From Lachnospiraceae bacterium (lineage in GTDB: Bacteria; Bacillota; Clostridia; Lachnospirales; Lachnospiraceae), in assembly GCA_017473115.1 (NCBI GenBank), contig JAFUNC010000011.1, forward strand, positions 56,586 to 120,585: a stretch of DNA of 64,000 nt, in the 5' to 3' direction. The position numbers and the translations under genes are program-made. A model generated the notes under the pieces. That model searched no databases. It was not told where the DNA came from and worked only from the letters and a program-made list of their open reading frames with translations. Every line of letters begins with the position of its first letter. Position 1 is the first letter of the stretch. This document shows, one piece after another, positions 1 to 64,000 of the stretch.

Positions 1-715
1 TCTGTTCACGAAGCATATAATCCTTTTGATGTTTATTGACCTGTTGTTTTAACTTACCGCTTAAATCCTGACGAATGCGGAGCACATCGACCTCCTCGGT
101 CAACTTTGACAATATTGTTTCAAACAACTTCTCTTCTACATAATTTTCCAAAAATGTCTGACGAATCTGATGTGAAAAATTCAAATGGTTCATGCAAACC
201 TGCATCAGTTCGGACAAATTGAATGATTCCTTTACGGTGACCGGCACAATCTTCGGTACATTAGGTTGGTATAATAGATACTCCTGCACACACTCTTTCA
301 GCATCCGCACACGAGCCTCTTCCTCTACCACATCCCACATACCTCTTTGCAAAAACTGCACTTCCACTTCTGACAACAGATATTTTTCCTGTTCCGCATC
401 AATCTGTAAAAGCCGGCCTCGGGACTCACCCTGTACTAACACGCGAAGTATCTTATTCGGCAAGGTAATTACCTGTTTTACACTGACAATACAACCCATT
501 CCATATAAATCATCCTTACCGGGTTCTTCCGTATCTACATGTTTCTGGCACACCAAAAACAGTCTGTTACCCCCTTTGGTTGCTCTTTCCAATGCAGTTA
601 CAGATTTCTTTCTGTTCAAATCAATATGCGCTATTGTTCCCGGTAAAACCACCATTCCCCGCAAGGGAATCGTCGGCATCCAATCTGTTAATTCCATATT
701 CTCGATATTATTCAT
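1..715 (-). CDS. lon: ATP-dependent protease La (Lon), N-terminal part, cut by the window edge
   Basis: About 238 N-terminal residues are visible and the frame is open to base 1. The protein begins MNNIENMELTDWMPTIPLRG and continues with the LonA substrate-recognition domain (VVLPGTIAHIDLNRKKSV, then GKDDLYGMGCIVSV) before a helical stretch with LKQQVNKHQKDYMLREQ near the edge, which is a typical LonA signature just before the AAA+ module. The AAA+ and Ser-Lys protease parts lie outside. Lon degrades misfolded and selected regulatory proteins in the cytoplasm. ATG at 715 follows an AAAGG-like ribosome site. The gene lies downstream of clpX on the same strand but is separated from it by a terminator and an unusual inverted repeat. 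Confidence 0.93.
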   Translation of the reverse strand, partial: MNNIENMELTDWMPTIPLRGMVVLPGTIAHIDLNRKKSVTALERATKGGNRLFLVCQKHVDTEEPGKDDLYGMGCIVSVKQVITLPNKILRVLVQGESRGRLLQIDAEQEKYLLSEVEVQFLQRGMWDVVEEEARVRMLKECVQEYLLYQPNVPKIVPVTVKESFNLSELMQVCMNHLNFSHQIRQTFLENYVEEKLFETILSKLTEEVDVLRIRQDLSGKLKQQVNKHQKDYMLREQ

Positions 716-760
716 TTTAAAATACGCCGCCTTTCTTAGCATCCGTCTTTGTCATTGATA

Positions 761-820
761 GGATAAGGAAAAAATAATTCTAAGGAAGCGTGCCTGATGT
801 GAATTATCTTTTCCTTATCC
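761..820. promoter_or_regulatory. long inverted repeat in front of lon
   Basis: Arms at 761-780 and 801-820 are complementary at 19 of 20 positions, with a 20-base loop. The hairpin sits between the clpX terminator and the lon start, 45 bases upstream of the ATG. It has no clear T-run on the lon-coding strand beyond an internal T6, so it is not a typical terminator. It could be an operator for a dimeric regulator or a leader structure controlling lon. Confidence 0.7.
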
Positions 821-828
821 CCTCACTC

Positions 829-858
829 CAAAAAACGCCGCCAAGAATGGCGGCGTTT
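829..858 (-). terminator. intrinsic terminator after clpX
   Basis: A perfect 10-bp GC-rich stem (AAACGCCGCC with GGCGGCGTTT, loop of six) is followed by T6 on the minus strand. It lies six bases beyond the clpX stop codon and should end the tig-clpP-clpX transcript. Confidence 0.88.
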
Positions 859-863
859 CCCTT

Positions 864-2138
864 TTAAGCTCTTTTTCTGGTTTTTTTCTTCGGTTCTTCC
901 AATTCGATATGCTTTTCAATAGGCGCACCTTCCCCAAGAACAGAATCCTTGGTAACAATACACTCCGTCATAGTTTCATCCGAAGGAATACGGAACATCA
1001 AATCCATCATGGTTTTTTCCATAATGGAGCGGAGTCCGAGGGCACCTGTTTTACGTTCATGCGCCTCTTTCGCAATTTCTCGAATTGCATCATCTTCAAA
1101 ACTCAACGCTACATTGTCCAATTCAAACAATGCTTTATACTGCTTCACCAGTGCATTCTTAGGTTCCGTCATAATACGAACCAGTGCATCCTCGTCCAAT
1201 CCTTCCAAAGAAACATTGATGGGCACACGACCGATAAACTCCGGAATCAAACCGAATTTTACAAGGTCTTGAGGAGTCACTTCCTTCAGAAGTTCACTCA
1301 AAGCCTTATCGGTATTCTGTGTAATCGTTGAGTTAAAACCAATCGATTTACGATTCAGACGCTTCTCAACAATTTTATCCAAACCGTCAAAAGCACCGCC
1401 GCAAATAAATAAAATATTGCTGGTATCAATCTGAATCAATTCCTGATGAGGATGTTTTCTTCCTCCCTGCGGAGGTACGGAAGCCACGGTTCCCTCAATA
1501 ATTTTAAGTAATGCCTGCTGAACACCTTCTCCGGAAACATCTCTGGTAATGGATACATTTTCGCTCTTCTTGGTAATTTTATCAATTTCATCGATATAAA
1601 CAATACCGTACTGCGCACGCTCCACTTCGTAATCTGCCGCCTGAATTAACTTCAGAAGAATATTCTCTACGTCTTCACCAACGTAGCCTGCCTCTGTCAA
1701 CGTGGTGGCATCTGCAATAGCAAACGGCACATTGATGATTTTGGCAAGTGTCTGCGCCAGATATGTCTTACCGGAACCGGTAGGTCCAATCATAATAATA
1801 TTACTTTTCTGCAATTCCACTCCCAAATCCTTAGGAGCCATAATTCTTTTATAATGATTATACACGGCAACCGAAAGAACCTTTTTGGCTTCCTCCTGCC
1901 CTATAATATAATCATCCAAAAAATTCTTAATTTCCACAGGTTTTAACAGTTTGAAATCAAATTCTGTTGCATCGCCGTCAAACTCATCCATTTCTTCCGT
2001 GACAATTTCATTGCATATTTCTACGCAATCATCACAGATATAAATTCCTTTCGGGCCTGCAACCATTTTACGAACCTGATCCTGTGTTTTTCCGCAAAAA
2101 GAACATTTAATTTTATCATCCGAATGCTTTCCAGCCAT
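864..2138 (-). CDS. clpX: ATP-dependent Clp protease ATP-binding subunit ClpX
   Basis: This AAA+ unfoldase delivers substrates to ClpP. The 424-residue length is usual. The N-terminal zinc-binding domain has C12, C15, C35 and C38. Walker A GPTGSGKT is at residues 118-125, the pore loop GYVG follows, and Walker B is VYIDEIDK. An IGF motif (RKSIGFNS) is the loop that docks into ClpP. The C-terminal sensor-2 region includes [12 protein letters not shown]. The start has a GGAGG site. It lies 24 bases downstream of clpP, the classic tig-clpP-clpX order, and is followed by a strong terminator. Confidence 0.98.
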
Positions 2139-2162
2139 TCCAAGCCTCCAAAATTTAAAGTT

Positions 2163-2762
2163 TTATTTTTCTTCCTGCTCACTACGTGAAGTAATCACGT
2201 AATCAATTAAGCCGTATTCTTTTGCTTCTTCCGCTGTCTTCCAGTTATCGCGTTCGGTATCCGCTGCAACCACTTCTATAGGCTGACCTGTATTCGCCGC
2301 GAGAACTTTATTCAAACGCTCTTTTGTCTGTAAAATATGCTTTGCCGCAATTTCAATTTCGGTAGCCTGTCCCTGGGCTCCGCCAAGAGGCTGATGAATC
2401 ATAATCTCGGCATTGGGAAGTGCATATCTCTTACCTTTGGTTCCACCGGCAAGCAAAAATGCCCCCATAGATGCTGCCATACCGATACAAATTGTGGAAA
2501 CGTCGCACTTAATATACTGCATGGTATCATAAATTGCCCAGCCTGCGGTTACCGAACCGCCGGGGCTGTTGATATAAAGTTGGATATCCTTATCCGGATC
2601 TTCCGCTTCCAAAAACAACATCTGTGCAACCACAAGTCCTGCAGTTACTTCATTCACTTCTTCCCCAAGGAAGATAATACGGTCTTTTAAAAGTCTGGAA
2701 TAAATATCATAGGATCTTTCTCCACGGCCTGTCTGTTCAACAACATAAGGTACTAAGCTCAT
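2163..2762 (-). CDS. clpP: ATP-dependent Clp protease proteolytic subunit ClpP
   Basis: This is the serine peptidase that forms the tetradecameric chamber used with ClpX. All three catalytic residues are at canonical positions: S98 (GMAASMGA), H123 (IMIHQPLGG) and D172 (ERDNW). At 199 residues it has the usual size, with the SPGGSV oxyanion motif at 66-71. ATG at 2762 follows an AGGAGG site. It sits between tig and clpX and is almost certainly co-transcribed with both. Confidence 0.98.
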
Positions 2763-2809
2763 TTGAATTCCTCCTGTTTATAGATTTCATTCTCAGTTAC
2801 TTCACTGAA

Positions 2810-4096
2810 TTATTTTTCTTTTGCATTTGCAACAACAAATTCAACAGCCTTCTGAATTGCCATATCTTTCTTCATTTCAACTGCTCTTTCGTTGTCCATA
2901 ATTTCCTTAATCTGCTCTACTTCCATCTTGTAAGCCTCTGCCATCTTTGCAAGTTCTTCTTCGTATTCAGCATCACTTACTTCAATCTTTTCAGCAGCAA
3001 CAACTGCTTCCAAAACAAGTCTTGACTGAATTCTCTTTTCAGCCTGAGGTTTTACCTGTTCCATCATAGCAGCTGCAGTCATACCGGTAAACTGGCTGTA
3101 CTGTTCCATGCTGAGACCCTGCATAGCAAGTCTCTGTGCAAATTCATCTACCATCTGTCTCTGCTGTGTTTCAATCATCGCTTCGGGAATTTCCATTTCA
3201 GCATCAGCAATAATTGCTTCTACTACAGCCTCTTCTTTTGCATTTTTAGCATCTGCTTCCTTCTTTTCTTCCAAGTTCTTCTTAACACTTTCCTTGTACT
3301 CAGCAAAGGTGTCGTATGCACTTACTTCTTCTGCAAATTCGTCATCCAAATCAGGCAACTGATTTTCTTTGATTTCCTTAATTGTTACCTTGAACAATGC
3401 GGGCTTGCCCTTTAATTCTTCTGCATGGTAATCTTCAGGGAATGTAACATTTACTTCCACTTCTTCATTGATTGACTTGCCGATTAACTGCTCTTCAAAA
3501 GTATCAATGAAAGAGTGTGAACCGATGGTAAGAGGATAATTTTCGCCCTTGCCGCCTTCAAATGCAACACCGTCAACAAAACCTTCAAAATCAATTACGG
3601 TTGTATCACCGTCTTTGATAGGTCTGTCATCTACGGATACGGTTCTTGCACTGTTCTTTCTTTCAGTTTCAATTGCTTCGTTAACTTCCTCTTCGGTAAC
3701 TTCTACTGCAACCTTATCAACCTTGATTCCCTTGTACTTGCCTAATTTTACTTCAGGCTTTAATGCAACTTCTGCAGTAAAAATAAAAGGCTTTCCTGCT
3801 TCAATCTGTGTTACTTCAATCTTAGGAGAAGATACGATTTCTTCTTCGCATTCATCATATGCTTTTTCGTATGCTTCGGGAATTACTTCATTTGCTGCAT
3901 CTTCAAAGAATACTTCTTTACCGTACATCTGCTCAATCATCTTACGAGGCACTTTGCCTTTACGGAAACCGGGCACTTCAATTTTGCCCTTGTTCTTCTG
4001 ATATGCTGCTTCTACCGCTTTTTCAAAATCTTCTACTGAAACTTCAATAGTAAGCTTTGCCATATTCTTGTCTAATTTTTCAACTGTAAAACTCAT
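2810..4096 (-). CDS. tig: trigger factor (ribosome-associated chaperone and peptidyl-prolyl isomerase)
   Basis: The N-terminal ribosome-binding domain carries the tail signature GFRKGKVPRK. A FKBP-type domain follows in the middle (DTTVIDFEGFVDGVAFEGGKG), then the helical C-terminal arm domain. The chosen start is ATG at 4096 (MSFTVEKL), which has a GGAGG site eight bases upstream. An upstream in-frame start would add 12 atypical residues. The resulting 428-residue length matches the family. Trigger factor binds nascent chains at the exit tunnel. First gene of the tig-clpP-clpX unit. Confidence 0.97.
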   Translation of the reverse strand: MSFTVEKLDKNMAKLTIEVSVEDFEKAVEAAYQKNKGKIEVPGFRKGKVPRKMIEQMYGKEVFFEDAANEVIPEAYEKAYDECEEEIVSSPKIEVTQIEAGKPFIFTAEVALKPEVKLGKYKGIKVDKVAVEVTEEEVNEAIETERKNSARTVSVDDRPIKDGDTTVIDFEGFVDGVAFEGGKGENYPLTIGSHSFIDTFEEQLIGKSINEEVEVNVTFPEDYHAEELKGKPALFKVTIKEIKENQLPDLDDEFAEEVSAYDTFAEYKESVKKNLEEKKEADAKNAKEEAVVEAIIADAEMEIPEAMIETQQRQMVDEFAQRLAMQGLSMEQYSQFTGMTAAAMMEQVKPQAEKRIQSRLVLEAVVAAEKIEVSDAEYEEELAKMAEAYKMEVEQIKEIMDNERAVEMKKDMAIQKAVEFVVANAKEK

Positions 4097-4202
4097 TTTT
4101 GTTTCCTCCTTTATGTATCGCCGTTGGCGCACAAATCTTTTCTTTTATAAAAATTATTTTTAGCAGTTGGGTATAAAACCCCATACTTACAGTCATTTTA
4201 CG

Positions 4203-4211
4203 ATTATAGCA
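4203..4211 (-). promoter_or_regulatory. extended -10 promoter for tig
   Basis: On the minus strand the sequence TGCTATAAT is an extended -10 element, about 105 bases upstream of the tig start. No good -35 box is visible at 17 bases, which fits an extended -10 promoter. The leader that would follow is about 100 nucleotides long. Confidence 0.5.
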
Positions 4212-4282
4212 CAAACAATTGCAAAAGAAAAGAAAAAAATTGATATTCCACTCCCCATTGAAAAAACTGTCCAAAAATTCCC

Positions 4283-4312
4283 AACATAATTCATTTATTT
4301 ACGGTCATACTA
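4283..4312 (+). promoter_or_regulatory. probable sigma-G promoter of the spore protein gene
   Basis: AACATA at 4283-4288, 17 bases, then CATACTA at 4306-4312. The -10 is a perfect match to the forespore sigma-G consensus CATACTA and the -35 keeps CATA. It lies about 70 bases before the SASP start, which is the expected regulation for this gene class. A short palindrome (ATAAGT/ACTTAT) lies in the leader at 4321-4338. Confidence 0.72.
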
Positions 4313-4380
4313 ACACCAAGATAAGTCAAAAAACTTATCTGAACAAAATAAACTAAGATAAAATTTTGGAGGAAAACACA

Positions 4381-4581
4381 ATGAAAAACAATAGTAATTC
4401 AAGTTCAACAGCAAAAACTCACAAGGCAGCTTTAGATCGTTTCAAAACAGAAGTTGCAAGCGAATTAGGTATCAACTTAAAGGACGGTTACAACGGTGAC
4501 CTTACTTCTAAAGAAGCAGGTTCTATCGGTGGTGAAATGGTTCGTAGAATGATCCAGCGTCAGGAAGAATCTATGCAGTAA
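4381..4581 (+). CDS. alpha/beta-type small acid-soluble spore protein
   Basis: A 66-residue DNA-binding protein that coats and protects forespore DNA and is cut by the GPR protease at germination. The diagnostic segments are FKTEVASELGI (the GPR cleavage region) and GSIGGEMVRRMIQ (the second conserved helix). The start is ATG at 4381, with a GGAGG site six bases upstream; an in-frame TTG at 4366 overlaps that site and is unlikely. It stands alone between a sigma-G-type promoter and its own terminator and marks the organism as spore-forming. Confidence 0.95.
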   Translation: MKNNSNSSSTAKTHKAALDRFKTEVASELGINLKDGYNGDLTSKEAGSIGGEMVRRMIQRQEESMQ

Positions 4582-4697
4582 TCAATCGTCAGTCTGAATG
4601 ACGATGTGATTCGGTGAATAATAAGCATAGACTCTTTACACCGATAAAATAAGTATGCATCCAAGGGTTCTACATAGAATCTTTGTATGCTGACATG

Positions 4698-4741
4698 AAA
4701 ATGCACTTAAGCGCAGGAATATGCCCTTGGGTGCATTTTTC
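4698..4741 (+). terminator. intrinsic terminator after the SASP gene
   Basis: The stem AAAATGCAC..AAG pairs with CTTGGGTGCATTTT through two G-U pairs and ends in a T-run. The region 4582-4697 before it shows no coding potential. Confidence 0.7.
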
Positions 4742-4871
4742 ATATGTATATTTTTAAACAGTATCTCAGAATCAGCATTGCTTTTTATCTTTGAATGCAT
4801 TATAATATAATCAATAATTAGGGAAAATACAATTTTAGTTCAATAAGAAAGCAACGAAAGGACGTGAGTTT

Positions 4872-5063
4872 ATGGATATCGCAGGATTATCAATGGCTAT
4901 GGCTCAAAATGACCTCGGCACCAAGATAGGCATTGCTGTTTTAGACAAAAATATGGAAACCGCCGAAACACAAGGTGCACAGATTGTTCAGATGATTGAC
5001 AGTGCCGCAATTCAGCGTTCCGTACAGCCCCACCTCGGCGTCAATATCGATATTTCAATTTAA
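4872..5063 (+). CDS. YjfB-family putative motility protein
   Basis: A 63-residue protein starting MDIAGLSMAMAQNDLGTKIG and ending PHLGVNIDISI. This matches the small YjfB family found in motile Firmicutes, whose members share a conserved LSM..q..l..k.giavL start and a G.NID.. end. The biochemical role is not established; the motility link comes from the family annotation. It is monocistronic, with a good AAGGACGTG-type ribosome site and a strong terminator. No flagellar genes are nearby. Confidence 0.8.
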   Translation: MDIAGLSMAMAQNDLGTKIGIAVLDKNMETAETQGAQIVQMIDSAAIQRSVQPHLGVNIDISI

Positions 5064-5070
5064 AAGTTTA

Positions 5071-5100
5071 TAGCAAGGTGTTCCGCCTTGCTATTTTTTT
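5071..5100 (+). terminator. intrinsic terminator after the YjfB gene
   Basis: Perfect 8-bp stem TAGCAAGG/CCTTGCTA with loop TGTTCCG followed by seven T. Confidence 0.92.
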
Positions 5101-5119
5101 GTCTGTTATATACAAACAA

Positions 5120-5155
5120 AAACCGGCCCGATGGACTCGAGCCGGTTCTTTTTAT
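5120..5155 (-). terminator. terminator after the TM-helix channel gene, possibly bidirectional
   Basis: Stem AACCGGC/GCCGGTT, with a T-run on both strands (TTTTTGTTTG on minus, CTTTTTATTT on plus). It lies just beyond the stop codon of the minus-strand gene at 5170. Confidence 0.82.
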
Positions 5156-5169
5156 TTTATAAAATCTGC

Positions 5170-6375
5170 TTATTTTTCTTCATCTTTCTTGCCGGCATTG
5201 TCTTCCAACTTTTTCAATGCCTTAGCAGCAAAATCTCTGCCGCCCACACCAAATGCAATTGCAAATGCAACAGCAAGTGCAGCAAGAATTAACTTAAATG
5301 CAGAGTTTACGATTTCTGCGGCAATACCCAACTGGCTTAATACCATAAATCCGCCAACGGTAAAGATTGCAATTTTCACTAAAGTCGCATATGTAGAGAA
5401 ACCGTTTTTCTTAAGTGCCTTTTCTGCCATTGAACTTGCAAAGAAGCAAATTACGAGAATTACAACTGCGCTTAATGCAGCAGGCATATAACCGATAATT
5501 ACGGCACCAATATCTGTAAGAACTTCCAATTTAAGAACATTGATACCTTCTACTACAAAGAAGATTACAATTACAACCTGAACAATAGTTCCTATTAATT
5601 TAGAAAGAACAACCTTGCTGTCATCCTTATCCATTAATTTCGCAATCTTCGCATCCAGACCTGCAGACGCAATCAAACGGCTGACAATCTGACCTACAAA
5701 TTTTGCAATGAACCAACCGATGGTTACGATAATAATGGTAACCAAAATATTGGGAATAAAAGCAAAAATAGTATTGAGTACTGCAGTTGCAGGATTTGAA
5801 ATGACATCAATGTTCAATACATCCAATGCCAAAATCACCATAGGAATTAAAATTAAAACATATACAACATATGCCAAAGTATTGGACAATTTCGCAGAAT
5901 CTGTTACTTCTACGCCTAATTTTTCCTGAATTTTGTTTACTTTGATTTTATCAAATACAGGAATCAATAACTGACGAACAGCCTTTGCAATAAAGAAACC
6001 AATTACCAAAACAATAACAGCCGCAACCACGCTGGGTACATATCCCCAGATTGTGCTCAACACCTGAGTAATAGGTGCAGTCACAGCCTCCAAACCTAAA
6101 GCAGAAAAAATCGCGGGAACAAACAAAAGAAATACCAATAAATAAACCAATTTACCGATAAATTCTTTCACGGTTCCGGGCTTATCTCCTTCACCGTCAG
6201 CCTTTGCAAGAACTTCTCCCAACTTACCCTTGCCTAAAAGTTTTACCACCAGTGTTTTTACAATTGCAGCTACAATAAAAGCAGCAATCAAGATAACCAC
6301 TGCCGTAAGTACTGCCAACGCACCGGTTGAAAATGCAGCCCAAACGCCGCTTAACCAGTCAAGTACTTTGTCCAT
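5170..6375 (-). CDS. mechanosensitive-channel-like protein with conserved TM-helix repeats
   Basis: A 401-residue integral membrane protein. It has at least three copies of the conserved TM-helix repeat: GYVPSVVAAVIVLVIGFFIAK, FIPNILVTIIIVTIGWFIAK and GYMPAALSAVVILVICFFAS. This arrangement is known from CmpX-type relatives of small-conductance mechanosensitive channels, which lack the MscS beta domain. ATG at 6375 has a GGAGGG site six bases upstream, while the longer frame begins at a GTG overlapping that region. The C-terminus is charged. It likely acts in osmotic or membrane-tension homeostasis, but this is family inference. It is monocistronic. Confidence 0.82.
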   Translation of the reverse strand: MDKVLDWLSGVWAAFSTGALAVLTAVVILIAAFIVAAIVKTLVVKLLGKGKLGEVLAKADGEGDKPGTVKEFIGKLVYLLVFLLFVPAIFSALGLEAVTAPITQVLSTIWGYVPSVVAAVIVLVIGFFIAKAVRQLLIPVFDKIKVNKIQEKLGVEVTDSAKLSNTLAYVVYVLILIPMVILALDVLNIDVISNPATAVLNTIFAFIPNILVTIIIVTIGWFIAKFVGQIVSRLIASAGLDAKIAKLMDKDDSKVVLSKLIGTIVQVVIVIFFVVEGINVLKLEVLTDIGAVIIGYMPAALSAVVILVICFFASSMAEKALKKNGFSTYATLVKIAIFTVGGFMVLSQLGIAAEIVNSAFKLILAALAVAFAIAFGVGGRDFAAKALKKLEDNAGKKDEEK

Positions 6376-6499
6376 AAAAAACCCTCCAATCACTATATTT
6401 TTGTTAAAGTACTACAATACGTATTCTAACACTTTTTCCCAAAAAAATATAGTAGATTGAAGGATTATTTTTAAAAACACATTTTATTCACATTTAAAT

Positions 6500-7057
6500 T
6501 CATATTTCTTTGCTGACAATAATTGCATCGGCAAGTTCACGGCTTATTTCTTCGCCCAATATCGTTTCCACAATCTTTAAACCAAACTCTACCGCGCATC
6601 CCATTCCTCTGGAAGTGATAATGTTTCCATCCGCGCAAACGGGTTCATATGAAACCACGGCACCGGTTAAATCTTTCTCAAAGCCCGGATAACAACAGGC
6701 AGTTTTTCCGTTTAGCATACCTTTATGTCCTAAAATGCTGGGAGCAGCGCAAATTGCTGCAAGAAGTTTCTCCTGCCGATAAAAGGCATCCACCTGTGTC
6801 ATTAACACTTCACACGCTTCCAAATTCAAAGTTCCGGGCATTCCGCCTGGAAGAATCAGCATGTCATATTCACTGAAATTCAACTGATTAATAATCTTAT
6901 CTGTTTCCACTACAATTCCGTGTGAACCGATTGCTCTTTTTTCGCCTGTAATGGATACCATATCAATCTCTACATGAACGCGCCTTAATAAATCCACTAC
7001 CGTCAATGCTTCAATTTCTTCAAAACCGGTTGCCAGAAAAATTGCTGTTTTTGCCAT
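6500..7057 (-). CDS. DJ-1/PfpI family protein
   Basis: A 185-residue class I glutamine-amidotransferase-like protein. It has the DJ-1 signatures: a conserved Glu in GFEEIEALT near residue 13, and the nucleophile elbow with Cys in AAICAAPSIL near residue 104. YDMLILPGGMPGT precedes the elbow. DJ-1 relatives act as glyoxalase III-like or redox-sensing proteins; the exact activity cannot be read here. The start is ATG at 7057, which restores the family N-terminus AIFLATGFEEIE and follows a GGAAA site. It is the last gene of the hflK-hflC run and may be co-transcribed with it. Confidence 0.9.
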   Translation of the reverse strand: MAKTAIFLATGFEEIEALTVVDLLRRVHVEIDMVSITGEKRAIGSHGIVVETDKIINQLNFSEYDMLILPGGMPGTLNLEACEVLMTQVDAFYRQEKLLAAICAAPSILGHKGMLNGKTACCYPGFEKDLTGAVVSYEPVCADGNIITSRGMGCAVEFGLKIVETILGEEISRELADAIIVSKEI

Positions 7058-7136
7058 GCCTGTATTTCCTTTCTTTATTTGGGCAATACCTCTTTGGTAT
7101 TTTATCTTTTGGTTACAATTTGTTTCTGATTCCATT

Positions 7137-8003
7137 TTAGTAAAAAATTTGTGCAATGGGTGATTCCGGCGAAAGAATCAGGGTTTTATTTTCTCCCTGC
7201 AATGCTTCTTTTGCCGCATCTAAACTTCTGACATAAGCATAAAAATCTGCCCGGCTTTGATCCGCATATGCTTCCGAAAGAATGCGCATGTATTCCGCTT
7301 CACCTTCTGCTCTTAAAATTTCGGCCTCTTTTTCTGCCTCAGAAATCATAATGGCAACTTCCTTATCGGTTTGATTGCGAATCTTCTGGGCTTCTGCCTG
7401 TCCCTGCGCAATGAACGTAGCCGCGATATTATCACGTTCCGAAATCATACGCTCATATACCGCCTCTTTATTATCGTTCGGTAAATCCAATTTAACGGTC
7501 TCCACTTCCAGAATTGCGATTCCGTACTGCTCCATGGATGTACCGATATTATTAATGATTGCATCCTGTAATTCATCACTTCTGCCGGAAATTACCTGCT
7601 CTTGGGTCATACTGCTGATGACACTCTTGGTTGCATTGTAAACCACCGTATCAATACGGCTTTCGGCATTTCCCACAGACGAGTTTAATGTCTGGGAAAA
7701 TTTCAACGCATCCGTAATTTCCCAAAGTACATAGCAGTCACAAATCATAGTCTTTTTATCTCCGGTAATTACATCCGAGGGAGCCAAATCATACAAAAGA
7801 ATCTCTTTCGGCAAAGTATATACACTCTCCACGAAGGGAATCTTAAAACTCAATCCCGCCTCATCAATCACACGCTCAACCTTACCAAATTGTTTAATTA
7901 ATGTATATTCATTTTCCTGTGTTACTACGATAGAAGAACTGAAAGTAATAATGAGTAAAAATGTGACAATCGTAATAACTACCGCAATAATGCCTTTTTT
8001 CAT
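7137..8003 (-). CDS. hflC: HflC-like SPFH/prohibitin membrane protein
   Basis: A 288-residue protein with one N-terminal membrane segment (GIIAVVITIVTFLLIITF). The SPFH domain follows (QENEYTLIKQFGKVERVIDEAGLSFKIPF), then an Ala/Glu-rich coiled coil (IRNQTDKEVAIMISEAEKEAEILRAEGEAEY). HflC forms a large membrane-anchored cage with HflK that, in well-studied bacteria, modulates the FtsH protease and membrane domains. The hflK gene ends 12 bases upstream, so the two are coupled. The start has a GGAGGAATG-type site. Confidence 0.9.
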   Translation of the reverse strand: MKKGIIAVVITIVTFLLIITFSSSIVVTQENEYTLIKQFGKVERVIDEAGLSFKIPFVESVYTLPKEILLYDLAPSDVITGDKKTMICDCYVLWEITDALKFSQTLNSSVGNAESRIDTVVYNATKSVISSMTQEQVISGRSDELQDAIINNIGTSMEQYGIAILEVETVKLDLPNDNKEAVYERMISERDNIAATFIAQGQAEAQKIRNQTDKEVAIMISEAEKEAEILRAEGEAEYMRILSEAYADQSRADFYAYVRSLDAAKEALQGENKTLILSPESPIAQIFY

Positions 8004-8015
8004 TATACATTCCTC

Positions 8016-9038
8016 CTATCCTTCCTGATTTCCTGTTGCATAAGGACTTGATGTAATGTTACCAAACAGAGGTGCCACCGGCACAACAGTCTGGGTTTCG
8101 CCGTTTCCGCTTTCGATAATGACCGTAAGTTCCGGAAGTACTTCTTCCATAGCCTCATAAAACATTCTTTCCTGGGTCAACTCGGGATACTTAATATACT
8201 CCGCATACATTGCATCAAAACGTGCCACCTGCGCAGTCGCCTCATTGATACGCTCTGTTTTATCCGCCTCTGCCTCCTGAATAATTCTGTCAGCCTCCGC
8301 CTGTGCAGCCGGAATCTGTTCATTACGATATTTATTTGCATTGTTTACGGCAGTTTCACTTTCCTGCTTTGCGGTTTCTACCGCTTTAAACGCCTGCATA
8401 ACCGCTTCTGTGGGAGGTTCTGCATCCTGAATGGTGATATTCACCAACTGGATACCGATATCACGTTCTTCCAGTTTCTGGATAATCATTTCCTTAATCT
8501 GCGCCTGAATTTCATTTTTTCCGGTAGTCAAAACGCTGTCTACGGAATAACTTCCGATGACATTACGGATACAGGACTGAGAAATCTTTTTCAGGATTTC
8601 CACCGGTTCTTCCGATGCATACAGGGCTTTGACCGGATCGGATACACGATATTCCACAAAGAAATCCACGTTTACAAAATTATAATCCGATGTAATCATC
8701 AAAGACTCATCTTCCTGACTCATATTGGTATCGCTGGAATAACCGATGGAGAATCCCTGAATTGTAGTATTCACCTTTTTTACCTGCTGGATAAAAGGAA
8801 TTTTAAAATGCAATCCGGCCTCAGTTACCGCTTCCGCTTTCCCGAACGTTACCAATACTGCCTGCTCCTGCTCTCGGATGGTATAGGTACTCTGGGATAT
8901 CAGAATACCTATCACAATCACTACAACTGCAAGAACAATGATTTTACCGATACCCTTGGGCATTTTCATATCATTTTTCTTTTTACTTTTTGATTTGCCG
9001 TCACTTGAAAAACGTTCAAATATATTTTCGTCTGCCAT
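8016..9038 (-). CDS. hflK: HflK-like SPFH/prohibitin membrane protein
   Basis: A 340-residue protein. It has a charged cytosolic start (FERFSSDGKSKSKKKND), one membrane segment (IIVLAVVVIVIGILIS) and an SPFH domain (EQEQAVLVTFGKAEAVTEAGLHFKIPF). A coiled coil rich in Ala and Glu follows (AAQAEADRIIQEAEADKTERINEATAQ). It is the partner of the adjacent HflC. It begins only nine bases after the stop codon of the large solute-binding lipoprotein gene, so it probably shares that transcript, which is an unusual operon partner. Confidence 0.9.
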   Translation of the reverse strand: MADENIFERFSSDGKSKSKKKNDMKMPKGIGKIIVLAVVVIVIGILISQSTYTIREQEQAVLVTFGKAEAVTEAGLHFKIPFIQQVKKVNTTIQGFSIGYSSDTNMSQEDESLMITSDYNFVNVDFFVEYRVSDPVKALYASEEPVEILKKISQSCIRNVIGSYSVDSVLTTGKNEIQAQIKEMIIQKLEERDIGIQLVNITIQDAEPPTEAVMQAFKAVETAKQESETAVNNANKYRNEQIPAAQAEADRIIQEAEADKTERINEATAQVARFDAMYAEYIKYPELTQERMFYEAMEEVLPELTVIIESGNGETQTVVPVAPLFGNITSSPYATGNQEG

Positions 9039-9047
9039 TTTTACCTC

Positions 9048-11561
9048 TTACATATTTTCATTTACATAGATCTGAACGCGGCTCTGAATAATATCAGCAG
9101 CCTGCTCTGCAGTCTTCTGTCCCGCAAAAAACGGTGCCGCTTCTTCAACAATGATATCGATGATGGAAGCATCATAATAATACATCTTATCTACCGATAA
9201 CACATATTCTTTTACTTCCTGCGCACGTTCCGCGGTCAAAGGCTGAATAATGATTTCCCGGTCACCGATCCAATAAGTTTCGTCATACTCCACCTTATTG
9301 CCGTCATCATCAATCCAAAACGGTCTCTGCTGCGCCTGTTCCAACTGCTCATCCATTACCTGAAGATTTATAGGCGCACCATAGTCAAGTTCTTTCTGCC
9401 CCTCATAAGTATAGAACTGTCTCATAAACTGCCATGCTTCTTCCGGATGTTCACAGTCTTTGGAAATTGCCATCTGGAAATACGGATAAATTACACCTGT
9501 ATTTTCTCCACTTCCGGGGAATCCCACAAAAGCCACTTCTTCACCGTACACACCCTGCTCGGTCCATGCCATATTATTAAAGTAACCTACTGTGTAATAC
9601 TGTAAAAATGCTCTGTTCTCACGAATTGCGGTTTCAGACTCCATCCAGTAATTGTCATCCATGTTTTCCCAATCAATTTCCGCCGGATAATGCTTTGCAT
9701 ATTCCAACAATTCATAAAAGGCAGGTGTATTAAACTCACACTTACCTGTTTTCAAGTCCAGGAATTCCGAATAATTCATTTCCATGGCCAAACGAAGCAC
9801 ATCGTCTCTTGTCATATCACGGAACGCAGGCACATTGCCGTACTGCTGTTCAATCTGCCTTAATTCTGCCAGGGTAAGGGTCTCTCCGTTGGGTACCAGC
9901 GACTTCTTCATCGCCATTGTACTGATATTAAATGCACCTGTTAAAATATAAGTGTCTTCTCCTCTGGAACCCAATGCCAAGATATTGGGCGCCATATCCT
10001 CTTTATTCACATCGGGATCTGCATCAATATAAGGATTCAAATTCAAAAATACACCCTTATCAATAAAACTTTCCACCGGCATACCGCTGTTAATCACAAC
10101 GATGTCGGGAGCATTGGATGTAATAATATCATTGTTAAACATTTTCTGACCGGCATCCCAATCCGATTCGCTATTATACTCATAATATTCAATCATACGG
10201 ATACGATACTGATCACTCGCCTTGTTAAAAGCGATGACTTTACTGCGGATTTCATAATCCGTATAAACCATACCCATGGTAATGATTGTTTTGTCCACTA
10301 CTTCCTCGGGGGGCACTTTTTCCATAAAAGAAATACTTGCTTCCCAAGTTTCGGGATCGTTTACCACTGCCACAATGCGTGTCTCATCAACAGGAACACA
10401 ATAATTCACATAATTATAGTCAATATCTGAATCTACAAAGTCTAAAATTTTCTTTTCTTCCGCAGTGTCAAAATCATATGTATACACGCCCTTATCGGTA
10501 CTGTAATACAAATCATGTCCTGCACCTGCTCTAGCACCGCCCCAGAAATCATCGGGTGCGTCTACCGCAGAACCCAGTTTTACCTGTTGGGTATCTACTT
10601 TATAAAACATACTTTCGGAAGACTCTCCGCCTTCTGTCCAAAGATACACATAAGGTACTCCTTCTGCAGTCACAAAGAAACTCTCCACCCACTGATTATC
10701 GCTGAATGCAATTTGTCCCACCATCTGCAAAGATGCATTTAAAATAAACAAATTACGATCTGTCAAAAGGCAAATATCTCCGTTTGCAGCAATACCCATA
10801 CCGTATATGCCGTAATATTCATCTTCTTTTATGCCCAAATCCAACTCTTCACGACTCACAAGTTCTCCGGATTTGGTATATACATTCATAAACAACTGTG
10901 TTTTATATACATAGTTTTCAGGATCGCTGTAATCTTCTTCCGTATGCTCGGTTACAATAACATAATTACCGCTATTGGGGTCTATGGACATTCCGCAACT
11001 GTATTCTTTTTCCGGCAATTCAACGGAAGATACCGACATTCCGGTTCCGCCAAAAGAAACCCTGCCGAAATTCAACTTATAATAAAAACTATATTCTTCC
11101 TCCGGAAAATACTCCACTTCCGGCATCATAGGTTCATTTACCGTTCCGTCTTCAATGGAACTATCTTCTTGCACTTCTCCTTCTTCCGCTTCGCCACCTT
11201 CATCGACAACTCCCTGTTCTTCCGTACTCGGATTAGATGCATCCTGTTCTTCCTCCGGAACTTCTCCGATTGCTTCCTCCTCATAAGGCACGGCTTCTCC
11301 ACCATCTTCACCGTAAACATCCACATACTCGGACCATACAACAATCACGTCCTCGCCATCCACAAGAACATTCTCAAACCATTCCGTATCCGGATTTACT
11401 GCACCGATTTCCTTAAAAACCGCTTCCTTTGCATTAGCCGAATCCGCCGCCTGTGCCAATGCGTCACTGGAACTTCCGCCTTTGCCGGAACATGCCGTCA
11501 TACCGGTAATCATGGCAGCCGCCAGCATCACACTAACTGCTTTTTTCCACTTTCCTTTCAT
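9048..11561 (-). CDS. large extracellular solute-binding lipoprotein (second paralogue)
   Basis: An 837-residue secreted lipoprotein. The signal peptide ends in a lipobox (AMITGMTAC, Cys about 24). A long acidic linker follows (about 55-135, rich in E, V and P). Residues of roughly 140-430 look like a beta-repeat region (SPEKEYS..., GDICLLTDRNLFIL, GVYTYDFDTAEEK). The C-terminal 400 residues are a family 1 sugar-type solute-binding domain (YEIRSKVIAFNKASDQYRIRM, APDIVVINSGMPV, EEAWQFMRQF). It is a paralogue of the product of 16377-18596, and the two share the ending DIIQSRV.IY..ENM. ATG at 11561 is preferred over 11567 because the AGGAGG site is seven bases upstream. Substrate unknown. Confidence 0.85.
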   Translation of the reverse strand: MKGKWKKAVSVMLAAAMITGMTACSGKGGSSSDALAQAADSANAKEAVFKEIGAVNPDTEWFENVLVDGEDVIVVWSEYVDVYGEDGGEAVPYEEEAIGEVPEEEQDASNPSTEEQGVVDEGGEAEEGEVQEDSSIEDGTVNEPMMPEVEYFPEEEYSFYYKLNFGRVSFGGTGMSVSSVELPEKEYSCGMSIDPNSGNYVIVTEHTEEDYSDPENYVYKTQLFMNVYTKSGELVSREELDLGIKEDEYYGIYGMGIAANGDICLLTDRNLFILNASLQMVGQIAFSDNQWVESFFVTAEGVPYVYLWTEGGESSESMFYKVDTQQVKLGSAVDAPDDFWGGARAGAGHDLYYSTDKGVYTYDFDTAEEKKILDFVDSDIDYNYVNYCVPVDETRIVAVVNDPETWEASISFMEKVPPEEVVDKTIITMGMVYTDYEIRSKVIAFNKASDQYRIRMIEYYEYNSESDWDAGQKMFNNDIITSNAPDIVVINSGMPVESFIDKGVFLNLNPYIDADPDVNKEDMAPNILALGSRGEDTYILTGAFNISTMAMKKSLVPNGETLTLAELRQIEQQYGNVPAFRDMTRDDVLRLAMEMNYSEFLDLKTGKCEFNTPAFYELLEYAKHYPAEIDWENMDDNYWMESETAIRENRAFLQYYTVGYFNNMAWTEQGVYGEEVAFVGFPGSGENTGVIYPYFQMAISKDCEHPEEAWQFMRQFYTYEGQKELDYGAPINLQVMDEQLEQAQQRPFWIDDDGNKVEYDETYWIGDREIIIQPLTAERAQEVKEYVLSVDKMYYYDASIIDIIVEEAAPFFAGQKTAEQAADIIQSRVQIYVNENM

Positions 11562-11647
11562 AATCATTCCTCCTATTCCTCTTTTACATTTTTAACAACC
11601 AGATCATTACACGAAACCATAAAAGCACAAACACTCCATACTCAAAT

Positions 11648-12781
11648 TCAATCATCCATGTACGTAGTTTGCTCCGCAATTTTTCTTGCTACCTTTTTTG
11701 CGGCTCTCTGCTCCCGTAACCGTCGTACTTTTTCGGATATAAAATCCCACATCTTAACAAATGTCTGTGCAGTCGGTTTGTGCCTGATTATCCAAATCAT
11801 ACCTTGTATCCCCCAATAAATCAAGAGAATACCTGACAGCAATGCCTGCCAAAGCGCAATCTCCATCAACTGCTCTTCCCGATATCTTGCCAGATTCTCC
11901 CAAAACGGAAAAACAATATCATTGGTTTTCATGCTTCTGGCCGCCCGTTCTTTCCAAACATTATACAAAGAAATATAAGAAAAACGATTGGAGTTTTCAA
12001 CCATTTTCACAGTTTCTTCAGAACTGAGATTCATCTCAAGTACTCGATCCATCGCGAATCCTTCCACCGGATTCGGCATTACAATTTCATAACAGGTAAT
12101 ACCGCTATCATTCATTTGGTTTAATGTGCCAAAAGCTATATAAACCGTAGTATCCTTACTGCCGGCCGAGGTTTCCAAATCCCCCTGTTCCCGCGCATAA
12201 ACTCCGGCCACACGATACGGAACTCCGCCTATGGTTACGGTTTTGCCCGCAATATCATTGGCACCGAATAACTGCCACGCCGCCTCTTCATCCAGCAGAA
12301 TGGCATCCTGCATCACATCATTTCCGGTAAAATACATTCCGCTAACCAATTCTACCGGGTGAAACATAAAATAATCGCCGCCCACACCAATGGCATTTGC
12401 CTGTATACTTTTTTTATCGCTTTTAATTGAAATCGTACCTTGCGCAGAATATGCATCTATGTACAATCTTGCCCCTTCCGCATTCGGTTCTATTGCCAGT
12501 TCCTGCAGTTTTTTATTCAGCAGATAACGCATCTCTTCGATACTGTCTTCCGTAATAAACGCATCTTCCGAATAAAAACAACTGATTTGTGCCACATCTT
12601 TTTTATCCGACCAACGTTTTGCCATCAACTGGTCCGGCAGGGAATTCCTGCCCACGTACAAAATGACACCCAGAATACCAACAGCAATCAGCATACATAC
12701 CGTCAGGAAGAGAATCATACATTTGAAAAGTCCGATTTTCATCAAGCGTTTTTTGATTTGCAAAAACACTTCTTTCAACAT
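11648..12781 (-). CDS. membrane protein with MacB-type periplasmic core domain, no FtsX permease core
   Basis: A 377-residue protein with one N-terminal membrane helix (about 19-43). An extracellular domain resembling the MacB/FtsX ectodomain follows (AIGVGGDYFMFHPVELVSGMYFTGNDVMQDAILLDEEAAWQLFG, then GKTVTIGGVPYRVAGVY). There is one further helix near residue 315-335 and then a basic cytosolic tail. A complete MacB permease has four helices and an ATPase partner, and neither is visible. The start codon overlaps the stop of the HlyD-like gene by one base (TAATG), so the two are translationally coupled. It may be a scaffold or auxiliary part of an envelope complex; this is inference. Confidence 0.75.
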   Translation of the reverse strand: MLKEVFLQIKKRLMKIGLFKCMILFLTVCMLIAVGILGVILYVGRNSLPDQLMAKRWSDKKDVAQISCFYSEDAFITEDSIEEMRYLLNKKLQELAIEPNAEGARLYIDAYSAQGTISIKSDKKSIQANAIGVGGDYFMFHPVELVSGMYFTGNDVMQDAILLDEEAAWQLFGANDIAGKTVTIGGVPYRVAGVYAREQGDLETSAGSKDTTVYIAFGTLNQMNDSGITCYEIVMPNPVEGFAMDRVLEMNLSSEETVKMVENSNRFSYISLYNVWKERAARSMKTNDIVFPFWENLARYREEQLMEIALWQALLSGILLIYWGIQGMIWIIRHKPTAQTFVKMWDFISEKVRRLREQRAAKKVARKIAEQTTYMDD

Positions 12782-14394
12782 TAATTCATCTCCTCAGATA
12801 AACGAACCTGGTCACCGGATTCAATCGGTTTGGTTGAAGTGGTAATCACGTATTCGTATCCGTACAAACCGCCCTTGATTGCACTTTGTGTGTCGTCACT
12901 CGCAATCACTTCCACATCTACACGCTGTGCCACATAACGATTGCCAAACGGTGCAAATTTCGATTCCACAATCAAAATAAATTTGCCGTTATTATCCTCA
13001 CGGATTGCACTGTTGGGTACAATCAGGTCATAATTTACACTTCTCTGCCCGATTGATACACTTAAAGACTGCCCGGGCACCAAAGAATCTCCCGTCAACT
13101 GGAAGTCTAAAATTTTATTCTGTCCGGGATTTGTCTTGTCATTACGAATGTCTGTCAAAGTTGCCGTTACATCATCATAATACCATGCATTCTGCAACTC
13201 TACTGGGTCTCCCACCTTAACGGTAGATGCCTGTTTATTCGGTACGGAGAGAGTCATAATATATCCTTTCCCCTCTATCTGAATAACCGCTGCAGGTTCT
13301 CCTGCCACAATAGTCTCTCCTGCAGTATATGCAAGACCGGTCACCGTACCGGATACAGGTGCTGTAACGGTTGCTCCCACCGAATCCGCTTCCAACTCAG
13401 CGACCAGGGCCTTTTTATCCTGAATGGTTTTATATGCATCGGCAATATCCATTTTGACAAGAATTTCATTTAACATTTCTTCTTTTTCCTTGATGGCGTT
13501 TTCCAGATTAATCTTTGCCGCCGCCAAAGCATTGTTCTCGCCTACTTTTTGCTTCTCCAAGTCCGAAATCTGGTTGGTAATGTCCGCACTTCCGGTTTTT
13601 AACTCCAAAGCAACACGGGCATTAGACACCTCCGCCGTTAATTGGGATACTTTATCCTGTGCCGCCTGTAACTTGATTGCCGCATCTGTTTTTACGGGGT
13701 CTCCGTCCGGCAAACTGCTAACCATATCATATGCAGTCTGGGCCTGAGCCAGTTCTGCGGTTCCGTTGTTTAAATTAATTTCCGCCTGCGCCAACGCCTT
13801 GGCTTCTGAAGATGCATCAATTTTAGAGGTTGCAAGAGTATCAATCCTTGCCTGTGTAGCGTTTACATTTGCCTGATATACATTGACTGTATGCTGCAAT
13901 TCTTCAATTTTGGCATCTGCCGCTTCCAAACGCGCCTGGCTCTGTGTCAAACTCTCCACCTGCCCATTCTCAATCGCTGCCACTTCACTTCTTGTAAGAC
14001 CTCCGCTTAAAACCGCTTTGTCATACGCAAGTTCTGCTGCAGCAAGTTCTTCTCTGGCAGTCTCCAACTCCGCGCTTTCCCTGTCTTCCAGATAATAAAG
14101 CACATCACCTTTTTCCACAAAAGAATCCACCTTTACTGCCACGGAAGAAATGACTCTGGACTCATTTACCACCACATTATAAGGATCTACCGCTTCCACA
14201 GTACCGGTACCGCGAATCTGGGCAGAAATCGAACCGCTCTCCACATAGCGGGTTGCTACCTGAGGCAGTGAATAGTTCATAATCGTATTGGAAAAGAACG
14301 TTAAAATCAACATAATGGTCAAAAAGATAATTGCTATATTTTTAATCCATTCTCTTTTACGACTTCCTTTATTTTCATTTTCTATTGCTACCAT
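12781..14394 (-). CDS. HlyD/RND-type membrane fusion (adaptor) protein
   Basis: A 537-residue adaptor with one N-terminal membrane helix (about 19-37). A short lipoyl half-motif follows (GTVEAVDPYNVVVNESRVISSV), then a long Ala/Glu-rich coiled coil of about 220 residues (about 100-325). The second lipoyl half comes next (GATVTAPVSGTVTGLAYTAGETI), with beta-barrel regions to the C-terminus. Such proteins bridge membrane transporters to outer components, and in Gram-positives they pair with MacB-like exporters. Here the partner downstream is a MacB-ectodomain protein and upstream are CUT1 permeases; no ATPase is present. GGAGG site before the start. Confidence 0.88.
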   Translation of the reverse strand: MVAIENENKGSRKREWIKNIAIIFLTIMLILTFFSNTIMNYSLPQVATRYVESGSISAQIRGTGTVEAVDPYNVVVNESRVISSVAVKVDSFVEKGDVLYYLEDRESAELETAREELAAAELAYDKAVLSGGLTRSEVAAIENGQVESLTQSQARLEAADAKIEELQHTVNVYQANVNATQARIDTLATSKIDASSEAKALAQAEINLNNGTAELAQAQTAYDMVSSLPDGDPVKTDAAIKLQAAQDKVSQLTAEVSNARVALELKTGSADITNQISDLEKQKVGENNALAAAKINLENAIKEKEEMLNEILVKMDIADAYKTIQDKKALVAELEADSVGATVTAPVSGTVTGLAYTAGETIVAGEPAAVIQIEGKGYIMTLSVPNKQASTVKVGDPVELQNAWYYDDVTATLTDIRNDKTNPGQNKILDFQLTGDSLVPGQSLSVSIGQRSVNYDLIVPNSAIREDNNGKFILIVESKFAPFGNRYVAQRVDVEVIASDDTQSAIKGGLYGYEYVITTSTKPIESGDQVRLSEEMN

Positions 14395-14407
14395 TTCTTT
14401 TCCTCCG

Positions 14408-15334
14408 TTATCCTTTTACTCCGCCCTGGTAGGTAATACCTTCTACCAGATAATCTTCACCATACAAAAACACCAGCAAACTGGGAATCATATACACCGT
14501 TGCTACCGCAAACGCCAAACCGATTTCTCCCGCATTAATCTTTGATAAAAAGATTGATAAGGGATGCAAGTCCGCATTCGTCAATAAAATCAACGGCTGT
14601 TCTACCATATTCCAAAAATCAATAAAAACAAGAATTGCTACCGAATACAGGGCACCCTTACATAAAGGCAGACAAATGTGCCTGAAAATCTGCCATTCCC
14701 CGGCCCCGTCCACTCTTGCAGCCTCGATAATCGAACTTGGAATTCGCTTCATATATTTGGTCAGCAAATACACTGCAAAGGGTGAAAAGATACCCGGCAT
14801 CCAAATTGCCCATCTGGTATCAATAATACCCAGCCAGTCTGCCACCAAAAAGTTTGGTACCAGCGTAACCTGATAGGGCATCAGCGTCACAATAATATAT
14901 AAAAAGAATATGATTTCCTTCAGCCTTCCCTTATACCTCATAAAAGCATAGGAAGCAAGCATCGCAACCACCAACTGGAACACTACAATCACGACGGTAT
15001 AAATCACCGAGTTCCAGAACTTAAACAGATACTCCGGACTCTTTAACAATACGGTTATGTACTGCTGAAACGTAACCATATCCGGAACGAATTTCAAATT
15101 TACCGTCTCGGACACGAATACCTTGCCGCCACTGTCTGTAGTTTCAAATATCTTACCGTAATTGGCCGATATCTCCGACTGACTCATAAAAGAATTGGTT
15201 ATGGTCAATACCGTCGGCAAAAGGAACAATACCGCAAATATGGTTGCAATCGTAGTAAGCACTACGGTTCGTACAACTTTTTTAAATTTTTTCCAGCCTT
15301 TCTTTTCGCCGGAATATTTACCGAATCTTCCCAT
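14408..15334 (-). CDS. carbohydrate ABC transporter permease, MalG type
   Basis: A 308-residue inner-membrane permease with about six helices. The EAA loop, which contacts the ATPase, is IEAARVDGAGEWQIFRHICLPLCKGAL near residues 208-235. It begins with a basic cytosolic stretch and an ALFLLPTVLTITNSF-like first helix, and the loop after it contains a long extracellular insertion, as in CUT1 permeases. It follows the MalF-type permease gene by 93 bases and precedes the HlyD-like gene by 13. No ATPase gene is in this run, so a shared MsmK-type ATPase elsewhere is likely. Confidence 0.9.
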   Translation of the reverse strand: MGRFGKYSGEKKGWKKFKKVVRTVVLTTIATIFAVLFLLPTVLTITNSFMSQSEISANYGKIFETTDSGGKVFVSETVNLKFVPDMVTFQQYITVLLKSPEYLFKFWNSVIYTVVIVVFQLVVAMLASYAFMRYKGRLKEIIFFLYIIVTLMPYQVTLVPNFLVADWLGIIDTRWAIWMPGIFSPFAVYLLTKYMKRIPSSIIEAARVDGAGEWQIFRHICLPLCKGALYSVAILVFIDFWNMVEQPLILLTNADLHPLSIFLSKINAGEIGLAFAVATVYMIPSLLVFLYGEDYLVEGITYQGGVKG

Positions 15335-15427
15335 ATTATTTCCTTACTTTTATCTCTGTCATAAAAATCCCATGATTCATCATTCTGCGCAATCGTTTTC
15401 ATTCCGGCAAGTCCCGATATGCTTCTT

Positions 15428-16354
15428 TTACTCTTCCATATCCTTACCAAAATGATTCTCCGCAATATACAATCCGCCGATAATGATCACCATCACCACT
15501 GCCATAATAATTGCGGCAGAAGACAGTTTCTGATAATCCAACTGACGGAACGTATTATTCATAAAATGTTGCAAAGTGTACAAACTGTCATAAGGGTAAT
15601 CTCCCGTTAATAAATACACCTCTCTGAACACCTTGAATGAACTGATTAAGGACATAATCGTCACAAATAAAATCGTAGGTGATAAGTATCTGATTTTGAT
15701 ATGCCAAAACATCTTCCACGCGGAATTGCTTTCAAGTAAGGCTACTTCCATTGCTTCTCTGGGTATGGTGCCTAACGCCGCCAGGAAAAGAATCATATTG
15801 TAACCCAAGTTCTTCCACAAAAACAAAAGCAACACCACCAAGGGAGCCCAGTCAGACTTAAACCAGTCGATTTGATTTCCGCCAAACCACTCAATCACCA
15901 CATTAATCACTCCGTTGTAATTAAACAACACCTGGAACACCAGAATAATAGAGGCGATCGGCACCATCATGGGGCTTAAATAAACGGAACGGAATTTACT
16001 TGCAAAAGGAATTCGTTCATCCAGCAAGAATGCCATTAAAAGCGAAATAATCACTGCCAGCGGAACCGCTACCAGTGAAAATTTAAGGGTATTCCAAGCA
16101 GCCAGTTGAAATGCCTGGTTTTGAAATACATTAATGAAATTCTCCAAGAATACAAAGCGCTTACTGATGGGATTATCCACAAGCGCATAAAAAATCACCA
16201 CAAGAAAAGGTACCGCATAAAATACCGATACACCGCCAAGACTGGGTGCTAAAAAGGCACCCAGTTTGGCTCTTGTTTTCCATATTCTTTTTGTTGCTTT
16301 TTTACGGGGCACGGAAGCCTTTTTTACGTTCGCTTCCGAAGTCTTTTTCTTCAT
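15428..16354 (-). CDS. carbohydrate ABC transporter permease, MalF type
   Basis: A 308-residue permease with a basic N-terminus, about six helices and an EAA-type loop (MEVALLESNSAWKMFWHIKIRYLSPT) near residues 195-220. The first helix region, LGAFLAPSLGGVSVFYAVPFLVVIFYALV, is typical of sugar CUT1 permeases. It lies 22 bases after the solute-binding protein gene at 16377 and before the MalG-type permease. Together they make the core of an importer of unknown sugar or glycan specificity. Confidence 0.9.
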   Translation of the reverse strand: MKKKTSEANVKKASVPRKKATKRIWKTRAKLGAFLAPSLGGVSVFYAVPFLVVIFYALVDNPISKRFVFLENFINVFQNQAFQLAAWNTLKFSLVAVPLAVIISLLMAFLLDERIPFASKFRSVYLSPMMVPIASIILVFQVLFNYNGVINVVIEWFGGNQIDWFKSDWAPLVVLLLFLWKNLGYNMILFLAALGTIPREAMEVALLESNSAWKMFWHIKIRYLSPTILFVTIMSLISSFKVFREVYLLTGDYPYDSLYTLQHFMNNTFRQLDYQKLSSAAIIMAVVMVIIIGGLYIAENHFGKDMEE

Positions 16355-16376
16355 GACTTCCCCTCCGTTTCTAATA

Positions 16377-18596
16377 TTACATATTTTCTTTCAAATAAAT
16401 ATCTACACGGCTTTGGATAATGTCCGCCACTTCTTCTTCGCTCTTCTGCCCCTGGAAATAAGGTGCTACTTCTTCTTCGATAATCTTCTGAATAGCAGTA
16501 TCCATATATTGAAGTTCGTCCGCCTTCTCCAAAATCGCAAGGAATTCTTCCACTTCTTCATCCGTAGCGCTGGTAATCGACATCTCCACATCATCCCAAC
16601 TGTATCCGTGCTCACCTTCCATATGCTGCGCTTCATAGATAAAGTTGTCAAGACCGGCCTGTGTAGTAGGAATACCCCAAGCATGAATTCCTGTCAGATA
16701 TTCTTCACTGATAAAGGTTTTCGCAAGCTGCCATGCAACATCCTTATGCTCACACTGCTCTGTAATCGCCATGGCACAACCGTTGGTTACCAAACGAACA
16801 CCGTCATCATCCTTGCCCGGATAACCAATCATAGTAATATCTTCACCAAACACATACTTATTGAACTGATAATCCGGCACCTGAGACATACCTACATTGT
16901 AAAAGATAACTTTGTCTGCCGCCAACTGTCCCGGCAAGGTTACACTGTCATCCCAAACCATTTCTGCGGGCTGTTCCTTTGCATAAGCCAAAACAGCCTT
17001 AAACTCATCGGTGTTAAAATAGCATTCGCCCTTTTCATAATCCAACCAGGAGTCCATATTATTGTATACCATGCTATACATAATCTCACCCTGATAATTA
17101 TACCAGAACAAATCGGTATCTTCAGGCAAAGTTTTCTCCATTTCCAACAATACGGAAGGGCTTAATGTGGTAATTCCATCGACAAACTTTTCTTTTACCA
17201 ATAAGCCCTGAATTGTTACCGTAGAAGGTAATATATACAGGGAACCGTCTACTTCGTAAGCTTCGCGAACATTCTCCAATAAATCTTCCTTAGCGTATTC
17301 ACCGTCGGCTTCCATTAACGGATACAAATCTGTCAGGATTCCCTTTGCCGCCCAATTTCGCCAAGGCATATTAATACCTCTCATATCAATCATATCCGGC
17401 ACATTACCTGCTACAATATCATTCTGAAGGTTGGTGAGGGCCGCGTCAAAATCCCAGTCATCCGTCATATAATCCACTACCTTAATGCGATATTCTTCAT
17501 TGCTCTGATTGAACTTAATTACCGCATCGTTTAATTCCTGACTGGCATAAATGGTTGCAACAGTAAGTTCAATACGCTCCTTCACTTCCGAAGGATCTAT
17601 CGGTTTGGCAATAAACATTCCGGCACCGCCTCCTTCAGAGTACCAATCATGATATGACATCAAAAAACTACCATCACTTAAAGGATATACCGACTGAATG
17701 ATATCGGGATTCACATCCATATCCATAATGTCCATAACCACAGCCGTTTCTCCGGTTACCACATCACAGGAATATAGTTGATTCCCGTTCATATAGAGAA
17801 CCGTATCGCCCGCTCCCGGCCAAACCACTGCAGAACCGTTGGTTTTCTCGGTATTGATGGCTGTACCAAGTTTTTTACCTGCCACATCCACAACTGCCAC
17901 ATCTACACCACCGTTCATACCCCAACTTGAAGCAACCACTTTACCGCTTTGTGTCATACAAAGACCGTCAATCTGTGTATTTCCGGTAGAAATTTCACCC
18001 ACTTTTTCCAATTCGGGGGAATATATGCTAAGAGGCATATCCCAACTTCCAATCAGGTAATTACCTTCTGCATCTTTCATAAAATGAGAAATATAGGCAT
18101 CCTCCCCAAGTTGCAACTTCTCCGTCGCATCCTCGGAAGAAACCGGGGTACCGTTGGAATCATATTTGTTAAAGTACATTTCTCTGGAAATGAAATTCCA
18201 TTCCTCATCATAGTCTTCTTTTATTTCAATTACTTCCAAACTTCCGTCTTCATTAAAGATAGCCGAACTCCAATATCTATCCTCTGTAACGCCTTCCATA
18301 GTTGTCTCTGTGGTACTGCCGTCAGCAAGATTGTAAGTACATAACTTATACTCTCTCTTTTCACCATAAATCGCGGAAAGAATATGTAATGTGCCATCTG
18401 TTTCTTTCCAGTTTACCACACTGTTCATATCCGGCACGGCCAAATATTCCGCTTTATAAACCACATCCGGATTGATACCTCCCGATCCGCCTGCCACACC
18501 GTCTTCTTTGCCACACCCCACAAGACCAAGCACCATAGCTACACTTAGTGTAAGCGCGGTAAGACTGCGTCTGTTAAAAAGACTGAATTTTCTCAT
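16377..18596 (-). CDS. large extracellular solute-binding lipoprotein (first paralogue)
   Basis: A 739-residue lipoprotein. The signal peptide ends at a lipobox (LGLVGC, Cys about 28). An N-terminal region of about 310 residues has repeated short strands and turns (DGTLHILSAIYG, EGNYLIGSWDMPLSIYS, GDTVLYMNGNQLYSCDV) suggestive of a beta-propeller. A C-terminal family 1 solute-binding domain follows (TVATIYASQELNDAVIKFNQSNEEYRIKVVDY, MIDMRGINMPW, DVAWQLAKTFISEEY). First gene of the long run, with a GGAGG site. It is a paralogue of the 9048 gene without that gene's acidic linker. Substrate unknown. Confidence 0.87.
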   Translation of the reverse strand: MRKFSLFNRRSLTALTLSVAMVLGLVGCGKEDGVAGGSGGINPDVVYKAEYLAVPDMNSVVNWKETDGTLHILSAIYGEKREYKLCTYNLADGSTTETTMEGVTEDRYWSSAIFNEDGSLEVIEIKEDYDEEWNFISREMYFNKYDSNGTPVSSEDATEKLQLGEDAYISHFMKDAEGNYLIGSWDMPLSIYSPELEKVGEISTGNTQIDGLCMTQSGKVVASSWGMNGGVDVAVVDVAGKKLGTAINTEKTNGSAVVWPGAGDTVLYMNGNQLYSCDVVTGETAVVMDIMDMDVNPDIIQSVYPLSDGSFLMSYHDWYSEGGGAGMFIAKPIDPSEVKERIELTVATIYASQELNDAVIKFNQSNEEYRIKVVDYMTDDWDFDAALTNLQNDIVAGNVPDMIDMRGINMPWRNWAAKGILTDLYPLMEADGEYAKEDLLENVREAYEVDGSLYILPSTVTIQGLLVKEKFVDGITTLSPSVLLEMEKTLPEDTDLFWYNYQGEIMYSMVYNNMDSWLDYEKGECYFNTDEFKAVLAYAKEQPAEMVWDDSVTLPGQLAADKVIFYNVGMSQVPDYQFNKYVFGEDITMIGYPGKDDDGVRLVTNGCAMAITEQCEHKDVAWQLAKTFISEEYLTGIHAWGIPTTQAGLDNFIYEAQHMEGEHGYSWDDVEMSITSATDEEVEEFLAILEKADELQYMDTAIQKIIEEEVAPYFQGQKSEEEVADIIQSRVDIYLKENM

Positions 18597-18725
18597 TTTA
18601 ACTCCTCCATCTTCCTTTTACTTTCTGTTCATCACGCAATCTTTACAGATTAGATTATCCGCAGTTACAGAAAGTTTCACTAAAAGAACGATTTCGCAAA
18701 AGAAAATCATTCCACTTTTTTGGAA

Positions 18726-19241
18726 TTATTGAGATTGTTCCGCTTCAATCTTTTCCACTTCCAGTTTCAGATAACCGTAATCCTTTTTGAGCAGTCGTAA
18801 CTCTGCATTAATCTGCTCCAATTCGTGATGCAATTTTGCAGAACGCATCCATCGGTTTTCGATTCCCATATCCATTGCTTTTTTCATGGTGTTTGCATTT
18901 TTTGAATTTTTTAAAATGTACAATCTTAATGATTTTACAAAAAAGAAACCGCAAAAAATTAAAACCACCGGCGTCATAGATGCCAAAACAATGGCAATAT
19001 TAAATCTCGCATTCCACCAACCAAAGAAAAAGTCAAGAAAAAGCAAAACAATTTGGGACAATACCAACAAGCCCCAGATAATAACAGGCACATATTCCAT
19101 GCCTCTGTGTTCTTCAAAAAACTCAATTTCCTTTCGCTTTTCCAATTTACGAAGTTCCAGGTCTGAAATATTTCCTTTCATTTTATGAAATTTTTCTATA
19201 ACCGCCTCTTCTTCCGGTGTCAGTTTACGAAACATCAACAT
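18726..19241 (-). CDS. hypothetical two-helix membrane protein with coiled coils
   Basis: A 171-residue protein of unknown family. It has an N-terminal charged coil (PEEEAVIEKFHKMKGNISDLELRKLEKRKEI), then two membrane helices (about 52-74 and 82-104). A C-terminal coiled coil follows (LHHELEQINAELRLLKKDYGYLKLEVEKIEAEQ). Both ends are probably cytosolic. The start may be 19241 or the Met at 19235; both follow a GGGAG site. It stands between the large transport run and tRNA-Arg. No function is proposed. Confidence 0.7.
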   Translation of the reverse strand: MLMFRKLTPEEEAVIEKFHKMKGNISDLELRKLEKRKEIEFFEEHRGMEYVPVIIWGLLVLSQIVLLFLDFFFGWWNARFNIAIVLASMTPVVLIFCGFFFVKSLRLYILKNSKNANTMKKAMDMGIENRWMRSAKLHHELEQINAELRLLKKDYGYLKLEVEKIEAEQSQ

Positions 19242-19359
19242 TCTGCTTACTCTCCCGATTCTAAATTTGGTATGTATCTTTTTTGTATCTGTATTATATA
19301 TTTTGACAAAATATCACGGATACATTTTATCATATCTTCCTATAAATGAATACCTATAA

Positions 19360-19391
19360 AAACAAAAAAGGGAAAGCATTTTGCTTTCCCT
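19360..19391 (-). terminator. terminator after tRNA-Arg
   Basis: Perfect 9-bp stem AGGGAAAGC/GCTTTCCCT followed on the minus strand by T6. It lies six bases beyond the tRNA 3' end. Confidence 0.9.
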
Positions 19392-19396
19392 AAGTA

Positions 19397-19470
19397 CGTG
19401 CGCTAGAGGATTCGAACCCCCGACCTTTTGGTCCGTAGCCAAACGCTCTATCCAGCTGAGCTAAGCACAC
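19397..19470 (-). tRNA. tRNA-Arg (anticodon ACG)
   Basis: The cloverleaf reads GTGTGCT for the acceptor and AGCTCAGCTGGATAGAGC for the D arm. The anticodon arm is TTTGG-CTACGGA-CCAAA with anticodon ACG, then comes a GGGGG-TTCGAAT-CCTCT T arm and the acceptor AGCGCAC (one G-U pair) with discriminator G. CCA is not encoded and must be added by tRNA nucleotidyltransferase. ACG is read as ICG after deamination and decodes CGN. Single-gene unit with its own promoter and terminator. Confidence 0.97.
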
Positions 19471-19504
19471 ATCCGTGTGGCATTTCTGCCTTAACACTTT
19501 GCCT

Positions 19505-19533
19505 ATTTTACTCTATTCTTTTTTCTTTGTCAA
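19505..19533 (-). promoter_or_regulatory. promoter of tRNA-Arg
   Basis: On the minus strand TTGACA, 17 bases, then TAAAAT, ending about 35 bases upstream of the tRNA 5' end. Confidence 0.75.
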
Positions 19534-19618
19534 GAGACTTTTATAAGGTTTTTGTACAAAGTTTTCTTCCCGCAAGCACTTCTCTTGCTTTCTATAATAT
19601 TTCCGACTGCAAGTTATT

Positions 19619-20902
19619 TTATTCTTCAATGTATAAGTCTCCAAACACTTCCCTGCACAGTTCTTTACAGAACTCATAGGAAAATCCGGGGTCCTTATAA
19701 GACATCTGATTACTGTCTGCCAGTTCCTGGCTGTAATCTTCCAGTTTGTATGTCGTAATATTTCCGGGACCGGCTTCAATTTGGGTTACCAACGGCGTGA
19801 CACCGTAGTCGCCAATCACCACTTCTCCGTTTTCATCGCGGACAATCTCAACCTCAGCCATGGCACCAACCACTCTTGCTCCGATTCCCCTTCCGCTGTC
19901 TGCCGTAGAATTGATAAAATTACCGATGGAATAGTAAACCAACATCTTGTGACCGCTTTCATCCTCATACCACTCTACCGGCTGGATTACATGAGGATGT
20001 GTTCCGATAATCAAATCCACTCCTCGCTCCAGGAAAAATTCCGACCACATCTTCTGATTTGCCGAAGCGTAGGTCTGATACTCATTTCCCCAATGAATGC
20101 ACACCACCGTAAAATCTGCCTCCGCCTCTGCCTTGGCGATGTCTGCGGACATTTTATCTTCTTCCATCATATCCACTGCAAAAGGCATATCGGAAGGCAT
20201 GGGCATACCATTCAATCCATAGGTATAATTCAAAAGAGCAATTTTCATATCATCCTGCTCGTAAATATAAACTTCCTCATATTCTTCCTGCGTTTTATTT
20301 GCACCGAGTACCTTAATATCAGGATGATAATCGCTCCAGTAATTTAAGCAGTTCATCAGTCCGACTCTGCCTTTATCCATGGTATGGTTGGTTGCATGAA
20401 GCACCACATCGAATCCGGCATCATCAATGGCATCTCCCAACTCATATGCCGTATTAAACATAGGATAGCCGGAATATCCAAGTTCCGGTCCTCCCAGAAT
20501 AATTTCCTGATTGACCAACGCAATGTCTGCCGCCTGAATTTCTTCTTTCACATGTTCAAAGACATGATCATAATTATAGGTGCCGTCTTCCATTTTTCCG
20601 CTTTGGGTAACACGAAGATGCATTAACATATCTCCCACCATAATCAGTGAAATCGAAGGAGTTACCTCTTCTACCAATTCCGACTCAAGCGCAATCCATT
20701 CTTCCGGTATTTCCACTTCCCTGCCCACGGATGCCTGCGCCGGAATCACTGCTCCGGCATACATGGTTTGACTCTCCTGATACAAATAATATCCGAGTAG
20801 CCCGCCCAAAAACGTGAGAGAAAACGCCATCAGAAAAAGGGCAAACCGAAGTTTGCCTCGTTTTTCTTTGGTATACTTTTTTCTCTTTTTTTGATTCTGC
20901 AT
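19619..20902 (-). CDS. CapA-family (PGA_cap) metallophosphatase-like protein
   Basis: A 427-residue membrane-anchored extracellular protein with a very basic N-terminus (KKRKKYTKEKRGK) and one membrane helix (about 19-38). The CapA-like calcineurin-fold domain follows with ISLIMVGDMLMH, ADIALVNQEI, HATNHTMDKG (the family's HxxN/H element), VVCIHWGNEYQ and IGTHPHVIQPVEWY. Relatives include CapA/PgsA of poly-gamma-glutamate synthesis, but no pgsB or pgsC neighbour is present, so a capsule role is not shown. ATG at 20902 (MQNQKKRKK) has a GGAT-type site. The preceding membrane protein gene ends 13 bases upstream. Confidence 0.88.
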   Translation of the reverse strand: MQNQKKRKKYTKEKRGKLRFALFLMAFSLTFLGGLLGYYLYQESQTMYAGAVIPAQASVGREVEIPEEWIALESELVEEVTPSISLIMVGDMLMHLRVTQSGKMEDGTYNYDHVFEHVKEEIQAADIALVNQEIILGGPELGYSGYPMFNTAYELGDAIDDAGFDVVLHATNHTMDKGRVGLMNCLNYWSDYHPDIKVLGANKTQEEYEEVYIYEQDDMKIALLNYTYGLNGMPMPSDMPFAVDMMEEDKMSADIAKAEAEADFTVVCIHWGNEYQTYASANQKMWSEFFLERGVDLIIGTHPHVIQPVEWYEDESGHKMLVYYSIGNFINSTADSGRGIGARVVGAMAEVEIVRDENGEVVIGDYGVTPLVTQIEAGPGNITTYKLEDYSQELADSNQMSYKDPGFSYEFCKELCREVFGDLYIEE

Positions 20903-20915
20903 ATCACTGATCCTT

Positions 20916-21617
20916 TTATCCGAAAAGTACCATATATATTGCCAATATGGACATTCCCATAAAAAACACACCCAAACCGCCTACAACGAATGCAGTTTTC
21001 AAATGTATCTTCCCCTCATAAAATTCCTGCGGATTATCAGGATTTATGTATAAATCTTTACAATCTCCTACACATACATCCCTGTCGCTCATATAAACAT
21101 TATTACATATCTGTATTTTATTCATTCCGTAATTTATCTCATATACCGGGCAAAGCAACTGTCCGCCTTCAACGCTATACTTTTCTAAAACTTCTACGCA
21201 GGTAGCCACAACCGGTTCCGTGCAACGGTTTTTTTGTCCTACAGCGATACGAAATGCAACAATGACCAAAATCATTCCGACAATAAAGAATACTCCTAAA
21301 ATAAGATAGGGGATACTTTTTTCCACCATATCCATCATTACTTCACTGCCAAATTGATAGATGCAGGAACCCACAATTGCAACAATACCTACAATGGGAA
21401 AAATTAATACAATCGGATTAAAATTCTTATTTTTAATTCCGGATACAATTGCTGCAATTCCGAACACAAGAAAATATTGTCCGAACACACCGATTGCAAG
21501 AGCAGGCATTCCGCTCCGTGCAAAAAATACCATCGCCACAATGGAACCGATAAACCATATAATAAAAATGATGGAAATCAAAATGTCTCCGAATGTATAT
21601 TTGTGATTGTGATTCAT
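20916..21617 (-). CDS. DUF3592-like membrane protein
   Basis: A 233-residue protein with about four to five membrane helices and one soluble loop of about 70 residues (VVATCVEVLEKYSVEGGQLLCPVYEINYGMNKIQICNNVYMSD..., then DLYINPDNPQEFYEG). The loop resembles DUF3592: a short beta domain with a YINPxNPxEFYE motif just before the last helix. Function unknown. It lies immediately upstream of the CapA-like gene on the same strand, so the two are probably one unit. Confidence 0.65.
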   Translation of the reverse strand: MNHNHKYTFGDILISIIFIIWFIGSIVAMVFFARSGMPALAIGVFGQYFLVFGIAAIVSGIKNKNFNPIVLIFPIVGIVAIVGSCIYQFGSEVMMDMVEKSIPYLILGVFFIVGMILVIVAFRIAVGQKNRCTEPVVATCVEVLEKYSVEGGQLLCPVYEINYGMNKIQICNNVYMSDRDVCVGDCKDLYINPDNPQEFYEGKIHLKTAFVVGGLGVFFMGMSILAIYMVLFG

Positions 21618-21736
21618 AAAACCCCTTCTTTCAAATAATGTCTGGTTATATATATTCTTTTTTATTATAAGTCACCTTCTATTATTTTAAAAGAAAAATT
21701 TCCCATAAAAAATTTTATATTTCTTCATTTTCTCTC

Positions 21737-21794
21737 TTGACAGTTGAATAATTGTTCAACTATAATAGGGTCAACAGTTGAATGGTTGTTCAAC
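21737..21794 (+). promoter_or_regulatory. metal-operon promoter with two ArsR/SmtB-type operators
   Basis: TTGACA (21737-21742), 18 bases, TATAAT (21761-21766). The 18-base spacer is itself operator 1, GTTGAATAATTGTTCAAC (21743-21760). Operator 2, GTTGAATGGTTGTTCAAC, covers 21777-21794, just after the likely transcription start. Centres are 34 bases apart, about three helical turns. Repressor at operator 1 would exclude RNA polymerase, which fits autorepression of the downstream metal operon. Confidence 0.9.
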
Positions 21795-21878
21795 TTTAAG
21801 ATTTTAAAAATAATAACACCGGTACTTATTCTTTAAAACGAAATGAAGCCAAACCGGCATTCCATCGGAGGTACTCAT

Positions 21879-22268
21879 ATGGCACATGAACATGAACATC
21901 AACATGCACACACACACGAAGAAACCTGTCACTGCGAAACCGCAGCCATTCACGAAAACATCGTCAATCATGTAAAAGAAGACTTTCCTCCTTTGGAAAC
22001 CTTTGAGGAACTGGCACTGTTTTTTAAGGTGTTGGGTGATCCAACCAGAACCCGTATTATGTGGGCTTTGGAACAGCACGAAATGTGTGTCAGTGATTTA
22101 TGCGTCCTATTGAATATGACGAAATCTGCCATCTCCCACCAGTTAGCCCTGCTTCGTCAGGCAAATTTGGTAAAAAATCGCCGGGAAGGTAAAACAATTT
22201 TCTATTCGCTTTCCGATGACCACGTCAAGGAATTGTTTGAAGCAGGTTTTGAGCATATTAATGAATAA
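21879..22268 (+). CDS. ArsR/SmtB-family metal-sensing repressor (zinc/cadmium type)
   Basis: A 129-residue winged-helix repressor. The N-terminus is rich in His and Cys (HEHEHQHAHTHEETCHCE). The DNA-binding helix region is VSDLCVLLNMTKSAISHQLALLRQANLVKNRREG. The C-terminal helix carries the full alpha-5 zinc signature DxH-x10-HxxE (DDHVKELFEAGFEHINE), as in SmtB and CzrA. A CVSDLC segment echoes the CadC alpha-3 site. The start is ATG at 21879 with a GGAGG site; a longer frame begins 36 bases upstream. It should release the two upstream operators when it binds Zn or Cd and so induce the P-type ATPase operon. Confidence 0.92.
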   Translation: MAHEHEHQHAHTHEETCHCETAAIHENIVNHVKEDFPPLETFEELALFFKVLGDPTRTRIMWALEQHEMCVSDLCVLLNMTKSAISHQLALLRQANLVKNRREGKTIFYSLSDDHVKELFEAGFEHINE

Positions 22269-22332
22269 ATCATTTTAACAATTTTTATAAAAGTGCATTT
22301 TTATCAGATAATAAAGCGAAGGAGATTACACA

Positions 22333-22947
22333 ATGTTCTGGGATAAAGTATCAAGCTTATACAGTTTATTTGAAGATATTATCAACGGCAAAGTAAACAG
22401 ACAACTTTGCAAAGAAGTTGCCGACTACATCGCTTCCACCGACAAGGTACTGGAATGCGCCTGCGGCACCGGCATGATCACCAAAGTAATTGCGTCTCGC
22501 TGCAAATCCGTTATCGCAACAGATTACAGCATCGGCATGCTGAAACAAACCGCCAAAAATTGCAGAAAACTATCCAATGTAAAAGTAAGAAAAGCCGACA
22601 TTACCAACATCAAATGCAAATCCGATTCTTTTGATAAAGTTGTTGCCGGCAATGTCATACATTTGCTGGATAACCCTATGGATGCACTGAACGAATTAGA
22701 GCGTGTATGCAAACCAGGCGGGCAAATCATTATTCCCACTTATGTGAATAAAGAAAACACCGGAAAGCCTAATCTTTTTGTTACCATTATGAAAGTATTT
22801 GGCCCTGTTTTTAAGAAGCATTTTACCTTCGAATCCTACCGGAATTTCTTTGAAAAAGCAGGTTATGCAGATGTGGAATACACGCTGGTAACGGGAAGAA
22901 TCCCCTGCGCGATTGCAGTAATTACGAAGAAAGGAAATCTATCATGA
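22333..22947 (+). CDS. class I SAM-dependent methyltransferase
   Basis: A 204-residue protein of the UbiE/Methyltransf_11 type. Motif I is VLECACGTGMITKVIA, followed by VIATDYSIGMLKQTA (motif II acidic loop), ADITNIKCKSDSFDKVVAGNVIHLL (motif post-I to IV) and ERVCKPGGQIIIPTYV (motif V). The substrate is unknown. It lies inside the metal operon; the next gene overlaps its stop by four bases (ATGA). Whether it methylates a metal(loid), a lipid or a small molecule cannot be read. It lacks the obvious paired Cys pattern expected of ArsM. Confidence 0.88.
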   Translation: MFWDKVSSLYSLFEDIINGKVNRQLCKEVADYIASTDKVLECACGTGMITKVIASRCKSVIATDYSIGMLKQTAKNCRKLSNVKVRKADITNIKCKSDSFDKVVAGNVIHLLDNPMDALNELERVCKPGGQIIIPTYVNKENTGKPNLFVTIMKVFGPVFKKHFTFESYRNFFEKAGYADVEYTLVTGRIPCAIAVITKKGNLS

Positions 22948-23444
22948 GTAAAGCAAAGGGCGAACAGAAACATCTGCCGGTTATAGGCGTCGGTCCGATT
23001 ATCGTGGCTCCGCAATTAATTTTGACAGCCGCAGGTATTATACTCTCCTGTTTCGGATATTTAGATTTCGCCAAACTAACTATTATGAAAATTCCCTTTC
23101 TTATCTTGGGCATCCTCATTATGATCGCAGGCTTTTACCTATGGTACAGTGCAAACTACAAGGCCAAAGTATTTGATGGTATTGTCGAAAACAGATTAGT
23201 TACCACCGGAATTTATCGTATTGTAAGAAATCCGATTTACAGTGCGTTTTTATTAATCAGTATCGGTAGCGTCCTGATCACCTGCAATTTGGTACTTTTT
23301 ATAATACCTATTATCTGCTGGATATATATGACAATATTTTTAATTAACACGGAAGAAAAATGGCTAACCAATCTTTACGGACAGGAATACAAAGATTACT
23401 GCAAAAAAGTCAACAGATGTATCCCCTGGTTTCCTCGCAAATAG
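22944..23444 (+). CDS. isoprenylcysteine carboxyl methyltransferase (ICMT)-family membrane protein
   Basis: A 166-residue membrane protein with four to five helices. It carries the ICMT/PEMT C-terminal signature: LVTTGIYRIVRNPIYSAFLL, then INTEEKWLTNLYGQEYKDYCKKVNRCIPW, in which Arg-Asn-Pro and Glu-Glu-Lys-Trp contact SAM in the family. Bacterial substrates are mostly unknown. It is translationally coupled to the class I methyltransferase by an ATGA overlap and belongs to the metal operon. Confidence 0.85.
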   Translation: MSKAKGEQKHLPVIGVGPIIVAPQLILTAAGIILSCFGYLDFAKLTIMKIPFLILGILIMIAGFYLWYSANYKAKVFDGIVENRLVTTGIYRIVRNPIYSAFLLISIGSVLITCNLVLFIIPIICWIYMTIFLINTEEKWLTNLYGQEYKDYCKKVNRCIPWFPRK

Positions 23445-23496
23445 CAACAATTATCGGCAACAAAAAATAAAATCAAACAAAAAGGAGAACTAAAAA

Positions 23497-23718
23497 ATGA
23501 AAAGAAATTATCGTATCGACGGACTCGACTGTGCACACTGTGCAGCAAAAATGGAAAAGAACGTATCTAAGGTAAAAGGTGTAAAAGAAGTAAGCATTAA
23601 CTTCCTCACCACCAAGATGATGCTCGATTTGGAAGATGAAAATCTCGATGAAATCATCGCAGGTATCGAAGCTGCGGTTAAGGATGTGGATCCTCGCGTA
23701 GTATTAAAGAGAGCATAA
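23497..23718 (+). CDS. heavy-metal-associated (HMA) domain chaperone-like protein
   Basis: A 73-residue protein of the CopZ-like ferredoxin fold, with the metal-binding motif GLDCAHCA (CxxC, about 10-13) and KGVKEVSINFLTTKMML. It is encoded 52 bases upstream of a P-type ATPase that lacks an N-terminal HMA domain, so it probably acts as the detached metal-binding domain of that pump. Start with AAAGGAG site. Confidence 0.93.
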   Translation: MKRNYRIDGLDCAHCAAKMEKNVSKVKGVKEVSINFLTTKMMLDLEDENLDEIIAGIEAAVKDVDPRVVLKRA

Positions 23719-23770
23719 TACGCAACTTATGAAATAAAATGCTTCTTTTATGAAGCGTTGGGAGTAAATT

Positions 23771-25603
23771 ATGAAACAAAGATTGATTCGTTTTATCATT
23801 AGTGCCGTTTTTTTTGCGGTGGCCTTAATTTTATCCGGACACTTCTTCTGGCCGGCACTGGCACTTTTTATCATTGCATACATCATTGCCGGCTATGATG
23901 TTGTATGGAACGCCCTGCGTAACATCATTCGCGGTAAGTTGTTCGACGAGAACTTCTTAATGTCCGTAGCGACCATCGGCGCATTTTTTATCGAAGAATA
24001 CGCAGAAGCCGTAGCGGTAATGCTGTTCTTCCAGTTGGGTGAATTATTCCAGACCTATGCGGTTAACAAATCCCGTAAATCCATTGCTGCACTTATGGAT
24101 ATCCGCCCCGACTATGCAAACATTATGGTGGAGGGTGAAATCAAAAAGGTTGACCCCTATGATGTGGCAATCGGCGATTTTATCATTGTGCAGCCCGGCG
24201 AAAAAATCCCTTTGGACGGCATCGTCAAAGAAGGAAACGCCCAGTTGGATACTTCAGCCCTTACAGGCGAATCGCTTCCCAGAGAAGCCGTAACGGGCGA
24301 TATGGTTCTTAGCGGTTCCATTAACTTAAACGGCATTTTAAAAGTAGAGGTTACTTCCGAGTTTGGCGAATCTACCGTAAATAAAATTCTTGACCTGGTA
24401 GAAAATGCCGGCAACAAAAAATCAAACTCCGAGAATTTTATTACCAAATTTGCCCTGGTTTATACGCCAATCGTTGTAGGTTGTGCAGTTTTACTGGCTG
24501 TGGTTCCTCCCTTTGTTTTCAGATTGGAGACCTTCTCCTTCTGGCTGGAACGCGCCCTTTCCTTCCTGGTTGTATCCTGCCCCTGTGCATTGGTAATCTC
24601 CGTACCCTTAAGCTTTTTCGGCGGTATCGGCGGAGCCTCCAAAGCAGGTATCTTAATCAAGGGAAGCAACTACCTGGAAGCCCTTGCCCAGGCAGATACC
24701 ATTGTTTGGGATAAAACCGGAACCTTAACCCGCGGCGAATTCGCAGTGGAAGAAATCAAAGCTGTAGATATGTCGAAAGATACACTTTTGGAGTTCACTG
24801 CACATGCAGAAAGTTTTTCTTCCCACCCGATTTCTTTATCTTTAAAAGAATCCTACAGCAAAGAAATTGAATTGGAACGCGTCAAAGATTATGAAGAAAT
24901 TTCCGGTTTCGGTGTATCCGCTTCCGTTGACGGACACAAAGTCCTTGCCGGAAATGAAAAACTTATGAAAGAACGCGGTATTGCGTACAAAAAGTCTGAT
25001 GCCATTGGCACTATCGTATATGTGGCAATTAATGAGAAATTCGCCGGTTCCATTGTAATTGCAGATCAGATTAAGAAAGACTCTGCCGCTGCAATTAAGT
25101 CCTTAAAGAAACACGTCAGCAAGCAGGTTATGCTAACCGGCGATGTAGATTCCGTAGGCCAAAAGGTAGGCAAAGAACTTGGTCTTGATGAAGTTTATAC
25201 CCAGTTACTTCCTACTGATAAAGTAGCCCGCGTGGAAGAACTTTTATCCAAAGTTTCTTCTAAGAAGAAGTTGGTTTTCGTAGGCGACGGTATGAATGAC
25301 GCCCCTGTTCTTGCAAGAGCCGATATCGGTATCGCAATGGGTGCCTTAGGAAGTGACGTAGCCATTGAGGCAGCGGACATCGTCATTATGAACGATGAGC
25401 CCTCCAAGTTGTTAAAAGCCATTGAAATCTCTAAGAAAACCCACGGCATCGCAATGCAGAACATTGTATTTGCCCTGGTTGTAAAAATCGGTATTTTAAT
25501 TCTGATTGCCTTCGGCCTTGCCAATATGTGGGCTGCGGTATTTGCCGATGTCGGCGTATGTGTACTGGCTATTTTAAATGCCATGAGAGCGTTGAAGTCG
25601 TAA
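23771..25603 (+). CDS. P1B-type heavy-metal-translocating ATPase (Zn/Cd/Pb exporter type)
   Basis: A 610-residue pump. It has the actuator TGES (ALTGESLPRE), a transport site with CPC in helix 6 (C270-P271-C272 in SCPCALVIS), the phosphorylation site DKTGTLTRG (D314), HP in the nucleotide domain (SSHPIS) and GDGMNDAPVL. A conserved Asp in the last helix (FADVGVCVLAILNAMRAL) is typical of the Zn/Cd (ZntA/CadA) group rather than Cu. There is no N-terminal HMA domain; it is encoded separately upstream. Together with the SmtB-like repressor this supports export of Zn, Cd or Pb. Confidence 0.93.
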   Translation: MKQRLIRFIISAVFFAVALILSGHFFWPALALFIIAYIIAGYDVVWNALRNIIRGKLFDENFLMSVATIGAFFIEEYAEAVAVMLFFQLGELFQTYAVNKSRKSIAALMDIRPDYANIMVEGEIKKVDPYDVAIGDFIIVQPGEKIPLDGIVKEGNAQLDTSALTGESLPREAVTGDMVLSGSINLNGILKVEVTSEFGESTVNKILDLVENAGNKKSNSENFITKFALVYTPIVVGCAVLLAVVPPFVFRLETFSFWLERALSFLVVSCPCALVISVPLSFFGGIGGASKAGILIKGSNYLEALAQADTIVWDKTGTLTRGEFAVEEIKAVDMSKDTLLEFTAHAESFSSHPISLSLKESYSKEIELERVKDYEEISGFGVSASVDGHKVLAGNEKLMKERGIAYKKSDAIGTIVYVAINEKFAGSIVIADQIKKDSAAAIKSLKKHVSKQVMLTGDVDSVGQKVGKELGLDEVYTQLLPTDKVARVEELLSKVSSKKKLVFVGDGMNDAPVLARADIGIAMGALGSDVAIEAADIVIMNDEPSKLLKAIEISKKTHGIAMQNIVFALVVKIGILILIAFGLANMWAAVFADVGVCVLAILNAMRALKS

Positions 25604-25620
25604 AAATTTTATAATATAAA

Positions 25621-25668
25621 ATTACTCCCGTTTTGGTAATCACAATACCAAAAACGGGAGTTTCTTTT
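25621..25668 (+). terminator. terminator of the metal operon
   Basis: A long stem pairs ACTCCCGTTTTGGTA with TACCAAAAACGGGAGT, followed by a T-rich stretch on the plus strand. It ends the 21879-25603 transcript. Confidence 0.88.
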
Positions 25669-25701
25669 TCTTCCTAACATATCTTGCAACAGCCGATATA
25701 T

Positions 25702-26112
25702 TTACTGACTCAAAATTCTTTTTGCAAATTGTTGTGCCTTACTTATATCTTCAGCGTTCGGACGTCCCTTATGCATCGGTCCAAAAGAACCGTGACAATG
25801 AAAATCTTCTTTTTCAATTTCCACACCATATTCTTCTGCCACTTTCTTCATAGGCTTATAAACTGACTTCATCATCGCTGACGTTCCGAAGCATACGATC
25901 TTTTCAATTTTCTGCTTATTATCACAAATATATTTTTTTACGTTTGGATCCACATCAAACGCATAATACGAACATCCCAAAAACAGAATATCCGCTCTTT
26001 CTTCCAGCGGCACCGCTACATTCGCTGCGGTTACTCCGATTGCCTCTGCAATTCCTTTTGCCAGTTTTTCCGTATTGCCGGAACGTGTGTAATACCGAAC
26101 TGCTACATTCAT
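25702..26112 (-). CDS. flavodoxin-family protein
   Basis: A 136-residue flavodoxin-like protein. RYYTRSGNTEKLAKGIAEAIG is the FMN phosphate-binding loop, LFLGCSYYAFDVDPNVKKYI is the second flavin loop, and KIVCFGTSAMMKSVYKPMKK follows. It is probably an electron carrier or part of a small flavoprotein. The start is ATG at 26112 with a GGAGGAATAATA site; the longer frame begins inside that site. Encoded 36 bases downstream of the glutathione-peroxidase gene on the same strand. Confidence 0.85.
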   Translation of the reverse strand: MNVAVRYYTRSGNTEKLAKGIAEAIGVTAANVAVPLEERADILFLGCSYYAFDVDPNVKKYICDNKQKIEKIVCFGTSAMMKSVYKPMKKVAEEYGVEIEKEDFHCHGSFGPMHKGRPNAEDISKAQQFAKRILSQ

Positions 26113-26148
26113 TATTATTCCTCCCATTCTACTTTTACTAACCTGACA

Positions 26149-26688
26149 TTATAAAATTTCCTTAATTTTATCTTCTAAATTCTTCATATTGGTAGGTTCA
26201 AAACGCTCTACGATATTTCCATCCCGACCAATTAAAAACTTTGTAAAATTCCACTTAATATTGCCGTTATTCTTATAATCCTTGTCCATCTTCTTAGCCA
26301 TACCGTTCATTACCAGCGCCATTGGACTCTTACCAAATCCTTCAAATGTTGTTTCTGCTGTTAACCACTTATAAAGCGGAATTGCATTTTCACCATTGAC
26401 TTCAATCTTTGCAAAGCGCGGAAATTCGGTTCCGAAACGCACTGTGCAAAAAGAATGTATCTCCTCATCACTTCCCGGCGCCTGCTCACCAAACTGATTG
26501 CATGGAAAATCCAAAATTTCAAATCCCTTATCTTTATACTTATCATATAAGTTCTGTAATTCATCATACTGCGGCGTAAATCCACACCCGGTTGCCGTAT
26601 TTACAATAAGCAATACTTTATCCCGGTAATCTGCGAGCGATACTTCATTACCATCTCGTGCTATTACAGAAAAATCATAAACATTCAT
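26149..26688 (-). CDS. glutathione-peroxidase-like thiol peroxidase
   Basis: A 179-residue protein of the GPx family, cytosolic with no signal peptide. The peroxidatic residue is Cys (NTATGCGFTPQY, about residue 36), not selenocysteine. The GPx motifs DFPCNQFGEQAPG (Cys of the resolving type), KWNFTKFLIGRDG and the Gln and Trp of the catalytic set are all present. Such bacterial enzymes commonly use thioredoxin. It has a strong promoter and lies divergent from an HxlR regulator, which may sense the same stress. Confidence 0.93.
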   Translation of the reverse strand: MNVYDFSVIARDGNEVSLADYRDKVLLIVNTATGCGFTPQYDELQNLYDKYKDKGFEILDFPCNQFGEQAPGSDEEIHSFCTVRFGTEFPRFAKIEVNGENAIPLYKWLTAETTFEGFGKSPMALVMNGMAKKMDKDYKNNGNIKWNFTKFLIGRDGNIVERFEPTNMKNLEDKIKEIL

Positions 26689-26754
26689 CTTTTACCTCCC
26701 ATTTAACTCAATACTCTTTTTTTGCTCTTTACTCTGTTTTCCTTACCTGCTATA

Positions 26755-26783
26755 ATTATAAAATCTATAGAATTCCCTGTCAA
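26755..26783 (-). promoter_or_regulatory. promoter of the GPx-flavodoxin unit
   Basis: On the minus strand TTGACA, 17 bases, TATAAT: a consensus sigma-A promoter about 67 bases upstream of the GPx start. It lies within the 151-base divergent region shared with the HxlR gene, so that regulator may act here. Confidence 0.85.
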
Positions 26784-26839
26784 TTACGCAGTATTATATG
26801 AGTAAGTAAGAAAAAGTTGAGTGTAAGGAGGTACCTATT

Positions 26840-27163
26840 ATGTCTCTAAGTCACAACTGTCCGTGTACTGAACAATGTCCAATGCAACACGCTATGGATA
26901 TGATCGGTGGTAAATGGAAATTATCTATTTTATGCTCATTAAGTGTGGACGGCAAAGTCCGATACAATGATTTAAAAAGAAAAATTGGAGGCATCTCAAA
27001 TACGATGTTGGCAAAGTCTTTGCGTGAATTGGAAGAACATGGTCTTGTGAAACGCTCGGAATACATGGAAGTCCCCATTCGGGTAGAATATGAAGTTACC
27101 GATAAAACCAAAGAACTTTTCCCAATTCTTATGCAGTTGGCACAGTGGGCTGGCAAATCATAA
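26840..27163 (+). CDS. HxlR-family winged-helix regulator
   Basis: A 107-residue regulator. The N-terminus CPCTEQCPMQHAMDMIGGKWKLSILC is typical of the HxlR/MarR-like family, followed by RYNDLKRKIGGISNTMLAKSLRELEEHGLVKRSEY (recognition helix and wing) and VEYEVTDKTKELFPIL. Three N-terminal Cys (C8, C10, C14) could be redox-sensitive, as in thiol-sensing HxlR members. It is divergent from the GPx gene. AAGGAGG site before ATG. Confidence 0.92.
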   Translation: MSLSHNCPCTEQCPMQHAMDMIGGKWKLSILCSLSVDGKVRYNDLKRKIGGISNTMLAKSLRELEEHGLVKRSEYMEVPIRVEYEVTDKTKELFPILMQLAQWAGKS

Positions 27164-27176
27164 TTTATAACACTCA

Positions 27177-27206
27177 AAAAGGCGATTGTTTCCAATCGCC
27201 TTACTT
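27177..27206 (+). terminator. bidirectional terminator between HxlR and SseB genes
   Basis: Perfect 10-bp stem AAGGCGATTG/CAATCGCCTT with loop TTTC. T-runs occur on both strands; it lies downstream of both convergent genes. Confidence 0.85.
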
Positions 27207-27276
27207 GTTTTATCACTATTTTATCAACATTTTACATTGCCCGTCGTCGCTTTTCTCTCCGCTCGTGCTGTTTTAA

Positions 27277-28062
27277 TTATTTCTCAAAAAATGGTGTTAC
27301 CTTGTCTGCAATTTTACCACCAAGATCACTGCCGCTTCCCATAATATCAAGGAGCATACCGCCTGTATGAGGCTTTGCCGCCTCCGCTACAGCATCAAAT
27401 ACTTCAGTTTTTTCACCGATATAATCCAGAACAATTAAATAACTTTCATCCTCGCCCTGGCACATCAACTGAAGGTATGCCTTCTTAACCACATCCTGAC
27501 TTTCCAAATATTTCTTTATAGCCTCTACCATTTCCGTAGGGTATTTTACGGGCTCACCAATATACACTTCTTCGCCCTCTTTAATCTGATGTGTTGCAGT
27601 ACCGGCATCTCTCTTATCTTTCATACCCTTAATTGCAATTGCCTGACTCTTACTGAATACCAAATTTGCACCAAAAGGGTCGATTACAAACCCTCCCACA
27701 TTATCGTCTCCTTCTGACTTTGCAAGCATACCTGCGTAATCATCAAACGTCACAATAATGCTCTGCACATTCACGTTCTCACGCCATTTTGCCATTTCTT
27801 CAAACGACGTAAAAGCAAGGAAGAAGCGCTGTCCCATACCATTTTCAATCATATGAAAACGAAGTTTTGCATCGGGAGGCAATGTAATGTTTGCCATGTA
27901 TCCGTTCGTTTCAGGAGGCGGTGTAATGGATACCGGTGCCAAGTACTGGGCGTCTACCATTTTATCCATCATTTTGCTCTGATTCTCAGGTGTATTGTTT
28001 GCTTTCATTTCTGCAATGGCATCCAAAAGGCCTTTGCTGTTTAATACATTTACATTTCTCAT
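27277..28062 (-). CDS. SseB-family protein
   Basis: A 261-residue soluble protein. The N-terminal half has the SseB-like pattern (AQYLAPVSITPP, FHMIENGMGQRFFLAFTSFEEMAKW, GFVIDPFGANLVFSKSQ). The C-terminal half is an SseB C-domain (GEPVKYPTEMVEAIKKYLESQDVVKKAYLQLM, SYLIVLDYIGEKTEVFDAVAEAAKPH). The name comes from enhanced serine sensitivity in E. coli; the molecular role is unknown. Start with an AGGAAT site. The Smr gene lies 25 bases upstream on the same strand. Confidence 0.82.
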   Translation of the reverse strand: MRNVNVLNSKGLLDAIAEMKANNTPENQSKMMDKMVDAQYLAPVSITPPPETNGYMANITLPPDAKLRFHMIENGMGQRFFLAFTSFEEMAKWRENVNVQSIIVTFDDYAGMLAKSEGDDNVGGFVIDPFGANLVFSKSQAIAIKGMKDKRDAGTATHQIKEGEEVYIGEPVKYPTEMVEAIKKYLESQDVVKKAYLQLMCQGEDESYLIVLDYIGEKTEVFDAVAEAAKPHTGGMLLDIMGSGSDLGGKIADKVTPFFEK

Positions 28063-28087
28063 CTTTTATTCCTTTCCGGCTTGTCCT

Positions 28088-28339
28088 CTAATACTCTCTC
28101 AATACAAGCTCCGTAATCCCCTGATTACTGCCGGGCACAACCCTTTTTACCTTGCTGTGCCCATAGTATTCATACTCTTCCTTAATCATCTTCTTCAAGG
28201 CCGTTCCGCCGTGAAAACCGTGAATTAAACGAATACGATACACGCCGGGGCCGGCATCTGCCAACGCCCTGTCAATCTCGCCCTGCGCCTGCGCGCAATT
28301 TAAATTGTGCAAATCCAACTCAATAATCGGGGAATTCAT
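28088..28339 (-). CDS. stand-alone Smr (small MutS-related) domain protein
   Basis: An 83-residue protein that is nearly all Smr domain. LDLHNLNCAQAQGEIDRAL carries the LDxH motif, IRLIHGFHGGTALKKMI the HGxG motif, and VVPGSNQGITELVL the C-terminal end. Smr domains are nickases or RNA endonucleases in other contexts. Target unknown. It lies at the left edge of the 640-base structured intergenic region and is divergent from the ABC-F gene. Confidence 0.87.
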   Translation of the reverse strand: MNSPIIELDLHNLNCAQAQGEIDRALADAGPGVYRIRLIHGFHGGTALKKMIKEEYEYYGHSKVKRVVPGSNQGITELVLREY

Positions 28340-28595
28340 TCTTTACTTCCTTTGTCTATTCTGTAAGTCTCCGGTCTCTTCTTTTATGCCTTGATAAAAA
28401 ACATTTCTCCGGACCATTTACGCTTACCGATTGAGTATAACATAAAAACAATCTTTCTGCATACCTTTTTCATAAAACTATCATAATTTAGCCGTTCCTT
28501 TTGTTCACTTTCATATATTTATAAAATAAAATTTTCCCTCACTAATCATTAACTCTAATCTTCTTCCACACGCCTTTTTCTTTATTCTCTTACCT
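28340..28595. other. AT-rich intergenic stretch, no gene seen
   Basis: Noncoding left part of the 643-base gap between the Smr and ABC-F genes. No open frame, tRNA-like fold or clear repeat is visible. It presumably holds the Smr promoter (minus) up to the ABC-F promoter that starts at 28596. Confidence 0.5.
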
Positions 28596-28624
28596 TGACA
28601 ATCCCCTTACAATCTAGGATAATA
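28596..28624 (+). promoter_or_regulatory. probable promoter of the ABC-F transcript with a long leader
   Basis: TTGACA (28596-28601), 17 bases, GATAAT (28619-28624). Initiation near 28631 would give a leader of about 350 nucleotides that contains the 14-bp hairpin and structured element A before the ABC-F start codon. Confidence 0.7.
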
Positions 28625-28636
28625 TTCAAGTCTGTG

Positions 28637-28669
28637 CGATATCAAAAGGTGCAGCCTTTTGATATCGCT
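28637..28669 (+). promoter_or_regulatory. very stable hairpin at the 5' end of the ABC-F leader
   Basis: Perfect 14-bp stem (GCGATATCAAAAGG with CCTTTTGATATCGC) with loop TGCAG. There is no T-run after it, so it is not a terminator. It begins only a few bases after the predicted transcription start and could stabilise the mRNA 5' end or be part of a leader switch. Confidence 0.75.
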
Positions 28670-28748
28670 TACCAATGAACTTACGCGCAATTCACTTCTT
28701 GGCAAGTTTGGGCGAAAACAGGTACTTAGATATTATTTCTCAAACACA

Positions 28749-28907
28749 GGTAATTGTATGAATATTTTTATTCCATAAGGGACCGTTTTCAACTGTGTCA
28801 GCACTTAACGAGTGCAAGTGTAGCGCCGCACGAGTTTAGTACTGCTACATCAGTTGAACGAGCGAAAGCGCGTCCCGTTGGAATATAAAATAATTCAGGC
28901 AATTACC
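28749..28907 (+). repeat. structured dispersed element, copy A
   Basis: A 159-base nested inverted-repeat element in the ABC-F leader. The outer arms GGTAATTG/CAATTACC continue inward through an AT-rich helix to TTCCA/TGGAA. Inner helices are GGGAC/GTCCC, TTCAACTG/CAGTTGAA, TGTCAG/CTG-ct-ACA and a variable apical hairpin (GTGC...GCAC). Conserved loops shared with copy B are ACTTNACGA, GAGTTTAGTA and CGAGCGAAAGCGCGT; the last contains a possible GNRA tetraloop (GC-GAAA-GC), which suggests the plus strand is the functional RNA. See copy B at 61868. Confidence 0.8.
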
Positions 28908-28982
28908 GTCCTAATAAAAAACACTACCGCTCTGCCATCCCCAAGAAGTAAATTGCACACAACCTCATCGAAAGGATAAACC

Positions 28983-30536
28983 ATGAGTATTTTAAACGTA
29001 GAACACTTATCCCACGGCTTTGGAGACCGCGCCATTTTCCAGGATGTTTCTTTCCGCCTTTTAAAAGGAGAACACATTGGCCTGGTCGGTGCCAACGGCG
29101 AGGGAAAATCCACTTTTATGAATATTATTACCGGCAAACTCATGCCGGATGAAGGCAAGGTCGAATGGTCCAAAAATGTTCAGGTCGGCTACTTAGACCA
29201 GCATACTGTTTTGGAAAAAGGAATGACAGTCCGTGATGTGTTAGCCTCGGCTTTCGACTCTCTCTTTGCCTGGGAAACCAGAATGAATGAAATCTGTGAT
29301 TTACTGGGTACGGCTGATGAGAACGAAATGGAAGCCTATATGGAAGAACTTGGAACCATTCAAGACTTATTGGATGCCCACGACTTTTATCTGATTGACT
29401 CCAAAGTCGAAGAAGTTGCTGCGGCTTTGGGCTTAACTGAAATCGGCATTGAAAGAGATGTTACCGAATTAAGCGGTGGCCAAAGAACCAAAGTATTGCT
29501 GGGCAAACTTCTTTTATCCAAGCCGGACATTCTGCTCCTTGACGAGCCTACTAACTATTTGGATGTAAATCACATTGAGTGGTTGAAGAGATATTTGATT
29601 GACTATGAGAATGCTTTTATCCTGATTTCCCACGATATTCCTTTTTTGAACGAAGTAGTCAATTTAATCTACCATATGGATCATCAGGAATTGAACCGCT
29701 ATGTGGGCAATTATGATAAGTTTATGGAAGTCTACGAAATGAAGCAGTCCCAGTTGGAAGCCGCTTACAATAAACAGCAAAAGGAAATTGCGGATTTAAA
29801 AGATTTTGTTGCCAGAAACAAAGCCCGCGTTGCTACCCGTAACATGGCAATGTCTCGTCAGAAAAAACTGGATAAAATGGACATCATTGAATTGAATGCA
29901 GAACGTCCCAAGCCGGAATTTCACTTTAAAACGGCAAGAGTTCCAAGCAGGTATATTTTCCAGACCAAGGATTTGGTCATTGGTTACGATACACCGTTGT
30001 CCTCTCCCCTTACTTTGGAAATGGAACGTGGTAGTAAAATTGTGCTCTCCGGTGCCAATGGTATTGGTAAGTCAACCCTTTTAAAGAGTATTCTCGGGTT
30101 GATTCCCTCTTTAAGCGGAAGTGTGACTTTAGGCGATTATTTAGAGATTGGCTATTACGAGCAGGAAATGTCCGTTATGCCGGAAACCACCTGTATTGAA
30201 GAAATCTGGAACGAATTCCCGGGATATACCCAATACGAAGTACGCTCTGCTCTTGCCAAGTGCGGTCTTACCACCAAGCACATTGAAAGCAAGGTAAAAG
30301 TATTAAGCGGTGGTGAACAAAGTAAAGTCCGTCTCTGTAAAATCTTAAACCGCGAGAGTAATATTTTGGTGTTAGATGAACCTACCAACCACTTGGATGT
30401 AGACGCGAAAACAGCACTTGCTCAGGCTTTAAAAGAATACAAAGGAAGCATTCTTATGGTATGCCACGAACCGGACTTTTACGCAGATTTTGCGACTGCT
30501 GTTTGGGATTGTTCCAAATGGACAACAATGCTATAA
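28983..30536 (+). CDS. ABC-F family ATPase (YkpA/YbiT-like, ribosome-associated)
   Basis: A 517-residue soluble protein with two ABC domains and no membrane segments. Walker A sites are GANGEGKST and GANGIGKST, signature motifs are LSGGQRTK and LSGGEQSK, and Walker B segments are ILLLDEPTNYLD and ILVLDEPTNHLD. The inter-domain linker (about 255-320) is rich in Lys and Arg (KQQKEIADLKDFVARNKARVATRNMAMSRQKKLDKM), as in the P-site tRNA-interaction motif of translational ABC-F proteins. It rescues or tunes translation; an antibiotic-resistance role is possible but not shown. Its long structured leader is notable. Confidence 0.93.
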   Translation: MSILNVEHLSHGFGDRAIFQDVSFRLLKGEHIGLVGANGEGKSTFMNIITGKLMPDEGKVEWSKNVQVGYLDQHTVLEKGMTVRDVLASAFDSLFAWETRMNEICDLLGTADENEMEAYMEELGTIQDLLDAHDFYLIDSKVEEVAAALGLTEIGIERDVTELSGGQRTKVLLGKLLLSKPDILLLDEPTNYLDVNHIEWLKRYLIDYENAFILISHDIPFLNEVVNLIYHMDHQELNRYVGNYDKFMEVYEMKQSQLEAAYNKQQKEIADLKDFVARNKARVATRNMAMSRQKKLDKMDIIELNAERPKPEFHFKTARVPSRYIFQTKDLVIGYDTPLSSPLTLEMERGSKIVLSGANGIGKSTLLKSILGLIPSLSGSVTLGDYLEIGYYEQEMSVMPETTCIEEIWNEFPGYTQYEVRSALAKCGLTTKHIESKVKVLSGGEQSKVRLCKILNRESNILVLDEPTNHLDVDAKTALAQALKEYKGSILMVCHEPDFYADFATAVWDCSKWTTML

Positions 30537-30621
30537 ATCAGGTCCCGACCGGCTCCTATTGACCGGTCATAAAATAGATTTACAAACTCTAATGAACTTC
30601 TATGATTCATAAAGACATACA

Positions 30622-30655
30622 AAAAGCGCAACCAAAACCGGTTGCGCTTTTATTA
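30622..30655. terminator. bidirectional terminator between ABC-F and chemoreceptor genes
   Basis: Stem AAAAGCGCAACC/GGTTGCGCTTTT with loop AAAACC. T-runs on both strands; it serves the plus-strand ABC-F and the minus-strand chemoreceptor. A weaker stem GACCGG/CCGGTC precedes it near 30545-30570. Confidence 0.85.
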
Positions 30656-30671
30656 TATTCACAATATGCAA

Positions 30672-32372
30672 TTACATATAGAATACGTTTGTCTTGTCTT
30701 TCAAATCTGTTGCATAGGTGTTCATCTTCTGAGCATTCTGTGCAATATCTTCTACGATTGCGGTTACTTCCGTTACTGATGCTGATGTTTCTTGTGTAGA
30801 AGCCGCATTTTCTTCCGCAATCGCTGTTAAGTTCTGAACGATATCAATTACGTTTGCTCTTGCATCATCCAACTTAATGGTCTTTTCTTCGATTGCTTCA
30901 ACACCCTTGATCGATGCGTCGATACCTGCTTTTACCTGACTGAAAGCTTCGCCTGCACGAAGTACCTTTTCATTCTGGGCATCCATAATTTCTTTGACTT
31001 CATCCATGGTAGCAACAGCCTTCTCGGAATCCTCCATTAACTCGTTGATAATCTGAGCAATTTCCTTAGTAGATGCATTCGACTGTTCTGCCAACTTCTG
31101 AATCTGTGCTGCTACAACTGCAAAACCGCGTCCCTGCTCTCCGGCTCTTGCTGCCTCAATAGAAGCATTCAAAGAAAGAAGGTTGGTTTCTTCTGCGATA
31201 CCGGTAATCATCTTGGTCACTTCACGGATACGCAATGCTGATTCGTTTGTTGTATGTGTCTGTTCGTAAATTACGTCAATTGCTTTCTTGGTCTGACCAT
31301 TGATTTCATCCAACTCATCCAATGCCTGGGTGGCCACATCGCCTGCTGCCTGCATTTCTTCCGCATGTGCAAGTAAGGTTTCCACTTCTTCTCTGGTCTG
31401 TTCCACCATTTCACCCATAATAATAACATTTTCGGTTGCACTCTGGGTTTCGGTTGCCTGTGAAGTTGCACCTTCTGAAATCTCGGAAACCGCCATGTCA
31501 ACCTGTCCAATTGCCTTAGCCGCTTCATCAGTCTGTTCATTTACCTGCTGTGCTGCCAACTGTACCGCATCACCTTTTTCAATGATGGCTCCGATTACTT
31601 CCTTCATCTGTCCGCGTAAGTTAAGAACCGCGCGCATCAACTTACCGATTTCATCTCTTCTCTTCAATGCACGTCTGTCAACTTCTGCATTCAAGTTACC
31701 GTTTGCAAGGGAATCCAATGCTTTCACGCTAAGTCCTAAGTCTCTTGTCATCTTGCTGATACTGATAAAAGAAATGATAAATGCAATTAACGAAATACCG
31801 CCAATCAAAACCAACATATTGGTAATGATGATTCTTGCACCGTTATCTGCGTGTCCCTTATCCATACCGGTAAATACCATACCAACGATTTCGGTGTGTT
31901 CGTCATTCCACAAAGGTCTGTAATATCCGTAGTACTCTACGCCTGCAATTACAATATCTTCATCTATGTATTCACCGCCATTGGTAATAACCGCTTCCAC
32001 AATTGCCGGATCTGCCTGCGTACCAATCATACGATTACCGCTTTCATCCTTTAACGATGTGGAATATCTGGTATCACCATAAAAGATAGTAACTGCAACA
32101 GATGACTCTGCCATAATGTCATCTACGATTTCCACGTGCTCGGTTACATTTACATGGCCCTTCCACAAAGCACCGTCTTTTACCTCAAATGGTTCACCTT
32201 CATCTAACAAATGTAATGTATCCTGAATGGAAACCGCAGTTGCCTTTAATCCCTGTTCAACGGTTCCCGCACTGATATCTACCGTCTGTGAACGTCCGAT
32301 TGTCGCTACAAAAACAGCAACGGTTACTAACGGCAATAATACATACATTGCAATTTTAAATCTTAATTTCAT
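30672..32372 (-). CDS. methyl-accepting chemotaxis protein with single-Cache sensor
   Basis: A 566-residue transmembrane chemoreceptor. The first helix is at about 8-26. An extracellular single-Cache domain spans about 30-175 ([67 protein letters not shown]). The second helix is at about 182-205, then HAMP and the signalling domain with the hairpin tip [38 protein letters not shown]. The last residues (VFYM) lack a CheR-tethering pentapeptide. Ligand unknown. No other che genes are in the window; it implies motility. Confidence 0.95.
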
Positions 32373-32412
32373 AATCTAAGCCCCCTAACTTGCATAGTTA
32401 TATACATTATTT

Positions 32413-32441
32413 ACTATACATTTTTTGTACATTTTTGTCAA
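32413..32441 (-). promoter_or_regulatory. promoter of the chemoreceptor gene
   Basis: On the minus strand TTGACA, 17 bases, TATAGT, about 40 bases upstream of the ATG. A small stem AAAAGCCCCCTTTT just upstream may end the ABC permease transcript. Confidence 0.75.
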
Positions 32442-32491
32442 TGTAAAAGGGGGCTTTTCGATGTTTTTATGCAATTGTCACAAAATGAATT

Positions 32492-33163
32492 TTAGAATTC
32501 TTTTTTCTTCATAATTCCAACGCTGATTCCTAAAGAAAGGATTACAGCCATTGCCACTACGGCAATCACTGCCAACACTACCACTCCAACAGGCAATGTG
32601 CTAATCTTTGTAAAAAATCCGTTGATTGCATTCATCGCTTCCGTACCGGCCATAACTTCCGCCAATTTCTGACCGCCGATTGCAATTACTGCCACAATGC
32701 CCCAAAGAAGCATCATAATAACGCGTCTCTTCTCTGCGCCAAACTTTAAATACAAAGGAATCATTACGGATGCTGCAATCATAATTCCGCAAATCCATCC
32801 GGCTGTAACCGACACCATATCACCGGTCCCAAATTGCCAGTTAATAAAGCCTTTGGTGATAAAATAAATAACAAGCATCATAACTGCACACGCTACAATG
32901 TTGATCAAAGTAAGCACGTACTTTTCAACCGCATAGGTCTTACGGTTTGCAGGCAAGGTCATAATAAATGCCATTCCGTTATCTAACTCATCATAGTTGA
33001 CGGTTCCCAAAGATAAAACCATAGCCATCATCATCATATATCCTGTTAGAAAATCAATCTCAAGGTTGGAAATCATCATAACAACACCGACAATCAAAAG
33101 AATAAGAAGACTCTTCTTCTGTGTCATAAGAATTCTGTAATCTTTTACCAATAATGTTTTCAT
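32492..33163 (-). CDS. ABC-2 type transporter permease, small
   Basis: A 223-residue permease with six membrane helices and a short cytosolic start (KTLLVKDYRILMTQKKS), typical of ABC2_membrane_5-like subunits. A loop after helix two reads NYDELDNGMAFIMTLPANRKTYAVEKY, which is the pattern seen in YtrA-cassette permeases. It follows its ATPase gene by one base. Substrate unknown; relatives respond to cell-wall-active compounds. Confidence 0.85.
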   Translation of the reverse strand: MKTLLVKDYRILMTQKKSLLILLIVGVVMMISNLEIDFLTGYMMMMAMVLSLGTVNYDELDNGMAFIMTLPANRKTYAVEKYVLTLINIVACAVMMLVIYFITKGFINWQFGTGDMVSVTAGWICGIMIAASVMIPLYLKFGAEKRRVIMMLLWGIVAVIAIGGQKLAEVMAGTEAMNAINGFFTKISTLPVGVVVLAVIAVVAMAVILSLGISVGIMKKKEF

Positions 33164-33164
33164 A

Positions 33165-34025
33165 CTATGTCTCCTTTTTTCCGTTCGCGGAAATCATAAG
33201 AGTAATCACTTGGTCTATGCCTGCCTTTTCAATCGTGATGTCAGGATAATTTTCCTGATAAAATGCCTTCTGGGCGGTAAGACACGCATATCCGTAACTT
33301 TCTTCCTTGGCACATAAAAGATATTCTTTCTCCAACTTCGCATACTGCTCCGATGTTACTTTTAACACACCGTATTCGTCAAGGATTACACCGGTTTCTT
33401 CGTGTAACAGAATCTGACCGTTTTCAATCATATAAACGTCGTCACACAAGCCTTCCAAGTCAGACGCGATATGAGAACTGATTAAAATGCTGTTGCCTTC
33501 TTTATTCATATATTCGCGAAGCATATCAAGGATTTCTTCTCTTGCAATGACATCAAGTCCGGATGTTGGTTCATCCAAAATCAATACTTCCGCATCATGA
33601 GACATTGCTGCAAGAATTTTTAACTTTGCCTTCATACCCGTAGAAAATTCCCTGATTTGCTTCTCCTTGGGAAGTCCTTGTTTTTCACATTGACTCATAA
33701 AGTCATCTTCTTTGAAATTAGGATAAGATGCTTTTAAAATCTTCGCTACGTCCTTTATTTTCAAATAACCGCTGAATCCGGACTCTGTCAATACCACGCC
33801 GAGTTTTCTTTTGGTATCATTGTCCAAATCCATGGCATTTTTATCGTCGATTGTAATTTTACCGCCGTCCGCATGAATCAATCCTAAAATCAATTTAAAT
33901 GCGGTTGACTTGCCGGCACCGTTTCTTCCGATTAAACCGGTAACACATCCGGGTTCTAACTTCATACTGCAATTTAATTCAAAACTTCCGTAGTTCTTTT
34001 TTGCATTTTCCAATTGAATGACCAT
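33165..34025 (-). CDS. ABC transporter ATP-binding protein (YtrB-like), cassette 1
   Basis: A 286-residue ATPase. Walker A GRNGAGKS, Q-loop region GVVLTESGFSGY, signature FSTGMKAKLKILAAMSHDAEVLILDEP with Walker B, and the switch His in ISSHIASDLEGL. The signature is the degenerate STGMK form common in the YtrB/CcmA-like group. One base separates it from the GntR gene upstream and one base from the permease downstream, so the three form a tightly coupled cassette. Confidence 0.93.
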   Translation of the reverse strand: MVIQLENAKKNYGSFELNCSMKLEPGCVTGLIGRNGAGKSTAFKLILGLIHADGGKITIDDKNAMDLDNDTKRKLGVVLTESGFSGYLKIKDVAKILKASYPNFKEDDFMSQCEKQGLPKEKQIREFSTGMKAKLKILAAMSHDAEVLILDEPTSGLDVIAREEILDMLREYMNKEGNSILISSHIASDLEGLCDDVYMIENGQILLHEETGVILDEYGVLKVTSEQYAKLEKEYLLCAKEESYGYACLTAQKAFYQENYPDITIEKAGIDQVITLMISANGKKET

Positions 34026-34026
34026 T

Positions 34027-34398
34027 TTACTCCTCCATCAACAATTCAAATAATTGTGTGATTTCTTCCTCCGTCATGCCACAACTCTTCGCCTTCTTAA
34101 TCACGGTATCCAGTTCCTTCTCTACTTCTTTCTTCTGGGCTTCCAGAGCCAAATCACGGTTCACACCGGCCACAAAACTTCCTTTGCCGTGAACAGTCAC
34201 GATAAAACCTTCCTGCTCCAAGGTATCGTAGGCTTTCTTTACCGTAAGTGCACTGATACGCAGTTCTCCCGCGAGTTCTCTTACCGAAGGAAGTTTACTC
34301 TCCGGAGCAAGACTACCGTTTAGTATTTCCTGCTTTACCTGCGATACCACCTGTTCATAGATAGGTTGCATTGACGAATTACTGATAATAATATTCAT
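34027..34398 (-). CDS. GntR-family repressor of the YtrA subfamily, cassette 1
   Basis: A 123-residue repressor. MNIIISNSSMQPIYEQVVSQVKQEILNG leads into the winged helix LPSVRELAGELRISALTVKKAYDTLEQEGFIVTVHGKGSFVAG. The short C-terminal dimerisation helix pair (about 45 residues) defines the YtrA type. ATG at 34398 has a GAGAGG site; the longer frame adds ten residues without support. It probably autorepresses the cassette through the palindrome at 34439-34478. Confidence 0.92.
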   Translation of the reverse strand: MNIIISNSSMQPIYEQVVSQVKQEILNGSLAPESKLPSVRELAGELRISALTVKKAYDTLEQEGFIVTVHGKGSFVAGVNRDLALEAQKKEVEKELDTVIKKAKSCGMTEEEITQLFELLMEE

Positions 34399-34432
34399 TG
34401 GGTACCTCTCTTGTATGTTTGTCGACATAAAC

Positions 34433-34478
34433 AGTATAAAACAGCATATAACACTTTGTCAACTGTTATATGCTGTTT
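34433..34478 (-). promoter_or_regulatory. promoter and palindromic operator of GntR/ABC cassette 1
   Basis: On the minus strand TTGACA (34457-34462) and TATACT (34433-34438) are 18 bases apart. A perfect 15-bp inverted repeat, AAACAGCATATAACA at 34439-34453 and its complement at 34464-34478, flanks the -35 box, which sits in the loop. A YtrA-type dimer bound here would block polymerase. Confidence 0.85.
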
Positions 34479-34495
34479 ATTTTAAGTTTTTTAAA

Positions 34496-35251
34496 TTATT
34501 TAAATTCTATGGAATTAATTATTGCATAGGCCTCTGCCGGATCCGGTGTCTCAATCACTACATAATAGTAAGTATTCAAATCATCTGTATCAAAAAGAAC
34601 CACTAAATATTGATAGGTATTAACTCTTTCGTAAATCAATGCACATTTATCATCTGTTTCGTAATAATATGTCTTCACATCCGGCCCACCTAACCAATAT
34701 CTCGCTTCAAGCGCATATGCAAACGCGAGAGATTTGTAATAGTTTAAAAAGTTATAATCACTTTCAGCCAATAAAAGAGAACACTTCATCGTTGCATATA
34801 AATTATTCGGTATTCCATACCCTAATTTGTCATACGCCTTACAAAGCCTCGAATATAGTACGGCATCTTCTTCCACTTCTTCATTTAAAATCACTCTCTC
34901 CGGTTCATCATAACCAATATTAATCGAGAAAACCATTCGTTGCTCCCCCCGGTCCCCTCTGCCGACATACTTTATATCCGGTAAGTCCTCGTATTCATCT
35001 ATCTCCAACATATCTTCAGGCACCCCTATATAATATGGGGCACAGTCCTTTGTCACCAGACTGTCGTCCGTCACATCATAAGCTGTAAACGGCTGACAGG
35101 GATCACCGATATCCTCAAAACCATATTCATTATATATTCTTAAAACCTGAAAACCCACTTTCACACGCGGATGCAAAACAGTAAAATAAAAAACTGCCGT
35201 CACTAACACAACCGCTACAATGCCAAGAAATATCTTTGTTTTTTTCTTCAC
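34496..35251 (-). CDS. hypothetical membrane-anchored protein
   Basis: A 251-residue protein of unknown family. It has one N-terminal membrane anchor (IFLGIVAVVLVTAVFYFTVL) and then an extracellular domain rich in Tyr and acidic residues (EYEDLPDIKYVGRG, YYETDDKCALIYERVNTYQYLVVLFDTDDLNTYYYVVIE). Five Cys are present. It is the last gene of a three-gene envelope unit with the GLUG lipoprotein (14 bases upstream) and a polytopic membrane protein. No function is proposed. Confidence 0.75.
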   Translation of the reverse strand: MKKKTKIFLGIVAVVLVTAVFYFTVLHPRVKVGFQVLRIYNEYGFEDIGDPCQPFTAYDVTDDSLVTKDCAPYYIGVPEDMLEIDEYEDLPDIKYVGRGDRGEQRMVFSINIGYDEPERVILNEEVEEDAVLYSRLCKAYDKLGYGIPNNLYATMKCSLLLAESDYNFLNYYKSLAFAYALEARYWLGGPDVKTYYYETDDKCALIYERVNTYQYLVVLFDTDDLNTYYYVVIETPDPAEAYAIINSIEFK

Positions 35252-35265
35252 AAAAGTCCCCCGTA

Positions 35266-36363
35266 TTATTCAATCGTGTATTCCACCGTGTTACTTACAG
35301 GCACATACTGCCCTTCTACAAAGGCAGTAAGGCAAATCGAATATGTACCGGGACTTTGATCTTCATAACTGTAAGTTTCGTAGGGTGAATTCCTTTCTAC
35401 CACAACTCTGCCATCCTTCTTAACCTGCCATCCCAAATTGGAAAAATCCTGCCCCGGTGTATAGGACACACTATAATCATCATGTAAAACCACCGTAAGC
35501 GGATTCTCGATAACAATTTCACTGCGTTCTTTTTCATTCCAGGTCAAAAAGGGAAAAGACTCCCCGTTTACCAGAACATCCGCCGTACAATCATAAATAT
35601 CATGCCCAGCGGAATATCCGTGCAAAGAACCCGCTTTGTCACCATATACTTCACCGCTCACATGACAATTCTCATACCATCCCTGAATGGAGTCTCCGGT
35701 AAGAACTCCTACAGTAATGCGACCTTTGACATACGCATTTTCCAGCGTAAGATTCCATACACCGCAAAATTTACCCTGACCGATCAAACCTGCGGAATAT
35801 TCATCGCAATCTATATACAGATTACGGATTGTGTATCCATCCCCATATATACCACCGTTAAAAGACATACCCGTATCCGCTCCGTCGCTCCATCCCATAG
35901 GTGCCCATTCATACCCTGACAAATCAATATCATTCATCAATTGCATGCGCTGATTCACTCCGTCCTCCGATACGGCATTCACATAATAATTAAAACTTGC
36001 CAGTTCTTCCGGTGTACTAACTTTAAAAATTCCTTCTTCCAGGGATTTGTCGATATACGCCGCATTTGCAAGATAAGGAATATCTCCGCAATCACAATGT
36101 TCCATCCATCCGTGTTTGTCCGGATATTTTACCAACAGCTGTGCATCAATCAGTTTGCCGTCATCCTCATCTGCCTGACTGTTCTCCGTAACCGCTTCGG
36201 TTACCGGCTCTTCCACTGCCATACCACCGGCACTTGTATCCGAAGACTCCGTCTCTTCATAAGATACTATGGTTTCCGTATCCTCTGCCGAAACCAACTC
36301 ATCGGAATAACAACTTCCCAAACCAAAGATACACATAATAATTACAAGGAATATTTTGGACAT
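35266..36363 (-). CDS. lipoprotein with GLUG-type beta-helix region
   Basis: A 365-residue lipoprotein. The lipobox is in FGLGSC (Cys about 18). A Ser/Thr/Glu-rich linker follows to about residue 75, then a region with F.VST.EELASFNYYVN and FNGGIYGDGYTIRNLYIDC, GLIGQGKFCGVWNLTLENAYVKG and VGVLTGDSIQGWYENCHVSGEVYG. This is the GLUG/pectate-lyase-like repeat pattern of short parallel beta-helices. A C-terminal Ig-like segment ends the protein (LTVVLHDDYSVSYTPGQDFSNLGWQVKKDGR). It is likely surface-exposed and binding; the ligand is unknown. Second gene of the unit. Confidence 0.8.
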   Translation of the reverse strand: MSKIFLVIIMCIFGLGSCYSDELVSAEDTETIVSYEETESSDTSAGGMAVEEPVTEAVTENSQADEDDGKLIDAQLLVKYPDKHGWMEHCDCGDIPYLANAAYIDKSLEEGIFKVSTPEELASFNYYVNAVSEDGVNQRMQLMNDIDLSGYEWAPMGWSDGADTGMSFNGGIYGDGYTIRNLYIDCDEYSAGLIGQGKFCGVWNLTLENAYVKGRITVGVLTGDSIQGWYENCHVSGEVYGDKAGSLHGYSAGHDIYDCTADVLVNGESFPFLTWNEKERSEIVIENPLTVVLHDDYSVSYTPGQDFSNLGWQVKKDGRVVVERNSPYETYSYEDQSPGTYSICLTAFVEGQYVPVSNTVEYTIE

Positions 36364-36379
36364 TTATAACACCTCCTCA

Positions 36380-37963
36380 CTACCAAAGCCAAGGATTTTC
36401 TGTTCCGACAAACAAACAATTCTCTCCCAATTCACCGATTTGCGTATAACAAGCCTTGATGTCTTCCGGCAAAGGTTCAAAACATTCCTGCGAACATACA
36501 AAAAGATGTTTTTCGTCATATGTATAATACATACTGTAATCCGTATAAAAATTATCGGTGCTTGTGTAAACATGATCTATGACATAGGTCACACTCATAC
36601 AACTTTTATCCAGATCCAATGCACGGATGGCTGCTGCCTCATCCAGCATATTATATACATAAATGGTATCGAGATTCTCCTGCTCCGCAACATCGATAAT
36701 ACCGCGTACATAATCCGTTCCGTGCGTTTCTTCCGGAATTTTGTCAAATCCGCCGATATTAATGAATGCAACCATACAAACAACTACAGCCAAAACTACT
36801 TTCCGCAAGCGGGGATATGTAATTGCATCCAATGATGCCACCGCTACCGGAAGAAGCATTGCGCCCCAAACGATATGATAGCGATACTCATATATATCCG
36901 CACCGTATCTGGTAACCGCAAGCAGCATGACCATCAAATTCACCAGTGCCACAAAAGCAAACATATAATGCAGATAATCGTTTCTTTTTATCTTCTTAAA
37001 TTTCATCCACGTAATAAGCAGGCACCCCAGTATCAAAACAAACTTAATGATTTTTAAAATGCCCTTCATAGAAAAAATCGCCACATCCGGTTCCTGAGTT
37101 AAACCACCGAACAACATAAAAAATCCGGTAACACAATTTAATAAATTCGCTGTAAAAGTATCCGCGGTCAGCAAAGGAAGACTTTCCCTGCTGGTCTCGC
37201 CAATCAGTTGATTGCGAATGATAAATGTAACAATGCACACCAAAACAGAACTTGCCAAAATGATAAGGGCAGTCTTATTCAGTTCTGCTTTTTCAGAAAT
37301 ACAAAGCGTAAAAATATAAAAAAGACAAAAAGGAAATACAATCATCAAAAGCACGTAATTTCCGCAAGATAACGTTGTCCAAATACATAATAAAAGGTGA
37401 AACACAAATATCGGAATAAACTTCTTTTTCTCCGCCTTATGATTCATTGCCATAAGCATCAGATTCGTCATGGAAAGCATCACCATAACACGGAACTGAT
37501 ATTGCCCTACCGTGATAAATAACATATTTCCCCAATCCAGTCCCTGAATAACAAAGGGAGTAAATAAAAGAAATGTTGCCAAAAAACCGTACTTTGTATC
37601 ATATCCTGCATTCTTAAAAACAGAATAGATCAAAAAAGCACAAATGACATAAAGAATCACATGAATGATTCCCAAAGACAAACCAAGATTTCCTGTCAAA
37701 AAATACAAAGGCACCGCAAAAAAAGCGGCATTATCAATTTCCATGGTGGAATAATAATGGTATCCGTCCAGGAATAATCCGTTCCGCCACATTTCGACCC
37801 CATGGCGGATTGCCAGGGCATTATCCAAAAATAAATAGTCCTCCGTCTGCAACAAATTAAAAAGAAAAATTGCAAGACATTGTGCAAACAGCAAAACCAA
37901 CAGACCATATTTTAGGATGTTATCCCTGTTTTCCTTTATATTAAATTTTTTTAATGACTTCAT
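36380..37963 (-). CDS. polytopic membrane protein resembling GT-C glycosyltransferases
   Basis: A 527-residue protein with about eleven to twelve membrane helices. An early extracellular loop holds acidic residues (LQTEDYLFLDNALAIRHGVEMWRNGLFLDGYHYYSTMEID). C-terminally there is a soluble extracellular domain of about 110 residues (THGTDYVRGIIDVAEQENLDTIYVYNML..., ending TENPWLW). The layout is that of GT-C-fold glycosyltransferases, which act on polyprenyl-linked donors, but no family motif can be confirmed by eye. ATG at 37963 follows GGAGAG. First gene of the three-gene unit 34496-37963. Confidence 0.7.
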   Translation of the reverse strand: MKSLKKFNIKENRDNILKYGLLVLLFAQCLAIFLFNLLQTEDYLFLDNALAIRHGVEMWRNGLFLDGYHYYSTMEIDNAAFFAVPLYFLTGNLGLSLGIIHVILYVICAFLIYSVFKNAGYDTKYGFLATFLLFTPFVIQGLDWGNMLFITVGQYQFRVMVMLSMTNLMLMAMNHKAEKKKFIPIFVFHLLLCIWTTLSCGNYVLLMIVFPFCLFYIFTLCISEKAELNKTALIILASSVLVCIVTFIIRNQLIGETSRESLPLLTADTFTANLLNCVTGFFMLFGGLTQEPDVAIFSMKGILKIIKFVLILGCLLITWMKFKKIKRNDYLHYMFAFVALVNLMVMLLAVTRYGADIYEYRYHIVWGAMLLPVAVASLDAITYPRLRKVVLAVVVCMVAFINIGGFDKIPEETHGTDYVRGIIDVAEQENLDTIYVYNMLDEAAAIRALDLDKSCMSVTYVIDHVYTSTDNFYTDYSMYYTYDEKHLFVCSQECFEPLPEDIKACYTQIGELGENCLFVGTENPWLW

Positions 37964-38044
37964 AGTTTCTCTCCTTAGCATCATTATATCAAATATAACT
38001 TTTCATGCTTTTTCTGTCAACACGGGGCAACAGACGCTTTCCGA

Positions 38045-39019
38045 CTACAGATTCATTTCTTCCAACGTGGGATAAGAAGGAATTGCGCCCCTTTTCTGCA
38101 CACTTTTTGCGCAAAATGCATTGGCAAATTTTACATAGGTTTCCAGAGTCTTGGTACTTAAATTCTCAATCTGTGATGCAGTCACACCATCCCTGTGTAA
38201 ACACCAAAGAAACGCACCGATAAAACCATCTCCCGCTCCCGTGGTATCCACAGCCTTCACTTTCGCGCATGTTGCAACTGCACTTGCATTCTTTGTAAAA
38301 ACCCTGGCCCCGGCAGAACCTTCCGTATAGATGACCATTTTCACCCGATTTGTAAACAATTGTTTCAGCGCCGTTTCAATCGCGGTTTCTCCGGTGATCT
38401 GTTGTAGTTCTTCATCGGAAATTTTAACAATATCGGCCATGGGAATGAACTCTTTTACCGTTTGAATCATCTGAACCTCATCTTTCCACAATGCCGGGCG
38501 CAAATTCGGATCAAAACTTATCATTGCGTCATTCTCCAAAGCATACTGAATCGCCCTACGATGCGCGTCCTTCATCGGAAACTCTCCCAAGGAAACCGAG
38601 CAAAAATGCAATGCATACGCATCTTCAAACCACTCTGCTTTTACATCTTCTGCTGCAAACAACATATCCGCACCCGGATTCCTGTAAAAAGAAAACTCAC
38701 GGTTTCCGTCTTGCTGTAATGCAACAAATGCCAAGGATGTATTGGCACTTTCGGTTCTTTTTACATAACTGCTGCCAATGCCCGCATTTTCAAAAGTTTC
38801 AAGAATTTTATCCCCAAAACCGTCCATACCGAGTTGGGTAATCATTTCACTTTGTCCGCCCAATTTGGTAAAAGCACCGCATACATTGGCAGGAGCACCG
38901 CCCACCGCCGGCTGAAACGTATTCACATCTTTGATGGCACATCCCGTTTGCTCCGGAATAAAATCAATCAGAGCCTCGCCGATTGCAATCAGTTTTTTAT
39001 TCTGAACATTCTTCTGCAT
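38045..39019 (-). CDS. scrK: PfkB-family fructokinase
   Basis: A 324-residue carbohydrate kinase. The start region is LIAIGEALIDFIPEQ and the sugar-binding region FQPAVGGAPANVCGAFTKLGG. The C-terminal ATP and anion-hole motif is AVDTTGAGDGFIGAFLW, with catalytic Asp in GAGD. It phosphorylates fructose released by the GH32 enzyme. Its start overlaps the end of the GH32 gene by 23 bases, so the two are translationally coupled. GGAGG lies about 12 bases upstream. Confidence 0.92.
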   Translation of the reverse strand: MQKNVQNKKLIAIGEALIDFIPEQTGCAIKDVNTFQPAVGGAPANVCGAFTKLGGQSEMITQLGMDGFGDKILETFENAGIGSSYVKRTESANTSLAFVALQQDGNREFSFYRNPGADMLFAAEDVKAEWFEDAYALHFCSVSLGEFPMKDAHRRAIQYALENDAMISFDPNLRPALWKDEVQMIQTVKEFIPMADIVKISDEELQQITGETAIETALKQLFTNRVKMVIYTEGSAGARVFTKNASAVATCAKVKAVDTTGAGDGFIGAFLWCLHRDGVTASQIENLSTKTLETYVKFANAFCAKSVQKRGAIPSYPTLEEMNL

Positions 39020-40478
39020 TTGAGAAATCTACCTCCATTGCCTTCATTTTCCAAAGTGTTGCACCACTGCATCCCTGCAGGCGCAATACCGTATGCACCG
39101 GATCCCGCGGAAAGTATCTTGCCGTAAAAACATACTCTCCGTCATTTATATATATTTCAAGCATTGATACATCTTTTAATATGCGGATGTTGCGAAGTTC
39201 TGCAATTTTTGCCTTGCGCTCTTTTCTTCCGCATCCGCTGTCATTTAAAAATTTCAAAACAAAAACACCGTTCTCCCATCTTAAAAGAACATCCTCCGAC
39301 AGTTGAATCTCCATTCCGCTGTGCCTGCATAAGGTTTCATTACCGGTGTCCGTTCCACTTTTTTGAGAGTGCGCATCAATCCTATTCCGCGTACAAACAA
39401 TTTCCAAATCAAAAGCATCCGCACCTACATCTGTGATACCGCCTGCTATATTTTGCTCGTCATAACGCAATTCTTTTAATTCCTCTATCGGCCGCTGTCT
39501 GAGCACTCCGTGTACCAATGTTAATTCTCTTGGCACCGTTAACGAATGTTGCCAGCCTTCTTCTATAATCGGCGTATTCCGGTACTCCGAATCCATCTCG
39601 GACACTCCACCCCAACCATAGAGAATACGTCGCCCGTCCGAAGATAAAAACGTCTGCGGTGCATAAAAATCAAACCCTTTGTCCAACTCCCGGAACTGTT
39701 TGGGCTCCACTGTCTTTTTACATTGACTCGAAACCGGGGCTGCCCCGGTTTCACGCAGAGGCACAATCCAATAACCCACCTGATGCGGATTCTGGTAACA
39801 ATACTCTTCTCTTTCTACACCCTGGGGACAACACATCAATAACTGCTGCCCATCCATCACGAACCAATCCGGACACTCCCACATAAAACCAAAATTTTCT
39901 TCCGCACCTATTTCTTCTCGGAATTCCCACTGCATTTTATCCTTGGAACAATAATGGAGAATGGCACCTGTATCGTCCGCTTTACGTCCGCCGAGTACCA
40001 AATGGTATGTATTGCCTTCTTTCCAAACCTTTGGGTCCCTTACGTGACAGGTATAATCCGAAGGATAATCCGCATTGGTCAGAAGCAGTTTTTTCTCACC
40101 AAAGTGAATACCATCCTCACTGCAAAGATAAATCACATTGGCACCGCGCCCTGCGCGGATATAATCATAGTCTCCCTCTTCTTCCACATTCCCCGTATAA
40201 AAGAGTTCCAGCATTCCGTCGTCCGTAAAAGCGCAACCCGAGAAAGCACCGTTCCGGTCCCAAGCACAGTCACTTCGAATGGCAATGCCCTCATACTTCC
40301 ATTGCACCAAATTCGGTGAAGTATAATGTCCCCAGTAGCGTTCATACGCACAAGGTCCCGATGGCGCATACTGGAAAAACACGTGATACAACCCCTTATA
40401 AAAGCACAAGCCGTTGGGGTCGTTCATCCATCCCTTAGGCGGCATCAGATGAAATTTCAGTCTGTATTTTTGATTCAT
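38997..40478 (-). CDS. GH32 sucrose-6-phosphate hydrolase / invertase
   Basis: A 493-residue cytosolic enzyme with no signal peptide. The GH32 motifs are all present: WMNDPNG (nucleophile Asp, about residue 19), HVRDPKVW (RDP, transition-state stabiliser) and MWECPDWF (EC, acid/base Glu). The C-terminal beta-sandwich is complete. It hydrolyses sucrose or sucrose-6-phosphate, or short fructans. Downstream is fructokinase; upstream, two bases away, is a metallopeptidase gene, which is an odd partner. No dedicated sucrose PTS is adjacent. Confidence 0.93.
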   Translation of the reverse strand: MNQKYRLKFHLMPPKGWMNDPNGLCFYKGLYHVFFQYAPSGPCAYERYWGHYTSPNLVQWKYEGIAIRSDCAWDRNGAFSGCAFTDDGMLELFYTGNVEEEGDYDYIRAGRGANVIYLCSEDGIHFGEKKLLLTNADYPSDYTCHVRDPKVWKEGNTYHLVLGGRKADDTGAILHYCSKDKMQWEFREEIGAEENFGFMWECPDWFVMDGQQLLMCCPQGVEREEYCYQNPHQVGYWIVPLRETGAAPVSSQCKKTVEPKQFRELDKGFDFYAPQTFLSSDGRRILYGWGGVSEMDSEYRNTPIIEEGWQHSLTVPRELTLVHGVLRQRPIEELKELRYDEQNIAGGITDVGADAFDLEIVCTRNRIDAHSQKSGTDTGNETLCRHSGMEIQLSEDVLLRWENGVFVLKFLNDSGCGRKERKAKIAELRNIRILKDVSMLEIYINDGEYVFTARYFPRDPVHTVLRLQGCSGATLWKMKAMEVDFSNAEECSE

Positions 40479-40480
40479 AT

Positions 40481-41614
40481 CTAATTCCCCTTACCAAGTG
40501 CCTCTGACACCTCATAATTCCATGAAGTAGGCTGATAGTTTTGCACTGCGTTTTCACTAAATGCCAACACAATCATTTCAATGTCATTGTTGCTGATAGT
40601 TCCATGGTTATCGCACATCGCCAGATGATAGATTTTATCTGTGATATGATAAGGGTCAAGTTCATCATAAGTCCCCTTCTCTACACCGTCAAATCCTTTG
40701 GCCTCCTCATAATACAAATCGCCCAGTCCCAAAATATGACCGAATTCGTGTCTTGCAACTCCACGAATATGTTCGTAATTCTCTATTTCATTCTCTTTGC
40801 AACGGATAAAAATGGTCTTCTTTCCTTTTACCTTCCATTCCTTATTCATCGCTGCAAAAGAACGGTTGGACTTTATCATCGCGTTTACATTCTTACTTGC
40901 ATTTCCACCGCTTAACACGTCAACTCTCTCTGCAACCTGTCGCATCAATTGTTTCGTGCCTTCGTCCATAATGAAAACATCCAAAACATCAAATAACTTC
41001 ACATTTTCTTCCAAATCCACAACCACAGTCAGTTGTTGTCCGCCAAACACCGTATACTCACCGGCCCAGTCTTGTATCCCTGAAAGAATAGCCTGGCACA
41101 CTTCATCCGAAGGCCGTCCTGTCCCTGCGGATATAATACTTACGTCAGCACGGAACGTCAGTACATTTTTGCCGTTTTCATATGTAAGCACCGCATCTAT
41201 GGGTGTACGGAGTCCCTTGCACTTAATTTTAATTTCCTCGCCGTTAAAATCCTTCAAAGGACCGGTAACTGCCTCCTGCCCATATGTCTCTTCGAACTTC
41301 TCTCGATATCTTACATTACAGATTTCATTCAAAAGCACCCTCGCCTGCACTTCTCCCTGACTCGCAGCGTAAAATAACAACTTCATCGCCTCATTCCTGG
41401 CACCCGGCTTCTTAATATCAATATACCCTTCCCATACAAGTTTTCCCATCATAAAAGATGCCTCCGGCGAACCAAGTTTGCAGGCCTGTTTCAGAAGGTT
41501 AATGCCTTTATTGATTTTATCACGGTTACGTTCTTCATTGGTAAAATAAAACATCCCCGCTTCATAACAGGACTTCGCATCGTCCCAATCGTATTTCATT
41601 TTTGCTTCACTCAT
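40481..41614 (-). CDS. Sel1-like repeat protein with a metzincin-type zinc peptidase motif
   Basis: A 377-residue protein without a signal peptide. The N-terminal 100 residues are Sel1/TPR-like helices (GINLLKQACKLGSPEASFMMGKLVWEGYI, AMKLLFYAASQGEVQARVLL). A middle beta region follows, then a peptidase segment (about 289-299) reading HEFGHILGLGD. This is HExxHxxGxxD, the form with Asp as third zinc ligand seen in snapalysin-like metzincins. CDNHGTISNNDIEMIV may hold the Met-turn-like region, but no clear Met is seen. A cytosolic peptidase of unknown target. ATG at 41614 is chosen over GTG at 41617. Confidence 0.75.
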   Translation of the reverse strand: MSEAKMKYDWDDAKSCYEAGMFYFTNEERNRDKINKGINLLKQACKLGSPEASFMMGKLVWEGYIDIKKPGARNEAMKLLFYAASQGEVQARVLLNEICNVRYREKFEETYGQEAVTGPLKDFNGEEIKIKCKGLRTPIDAVLTYENGKNVLTFRADVSIISAGTGRPSDEVCQAILSGIQDWAGEYTVFGGQQLTVVVDLEENVKLFDVLDVFIMDEGTKQLMRQVAERVDVLSGGNASKNVNAMIKSNRSFAAMNKEWKVKGKKTIFIRCKENEIENYEHIRGVARHEFGHILGLGDLYYEEAKGFDGVEKGTYDELDPYHITDKIYHLAMCDNHGTISNNDIEMIVLAFSENAVQNYQPTSWNYEVSEALGKGN

Positions 41615-41726
41615 CACAATCCCCTGTTTCTGTAAATTATCACAAATCTATTTCTTTTCATACTTTTCTAAAAAGTTGTATTCTTTCACTTACATTCAGA
41701 TTTCAGTATACAACATTTTACATCAT

Positions 41727-41760
41727 AAAAAAAGAACAAGCCGAAACTTGTTCTTTTTTT
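41727..41760 (-). terminator. terminator after the XRE/DUF6440 unit, bidirectional
   Basis: Stem AAAGAACAAG/CTTGTTCTTT with loop CCGAAA, with T-runs of seven on both strands. It lies 24 bases after the DUF6440 stop. Confidence 0.88.
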
Positions 41761-41783
41761 ATAACCACAAACTTTAATCTCTA

Positions 41784-41981
41784 TTATGCCTTGTCCGTTA
41801 CTGACACAATCGGCTTACCTTCTGCATCCACCAGGACGGTTAAGCCTCCTGTCGTACCGCTTTTTACAAAAAGATAATTCACTCCTGTTTCCCGGTCTAC
41901 AATTACCTGCATCAATCCGGAATCCGTAAGTTGTGCACCTTCCTTTTGTTTTACAACAAATCTGTCTGCCGCTTTGCCCAT
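41784..41981 (-). CDS. DUF6440-like small protein
   Basis: A 65-residue soluble protein: DRFVVKQKEGAQLTDSG, then QVIVDRETGVNYLFVKSGTTGG and LTVLVDAEGKPIVS. This matches the DUF6440 pattern common in Firmicutes, with a central VIVDKETGVNYLF core. Function unknown. It is the last gene of a small unit behind the XRE regulator, 49 bases downstream, with a GGAGG site. Confidence 0.8.
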   Translation of the reverse strand: MGKAADRFVVKQKEGAQLTDSGLMQVIVDRETGVNYLFVKSGTTGGLTVLVDAEGKPIVSVTDKA

Positions 41982-42030
41982 AGTCTCCTCCTTTGATCGC
42001 CTAACATATAACCTTACATAATATTATATG

Positions 42031-42225
42031 CTACTCGTCCCAAAATAATTCGTCCAAGGTTTTCCCCAGCGTTTTACAAATCGCCAGGCATAAGTTAATG
42101 GTGGGGTTATAATCCCCTTTTTCAATGGCATTGATGGTCTGCCTTGAAACACCCACCCGGTCCGCCAAATCCTGCTGCGACATATCAAGAGCTGCACGGG
42201 CAGATTTCAGTCTTAAATTCTTCAT
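42031..42225 (-). CDS. XRE-family helix-turn-helix regulator, short
   Basis: A 64-residue Cro/CI-type DNA-binding protein: LKSARAALDMSQQDLADRVGVSRQTINAIEKGDYNPTINLCLAICKTLGKTLDELFWDE. It has no sensor domain. ATG at 42225 has a GGAAGAG site and lies one base after the stop codon of the membrane protein gene at 42227, so the pair is coupled. A membrane protein and short XRE regulator pairing of this type is common in Firmicutes. Confidence 0.92.
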   Translation of the reverse strand: MKNLRLKSARAALDMSQQDLADRVGVSRQTINAIEKGDYNPTINLCLAICKTLGKTLDELFWDE

Positions 42226-42226
42226 G

Positions 42227-43249
42227 CTACTCTTCCTTTCTGTCTTTAACGTGTTTTGCAAGCAAGGCAATAAAGATTACAAAGAACAACAATGCACAGA
42301 ATAAATTCGCACTGCGGAATGTAAAAGCACCGTTCTCAATAATAGCTCCGTCTGTAATATGCCCGATGGTAATTAATACGTTTAACAATCCGCAACAACC
42401 GAACGAAATCAGAAGTCCCGTACGTTTCTCATTCAACGCAAAATATCCGTCATTCCAAATGCAATAGCATGCAAATAAGCTGATGCCGATTACGATGCTT
42501 AGAACCATTGCGACCTGCAAATCGCTGAATAAGGGAATCTCAAACATCTTCATAAATAACAATACCGCATTGCTGATCATTATGGCGAAAAATCCATACT
42601 GAAAGCCTTTGCCTCGCACCAGTTCCTGACGTTCGTCAAACTGATTCTTCGTATCGTCTCCGGTCTTGGTAACCGCAAGAATAATGACTACCACAAGAAG
42701 TCCTATCACAACTCCGAGAATCAATGCCATTTTGAATATAATGCTTGTTGCGGATGCACTTTCCAATCCCACAGTATATTCCGTTGACCAGTTACCGTTC
42801 TCTGCATAATTATATAATTCCGACCCAACTTCCGTCACACCGTTGTCCGCAAGAAATGCTCGCATATCTTCATCATTTGTAAGATAAACCACTTCAACTT
42901 CATAAGTACCTGCCTTTAATTCCATAGGTTCAGACTCTGCATAACACCCTTCTGCCGTACAGGCAAATACGCTGACGCCGTCGGCATCTTTGATACTCAT
43001 ACCGGTAATCATTCCCGGCTCTCCCATCCAGTCATAAATCCAGTAATACTCCCCCTCTTCTTCCACCACGAATTCCTTGGTTTCACTGGCCGGACTCGGT
43101 ACTCCGTCTTCCACATTTACTTCTCCTGTAACAATAATAGACCCCTTGGATGCCGGTGTATCACTTACAATCATCATACAGGCAAAGGCCACCAACAATA
43201 CAATCAAAACACTGCATATCATAATCGTTATTTTCTTTTTACTTTTCAT
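42227..43249 (-). CDS. membrane protein with extracellular beta domain, paired with an XRE regulator
   Basis: A 340-residue protein. It has one N-terminal helix (about 8-27), an extracellular domain of about 140 residues (EEEGEYYWIYDWMGEPGMITGMSIKDADGVSVFACTAEGCYAESEPMEL), then a second helix (about 168-193). A cytosolic link reads FDERQELVRGKGFQYGFFAIM, and three further helices follow. The DERQ-x-x-x-rgKg segment is typical of the DUF2178-like family that pairs with XRE proteins. Function unknown. No candidate ligand can be named. Confidence 0.75.
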   Translation of the reverse strand: MKSKKKITIMICSVLIVLLVAFACMMIVSDTPASKGSIIVTGEVNVEDGVPSPASETKEFVVEEEGEYYWIYDWMGEPGMITGMSIKDADGVSVFACTAEGCYAESEPMELKAGTYEVEVVYLTNDEDMRAFLADNGVTEVGSELYNYAENGNWSTEYTVGLESASATSIIFKMALILGVVIGLLVVVIILAVTKTGDDTKNQFDERQELVRGKGFQYGFFAIMISNAVLLFMKMFEIPLFSDLQVAMVLSIVIGISLFACYCIWNDGYFALNEKRTGLLISFGCCGLLNVLITIGHITDGAIIENGAFTFRSANLFCALLFFVIFIALLAKHVKDRKEE

Positions 43250-43405
43250 TTGTTTTCTCCTCTATAAAAACACAATTTAGTTCTGCCGCATAAGCAGAAG
43301 ATACTTCCGGCCCCGAAGTCATCTGCTGTGATTACAAAGTATCACTCGCCTTACTTTTTGTCAAGTATATTTTACATTTTATTTTGTTAATTTGACTTTT
43401 TGCGC

Positions 43406-43442
43406 AAAAAACCCTGCCAAACTTATCTTGGCAAGGGTTTCG
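43406..43442 (-). terminator. terminator after the OLD-family gene
   Basis: Stem AAACCCT(g)CCAA with TTGG(ca)AGGGTTT, followed on the minus strand by a T-run. It lies 28 bases beyond the stop codon. Confidence 0.8.
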
Positions 43443-43469
43443 TTTCTGCATCATACAAACTATATGATT

Positions 43470-45338
43470 TTATTTTTCTTCAATCTTGCGGCTGTCAAAA
43501 AACATAAATGAGTCAATCGTATCCAGAATATCCTTAAATGTATCCCGGTCTGCAATATCAATGTACTTCTTCAGGATTTCATTCTCCTTCTCCCCCCGGT
43601 ATCTTCCGTAAAAAATATCAAACAGGTTATGGCCGCGACCATAAATTAAAATTGTTTCCAAATGTTTCTTGATATCCGCTTTGGAATGAATTTGAATTCC
43701 GGTCTTCTCACGCATTTTTACAAAACTCTTAATGCGGTGCAAATACTGTTCGTATTTTTCAAACAGTATCTCATAAAACGCTTCTTCGTTGTCAATAACG
43801 CCAATCTTTGCCATAACTTTCGGGTCCAAAAAGTAATTTTCGAACGAATAGTATTTTAAAATAAGCACATTCTTCTCACTGACTCTGGGCAATGCTCCCG
43901 TATCCTGCTTTTCGCGGTTTGCGTAGTAAGTACAAAGTTGTTCTTTTAATTCCTTTGCATCCTTACCGTCTCCGTCACGAATCATTAAGAAATGGTCTTT
44001 TAAATACAACTGGTTCATATATTTTAAGTTGGCATAAGTCCGGATATTGGTACAACTGTTTGTTGCAACAATGGCAATACGTTGCAGATTTCCTTCGTTA
44101 TCATAAACCTCAGAATAATATTTATTCAAAAGCAACGGCAAACGGTTTCTGTCCTGCTTTCCTTCCACAATAAACACAAAACTTACATTCATAAAATCAT
44201 TGGCACTGAAACCTAAGTCATCTAAAATTCTTCCGATATCATTCTGCTCACGAATCACCGGATATCCTTCCTCGTGCAATACCACCTGCTTAATGTGCTT
44301 TTTGCTAAAGTTAAAAATCATGGTAGGAGAATGCGTGGAAAAAATCACCTGGTTTTTCTCAGATAACTTATAGAGAATTTCGCTGGCTGTCTTCTGAAGT
44401 TCCGGATGTAAAAACAGTTCCGGGTCTTCCATCATAAGAATACAGGGCAATTTCTCTTCCTCCTGCATATAAGTTTCCAACAGGGATAAAATATAAATAC
44501 TTTTCATCCCTTCACTCATATCCTGTACAGATTCCGGCCTTTCACTGTTCTCACGATAACGCACCACTTCCACTTCCATCATGGACGCCAAATCCACGTT
44601 CATTTGCGTCACCAATTGATCCCGCAAACCGGAGTTTCTCCGAAAACACTGATTCATCCGTTCCATAAAATCATCACTGTCCAAATGAAGCATTTTATAT
44701 TCCAAAAGTTTTTCGGTTTCAAATACAGTCAATTCATTTACGGTTTTCTTTTCGATTTTACCTATGCAGTGAAAACAGGCATTGCATTGACGACTTTCAT
44801 CAAACATGCACTTATTCTCCGCCAAAGCACTTACCGTTTTTTCACGAATTCCCGTACGCAGGATATCATTCTCTATTTCCGCAATATCCCTGCGGTGGTC
44901 TATATAATAAATCTTCGGTAAAATCAAAGGAATGAATTCATTATCTTTTTTGATACCGTCACTGTAACGTACCTTACCGTCCCGGTTTGCCACAAACGTA
45001 AACGTCAAAACCCCTTCCCTGTAAGAAGGAAACTTTTCACAGAAATCCTGATAAAAGAGTTCATACTTTTTAAACCGGCTGATATTTCCCTGTCTGTGCA
45101 ATAATGTTAAGGCATCTTCCGACAAAGACAATTTTACCGTGATTTCAATATTATTACTGGCCTCATTAAAATGCTTCGGCAAAATTTCCTTTTGTCCGCA
45201 GGCAGTCAGAATCGCATCCAAAACAGCTGTTTTACCGACACTGTTTTTTCCGATAAAGATACATGCATTCTCCATTTGTTTCAATTCCAGTTCTTTGATG
45301 AACTTGTAATTTTTTATTCTTAAGGATTCTATTTTCAC
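43470..45338 (-). CDS. OLD-family ATP-dependent nuclease with a Cys-rich insert
   Basis: A 622-residue protein starting at GTG (45338), with a GGGAGGGG site. Walker A is GKNSVGKT (30-37). An insert near residues 177-191 has four Cys in CMFDESRQCNACFHC. The ABC-type signature is QDMSEGMKSIYILSLL, Walker B is LMMEDPELFLHPEL and the switch is STHSPTMI. A C-terminal TOPRIM domain follows, with FIVEGKQDRNRLPLLL (Glu) and RDGDGKD (DxD), then a helical tail. OLD proteins are DNA nucleases, often in phage defence. No UvrD-like GajB partner is adjacent, so this is a class 1 (single-gene) OLD. The Cys cluster could bind zinc. Confidence 0.87.
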   Translation of the reverse strand: MKIESLRIKNYKFIKELELKQMENACIFIGKNSVGKTAVLDAILTACGQKEILPKHFNEASNNIEITVKLSLSEDALTLLHRQGNISRFKKYELFYQDFCEKFPSYREGVLTFTFVANRDGKVRYSDGIKKDNEFIPLILPKIYYIDHRRDIAEIENDILRTGIREKTVSALAENKCMFDESRQCNACFHCIGKIEKKTVNELTVFETEKLLEYKMLHLDSDDFMERMNQCFRRNSGLRDQLVTQMNVDLASMMEVEVVRYRENSERPESVQDMSEGMKSIYILSLLETYMQEEEKLPCILMMEDPELFLHPELQKTASEILYKLSEKNQVIFSTHSPTMIFNFSKKHIKQVVLHEEGYPVIREQNDIGRILDDLGFSANDFMNVSFVFIVEGKQDRNRLPLLLNKYYSEVYDNEGNLQRIAIVATNSCTNIRTYANLKYMNQLYLKDHFLMIRDGDGKDAKELKEQLCTYYANREKQDTGALPRVSEKNVLILKYYSFENYFLDPKVMAKIGVIDNEEAFYEILFEKYEQYLHRIKSFVKMREKTGIQIHSKADIKKHLETILIYGRGHNLFDIFYGRYRGEKENEILKKYIDIADRDTFKDILDTIDSFMFFDSRKIEEK

Positions 45339-45474
45339 GGCTATCCCCTCCCATACCATATATTATAAAATTCCTCTGCTTTTCCGTCAACGTAAGACTA
45401 TGTGCAACTTTATTAGTATTTCACTTTCTTTTGTATTTTTTTAAACACTTTTCTACAAAATTTCAAATTCATCA

Positions 45475-45502
45475 TTGACAAAATTAAAATTCCGCATATT
45501 AT
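45475..45502 (+). promoter_or_regulatory. promoter of the small lipoprotein gene
   Basis: TTGACA (45475-45480), 16 bases, TATTAT (45497-45502). An AAAGGGG site precedes the ATG at 45549. Confidence 0.75.
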
Positions 45503-45548
45503 GAAATTGTATGTAAAAATAATTTTTAACGAAAGGGGATTATTCCAA

Positions 45549-45956
45549 ATGAAAAAGAGAGTACTCGCTTTAGTTGCAGCTATGGTTATGGTGATTGGCT
45601 TAGTTGCTTGTGGCGCACCCGCTACTGTAGAAGAATATTACACACAGCCCGCTGTTAAGGCATCTTTGGATGCACAGATTGAAAACATGAAGGGCAGTTT
45701 CACAGGTGTATATTCTGATCTTGGTTATGAAGTATCCGGCAACACATTTACATACTGGTTCCAGTTCGCTGACCAGATTGAAGAAGTTGACGCTGCTGCA
45801 GACCAGTTAGAAGCTTCTCTTACAGATGAAATGCTTGCAGACATTGTATCTGACGTAGAAGGCGAATGTGGTGTAACAGGTATTACTTGTGAATACATCT
45901 ACTACAATGCAGATGGTTCCGTACTTTTCAAAGATTCATACTCAAGTGCACAGTAA
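45549..45956 (+). CDS. DUF4854-like small lipoprotein
   Basis: A 135-residue lipoprotein with a short signal and lipobox (MVIGLVAC, Cys about 21). The mature part reads ATVEEYYTQPAVKASLDAQIENMKG, then GNTFTYWFQF and DQLEASLTDEMLADIVSDVEGECGVTGITCEYIYYNADGSVLF. This fits the DUF4854 group of secreted clostridial lipoproteins. Function unknown. The longer frame (start 45501) crosses the promoter and is rejected. Its base use differs from the flanking minus-strand genes, being richer in GCA/GCT-type codons, as in highly expressed genes. Confidence 0.82.
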   Translation: MKKRVLALVAAMVMVIGLVACGAPATVEEYYTQPAVKASLDAQIENMKGSFTGVYSDLGYEVSGNTFTYWFQFADQIEEVDAAADQLEASLTDEMLADIVSDVEGECGVTGITCEYIYYNADGSVLFKDSYSSAQ

Positions 45957-45971
45957 TTTTTGAACAACACA

Positions 45972-46006
45972 AACATCCCGACGGAGAACCGCCGGGATGT
46001 TTTTTT
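45972..46006 (+). terminator. terminator of the small lipoprotein gene
   Basis: Stem ACATCCCG(a)CGG/CCG(c)CGGGATGT followed by T7 on the plus strand. Confidence 0.92.
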
Positions 46007-46040
46007 GTGCATTTTTTATAATAAAAATCTTCAATCTCTC

Positions 46041-48176
46041 TTACTTCGCTTTTTTCACACGTAACTTTTTCTGCAATTCTGCCACTCTTCCAGGTGTACA
46101 ATACCAAATTGTCAGGAAGAAAATCAATACCGTTCCGATTACTGCCAGAATATACTGATACAAAGCCTGTTCCACATACGCTCCGGACATTACAAAGATT
46201 AAATAGGAAATACTTAAAAGCGTTGCAAATACATATTTCGCAGACTTATAGTAAAAGATTTCTTTTGCCTTATCCCTGCGGATAAATAAAGTTCCCGCAA
46301 GTATCAACAAACCGATTCCCAAAATAAGATAGATGATTGCCGATAAAAGCGTCGGATAGCCCCAAATCATTCCGATCATATCGGATGCAACAGGAATATA
46401 GAACGTATAATTCAGCAGATGTACTGATATCACAAAGACAGACAGTGCTATTACGACACAATATATATTTTTCATTCCGCCGCTCACCGTTACCGCATCC
46501 ACCAGATACATCACACCCAACAATGCTGCTGCCAAACAAAGTACGAAAAAGGCATTCACAAACTGTTCACTGACCATAGCATTTGCCTGAAGTTCCGGAT
46601 AAATTCTCTGTACCTGACGATTAAAGGAATCCAAATGAGCAAGTGAAACCATTGTATAAACCGTCAACGGAATTAAGATTGTGCCTAAATCCATCAAAAG
46701 TTTCGTACAATACAGTCTCAATCTGCTTACCGGCAAAGTTTCATAAAATTCTCTGGTTTCCTTTCTGCGTTCCATCCCGAATTGAATGCATTTGAATATG
46801 ATAAATCCAATCAGAATCGGCATTGCAAATTGAAAACGGTAATGCGTGTCAAAAAAGACCAAATGCCACGGTTCCTCCGGAAACCAGCCATATATATTAA
46901 TGTCTGCCAGATCATACCTTAACCATGTAAGATTATACTCTAAATCAATATATTCCGTAAGCAATGCAATCACACCTGTGGCAACTAAGAAACTACGCAG
47001 TCCCTGTGCCGCAATCGGATTCCATACCTTTCGCCGTTCCTTCACTGCCAATTTATAAGTTTTACTTTTTTTGCGATACAACCACATGATTGCTGCAATT
47101 TCAACCACAGCAGTCACCACGGTCGCCAAAGGAATACTGATTGGATGTCCGAAGCCGTACCAATCGAGCGTAAACGTAAACAACCAATATCCGCCTGCCA
47201 AAAGCAATATGATATTGAAGCCGTTCCAGAAAAAGAGTTTACCTTTAGATAACTCCCTGTAATAGGAATGCACCACCAGAATGCCAATCAAAAGAACCAG
47301 CAATACCAAAAGAGCGGTTGCCACAAAAGGAGTAAAAGCATTTGCACATTTTCCCTCTGCATATCTAAAATGATCAAAATACAAACGAGGATTAAATACT
47401 GCCATCATTTGACGGAAGGAATCCGTAATGTCAAATCGTGCTTCGTCATTTCTTAACATGAGCCACCTTGTTCTTGACATAATATTTACCATCGAATTCC
47501 ACAGAATCACTCCGGCAAACAATCCGACCGTACCGTTTTTGAAAACACTCATACATACAAACCACAGTGTAATCATCACAGTGAAATACAATGTCAACAT
47601 CCCAAACTGATACAGCAACAGCATTACATTATCCGTTACCAGACCGGCCGGCACCAATTCTCCCACAATCCCCGGAAATCGTTCCGCCAGTGCAACGATG
47701 TTACTGTTATAATGACACAAGACAATCATGTGGATTCCCAAAGCAGTCAATACGTTTATAAAAAGAATTCCTATGGACGCTACGTATTGGTATAACTCCA
47801 ACGCAACCCGCTTTACCGGAAGTGTTTCCATAAACTCTCTGGTGCTCTTTTCATTCCGGTCAACATAGCCAAGCAACAGAACTGCTATCATCACCAAAAC
47901 AAGTCCCGTATGCGCCATATAAATATAATTATTATAAAATCCAATCATCAGATTGTTACTGTTGGCTCCCCGTACAAATAAGTCCGGATTGTTCTCCGCC
48001 ATTGCGCTTGCCTGTTCTTCCGTTATCAACTCTACATGAGCCATCTCTTCACTCAGTCCCTTATAAGTTGTACGGATATTATAAAATGCACCGATGGTTG
48101 TTAACAGAAGCGTAATCACAAGAACGGTAAGATAGAATTCTTTACGCTGTCTGATTAATAAAATAATATCTTTCAT
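46041..48176 (-). CDS. large ABC transporter permease (YtrC/D-type), cassette 2
   Basis: A 711-residue permease built from two related halves. Each half has about six helices and a motif after helix two reading STREFMETLPVKRVALELYQY in the first half and ETREFYETLPVSRLRLYCTKL in the second. This duplicated E-x-LPV-R pattern shows it is a tandem fusion of two ABC-2-type subunits of the YtrC/YtrD kind. Gene order with the ATPase (nine bases upstream) and GntR regulator matches ytrABCD cassettes. Substrate unknown, possibly envelope-active compounds. Confidence 0.83.
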   Translation of the reverse strand: MKDIILLIRQRKEFYLTVLVITLLLTTIGAFYNIRTTYKGLSEEMAHVELITEEQASAMAENNPDLFVRGANSNNLMIGFYNNYIYMAHTGLVLVMIAVLLLGYVDRNEKSTREFMETLPVKRVALELYQYVASIGILFINVLTALGIHMIVLCHYNSNIVALAERFPGIVGELVPAGLVTDNVMLLLYQFGMLTLYFTVMITLWFVCMSVFKNGTVGLFAGVILWNSMVNIMSRTRWLMLRNDEARFDITDSFRQMMAVFNPRLYFDHFRYAEGKCANAFTPFVATALLVLLVLLIGILVVHSYYRELSKGKLFFWNGFNIILLLAGGYWLFTFTLDWYGFGHPISIPLATVVTAVVEIAAIMWLYRKKSKTYKLAVKERRKVWNPIAAQGLRSFLVATGVIALLTEYIDLEYNLTWLRYDLADINIYGWFPEEPWHLVFFDTHYRFQFAMPILIGFIIFKCIQFGMERRKETREFYETLPVSRLRLYCTKLLMDLGTILIPLTVYTMVSLAHLDSFNRQVQRIYPELQANAMVSEQFVNAFFVLCLAAALLGVMYLVDAVTVSGGMKNIYCVVIALSVFVISVHLLNYTFYIPVASDMIGMIWGYPTLLSAIIYLILGIGLLILAGTLFIRRDKAKEIFYYKSAKYVFATLLSISYLIFVMSGAYVEQALYQYILAVIGTVLIFFLTIWYCTPGRVAELQKKLRVKKAK

Positions 48177-48185
48177 AGGCGCCTC

Positions 48186-49064
48186 CTATTCTTTTCTGCT
48201 CTCTTCCAGAGTAACAAACAATTCTTCCAAACTTAAGGCTACCGGTTCCATAAAACTTGCGCCAAGGGCTTTTAATTCATCCGCCTTATCTTCATTGTAA
48301 TCTTTGATAATCAACGTATAAATACTACCTACATTGCTGACACGCAACAAATCTTTGCGATTGTACAGCGCAGGCCCTGCACCGCCTTCAAACACTACAT
48401 TCAACTTGGTCAACACATCTTTCATACTATCCATAGACATCTGACGTTCTACGTTACCGGCATGTATCATCGTTACGGAATCACAGACTTTTTCAAGTCC
48501 CATCAGATTGTGGGAACTGATTAAAATACCCATGTCGTTCTCTTCCGCTTCTTTAATCAACACCTTATATACATTTTCCTTCGCTACGGGATCCAAACCC
48601 GAGGTGGGTTCATCCAAAATAAGATATTTCGGTTTCTTGGCAATTTCCAACATAATTGCCAGACGCATCTTCTGACCTTTGGATAACGAACCGATGGTCT
48701 TTTCCAGCGGAATTTCGAACAATTCATTTAAATAATTAAATTTCTCCACATCAAAGGTCGGATAAAAACGCTGATACATTTTGACCATTTTAGTCGCATT
48801 ATAAAATCGGATATACTCATTGTAATCCGCTACATAACCGATTTGTACTTTTGCCTTCGGATTATCATAAACGGCTTCTCCGTCTACCAGAATTTCACCC
48901 TGATCCGCCTTATACACCCCGGTAACACACTTAATCAATGTGGTTTTTCCGGCACTGTTTTCTCCGATCAACCCGTGAATTTCCCCGGGTTTTACTTCCA
49001 AGGAAATACCGTGCAATACTTCTGTTTTATCATAACTTTTATGTAATTCTTTGATTTCTAACAT
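48186..49064 (-). CDS. ABC transporter ATP-binding protein (YtrB-like), cassette 2
   Basis: A 292-residue ATPase. Walker A GENSAGKTTLIK has Ser in place of the common Gly-Ala (GENSAGKT). The signature is LSKGQKMRLAIMLEIAKKPKYLILDEPTSGLDP and the switch is ISSHNLMGLEKVCD. Its ATG overlaps the stop of the GntR gene by seven bases, so the two are coupled. It energises the 711-residue permease. Confidence 0.93.
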   Translation of the reverse strand: MLEIKELHKSYDKTEVLHGISLEVKPGEIHGLIGENSAGKTTLIKCVTGVYKADQGEILVDGEAVYDNPKAKVQIGYVADYNEYIRFYNATKMVKMYQRFYPTFDVEKFNYLNELFEIPLEKTIGSLSKGQKMRLAIMLEIAKKPKYLILDEPTSGLDPVAKENVYKVLIKEAEENDMGILISSHNLMGLEKVCDSVTMIHAGNVERQMSMDSMKDVLTKLNVVFEGGAGPALYNRKDLLRVSNVGSIYTLIIKDYNEDKADELKALGASFMEPVALSLEELFVTLEESRKE

Positions 49065-49438
49065 ACACTCATCTCCTTATACAATTCTTTGACTATTCCG
49101 GTCACCTGTTCTTCCGTCATCCCCATAACCTTACATTCCAACACCGCAGAACGCATTAATTTCTTGCTTTCTGCCAGTCGTACGTCATCCTGTTTCATTT
49201 CTATTGTCCCGGCGATAAAAGTTCCTTTTCCCCGTATGGTTTCAATGATATTTTGCCGCTCAAGTTCCTGATATGCTTTCGCTACCGTTCCCGGCGTAAT
49301 CGAAATATCCAACGCAAGTTTCCGCACGGAAGGGATGGAATCTCCCGGCTTTAAATGGCCTTTAATGACATGATACTTTACCTGTTCCACGATTTGCTCG
49401 TAAATCGGTTTGTTGCTTTTTAAATCTAAAACAACCAT
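49058..49438 (-). CDS. GntR-family repressor of the YtrA subfamily, cassette 2
   Basis: A 126-residue repressor. MVVLDLKSNKPIYEQIVEQVKYHVIKGHL is followed by IPSVRKLALDISITPGTVAKAYQELERQNIIETIRGKGTFIAG and a short C-terminal helix pair. ATG at 49438 has an AAAGGAGG site. It is a paralogue of the cassette 1 regulator and probably binds the palindrome at 49488-49524. Confidence 0.92.
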   Translation of the reverse strand: MVVLDLKSNKPIYEQIVEQVKYHVIKGHLKPGDSIPSVRKLALDISITPGTVAKAYQELERQNIIETIRGKGTFIAGTIEMKQDDVRLAESKKLMRSAVLECKVMGMTEEQVTGIVKELYKEMSVC

Positions 49439-49487
49439 ACTATGCCTCCTTTCTGATTTGCTTATCATACTCCTTTAAAACAAAAAT

Positions 49488-49545
49488 GTTATAACTGTAT
49501 CACTGTCTATGATACAGTTATAACACCTTATCCTAAAAAAGTCAA
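49488..49545 (-). promoter_or_regulatory. promoter and palindromic operator of GntR/ABC cassette 2
   Basis: On the minus strand TTGACT (49540-49545), 17 bases, TATAAC (49517-49522). A perfect 15-bp inverted repeat, GTTATAACTGTATCA at 49488-49502 and its complement at 49510-49524, spans the -10 and start region with a seven-base loop. Different sequence from cassette 1, same design. Confidence 0.85.
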
Positions 49546-49571
49546 TCGGTTTTATTAACAATTTTATTCTG

Positions 49572-49928
49572 TTAACTTCTGCTCTTCGGATTAAAAATCA
49601 AACTGGCAATATATCCGAATATCAGTGCTGCACCGGTTCCCAAAGCACCTGCTTTTAATCCGCCTTGAAAAATCCCGAGAAAACCATTTTCATCCACAGC
49701 TTCTTTTACGCCATCCATTAAAACATGACCAAATCCAAGAAGCGGAACAGAGGCACCGGCTCCTGCCCATTCCAAAAACGGTTCATACAAACCGAAGAAA
49801 CTTAATGCAGCACCGAGACATACCAATAAAACCATAATTCGTCCCGGCATCATTTTGGTTTTCTCCAAAAGAATCTGGCAAATCATACAAATCAGTCCAC
49901 CGATTATAAATGCTTTTATAAATACCAT
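49572..49928 (-). CDS. spoVAE: stage V sporulation protein AE (SpoVAE)
   Basis: A 118-residue membrane protein with three to four helices. It reads AFIIGGLICMICQILLEKTKMMPGRIMVLLVCLGA, then GAGASVPLLGFGHVL and GLKAGALGTGAALIFGYIASLIFNPKS, which is the SpoVAE/SpoVAC family pattern. In spore formers it is part of the SpoVA channel that moves calcium-dipicolinate. It is separated from spoVAD (53230) by PTS and DMT genes, and no spoVAC is in the window. No clear sigma-G promoter is seen in the 72 bases upstream. Confidence 0.87.
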   Translation of the reverse strand: MVFIKAFIIGGLICMICQILLEKTKMMPGRIMVLLVCLGAALSFFGLYEPFLEWAGAGASVPLLGFGHVLMDGVKEAVDENGFLGIFQGGLKAGALGTGAALIFGYIASLIFNPKSRS

Positions 49929-50000
49929 ATCTGCTCTCCTATTTTTTATACTGTTTTCGCGTTATGCACCCGTGTTTATCCATTGTTTTACAAAGGAAAT

Positions 50001-52142
50001 CTATTCTTCATAACTATCCACCGCGAACAATTCTTCTCCGGCTTTTACCATACCTGTTTTTAAAATACGGATTTTCCGGTGTTCTCCCATATCCGATACA
50101 ATCACCGGTGACATTATGCTGGGAGCATTCTCTTTGATATAGGATATTGAGACTTTCATAAGCAAATCACCTTTTTTGACTTTGCAGCCGGCCTCTGCCA
50201 TTACTTCGAATCCCTGTCCGTTTAATTTTACGGTATCGATTCCGATGTGTAACAGAAGTGAAATGCCTGTATCGGTCAGAAAACCTATGGCATGTTTGGT
50301 ATCGTAAACAAAAACTACCTCTCCGTCTTCCGGTGCATAAATGTTGCCATCCTCAGGAATGACCGCCATACCGTCACCGATTAACTTCTGCGAAAAAGCA
50401 TCATCCGGAACTTCCGACAGTTCCGTTGCAGTGCCTGTAACCGGACTGCAAATCACAACGGATTTGGTGAGTCGGGGGGCTTTTTCTTCCTCTTTAAACC
50501 GTTCCATATATTCCTCCAAATCAGACTTGATTACCGATACCCTGGGACCGTAAATAATTTGTACGCCAGTACCTTTTTGAATCACTCCGGATGCCCCTGT
50601 TTGCCTTAACAGCACATCATTGACCAATTCGGATTTATGCACGGTACAGCGCAGTCTGGTGGCGCAACAGTCAATATCCGAGATGTTTTTGATGCCGCCC
50701 AATCCAAGGCAAATATCTCTTGATAAAAGCATTGATGCCGACATCTCGCTATCCAAACCATTTTTCGATACTTTGTCTGCTTTCAATCTTTTGATTGCCG
50801 CATTTTTGCTTCCGCCGGCGGATTTGCCTTCCACATCTTTACGCGTGTACAATTTTACATCCTCTTCTTCTCCTCTGCCGGGTGTTTTCAGATTCATTTT
50901 CTGAATGAAAAAGCGGAATACCAAATAATATACGATAAAATAAAATATTCCCACGATTACAACCCAAATCCAGTTTGTTTTGGCGTTTCCCTGTAAAATA
51001 CCAAACAAAAACAGATCCACCAAACCTCCGGAAAAGGTCATACCGACACCCACCTCAAATATATGCATCAGCATATACGCAAGTCCCGCAAATACACAAT
51101 GAATGGCATAAAGCAGGGGGGCTACAAAAAGAAACGTAAATTCCAAGGGTTCCGTAATACCGGTCAGCATGGAAGTAAGTGCCGCCGATAAAAGCAAGCC
51201 GCCTACTTTTTTACGATTCTCAGGTTTTGCCGTATGATACATTGCCAGTGCCGCGCCCGGAAGACCGAAAATCATCAGCGGAAATTTTCCGGACATAAAC
51301 CGGGTTGCTTCCACCGAAAAACGGGTCACATTGGGAGACGCCAACTGGGCAAAATAAATGTTCTGTGCACCTTCAATTAACTGTCCGTCAATTTCCATGG
51401 TGCCGCCCAATGCAGTCTGCCAGAACGGAAGATAAAATACATGATGCAAACCGAAAGGAATTAACAAACGTTCCATCAGGCCGTATATCCAGGTACCGAA
51501 ATAACCGGAGCGCAATACAAGATCACCGACTGCATAAATACCGGACTGGATAAAAGGCCAAAGGTAAAACATCAAAATACCCACCAGCGTATACACAAGC
51601 GCACTGATAATCGGTACAAACCTTGTTCCGCCAAAGAAAGACAGCACCTGGGGCAATTCTATTTTATAAAAACGATTATGAAGGACTGCCACGCCGAGAC
51701 CTACCAAAATACCGCCAAATACACCCATTTGCAGGGAAGAAATTCCGCATACGGTGGTCACTGCACCGCTTAACATATGTTCCGGTCCGCCGTTAATTGT
51801 AATGAGTGCACCGATGGAAGCATGCATAATCAGGAACGCAATTGCCGCCGCCAAAGCCACCACCGCCTTTTCCTGCTTCGCCATACCGATGGCCACACCG
51901 ATGGCGAAAATAATGGGAAGATTGGCAAACACAATATCGCCTGCATCTCTCATCACAATAAAAACGGCATTCCATATGGTTCCCGGTCCCATAATCCCCA
52001 ACAAACCATACGTTTCCAGTGTTGTATGATTACTGAATGAACCGCCAAACCCTAAAAGCAGACCGGCCGCAGGTAAAATGGCGATGGGAAGCATAAAAGA
52101 ACGCCCTACCCTTTGAAGCACACCAAATATCTTATCTTTCAT
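50001..52142 (-). CDS. PTS EIICBA component, glucose/N-acetylglucosamine family
   Basis: A 713-residue sugar phosphotransferase with all three domains. EIIC spans about 1-410 (GRSFMLPIAILPAAGLLLGFGG, GLHHVFYLPFWQTALGG, GITEPLEFTFLFVAP). EIIB has the phosphoryl-accepting Cys in DIDCCATRLRCTV (about residue 500). EIIA is at the C-terminus (KSVVICSPVTGTATELSEVPDD and the active His in LLLHIGIDTVKLNGQGF). It imports and phosphorylates a hexose. ATG at 52142 is preferred to 52148 because of spacing from AGGAGA. A terminator-like hairpin lies directly upstream. It sits between spoVAD and spoVAE, which is unusual. Confidence 0.93.
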   Translation of the reverse strand: MKDKIFGVLQRVGRSFMLPIAILPAAGLLLGFGGSFSNHTTLETYGLLGIMGPGTIWNAVFIVMRDAGDIVFANLPIIFAIGVAIGMAKQEKAVVALAAAIAFLIMHASIGALITINGGPEHMLSGAVTTVCGISSLQMGVFGGILVGLGVAVLHNRFYKIELPQVLSFFGGTRFVPIISALVYTLVGILMFYLWPFIQSGIYAVGDLVLRSGYFGTWIYGLMERLLIPFGLHHVFYLPFWQTALGGTMEIDGQLIEGAQNIYFAQLASPNVTRFSVEATRFMSGKFPLMIFGLPGAALAMYHTAKPENRKKVGGLLLSAALTSMLTGITEPLEFTFLFVAPLLYAIHCVFAGLAYMLMHIFEVGVGMTFSGGLVDLFLFGILQGNAKTNWIWVVIVGIFYFIVYYLVFRFFIQKMNLKTPGRGEEEDVKLYTRKDVEGKSAGGSKNAAIKRLKADKVSKNGLDSEMSASMLLSRDICLGLGGIKNISDIDCCATRLRCTVHKSELVNDVLLRQTGASGVIQKGTGVQIIYGPRVSVIKSDLEEYMERFKEEEKAPRLTKSVVICSPVTGTATELSEVPDDAFSQKLIGDGMAVIPEDGNIYAPEDGEVVFVYDTKHAIGFLTDTGISLLLHIGIDTVKLNGQGFEVMAEAGCKVKKGDLLMKVSISYIKENAPSIMSPVIVSDMGEHRKIRILKTGMVKAGEELFAVDSYEE

Positions 52143-52160
52143 AATCATTCTCCTATTTCA

Positions 52161-52203
52161 AATAAAAAAGTACATAGCCTCCATTCCGAGGATATGTACT
52201 TTA
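52161..52203 (-). terminator. terminator-like attenuator hairpin directly before the PTS gene
   Basis: On the minus strand AAAGTACATA pairs with TATGTACTTT and an inner CCTC/GAGG stem, followed by T6. Only about 20 bases separate the T-run from the PTS start, so no promoter fits between. PTS expression must read through this hairpin, which suggests attenuation or antitermination. It may also terminate the spoVAD-EamA transcript. No LicT/GlcT-type RAT sequence was recognised upstream; a separate palindrome TTTACC/GGTAAA lies at about 52206-52225. Confidence 0.8.
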
Positions 52204-52277
52204 GTTTACCGAAATTAAGGTAAATTATGCATAATGCTTCTCTCTTATACATTTTACTGTTATCAAATTATGCCGTG

Positions 52278-53192
52278 TTATTCCTTGTTTTCTTCCGGCT
52301 CTTCTTTTTGCACAAACTGCGCAATAATAATAGCCGCAAACATAATAATACAACCGATTAATTCACGTACACTCAATGCCTGATGCAGCAAAATCCAACC
52401 TGCCAAAACCGAAACCACTGACTCTAAACATAAAATCAGGGACGCCTTGGTAGGTTCCACATATTTCTGTCCGAGAATCTGAAACGTATATGCCACACCA
52501 CAAGATAACACACCGGTATATAATATGGGGATGTATGCTTTTAACATACCTGCAATGCCGGGATTTTCAAACAAAAACATTGCTGCCATGCAACATACAC
52601 CGGCGGTAAAAAACTGCACACAGGACACCAAAACTCCATTGGTTCCCGGAGAAATATAATCAATAAATATAATATGGAACGCGAACATCAATGCACAGGC
52701 GAGCAGAAAAAGATCCGCCACCTCCAAACGGTAGCCGTCGGATACGCATAAAAGATACAATCCCACGACGGAAATTCCTACACACAACCATACCAACGGC
52801 TTGGTTTTCTTTCGTAAAAAAATCCCCAGTACCGGAACCAAAATAATATACAATGCCGTAATGAAACCGGCCTTACCTACCACGTCCGTATACATAATAC
52901 CAAACTGCTGAAGCATACTGGCAACACAAAGCAGAAGTCCGCAGCCAATACCGCCTATGAGAGATTTTTTCACTATTTTCTTTTCATCTGCCTTGCCGTT
53001 CTTTTTCGTATTTTGTGACTTTGGATTCCCCAGTCCCAAAAACGGCAACAATACAATTCCGCCGATTATATACCGGGCAAAATTAAATGTGAACGGCTCC
53101 ACATAATCCATTCCGACACTCTGCGCCACAAAAGCAACGCCCCAAATCACTGCCGTAAGAAGAAGCATTCCGCTTCCTAACCACTTTTTCAT
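52278..53192 (-). CDS. EamA/DMT-superfamily transporter
   Basis: A 304-residue inner-membrane protein with ten helices in two EamA repeats (LLTAVIWGVAFVAQSVGMDYVEPFTFNFARY and ADLFLLACALMFAFHIIFIDY). A soluble Lys-rich insert lies between helices two and three (GNPKSQNTKKNGKADEKKIVKK). Such proteins export metabolites or amino acids; the substrate is unknown. It lies 37 bases downstream of spoVAD on the same strand and so may be expressed with it in the forespore. Confidence 0.88.
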   Translation of the reverse strand: MKKWLGSGMLLLTAVIWGVAFVAQSVGMDYVEPFTFNFARYIIGGIVLLPFLGLGNPKSQNTKKNGKADEKKIVKKSLIGGIGCGLLLCVASMLQQFGIMYTDVVGKAGFITALYIILVPVLGIFLRKKTKPLVWLCVGISVVGLYLLCVSDGYRLEVADLFLLACALMFAFHIIFIDYISPGTNGVLVSCVQFFTAGVCCMAAMFLFENPGIAGMLKAYIPILYTGVLSCGVAYTFQILGQKYVEPTKASLILCLESVVSVLAGWILLHQALSVRELIGCIIMFAAIIIAQFVQKEEPEENKE

Positions 53193-53229
53193 ACCTTACT
53201 TTATTCCTTTGTAAAAATATCCTGCATAT

Positions 53230-54381
53230 CTACATCTGCTCAATGACTACCGCATGCGCTATCCCCGGAATACTTTTGCCTTCGTTAAAACTTACCTTGC
53301 TCAGCAAAGCACCTGTAGGCAAAAACAGAATCCGCTTCCACTCACCGCTTGCCACTCTCGGCAAAAGATAAGCAGCCAACACGCTTGCGGCACATCCGCA
53401 ACCGCTTCCGCCTGCATTGGTCCCCTGTTCCTCACCGTTAAAAATCTCAATGCCGCAATCCATATGCCGGTCGCTGATATCATATCCTTTTTGCATCAAT
53501 AAATCAATCAAAATCTGTTGCCCCACCGTACCCAAATCGCCGGTAATGATTTTATCATAAAAACCGGGTTGTCTGTCAAAATCCTTTAAATGACGATAAA
53601 TGGTATCGCAGGCAGCCGGTGCCATACACGCTCCCATATTCATGGAATCTTTTACACCGTAATCCATAATTTTACCGGTGGTAACTGCAGTAATTGCCAC
53701 CTCATGTTTACGCTCAATCAGACATTTTTGCGGCAAATCAAACATTTGACGATCGACCACTTTATGTCCGGTATTTCTTTCTTCTTCGTGACCGGTTGCT
53801 GAAAGACACGATTTCATTGTCTTCCCGCCTTCGGATAAATGTCCTCCCGGCTCCCTGCTAAGAAGATAAGCGCCGCTTCCCGTCACCGTCCATGTAGAAC
53901 AGGGCGGACGCTGACTACCGTAGTCAAGCGGATAACGAAACTCTTTTTCTGCACTGGCAAAATGGCTGGATGTCACACATACCAACTGTTCCGCAAAACC
54001 GCCGTCTATCAGCATAGAACCAAGACTTAAGGATTCGCCGCAGGTAGAGCAGGCACCGTACAATCCAAACATGGGAATTCTAAAATCCTTGATGCCAAAC
54101 GAAGAAGCAATTTCCTGCCCCAACAAGTCTCCCGCAAGAATAAACCGCGCGCGGTTATACGCTTCCGTGTCCTTTTCAAACAAAAGGGAAACTGCTTTCT
54201 TTTGAAAAGCACTTTCCGCTTCTTCCCAGGTTTTATTTCCAAGAAGGTCATCGCCGCTTACAAAATCAAACAATTGTCCTAACGGACCTTCCCCTTCTTT
54301 TTTGCCTACTGCCGACGCCCATTCCCTGATATAAACAGGTGCCGCTAACTGTGTACTGCTCATTCCGATTTGCTTACTCAT
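53230..54381 (-). CDS. spoVAD: stage V sporulation protein AD (SpoVAD)
   Basis: A 383-residue soluble protein of the thiolase-like fold, slightly longer than the usual length of about 340. PVYIREWASAVGKKEGEGPLGQLFDF is followed by GLYGACSTCGESLSLGSMLIDGGFAEQLVCVTSSHFASAEKEFRYPLDYGSQRPPCSTWTVTGSGAY, the family signature. GGSGCGCAASVLAAYLLP and a C-terminal RILFLPTGALLSK follow. It binds dipicolinic acid and acts with the SpoVA channel. A sigma-G promoter is at 54414-54444. Confidence 0.93.
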   Translation of the reverse strand: MSKQIGMSSTQLAAPVYIREWASAVGKKEGEGPLGQLFDFVSGDDLLGNKTWEEAESAFQKKAVSLLFEKDTEAYNRARFILAGDLLGQEIASSFGIKDFRIPMFGLYGACSTCGESLSLGSMLIDGGFAEQLVCVTSSHFASAEKEFRYPLDYGSQRPPCSTWTVTGSGAYLLSREPGGHLSEGGKTMKSCLSATGHEEERNTGHKVVDRQMFDLPQKCLIERKHEVAITAVTTGKIMDYGVKDSMNMGACMAPAACDTIYRHLKDFDRQPGFYDKIITGDLGTVGQQILIDLLMQKGYDISDRHMDCGIEIFNGEEQGTNAGGSGCGCAASVLAAYLLPRVASGEWKRILFLPTGALLSKVSFNEGKSIPGIAHAVVIEQM

Positions 54382-54413
54382 ACCAACTTACCTTTCCACG
54401 TTCAAGATACTGT

Positions 54414-54444
54414 CAGTATGCGTATTCTCATCTAAAAATATGCA
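54414..54444 (-). promoter_or_regulatory. probable sigma-G promoter of spoVAD
   Basis: On the minus strand TGCATA (54439-54444), 18 bases, CATACTG (54414-54420). The -35 is a full match to the sigma-G TGMATA and the -10 differs from CATACTA by one base. It lies about 33 bases upstream of the spoVAD ATG and overlaps the end of the preceding gene. Confidence 0.8.
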
Positions 54445-54447
54445 TCC

Positions 54448-54675
54448 TTACATGGAACCGCCGATTCCTTTAATAAAATCCACATCTTCCTGCGTAATTT
54501 TCATATTGGACTGATAGGTTCTTCCATCCGGTAAGGTTACCGTTACATCGATAATACTGCCTTCTCCCATACCGTTCTGCATAATCGTCATCAGAAACTG
54601 TACAAATCTGGGATGACGGCCTGCAAATGCCTCCCAATCCTTTTTAAACGTCAATAATTTAGCCGGATTCATCAT
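54448..54675 (-). CDS. hypothetical 75-residue protein
   Basis: A small soluble protein, PAKLLTFKKDWEAFAGRHPRFVQFLMTIMQNGMGEGSIIDVTVTLPDGRTYQSNMKITQEDVDFIKGIG. A helical start of about 35 residues is followed by a beta-rich part. Similar short proteins of unknown function occur in Lachnospiraceae. The start is ATG at 54675 or the next Met at 54672; both follow GAGGAAA. It lies 66 bases before spoVAD on the same strand. No function is proposed. Confidence 0.75.
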   Translation of the reverse strand: MMNPAKLLTFKKDWEAFAGRHPRFVQFLMTIMQNGMGEGSIIDVTVTLPDGRTYQSNMKITQEDVDFIKGIGGSM

Positions 54676-54695
54676 ACTCTTTTTCCTCTTTTCCG

Positions 54696-54716
54696 GATAC
54701 AGCCTTCTGCTGTATC
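54696..54716 (-). promoter_or_regulatory. hairpin in the leader of the 75-residue protein gene
   Basis: Perfect 8-bp stem GATACAGC/GCTGTATC with a five-base loop, 20 bases upstream of the start codon and just before the ribosome site. No T-run, so not a terminator. It may influence translation. Confidence 0.55.
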
Positions 54717-54797
54717 GCCTGCATATTCATTTACTAACTTCTGTTTAACTGAAACCAAAGTGATACGGACTGTTTTACATTCCGGTGTAATATATAT

Positions 54798-55511
54798 TTA
54801 CAATTGAAATGCATCCGTAAAATATCCGGAAGCCGAAATCGGTTCGCCTGCCTCGGATAAGTGTCTGGTATCACCCATAATCTGTACGCGGAAGGCTGCT
54901 TCTCCCTTCGTACGTTCTTCACAACCAAGTACCGTCACAGCCGTTGGGGCAACAAAAAATCCCTGCCACAAAACCGGCGGTGCAATTCCGAGCAAATGAC
55001 TCATTATTACAAAACTTACACCCAAATGGCAGAAGAATACCAACGTTGCATCACTGCTTTCTTTTACGCGGTACATGCCGCCTTCTTCTCTTTCATATCC
55101 GTACTCCTTCAGAATCGCATCAAAGCCCTCACACACTTCCTTGTAATGCTCTCCCATATTTCCGGACTTCATAAGTTCTGTTTCGTGCCATTTATTTTTG
55201 TCGTGCAATTCTTCCTGCTTTGAAAAATATGCCGGCATAAAATCCCATGCAATAATATCTTCCCCGTTAAAAGGACTTTTTACACGATAATAAAATTCCT
55301 GTAACCAGGGCAATTCTTCTGCCTCTCTGCCGCACTTTTTCAAAGACAGGGACGCCGTATCCTTCGCTCTTCCCATAGGGGATACAAAGAATCTGTCTAC
55401 CTTCCAATTCTTAACACGTTCGGATAAAATTTCCGCTTCTCTCCAACCTTTTTCCGTAAGGGAATCAATCGAATAATCAGGCTCTGCATGCCTTATAAAA
55501 ATAATTTTCAT
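54798..55511 (-). CDS. histidine-phosphatase (phosphoglycerate-mutase-like) family protein
   Basis: A 237-residue protein. The phosphohistidine motif is IFIRHAEPDYS (RHAE in place of RHGE). The second catalytic region is LVFFCHLGVSFVIMSHLLG and the intermediate motif is FVSPMGRAKDTASLSL. Substrates of this family are various phosphomonoesters; which one is unknown. Its ATG lies one base after the birA stop, so the two are co-translated. Confidence 0.9.
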   Translation of the reverse strand: MKIIFIRHAEPDYSIDSLTEKGWREAEILSERVKNWKVDRFFVSPMGRAKDTASLSLKKCGREAEELPWLQEFYYRVKSPFNGEDIIAWDFMPAYFSKQEELHDKNKWHETELMKSGNMGEHYKEVCEGFDAILKEYGYEREEGGMYRVKESSDATLVFFCHLGVSFVIMSHLLGIAPPVLWQGFFVAPTAVTVLGCEERTKGEAAFRVQIMGDTRHLSEAGEPISASGYFTDAFQL

Positions 55512-55512
55512 C

Positions 55513-56298
55513 CTATTCTCCCAATCTCACCGTAATTTCACCGGTTTTTAATACTTTTACACTGCCGTCACTCAATTCCACCATCAGGCCGCCTTCCGAA
55601 TCAATGTCCAAGGCTCTCGCAGATATAAACGCAGTGCCTTCATTATAGCGGATTTCCCTGCCAAGTACAACGGACATTTTACGATAATCATCCACAAAAG
55701 TACAGTCTGTCATATCCTCGGCAAACTCCAGCAATCCGGTAACAATCTGCGCCACAAGGGCATTTCTGTCGATTTCTGCCCCCTTATGCCCAAGGCCGCC
55801 TGCAATGTCCCTTAATTCTTCCGGAAAATTCTCCGTACTCAAGTTAATTCCGATTCCAACCACCACAGCAGGCTCTTCCGACATATCCGGCTCCATAATC
55901 GCCTCCGTTAAAATACCGCAGATTTTTTTATCCCGGAGATACAAATCATTGACCCACTTAATACCGATTTTTTCGCCCGTAAACTCCTGCAACGCTTTGG
56001 CTGCAATCACTGCGGTTGCCGTGGTAATATGTACTGCGTCCTCCAATCCGGTCTCAGGCTTTAAAAGCAGGGACATATATAGTCCCGTCCCCTTGGGCGA
56101 ATAAAAACTTCTGCCTCTTCTGCCTCTTCCCCCGATCTGCTCATCGCTGACAAAAAGACAGGGAACCTTTTTGCATTCTTTCCAATGTCTTTTGGCTTCA
56201 TCATTGGTGGAATCTATGGTTTCATATACATTCACTTCCACCTTTTGTCTTCCCCTTGAAAGATTCTCTATGATTTTCTCTTTTGAAAGAGCATACAT
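55513..56298 (-). CDS. birA: biotin-[acetyl-CoA-carboxylase] ligase (monofunctional BirA)
   Basis: A 261-residue ligase without an N-terminal DNA-binding domain. Biotinyl-AMP binding loop DEQIGGRGRRGRSFYSPKGTGLYMSLLLKP, catalytic Lys in IGIKWVNDLYLRDKKICGILTEA, and a small C-terminal SH3-like domain (ARALDIDSEGGLMVELSDGSVKVLKTGEI). It attaches biotin to carboxylase carrier protein. GAGGATG site before ATG. It lies between the CHASE2 cyclase and phosphatase genes on the same strand. Confidence 0.95.
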   Translation of the reverse strand: MYALSKEKIIENLSRGRQKVEVNVYETIDSTNDEAKRHWKECKKVPCLFVSDEQIGGRGRRGRSFYSPKGTGLYMSLLLKPETGLEDAVHITTATAVIAAKALQEFTGEKIGIKWVNDLYLRDKKICGILTEAIMEPDMSEEPAVVVGIGINLSTENFPEELRDIAGGLGHKGAEIDRNALVAQIVTGLLEFAEDMTDCTFVDDYRKMSVVLGREIRYNEGTAFISARALDIDSEGGLMVELSDGSVKVLKTGEITVRLGE

Positions 56299-56326
56299 TC
56301 TGTCATCCTCTTATTCTTCGTTTTCG

Positions 56327-58156
56327 TTACGCTTCGATTTGTTCTTTCTTATCTTCCTTGGCATCTGTACCATCAATGCCCAGAAGTTCATATACGCACA
56401 CGCCTTGTAACTTACCCTTAAGCGGTATTTCTCCGATTTCCTGCACCCGGATCCGTCCTTTCAAACGTTTATAAATATGTTCACTGATTAATACCTGTCC
56501 GCGCTTTGCATTAGACTCCAAACGTGCTGCCGTATTTACCGTATCACCAATGGCCGTATAATCCAAGCGGAAGTCACAACCGATATTTCCCACAACGGCT
56601 TCACCACAGTTCACGCCCACACCGAAAGCTACACTTTTTCCAAAGCGTTCCATACATTTCTGCTCCAATTCCTTGGCTCCGGACACAATGTCCCAGGCTG
56701 CACAGACAGCCTTATATTCATAGTCTTCCAAATCAAACGGTGCGTTAAATACCGCCATGGTTGCATCTCCGATAAACTTATCCAACGTACCGCTGTTTTT
56801 AAATACAGCATTCGTCGTAAGATTCAAGTACTCATTCAGAATCTCCACCACCTGTGTGGGTTTCATGCTCTCAGACAAAGGGGTAAATCCTCGGATATCC
56901 ACAAATAACACTGCAATATCCCTGCTTTCTCCGCCCAGTTCTATTTTATACTTTCCGGATTTCATAATATCGTCCACGACCTGAGGTGCCACATACTTCC
57001 GGAACACGGAAGCAATTTTACGACGTTTTCCCCATTCATAAAGATAACCGCCTGCCAACGCAATTACATAATCCAGCACCAACATGAGCACAAGATAAAA
57101 TCCGGGAATACTGAGTCCCGCCTTGGTATACAAAAGAATTCCGGAAACAACCGTAACAACCTCCGCCGCAACAAAAAGTGCTGTTCCCCACTTTAAATGA
57201 AGTTTGGAAAATACCCAAAACATTCCCATGGCAATCAATGAAAAAATGATGGCAACACTCAGACGATTGGCCGGTAACGGATACTGTTCATCCAAAAAAC
57301 TTTGAATAATATTTGCATTGATTTCCACTCCAAACATCTGATTACTGCTGTTTGGCACCGTAAACTGGTCCTGTAAACCGGTAGCATAAGCACCGACCAA
57401 AACAATGCAATCCTGAAATACTCTGGCATCGATTTTGCCTTCCAGCAAATCAATCAGTGAAATATTTTCATACTCAAACGGTTTGCCGGCATAATAAATC
57501 CATTGCACACCGTTTTCATCCGTCTTCGGTACTACAGGTTCCAGATTCATATGTTCACAATATTCCAGATACATCTGATAGGACAGCGATGTATATTCGG
57601 TTACTGCACCGTTCTCATCCGTTACTCGTGTTACCGGTAAAAAAGACCGTATGGTTCCATCCGAATCCGGTGACGTATTGGCATAGCCGATTGGTGTCAG
57701 TTCGCCTGTATAAGGAACTTCCACTTGCGAAACATACATATGGTCAATTTCGACTTCTCCGTTATTCCCAAACGAGACTTTCGTATCATACATCAGGTGC
57801 GATGCAAGCACCACGTTATCATATCCTTTCAACTTCTCTGCAAAGACAGCATCATCCTCTTTATCCATCTCGCCCAAAAGCATAATATCGAAACCGATTA
57901 CCGCAGGATATTCACCTAAAACATCCAGAATTTCCGCATAGGTACTTCTGGGCCAGGTGCCAAAAGGTCCCAGTTTTTCCAGTGTCTTCTCATCTATGGA
58001 AATTATTTTGATGGTAGGATCCACAACTCTCGGTTGCTGATACAATCTGTCCTTATATAACGAATCCAATGAATAAAAAACATCTCCGTAGCAGAACCAA
58101 AATGTCAGGATTCCGATCAGTAACATTTCAATTGATAAAATAATATGCTTCTTCAT
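56327..58156 (-). CDS. CHASE2-domain class III adenylate cyclase
   Basis: A 609-residue transmembrane cyclase. After an N-terminal helix, a CHASE2 extracellular sensor spans about 30-290 (VVDPTIKIISIDEKTLEKLGPFGTWPRSTYAEIL, IGFDIMLLGEMDKEDD, CIVLVGAYATGLQDQFTVP). Three membrane helices lie at about 300-375. The cyclase domain follows: metal-binding Asp in VLFVDIRGFTPLSES and FIGDATMAVF, the purine-specifying Lys in LDKFIGD and Asp in DYTAIGDTVNTAARLESNA. These residues favour ATP over GTP. It makes cAMP in response to an unknown external signal. Divergent from the GAF-GGDEF gene. Confidence 0.93.
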   Translation of the reverse strand: MKKHIILSIEMLLIGILTFWFCYGDVFYSLDSLYKDRLYQQPRVVDPTIKIISIDEKTLEKLGPFGTWPRSTYAEILDVLGEYPAVIGFDIMLLGEMDKEDDAVFAEKLKGYDNVVLASHLMYDTKVSFGNNGEVEIDHMYVSQVEVPYTGELTPIGYANTSPDSDGTIRSFLPVTRVTDENGAVTEYTSLSYQMYLEYCEHMNLEPVVPKTDENGVQWIYYAGKPFEYENISLIDLLEGKIDARVFQDCIVLVGAYATGLQDQFTVPNSSNQMFGVEINANIIQSFLDEQYPLPANRLSVAIIFSLIAMGMFWVFSKLHLKWGTALFVAAEVVTVVSGILLYTKAGLSIPGFYLVLMLVLDYVIALAGGYLYEWGKRRKIASVFRKYVAPQVVDDIMKSGKYKIELGGESRDIAVLFVDIRGFTPLSESMKPTQVVEILNEYLNLTTNAVFKNSGTLDKFIGDATMAVFNAPFDLEDYEYKAVCAAWDIVSGAKELEQKCMERFGKSVAFGVGVNCGEAVVGNIGCDFRLDYTAIGDTVNTAARLESNAKRGQVLISEHIYKRLKGRIRVQEIGEIPLKGKLQGVCVYELLGIDGTDAKEDKKEQIEA

Positions 58157-58393
58157 CGCTTATCTCTCCCCTTCTACTGCAATGCCTTATCAGAAACATG
58201 CGTCGTATTCCATCATCTTTCGTCGTACCGTTTCCTTTTTACAAACGGATTTTCCCTTAAAAATCATAGCATAAAACCTACCTGCTGTCATTCTTTTTTC
58301 TTTTCATATGTAGTTGTTTATGTTATAATTTTCCTGTGTAAAATACATAAACTTTATAAACGGAATTTTTATGGATGTAAAAAGGGGGAAACT

Positions 58394-59419
58394 ATGGATA
58401 TAAACAAAAAAACATTATCATCCGATGAATTATTGGAAAAAATTTTTTACTACATGGAGCGTCTTTTTGAAGAAAAAGAATTATCTGCGACGTTGAATCT
58501 TTTAACAGATTTGGGTAAAACATTAGTGAACTCCGACCGTGCAAGTTTTTGGTTTTGGGATACCAAAAAACACGAGATTTGGACTTTGGCTGCCCTTGAT
58601 ATCAGCAAAATCACCATTCCGGAAAACACCGGTCTTGTCGGAGCCGCTATTATGAACAATGAATTATTGGTCATCAATGACCCTTACAACGATCCCCGCT
58701 TTAACAGCGATGTTGATAAAAGTTCCGGTTATGTTACCAAGTCCATTCTTACGGTTCCGGTAACCAATTCGGAAGGTAAGGTAATCGGTGCATACCAGGC
58801 AATCAACAAATTGGACGATATGGGCAATGACGCACCTTTTACGGACGCGGATATAAAACGTATCAAACTGGCTACCGCATTCTGCGGAAGAACTTTGGAG
58901 TCACATCTGCTGTACAGCGAAGCCACTGAAGACCAGTTAACCGGACTGAAAAACCGGCGCGGACTTTACAGTCACTACGAAAAATTTATTGTACCGATTC
59001 TTGCAAATAAAAAAGCGTCCATTATCATCTGCGACATCGACCACTTCAAGCGTGTCAACGACACTTGGGGGCATAATGCCGGCGATGCGGTTTTAAAACA
59101 CGTAGCCAATACATATTTAAGTCTTGTAGGAATTGATGACGGTATATTCCGTTGGGGCGGTGAAGAATTCATTATGTTGCTTCCCGGCAAAGATATGATG
59201 CAGGCTTCGGAATTTGCTGAAAAATGCCGACAGACTATAGAGGCTTCCGTATGTCATTTTGAAGACCTTGATATTAAAGTTACCATGAGTTTCGGTGTCA
59301 GTGAACTGGATGCCGGACTGACCACATCCGAAAACGTACAATCTGCTGATGAAAAATTGTATTACGCCAAATCTCACGGCAGAAACCGGGTGATTCACAC
59401 CATTCCCGAAAACGAATAA
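58394..59419 (+). CDS. GAF-GGDEF diguanylate cyclase
   Basis: A 341-residue cytosolic protein. The N-terminal GAF domain spans about 30-175 (LLTDLGKTLVNSDRASFWFWDTKKHEIWTL, ENTGLVGAAIMNNELLVINDPYNDPRF, SILTVPVTNSEGKVIGAYQAIN). The C-terminal GGDEF domain has LTGLKNRRGLYS, IIICDIDHFKRVNDTWGHNAGDAVL and RWGGEEFIMLLPG. The active site is GGEEF, compatible with activity. No RxxD inhibitory site is seen five residues before it. It makes c-di-GMP in response to a GAF signal. ATG at 58394 has an AAAGGGGG site; an upstream frame is rejected. Divergent from a cAMP cyclase. Confidence 0.93.
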   Translation: MDINKKTLSSDELLEKIFYYMERLFEEKELSATLNLLTDLGKTLVNSDRASFWFWDTKKHEIWTLAALDISKITIPENTGLVGAAIMNNELLVINDPYNDPRFNSDVDKSSGYVTKSILTVPVTNSEGKVIGAYQAINKLDDMGNDAPFTDADIKRIKLATAFCGRTLESHLLYSEATEDQLTGLKNRRGLYSHYEKFIVPILANKKASIIICDIDHFKRVNDTWGHNAGDAVLKHVANTYLSLVGIDDGIFRWGGEEFIMLLPGKDMMQASEFAEKCRQTIEASVCHFEDLDIKVTMSFGVSELDAGLTTSENVQSADEKLYYAKSHGRNRVIHTIPENE

Positions 59420-59431
59420 ACACATTTTCTC

Positions 59432-59460
59432 TGCGGCTCACAACGGGCCGCAGAAACTGT
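59432..59460 (+). terminator. terminator after the GGDEF gene
   Basis: Stem TCTGCGGC/GCCGCAGA with loop TCACAACGG, followed by a weak T-run. Convergent with the TIGR03915 gene. Confidence 0.65.
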
Positions 59461-59503
59461 TTGCAGTTCTTGCCACACAGCCGTCAGACTCCAATCTTAC
59501 CGA

Positions 59504-60268
59504 TTATTCGTCAGGATTCCGAAACTCCGTCACATGCTTACGCATCCACAACGGAAAATGATTCATTTGACAGGCAGGATTCTTTCTCTGTGCAATCCCC
59601 ATGGTATGAAAATAATTTCTCCAGAGTCGTGTATAAGCATCCTCCTGTTCCGTATCGGCCAATGCAAACACTTCTTCTTCGGATAAAATCCTCATATAAC
59701 ATTCTTCATCCCTCGGATGCACAATTGCTTCCCTGTGAACATCATCAATAATCATCCAATTCTCCGAAGGCATACGCTCCGTAAAATAACTTGCCACCGG
59801 CATTAAAACCCTGCTACGGGGTTCAAAATGCGCTACATACACCGTTTCGTTTACGCAATAAAAGCGTAAAAATTCGCGAAAAGAATGTACTTCCCTGCTT
59901 ACCAGTTTGCGAATCTCCCGGAACCGGATTACTTCCCGATACTGTACCATATCCAAAACCCGAGCACCAAAATGAAATCCCAGAATCAGTACGCGATACG
60001 CCGTATCCAAAGCATCCTCTTCAAAGGACAACAATGCATAGGAAATCTCCCAATACATCTGCGGTGATATTTTATGCCAGATTGAGCGACTTACACTTTC
60101 TGCCTTCGTTTCCTCCGCATCAACATGGATATATTCGTCAAACAAACGAAACTGCTCCACCGGTTCCACACACAATTTCACATTACCATGTCCTTTACCG
60201 CTTGCCCAAGCCTCATAAATGCAGGTCAGCATTGACTCATGATCCGGATTGCAGGTATAAATGTACAT
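59504..60268 (-). CDS. TIGR03915-family putative DNA metabolism protein
   Basis: A 254-residue protein that begins MYIYTCNPDHESMLTCIYEAW, the family start. The DUF4130-type central region is MVQYREVIRFREIRKLVSREVHSFREFLRFYCVNETVYVAHFEPRSRVLMPVASYFTERMPSENWMIIDDVHREAIVHP, and it ends in LWRNYFHTMGIAQRKNPACQMNHFPLWMRKHVTEF. This protein is regularly paired with the TIGR03916 radical SAM protein upstream, and the pair is thought to act in DNA modification or repair. ATG at 60268 has a GAGGAGG site. LexA-type boxes control the unit. Confidence 0.87.
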   Translation of the reverse strand: MYIYTCNPDHESMLTCIYEAWASGKGHGNVKLCVEPVEQFRLFDEYIHVDAEETKAESVSRSIWHKISPQMYWEISYALLSFEEDALDTAYRVLILGFHFGARVLDMVQYREVIRFREIRKLVSREVHSFREFLRFYCVNETVYVAHFEPRSRVLMPVASYFTERMPSENWMIIDDVHREAIVHPRDEECYMRILSEEEVFALADTEQEDAYTRLWRNYFHTMGIAQRKNPACQMNHFPLWMRKHVTEFRNPDE

Positions 60269-60293
60269 CTTTACCTCCTCTTTTCTTACATAA

Positions 60294-61712
60294 TCAACCA
60301 ATGGCATAATCATCAAACAATGACATCTGATGATATTGATTTCTGTGCACGATTTCCCAGCTTTCCTTACGATTCACCACTGTCAATTCTTTTGTAATGT
60401 ATTGTTCCTCAATAGGAACTTTATACATCATCCGGCCTCCGCTGGTAATAAAATAATGCGCACGTTTTAACACTACCCCCATTTTCTTTAACTGCTCATA
60501 GTTTAAAGTCCCGTACCGACGGGACTGCACGATACGTTTGGCACTTGTAGGCCCGATTCCCGGCACCCGTAAAAGCATTTCAAAAGATGCCGTCATAATC
60601 TCTATCGGAAACAGATTCAAATGACGCAGCGCCCAATCACATTTCGGATCCAGTTGTTCATTAAAATCCGGCTTCTCTTCCGTCAGCAATTCATCTGCCT
60701 GAAATCCGTAATAACGTAACAGCCAATCCGCCTGGTATAAACGATGTTCTCGTAATAAAGGTACGGGCGTACCGATAGCAGGCAATAACGCATCCTCATT
60801 CAAGGGTACATACGCAGAATAAAAGACTCTTTTCAAATCATAATTCTGATACAATTTCTGGGTTGTCTGTAAAAGTTCATAATCCGTCTCATTTCCGGCC
60901 CCGATAATCATCTGGGTACTTTGCCCGGCCGGTGCAAATGAACGCCTTAAATTGCCGTTTGAAAGGCTTACAGGCAGTTCTTTCCGACCCACGCCCCGCT
61001 CCTCCAGTCTTTTTACGTTAAAAATACTGTTTTCCAGATAACGGTTTCCGGTGCTTCTTTCCAACCTTGCATCTTTCCCGGATGCAAGCCGATGCAGGGC
61101 TATGGTGTCTGAAATCTTTTCCATGGGATTCATAATCGTCTTAAAATTCTTGTTGGGTGCAAACTTCTTCAGACTGTCTTCTCCGGCAAACTCCATATTG
61201 ATGCTGACACGGTCTGCAAGGTAACCCGCCTTGGCTATCAGTTCATCCGGCACTCCCGGAATCGCCTTAATATGTATATAACCGTTAAATTCGTACTCGG
61301 TACGTAATTTGTATAAAACCTGACACATCAGTTCCATGGTATGCCCGGGGCTCTTCACAATTCCGGAACTCAAAAATAAGCCTTCGATATAATTTCTTTT
61401 ATAAAATTCAATCGTCAAATCACATATTTCTTCCGGTGTAAAAGCCGCTCTCGGTACGTCATTGGAACAGCGGTTAATACAATACCTACAATCGTATATG
61501 CAATGATTGGTCATCAGAATTTTTAACAACGAAATACATCGTCCGTCGGAAGCAAAAGTATGACAAATGCCTGCTGCCGAGCAATTGCCCAACATCCCCT
61601 TCTTTCCTTTCCGCTCCACTCCGCTTGATGTGCATGCAACATCATATTTGGCCGCATCCGCCAAAATCTCCAATTTCTCTTCTGTTGTCATTCCTGTCCG
61701 TATTGTATACAT
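60294..61712 (-). CDS. putative DNA modification/repair radical SAM protein (TIGR03916 type)
   Basis: A 472-residue radical SAM enzyme. The iron-sulfur motif is CIYDCRYC (CxxxCxxC). The SAM barrel contains GLFLSSGIVKSPGHTMELM and IHIKAIPGVPDELIAKAGYLADRVSINMEFA. C-terminal to it is a helix-hairpin-helix DNA-binding motif, RVPGIGPTSAKRIVQSRR. The second gene of the unit is the TIGR03915 partner, 25 bases downstream. A LexA-type box in the promoter spacer suggests SOS control. ATG at 61712 (MYTIRTG) is preferred to the longer frame. Exact reaction unknown. Confidence 0.9.
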   Translation of the reverse strand: MYTIRTGMTTEEKLEILADAAKYDVACTSSGVERKGKKGMLGNCSAAGICHTFASDGRCISLLKILMTNHCIYDCRYCINRCSNDVPRAAFTPEEICDLTIEFYKRNYIEGLFLSSGIVKSPGHTMELMCQVLYKLRTEYEFNGYIHIKAIPGVPDELIAKAGYLADRVSINMEFAGEDSLKKFAPNKNFKTIMNPMEKISDTIALHRLASGKDARLERSTGNRYLENSIFNVKRLEERGVGRKELPVSLSNGNLRRSFAPAGQSTQMIIGAGNETDYELLQTTQKLYQNYDLKRVFYSAYVPLNEDALLPAIGTPVPLLREHRLYQADWLLRYYGFQADELLTEEKPDFNEQLDPKCDWALRHLNLFPIEIMTASFEMLLRVPGIGPTSAKRIVQSRRYGTLNYEQLKKMGVVLKRAHYFITSGGRMMYKVPIEEQYITKELTVVNRKESWEIVHRNQYHQMSLFDDYAIG

Positions 61713-61801
61713 CTTTCGCTCCCACAACTTCACTCTAATGATAAAAATTATCACGATACTTCTTACCGTTACCTTGCTTATATACTTTTTATCATAGATA
61801 T

Positions 61802-61853
61802 ATTATACGAACACTTGTTCTGTTTTGCAACACTTTTATCGAATATTTGTTCT
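61802..61853 (-). promoter_or_regulatory. SOS-type promoter with two LexA-like boxes
   Basis: On the minus strand TTGCAA (61825-61830), 17 bases, TATAAT (61802-61807). The plus-strand box CGAACACTTGTTCT (61808-61821) lies in the spacer and matches the Gram-positive LexA consensus CGAACRNRYGTTYC at most positions. A second box, CGAATATTTGTTCT, is at 61840-61853, 32 bases away. Repression by LexA of the radical SAM/TIGR03915 pair is expected. Confidence 0.85.
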
Positions 61854-61867
61854 GTTAAAAATAAAAA

Positions 61868-62019
61868 GTTGTGCCAATATTTATATTCCATAATGAACCG
61901 TTGCGAAAGTGTCGGTACTTTACGAACAAACGAATCTAATTCGTTTTGTGAGTTTAGTATCCGTTACATTTTCGCACGAGCGAAAGCGCGTTCGGTTGGA
62001 ATATAAATATTGGCACAAC
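61868..62019 (+). repeat. structured dispersed element, copy B
   Basis: A 152-base nested inverted repeat with a perfect 23-bp outer stem (positions 61868-61890 with 61997-62019). Inner helices are GAAC/GTTC, TGCGAAAG/TTTTCGCA, TGTCGG/CCG-tt-ACA and an apical AAACGAAT/ATTCGTTT. Loops ACTTNACGA, GAGTTTAGTA and CGAGCGAAAGCGCGT match copy A at 28749. Read on the minus strand, the perfect outer stem is followed by TTTTTATTTTT, so this copy may also terminate the FecR transcript. Confidence 0.82.
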
Positions 62020-62041
62020 CCTAATTATTATAATATATACT

Positions 62042-63004
62042 TTATTCCGCCATCCAGTATACTTCGATATCTCCTGTGACAGGTTTGGTAAAGTCCAAAT
62101 TCCATGCACCGGATGCAGTCGGTGAAAGTCCCGGTTTTTGTACGGCATCTCCTGCCTTTACGGTCTGGATACCAAACAACTTACCGTTTGCGTAAAAATA
62201 AACATTGTATGCTGCATTGGCCTCCAACTCTTCCATGAAGCGTTCCAATTCTTCCTGTGTAATGGATAAGGTATCACCTCTATCCAGGATATCCTGTATT
62301 GCTTCAAGGAATTGTCTGTTATTGGTGTTCAGCGGTAATTCTTCAAGGTCCGCACTGCTCAAGAAGAAACTGTTGGTACTGTCATTGCCGATTGCGGCGT
62401 TGCCCCCTGCGGATACCATTCTCTCCTCCCCGCGGGTTCCGTCAGGATGTAAAAGAGTTACCAATACATCTCCGTCCAGAACCGACAACTGCACAATAGG
62501 CTCTACCGGCGATTCTCCTGCCACTTCCGGTTTTTCCGGTTCATAAATACCTACGCGGAATACGGTTCCGCGTACCGCCATAACAGAGTTCTGTGTCTGC
62601 ACCTCATAAGAAGAACTTTCACTGAGTTTATTTTCAATTTGGCAGGTAATGGCACCTCTATCCAGTTGAATCATGGTTTTACTGTCACGCGAGGTACCTT
62701 CGGCCACCATTGTTAAAACCGAATTCTGCTCTACATAAGCATACTTGTCTTCATCCATCTGAAGCACCATTGTACTGTTGGAAGCCACACTGATTTTATC
62801 TCCGCTCTGCAGCGTCATTCCGGCATATGCCTGAACATCCCCTACATTTTCACGCTCCACCGATGCGGTTCCGTCAATTTCGAGAACCTTAATTACTCTG
62901 TAGGCCTCTTCTTTGTTCAAAAACATAACCAAGGCAATGACAATGGCTGCAATCGCAACTGCCGCAGCACTTCCGCCGATAATTAATTTTTTCTTTCCGG
63001 TCAT
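62042..63004 (-). CDS. FecR-domain membrane-anchored protein
   Basis: A 320-residue protein with one N-terminal helix (about 8-30). A FecR domain spans about 40-210 (GDVQAYAGMTLQSGDKISVASNSTMVLQMDEDKYAYVEQNSVLTM, TQNSVMAVRGTVFRVGIY, VLDGDVLVT). The C-terminal segment resembles a Gram-positive bacterial repeat (YNVYFYANGKLFGIQTVKAGDAVQKPG). FecR domains bind or scaffold extracellular ligands and often accompany surface or regulatory systems. It lies 13 bases downstream of the (EP)n surface protein gene. A CHASE2 cyclase in the same 8 kb may share its signal, but this is only a suggestion. Confidence 0.85.
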   Translation of the reverse strand: MTGKKKLIIGGSAAAVAIAAIVIALVMFLNKEEAYRVIKVLEIDGTASVERENVGDVQAYAGMTLQSGDKISVASNSTMVLQMDEDKYAYVEQNSVLTMVAEGTSRDSKTMIQLDRGAITCQIENKLSESSSYEVQTQNSVMAVRGTVFRVGIYEPEKPEVAGESPVEPIVQLSVLDGDVLVTLLHPDGTRGEERMVSAGGNAAIGNDSTNSFFLSSADLEELPLNTNNRQFLEAIQDILDRGDTLSITQEELERFMEELEANAAYNVYFYANGKLFGIQTVKAGDAVQKPGLSPTASGAWNLDFTKPVTGDIEVYWMAE

Positions 63005-63017
63005 CCGTCATTCCCTC

Positions 63018-64000
63018 CTATTCCTTACGAAAGGTTACTTCACCTTCCGTATTCGCATAAAAACTCGAACCGCCGATATATACCGTATTATCTCCCGACT
63101 TACTCCAATCGGAGCCTGAAGGAAAATGATACTCTTCTCCGGTCTCCAAATAATAAGTACCTTCTCCCACGATACCGTCTTTTAACCATGCAGGGCCAAA
63201 AATCATAGACACTTGGGTCTCATTACCGGCTTCATCTTTTAATACAATTACGTAAGACAATCTTCTCATTCCCGTTTCTACCGCAAAACTGAGCATTCCC
63301 GATTCGTCGGTAGCCACTTCCATCTTCTCTCCGTTTACGGTAGCGGTTTTGAGATGCTTTTCATCAATATCCACCGTAATGACATCTTCATAATAGGTTT
63401 CGCCATCCTGTAACTGCGTCAATTCAGGTGCTTTCGCATCCACGCGGATATTGGCAATGGAAATCATATCCGTCATTTCTCCGGTAGCGATTTTTCTCAA
63501 ATAAATACGAAGATTGGTTGTTTCTTCCGTAACCATATAACCTTCCGTACTGAAATGATCACGATTTCCCACAGACATTTCATATCCGTCAGGCGGTGTG
63601 ATTTCTACTGCTGATTTGTACCAGCCGTTGTCACCTTCTTTACCGTCCATATGATATGCCGGGGCCGGTGTTGCCAAATAACCGACTCTGAAATCTGCTG
63701 TTGCCTCAGCACGTGTATGTGTACTGTTCTCTGGAAGAATTACCTTCACTGTATAATTTCCGGGCAAAGCAGGGCGTTGCGTACTGTATGTGGAATCGCT
63801 GGCACCTGCTGCCTTATACAATACGGTTGCATTGGCTACATCATTGGTCGATGATGTGATTTGAGGTGTCGATGCGCTTCCGCCGTATATATAACTACTC
63901 ATACTTACACCAACCATTCCCTTGCTCTTTGAGGGCTCTGGTTCGGGCTCTGGTTCCGGCTCAGGTTCGGGTTCAGGTTCCGGCTCAGGCTCGGGTTCGG
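63018..64000 (-). CDS. surface protein with a Glu-Pro repeat, C-terminal part, cut by the window edge
   Basis: About 327 residues are visible and the frame is open to base 64000 on the minus strand. The part nearest the edge is ten consecutive Glu-Pro repeats and then SKSKGMVGVSMSSYIYGG. Two or three beta-rich extracellular modules follow (GNYTVKVILPENSTHTRAEATADFRVGYLATP, VDAKAPELTQLQDGETYYEDVITVDIDEKHLKTATVNGEKMEV, VLKDEAGNETQVSMIFG), resembling bacterial Ig-like or GEVED-type folds. The (EP)n stretch is a rigid wall-spanning linker. The Met at 63917 is only an internal residue. It precedes FecR on one transcript. Confidence 0.82.
   Translation of the reverse strand, partial: EPEPEPEPEPEPEPEPEPEPEPSKSKGMVGVSMSSYIYGGSASTPQITSSTNDVANATVLYKAAGASDSTYSTQRPALPGNYTVKVILPENSTHTRAEATADFRVGYLATPAPAYHMDGKEGDNGWYKSAVEITPPDGYEMSVGNRDHFSTEGYMVTEETTNLRIYLRKIATGEMTDMISIANIRVDAKAPELTQLQDGETYYEDVITVDIDEKHLKTATVNGEKMEVATDESGMLSFAVETGMRRLSYVIVLKDEAGNETQVSMIFGPAWLKDGIVGEGTYYLETGEEYHFPSGSDWSKSGDNTVYIGGSSFYANTEGEVTFRKE

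Follow-up and report, generated by a model that had tools for sequence, protein, structure and literature searches.

Giant-hairpin repeats with a covarying structured core are abundant in Lachnospiraceae

The attC sites of integrons are recognised by their structure, as folded single-stranded DNA, with their sequence free to vary. Amongst dispersed bacterial repeats, the REP/BIME sequences and the RAYT-associated REPINs are extragenic palindromes of high copy number that are non-autonomous and occur in inverted pairs, the REPs measuring 20-40 bp (available text of PMC3733652). The RU, RUP and BOX sequences and the MITEs, all short and dispersed, have been described as mobile or interspersed repeats (PMC2229807, PMC2759123 and PMC3049150, in the portions available). 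The MRSC motifs, 250 of which are counted in a table of PMC11109978, include covarying structured motifs with dozens of copies per genome and inconsistent orientation that may act as DNA; one of them, MRSC-65-2, is described in the accessible part of that paper as a single long stem with UYCCGG repeats, found in diverse phyla.

We describe here a repeat from Lachnospiraceae, two copies of which (A and B) lie in the window, i.e. the whole 64 kb stretch of DNA that was analysed, of genome G000. Like the REP/BIME and REPIN sequences it is a dispersed, high-copy palindrome, but it forms nested hairpins of approximately 270 bp around a covarying core, and Y1 transposase went unmatched in three of the genomes that carry it. 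It shares with MITEs and with RU, RUP and BOX the character of a short, dispersed repeat; in comparison with these, its arms appear for the most part specific to the individual copy, not terminal repeats held in common, a clear target duplication is lacking, and its core keeps its structure whilst its sequence changes. Unlike integron attC sites, it was not seen in a cassette array, and it has conserved internal loops, not conserved end boxes. The nearest published kind is the mobile or repeat candidate class of PMC11109978, compared here by the description of MRSC-65-2 alone in the text available, from which the present element differs in having a multi-helix core with a GNRA hairpin and in being nearly confined to one family. 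Our literature search, which included the accessible portions of PMC8040213, PMC11109978 and PMC8632094, returned no paper describing a giant-hairpin repeat of Lachnospiraceae, and the family is apparently undescribed, although it may already be listed amongst the other MRSC motifs. On balance, we favour the reading that A and B belong to a mobile repeat, non-autonomous and chromosomal, whose palindromic copies contain a structured core for recognition.

Copies A and B had been picked out in an earlier note as two distant elements with one fold, and the segments and pairings quoted for them were all located in the sequence, with helices that fold as described and covary between the two copies. 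The outer stem of copy B is perfect over 23 bp (61869-61891 with 61997-62019). The outer arms quoted for copy A, GGTAATTG/CAATTACC, are also present, but the element does not end there, since a further arm pair overlooked at that time, GCAATTCACTTCTTGG/CCAAGAAGTAAATTGC, encloses them. Relative to 200 dinucleotide shuffles, the plus strand folded with z-scores of -8.5 (copy A) and -11.8 (copy B), and the minus strand, again relative to dinucleotide shuffles, with -8.0 and -11.9; because both strands fold about equally well, folding energy alone does not decide the strand. The genes neighbouring A and B in the window look ordinary; they matched SseB, a chemotaxis receptor, radical SAM, FecR, GGDEF and an ABC ATPase with an extension domain, which we take to be ABC-F, and the others were a Smr-like match below the cut-off and a gene without a Pfam match.

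A 16-base segment containing the GNRA hairpin, searched with up to 3 mismatches, occurred at 38 sites in the 2.23 Mb window genome (G000), relative to 14 for a reversed-pattern control. From 28 motif sites, 25 own-genome copies were aligned (alignment A2); three were left out, namely L019, which lacked the upstream motif, and L003 and L034, both on the minus strand and cut short. The covariance model R1, built from A2 with A and B included, produced 44 matches in G000 at E <=1e-3, 37 of them above 80 bits. Amongst 61 relatives, 29 were matched, namely 27 of the 31 genomes of the same genus (own included) and two of the 30 from further genera. Copy number within the one genus ranged from 0 to 52, none being found in four of the 31 members, with 52 copies in G001, 43-44 in G000, 27 in G027 and 17 in G019. 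In a same-family sample, where just 8 candidates were scored per genome, at least 132 of 397 genomes and at least 116 of 334 genera (own included) were matched by R1. A covariance search of this kind, envisaged in the earlier note, thus recovered many copies beyond A and B rather than those two only.

A pattern scan of named genomes yielded at least 117 stretches. Among the matches listed (80 titles, counted by eye), 48 were from Lachnospiraceae, whilst the remaining titles named Clostridia, Clostridiales, Eubacteriaceae, single genera or nothing specific; the weak matches among those listed included a Bacteroides MAG (L250) and Candidatus Crickella (L219). When R1 was applied to 99 loci of other genomes, 118 matches were obtained in 98 of them, and these 118 copies were used to build a second covariance model, R2. 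This model matched 30 of 295 genomes across an order sample, every one in the own family, and 5 of 398 across a phylum sample, of which four belong to the own family and the fifth, G806, to a different one. The element family is abundant in Lachnospiraceae and rare outside it. The genome G806 itself holds at least 8 copies (e.g. L368) far from the home family, possibly through horizontal transfer. Searched against the 64 kb window, R2 gave exactly two matches, copies A and B (Table 1), in a test that is not wholly independent, as the R2 copies were collected and aligned with R1, which contains A and B.

Association with phages or plasmids was also considered and rejected as unsupported: the class I pattern had no exact match in viral contigs, a search that divergent copies would escape, and copy B, the sole blastn query, matched nothing amongst plasmids.

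Table 1. Features of copies A and B, in window coordinates.
Feature	Position	Strand	Basis
Copy A, whole element, nested palindrome of ~270 bp	28687..28956	+	Inserted stretch relative to the empty site; right end uncertain and may lie as far as about 28963
Copy A, left outermost arm GCAATTCACTTCTTGG	28687..28702	+	Pairs with 28941-28956 (15/16); inserted with the element
Copy A, right outermost arm	28941..28956	+	Pairs with 28687-28702; inserted with the element
Copy A, structured core and inner arms	28764..28894	+	R2 94.6 bits, E 6.7e-21; R1 128 bits
Copy A, segment CGAGCGAAAGCGCGT with hairpin GC-GAAA-GC (GNRA)	28859..28873	+	Motif and GNRA count
Copy B, element with perfect 23-bp outer stem	61869..62019	+	No further outer arm by eye
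Copy B, structured core and inner arms	61879..62012	+	R2 93.7 bits, E 1.1e-20; R1 126.1 bits
Copy B, segment CGAGCGAAAGCGCGT with GNRA hairpin	61977..61991	+	Motif and GNRA count

The core comprises about 115 nt of fixed architecture: a stem, a long P2 helix and a short P3 hairpin closed by a GNRA tetraloop, with CUUARYGA/GARYUUAG as the conserved internal loop of P2 and GUCGG/CCGYUAC as another of its parts. RNAalifold predicted 36 pairs from A2, of which 20 had changed on both sides. Counted directly, 96.4% of the A2 cells were paired relative to 83.1% in shuffles, and covariation was 0.404 relative to 0.165 in shuffles and 0.066-0.104 in slid controls, whilst further pair types (37) did not exceed those in shuffles (37.5). 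In the 118 copies of other genomes, whose alignment was fitted to the model and is hence biased towards it, 92.0% of cells were paired (69.1% in shuffles, 35-41% in slid controls), double changes affected 33 of the 36 pairs, doubly changed cells numbered 1016 as against approximately 304 in shuffles, and further pair types 113 as against 96.8. The proposal that compensatory changes maintain a conserved fold is accordingly supported in both the 25 own and the 118 other copies, and the lack of covariation that would have spoken against it did not occur.

One helix fared less well. Helix 3 (CCGU with 3' GCG) kept its pairs in just 80% of cells across the 118 copies, with one pair mostly broken, and the GNRA hairpin is the better reading of this region. 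That hairpin was present in 107 of the 118 copies and in 75 of a set of 78, relative to 4.3% in shuffled regions of the 118, and the N of the loop was A, G or C, never T, in 182 hairpins.

A second class of seven copies was observed in the own genome (L104-L110, e.g. G000:C9:112740-112862), in which the CUUARYGA/GARYUUAG module is missing and the GNRA hairpin is kept. CGUCGG and CCGYUACG are retained in six of the seven, and the left neighbouring gene reads towards the copy in all seven.

The fold did not match a family in Rfam. At the gathering threshold of Rfam release 15, no family covered A or B, the one match in the window being a tRNA elsewhere, and no family covered the copies in nine further loci (one from the own genome, one from the same genus and seven others). 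Permissive searches of A and B returned weak matches only. With no score above any gathering threshold, a known Rfam family was rejected as an explanation, in agreement with the first impression that the element is not a named family. The named locus holding the best-scoring copy, L229, also contains a TPP riboswitch (4704-4806, minus strand).

The strand on which the fold acts was addressed through mismatches that only one strand would tolerate as pairs. G·T exceeded A·C by 72 to 19 amongst the 2905 cells of the five better-kept helices, by 148 to 60 over all helices (111 to 60 when pairs with a G·T majority were removed), and by 66 to 2 in A2 (10 to 2 without such pairs). This excess within the core, along with the GNRA hairpin, indicates that it is folding of the plus strand that matters; the core works as a single plus strand, which RNA and single-stranded DNA fit alike. 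The earlier suggestion that the plus strand is the RNA is hence supported as regards the polarity of the core but not, as it was put, as regards its RNA nature. Strictly aligned arms gave 37 G·T to 47 A·C, with no strand preference overall, and 26 to 14 in their inner part alone; these counts replace the 121 to 206 of looser arm alignments in which unpaired spacers had been included.

A multi-copy structured RNA gene or cis-regulatory RNA family, with the plus strand transcribed and bound by protein, would explain the strong covariation, the GNRA hairpin, the G·T over A·C bias of the core and the lean of the inner arms towards G·T. The whole arms, however, lack strand bias, and covariation with strand polarity, both present in the core, would equally be shown by folded single-stranded DNA. 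The genomic behaviour of the copies also bears on this explanation. G000 and G001 both carry copy A, and G027 lacks it, the flanks meeting there at a clean empty site. When the flanks of seven further copies were joined and looked for in G001, G019, G027 and G018, five of the seven sites were without the element in at least one relative; of the other two, L048 was filled in G027 and L043 was assigned to neither state. Junctions at these sites are blurred by intergenic divergence, that of copy A being the sole clean empty site. No clear target-site duplication was found at the copy A site (one clean site) or at the blurred further junctions.

Gene orientation around the copies was mixed. In G000, the neighbours of the 44 copies were arranged ++ (12), -- (16), +- (9) or -+ (6), one copy having no left gene; for 84 copies of named genomes, i.e. 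the R1 matches in named loci after removal of 14 that were partial or weak, with 20 matches in unnamed loci unused, the arrangements were ++ (26), -- (18), -+ (12) and +- (11), with one side unresolved in 17. A fixed orientation to the downstream gene was not found in either set. Mechanically called ORFs of at least 100 aa overlapped the core in 6 of the 44 G000 copies, three of them resembling upstream start extensions by eye, and 6 of the 84 named-genome copies overlapped an ORF of at least 90 aa. Random gene orientation, a range of 0-52 copies in one genus and sites filled or empty between relatives are unlike a cis-regulatory RNA, and a structured RNA family is in our judgement an unlikely explanation. 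The assertion of selection on RNA structure is likewise not sustained, since the copies are dispersed repeats with these same properties, RNA and single-stranded DNA are not separated, and the whole arms show no strand preference.

By eye, hairpins resembling intrinsic terminators adjoin the copies in the flanks of L047, L049, L050 and L053.

Retention by the host, as a DNA-binding or insulator/terminator-type site spread mainly by recombination and not by transposition, would suit the terminator-like hairpins that adjoin several copies by eye, and the core types held in common within a genome. We regard it as improbable, given that four of 31 genus members have no copy, that the whole element was inserted at the clean site, and that orientation is not fixed.

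Close neighbours are arranged in a characteristic manner that recalls the inverted pairs of REPs and REPINs. Amongst the 118 copies elsewhere, 12 of 13 neighbours less than 1 kb apart were head to head (P 6e-7), whilst of the two close pairs in the own genome one was head to head (G000:C2:189411-189880) and one in the same direction. Spacing in head-to-head pairs was 17-803 bp in the loci examined (e.g. L204, L165, L198, L358 of G357 and L360 of G285), and the copies found in G357 (four) and G285 (two) were all so paired. Partners were mostly, though not always, more alike than average, and the best unrelated copy was often closer than the partner.

Inverted pairs, dispersed palindromes, single-strand polarity and a target duplication that is not evident would all fit a giant REP/BIME-like element moved as single-stranded DNA by a Y1 (RAYT-type) transposase. 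Y1_Tnp, however, had no match in the copy-bearing G000, G027 and G019 (completeness only 85% for G000 and 97% for G027), although the gene may have been lost after spread, G001 with its 52 copies having one Y1 gene. The domain was matched in 17 of the 31 genus members, and by eye no relation to copy number was evident amongst them. We hold out little expectation for this explanation. Still less probable, and very much so, is a SINE-like retroelement whose RNA a reverse transcriptase acting in trans would copy back: the core is RNA-like and, of 10 copy-bearing genomes searched, 6 had RVT_1 genes over the cut-off, but none was matched in the copy-rich G000, G001 and G027, where such genes may again have been lost after spread.

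Neither a mobilising enzyme nor an autonomous copy was found in the loci and genomes examined. A mobiliser gene beside the copies was unsupported when 431 ORFs around the 84 copies were clustered, as the largest cluster comprised 11 loci, with four members within 600 bp of copies. The ORFs between the wider head-to-head pairs of L231 and L247 read as ordinary genes, and none was listed between those of L248.

Amongst own-genome copies, the 60-base arms were on average 0.55/0.53 alike in the 46 pairs whose cores agree to at least 90%, relative to 0.50/0.46 in pairs with cores 40-60% alike, and the outer arms have in common, by eye, only a loose CRATTYG start. Nonetheless, a copy's own arms pair far better than swapped arms (alignment score 80 relative to 47). 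Between orthologous copies, 65 of the 114 cells changed on both sides still formed a Watson-Crick pair, and 206 cells had changed on one side only, which is no more than suggestive of complementarity kept by compensatory change.

Orthologs were sought amongst 78 copies (37 of 44 own, and 41 of 96 in G001, G027 and G019), giving 28 orthologous pairs by flank similarity, three of them through one flank only. Core types at orthologous sites differ more than the flanks do, the similarity of the core falling at least 3 points short of that of the lower flank in 15 of the 28 pairs. At least one core was closer to a fetched paralog of its own genome than to its ortholog in 22 pairs, and both cores were in 15, although picking the best of many paralogs favours paralog over ortholog; in six pairs no paralog was closer. 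The comparison with flanks is the stronger evidence for core swapping. In L042/L323, flanks 94-96% alike and arms 0.93/0.99 alike surround a core at 0.80, with change confined to the core between the conserved inner arms. From such comparisons, cores at orthologous sites look as if swapped, and the sequence difference between A and B is probably due in part to core subtypes moving between sites. Only in 3 of the 28 pairs, however, did the core fall below both arms in similarity, which implies that arms usually diverge equally fast and lowers our confidence in a mobile repeat; fast evolution of helices would also mimic part of the apparent conversion.

As a mobile repeat, each copy may be viewed as a nested hairpin in which copy-specific but complementary DNA arms surround a core of fixed architecture. 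A putative trans-acting enzyme would recognise the core as a single strand, and we lean towards single-stranded DNA for that strand, because G-U pairs are few and the arms resemble DNA palindromes. The arms may stay complementary through palindrome correction or selection on the DNA hairpin, and ectopic gene conversion that runs across the conserved inner arms may keep the cores homogeneous. That the family constitutes a new class of mobile element, in which a folded plus single strand is recognised, copy-specific palindromic arms are borne, the core cassette is exchanged and the enzyme is of neither the Y1 nor the RT type, is a tentative suggestion about which we have more doubt than conviction.

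The family adds to the genomes of a major bacterial family an abundant repeat with RNA-grade covariation yet the behaviour of a mobile element, and cautions that screens for RNA motifs can catch folded DNA elements. Orthologous sites with different core types offer natural material for studying conversion between dispersed bacterial repeats, and the enzyme that recognises the core, if found, could give a new structure-guided recombination system.
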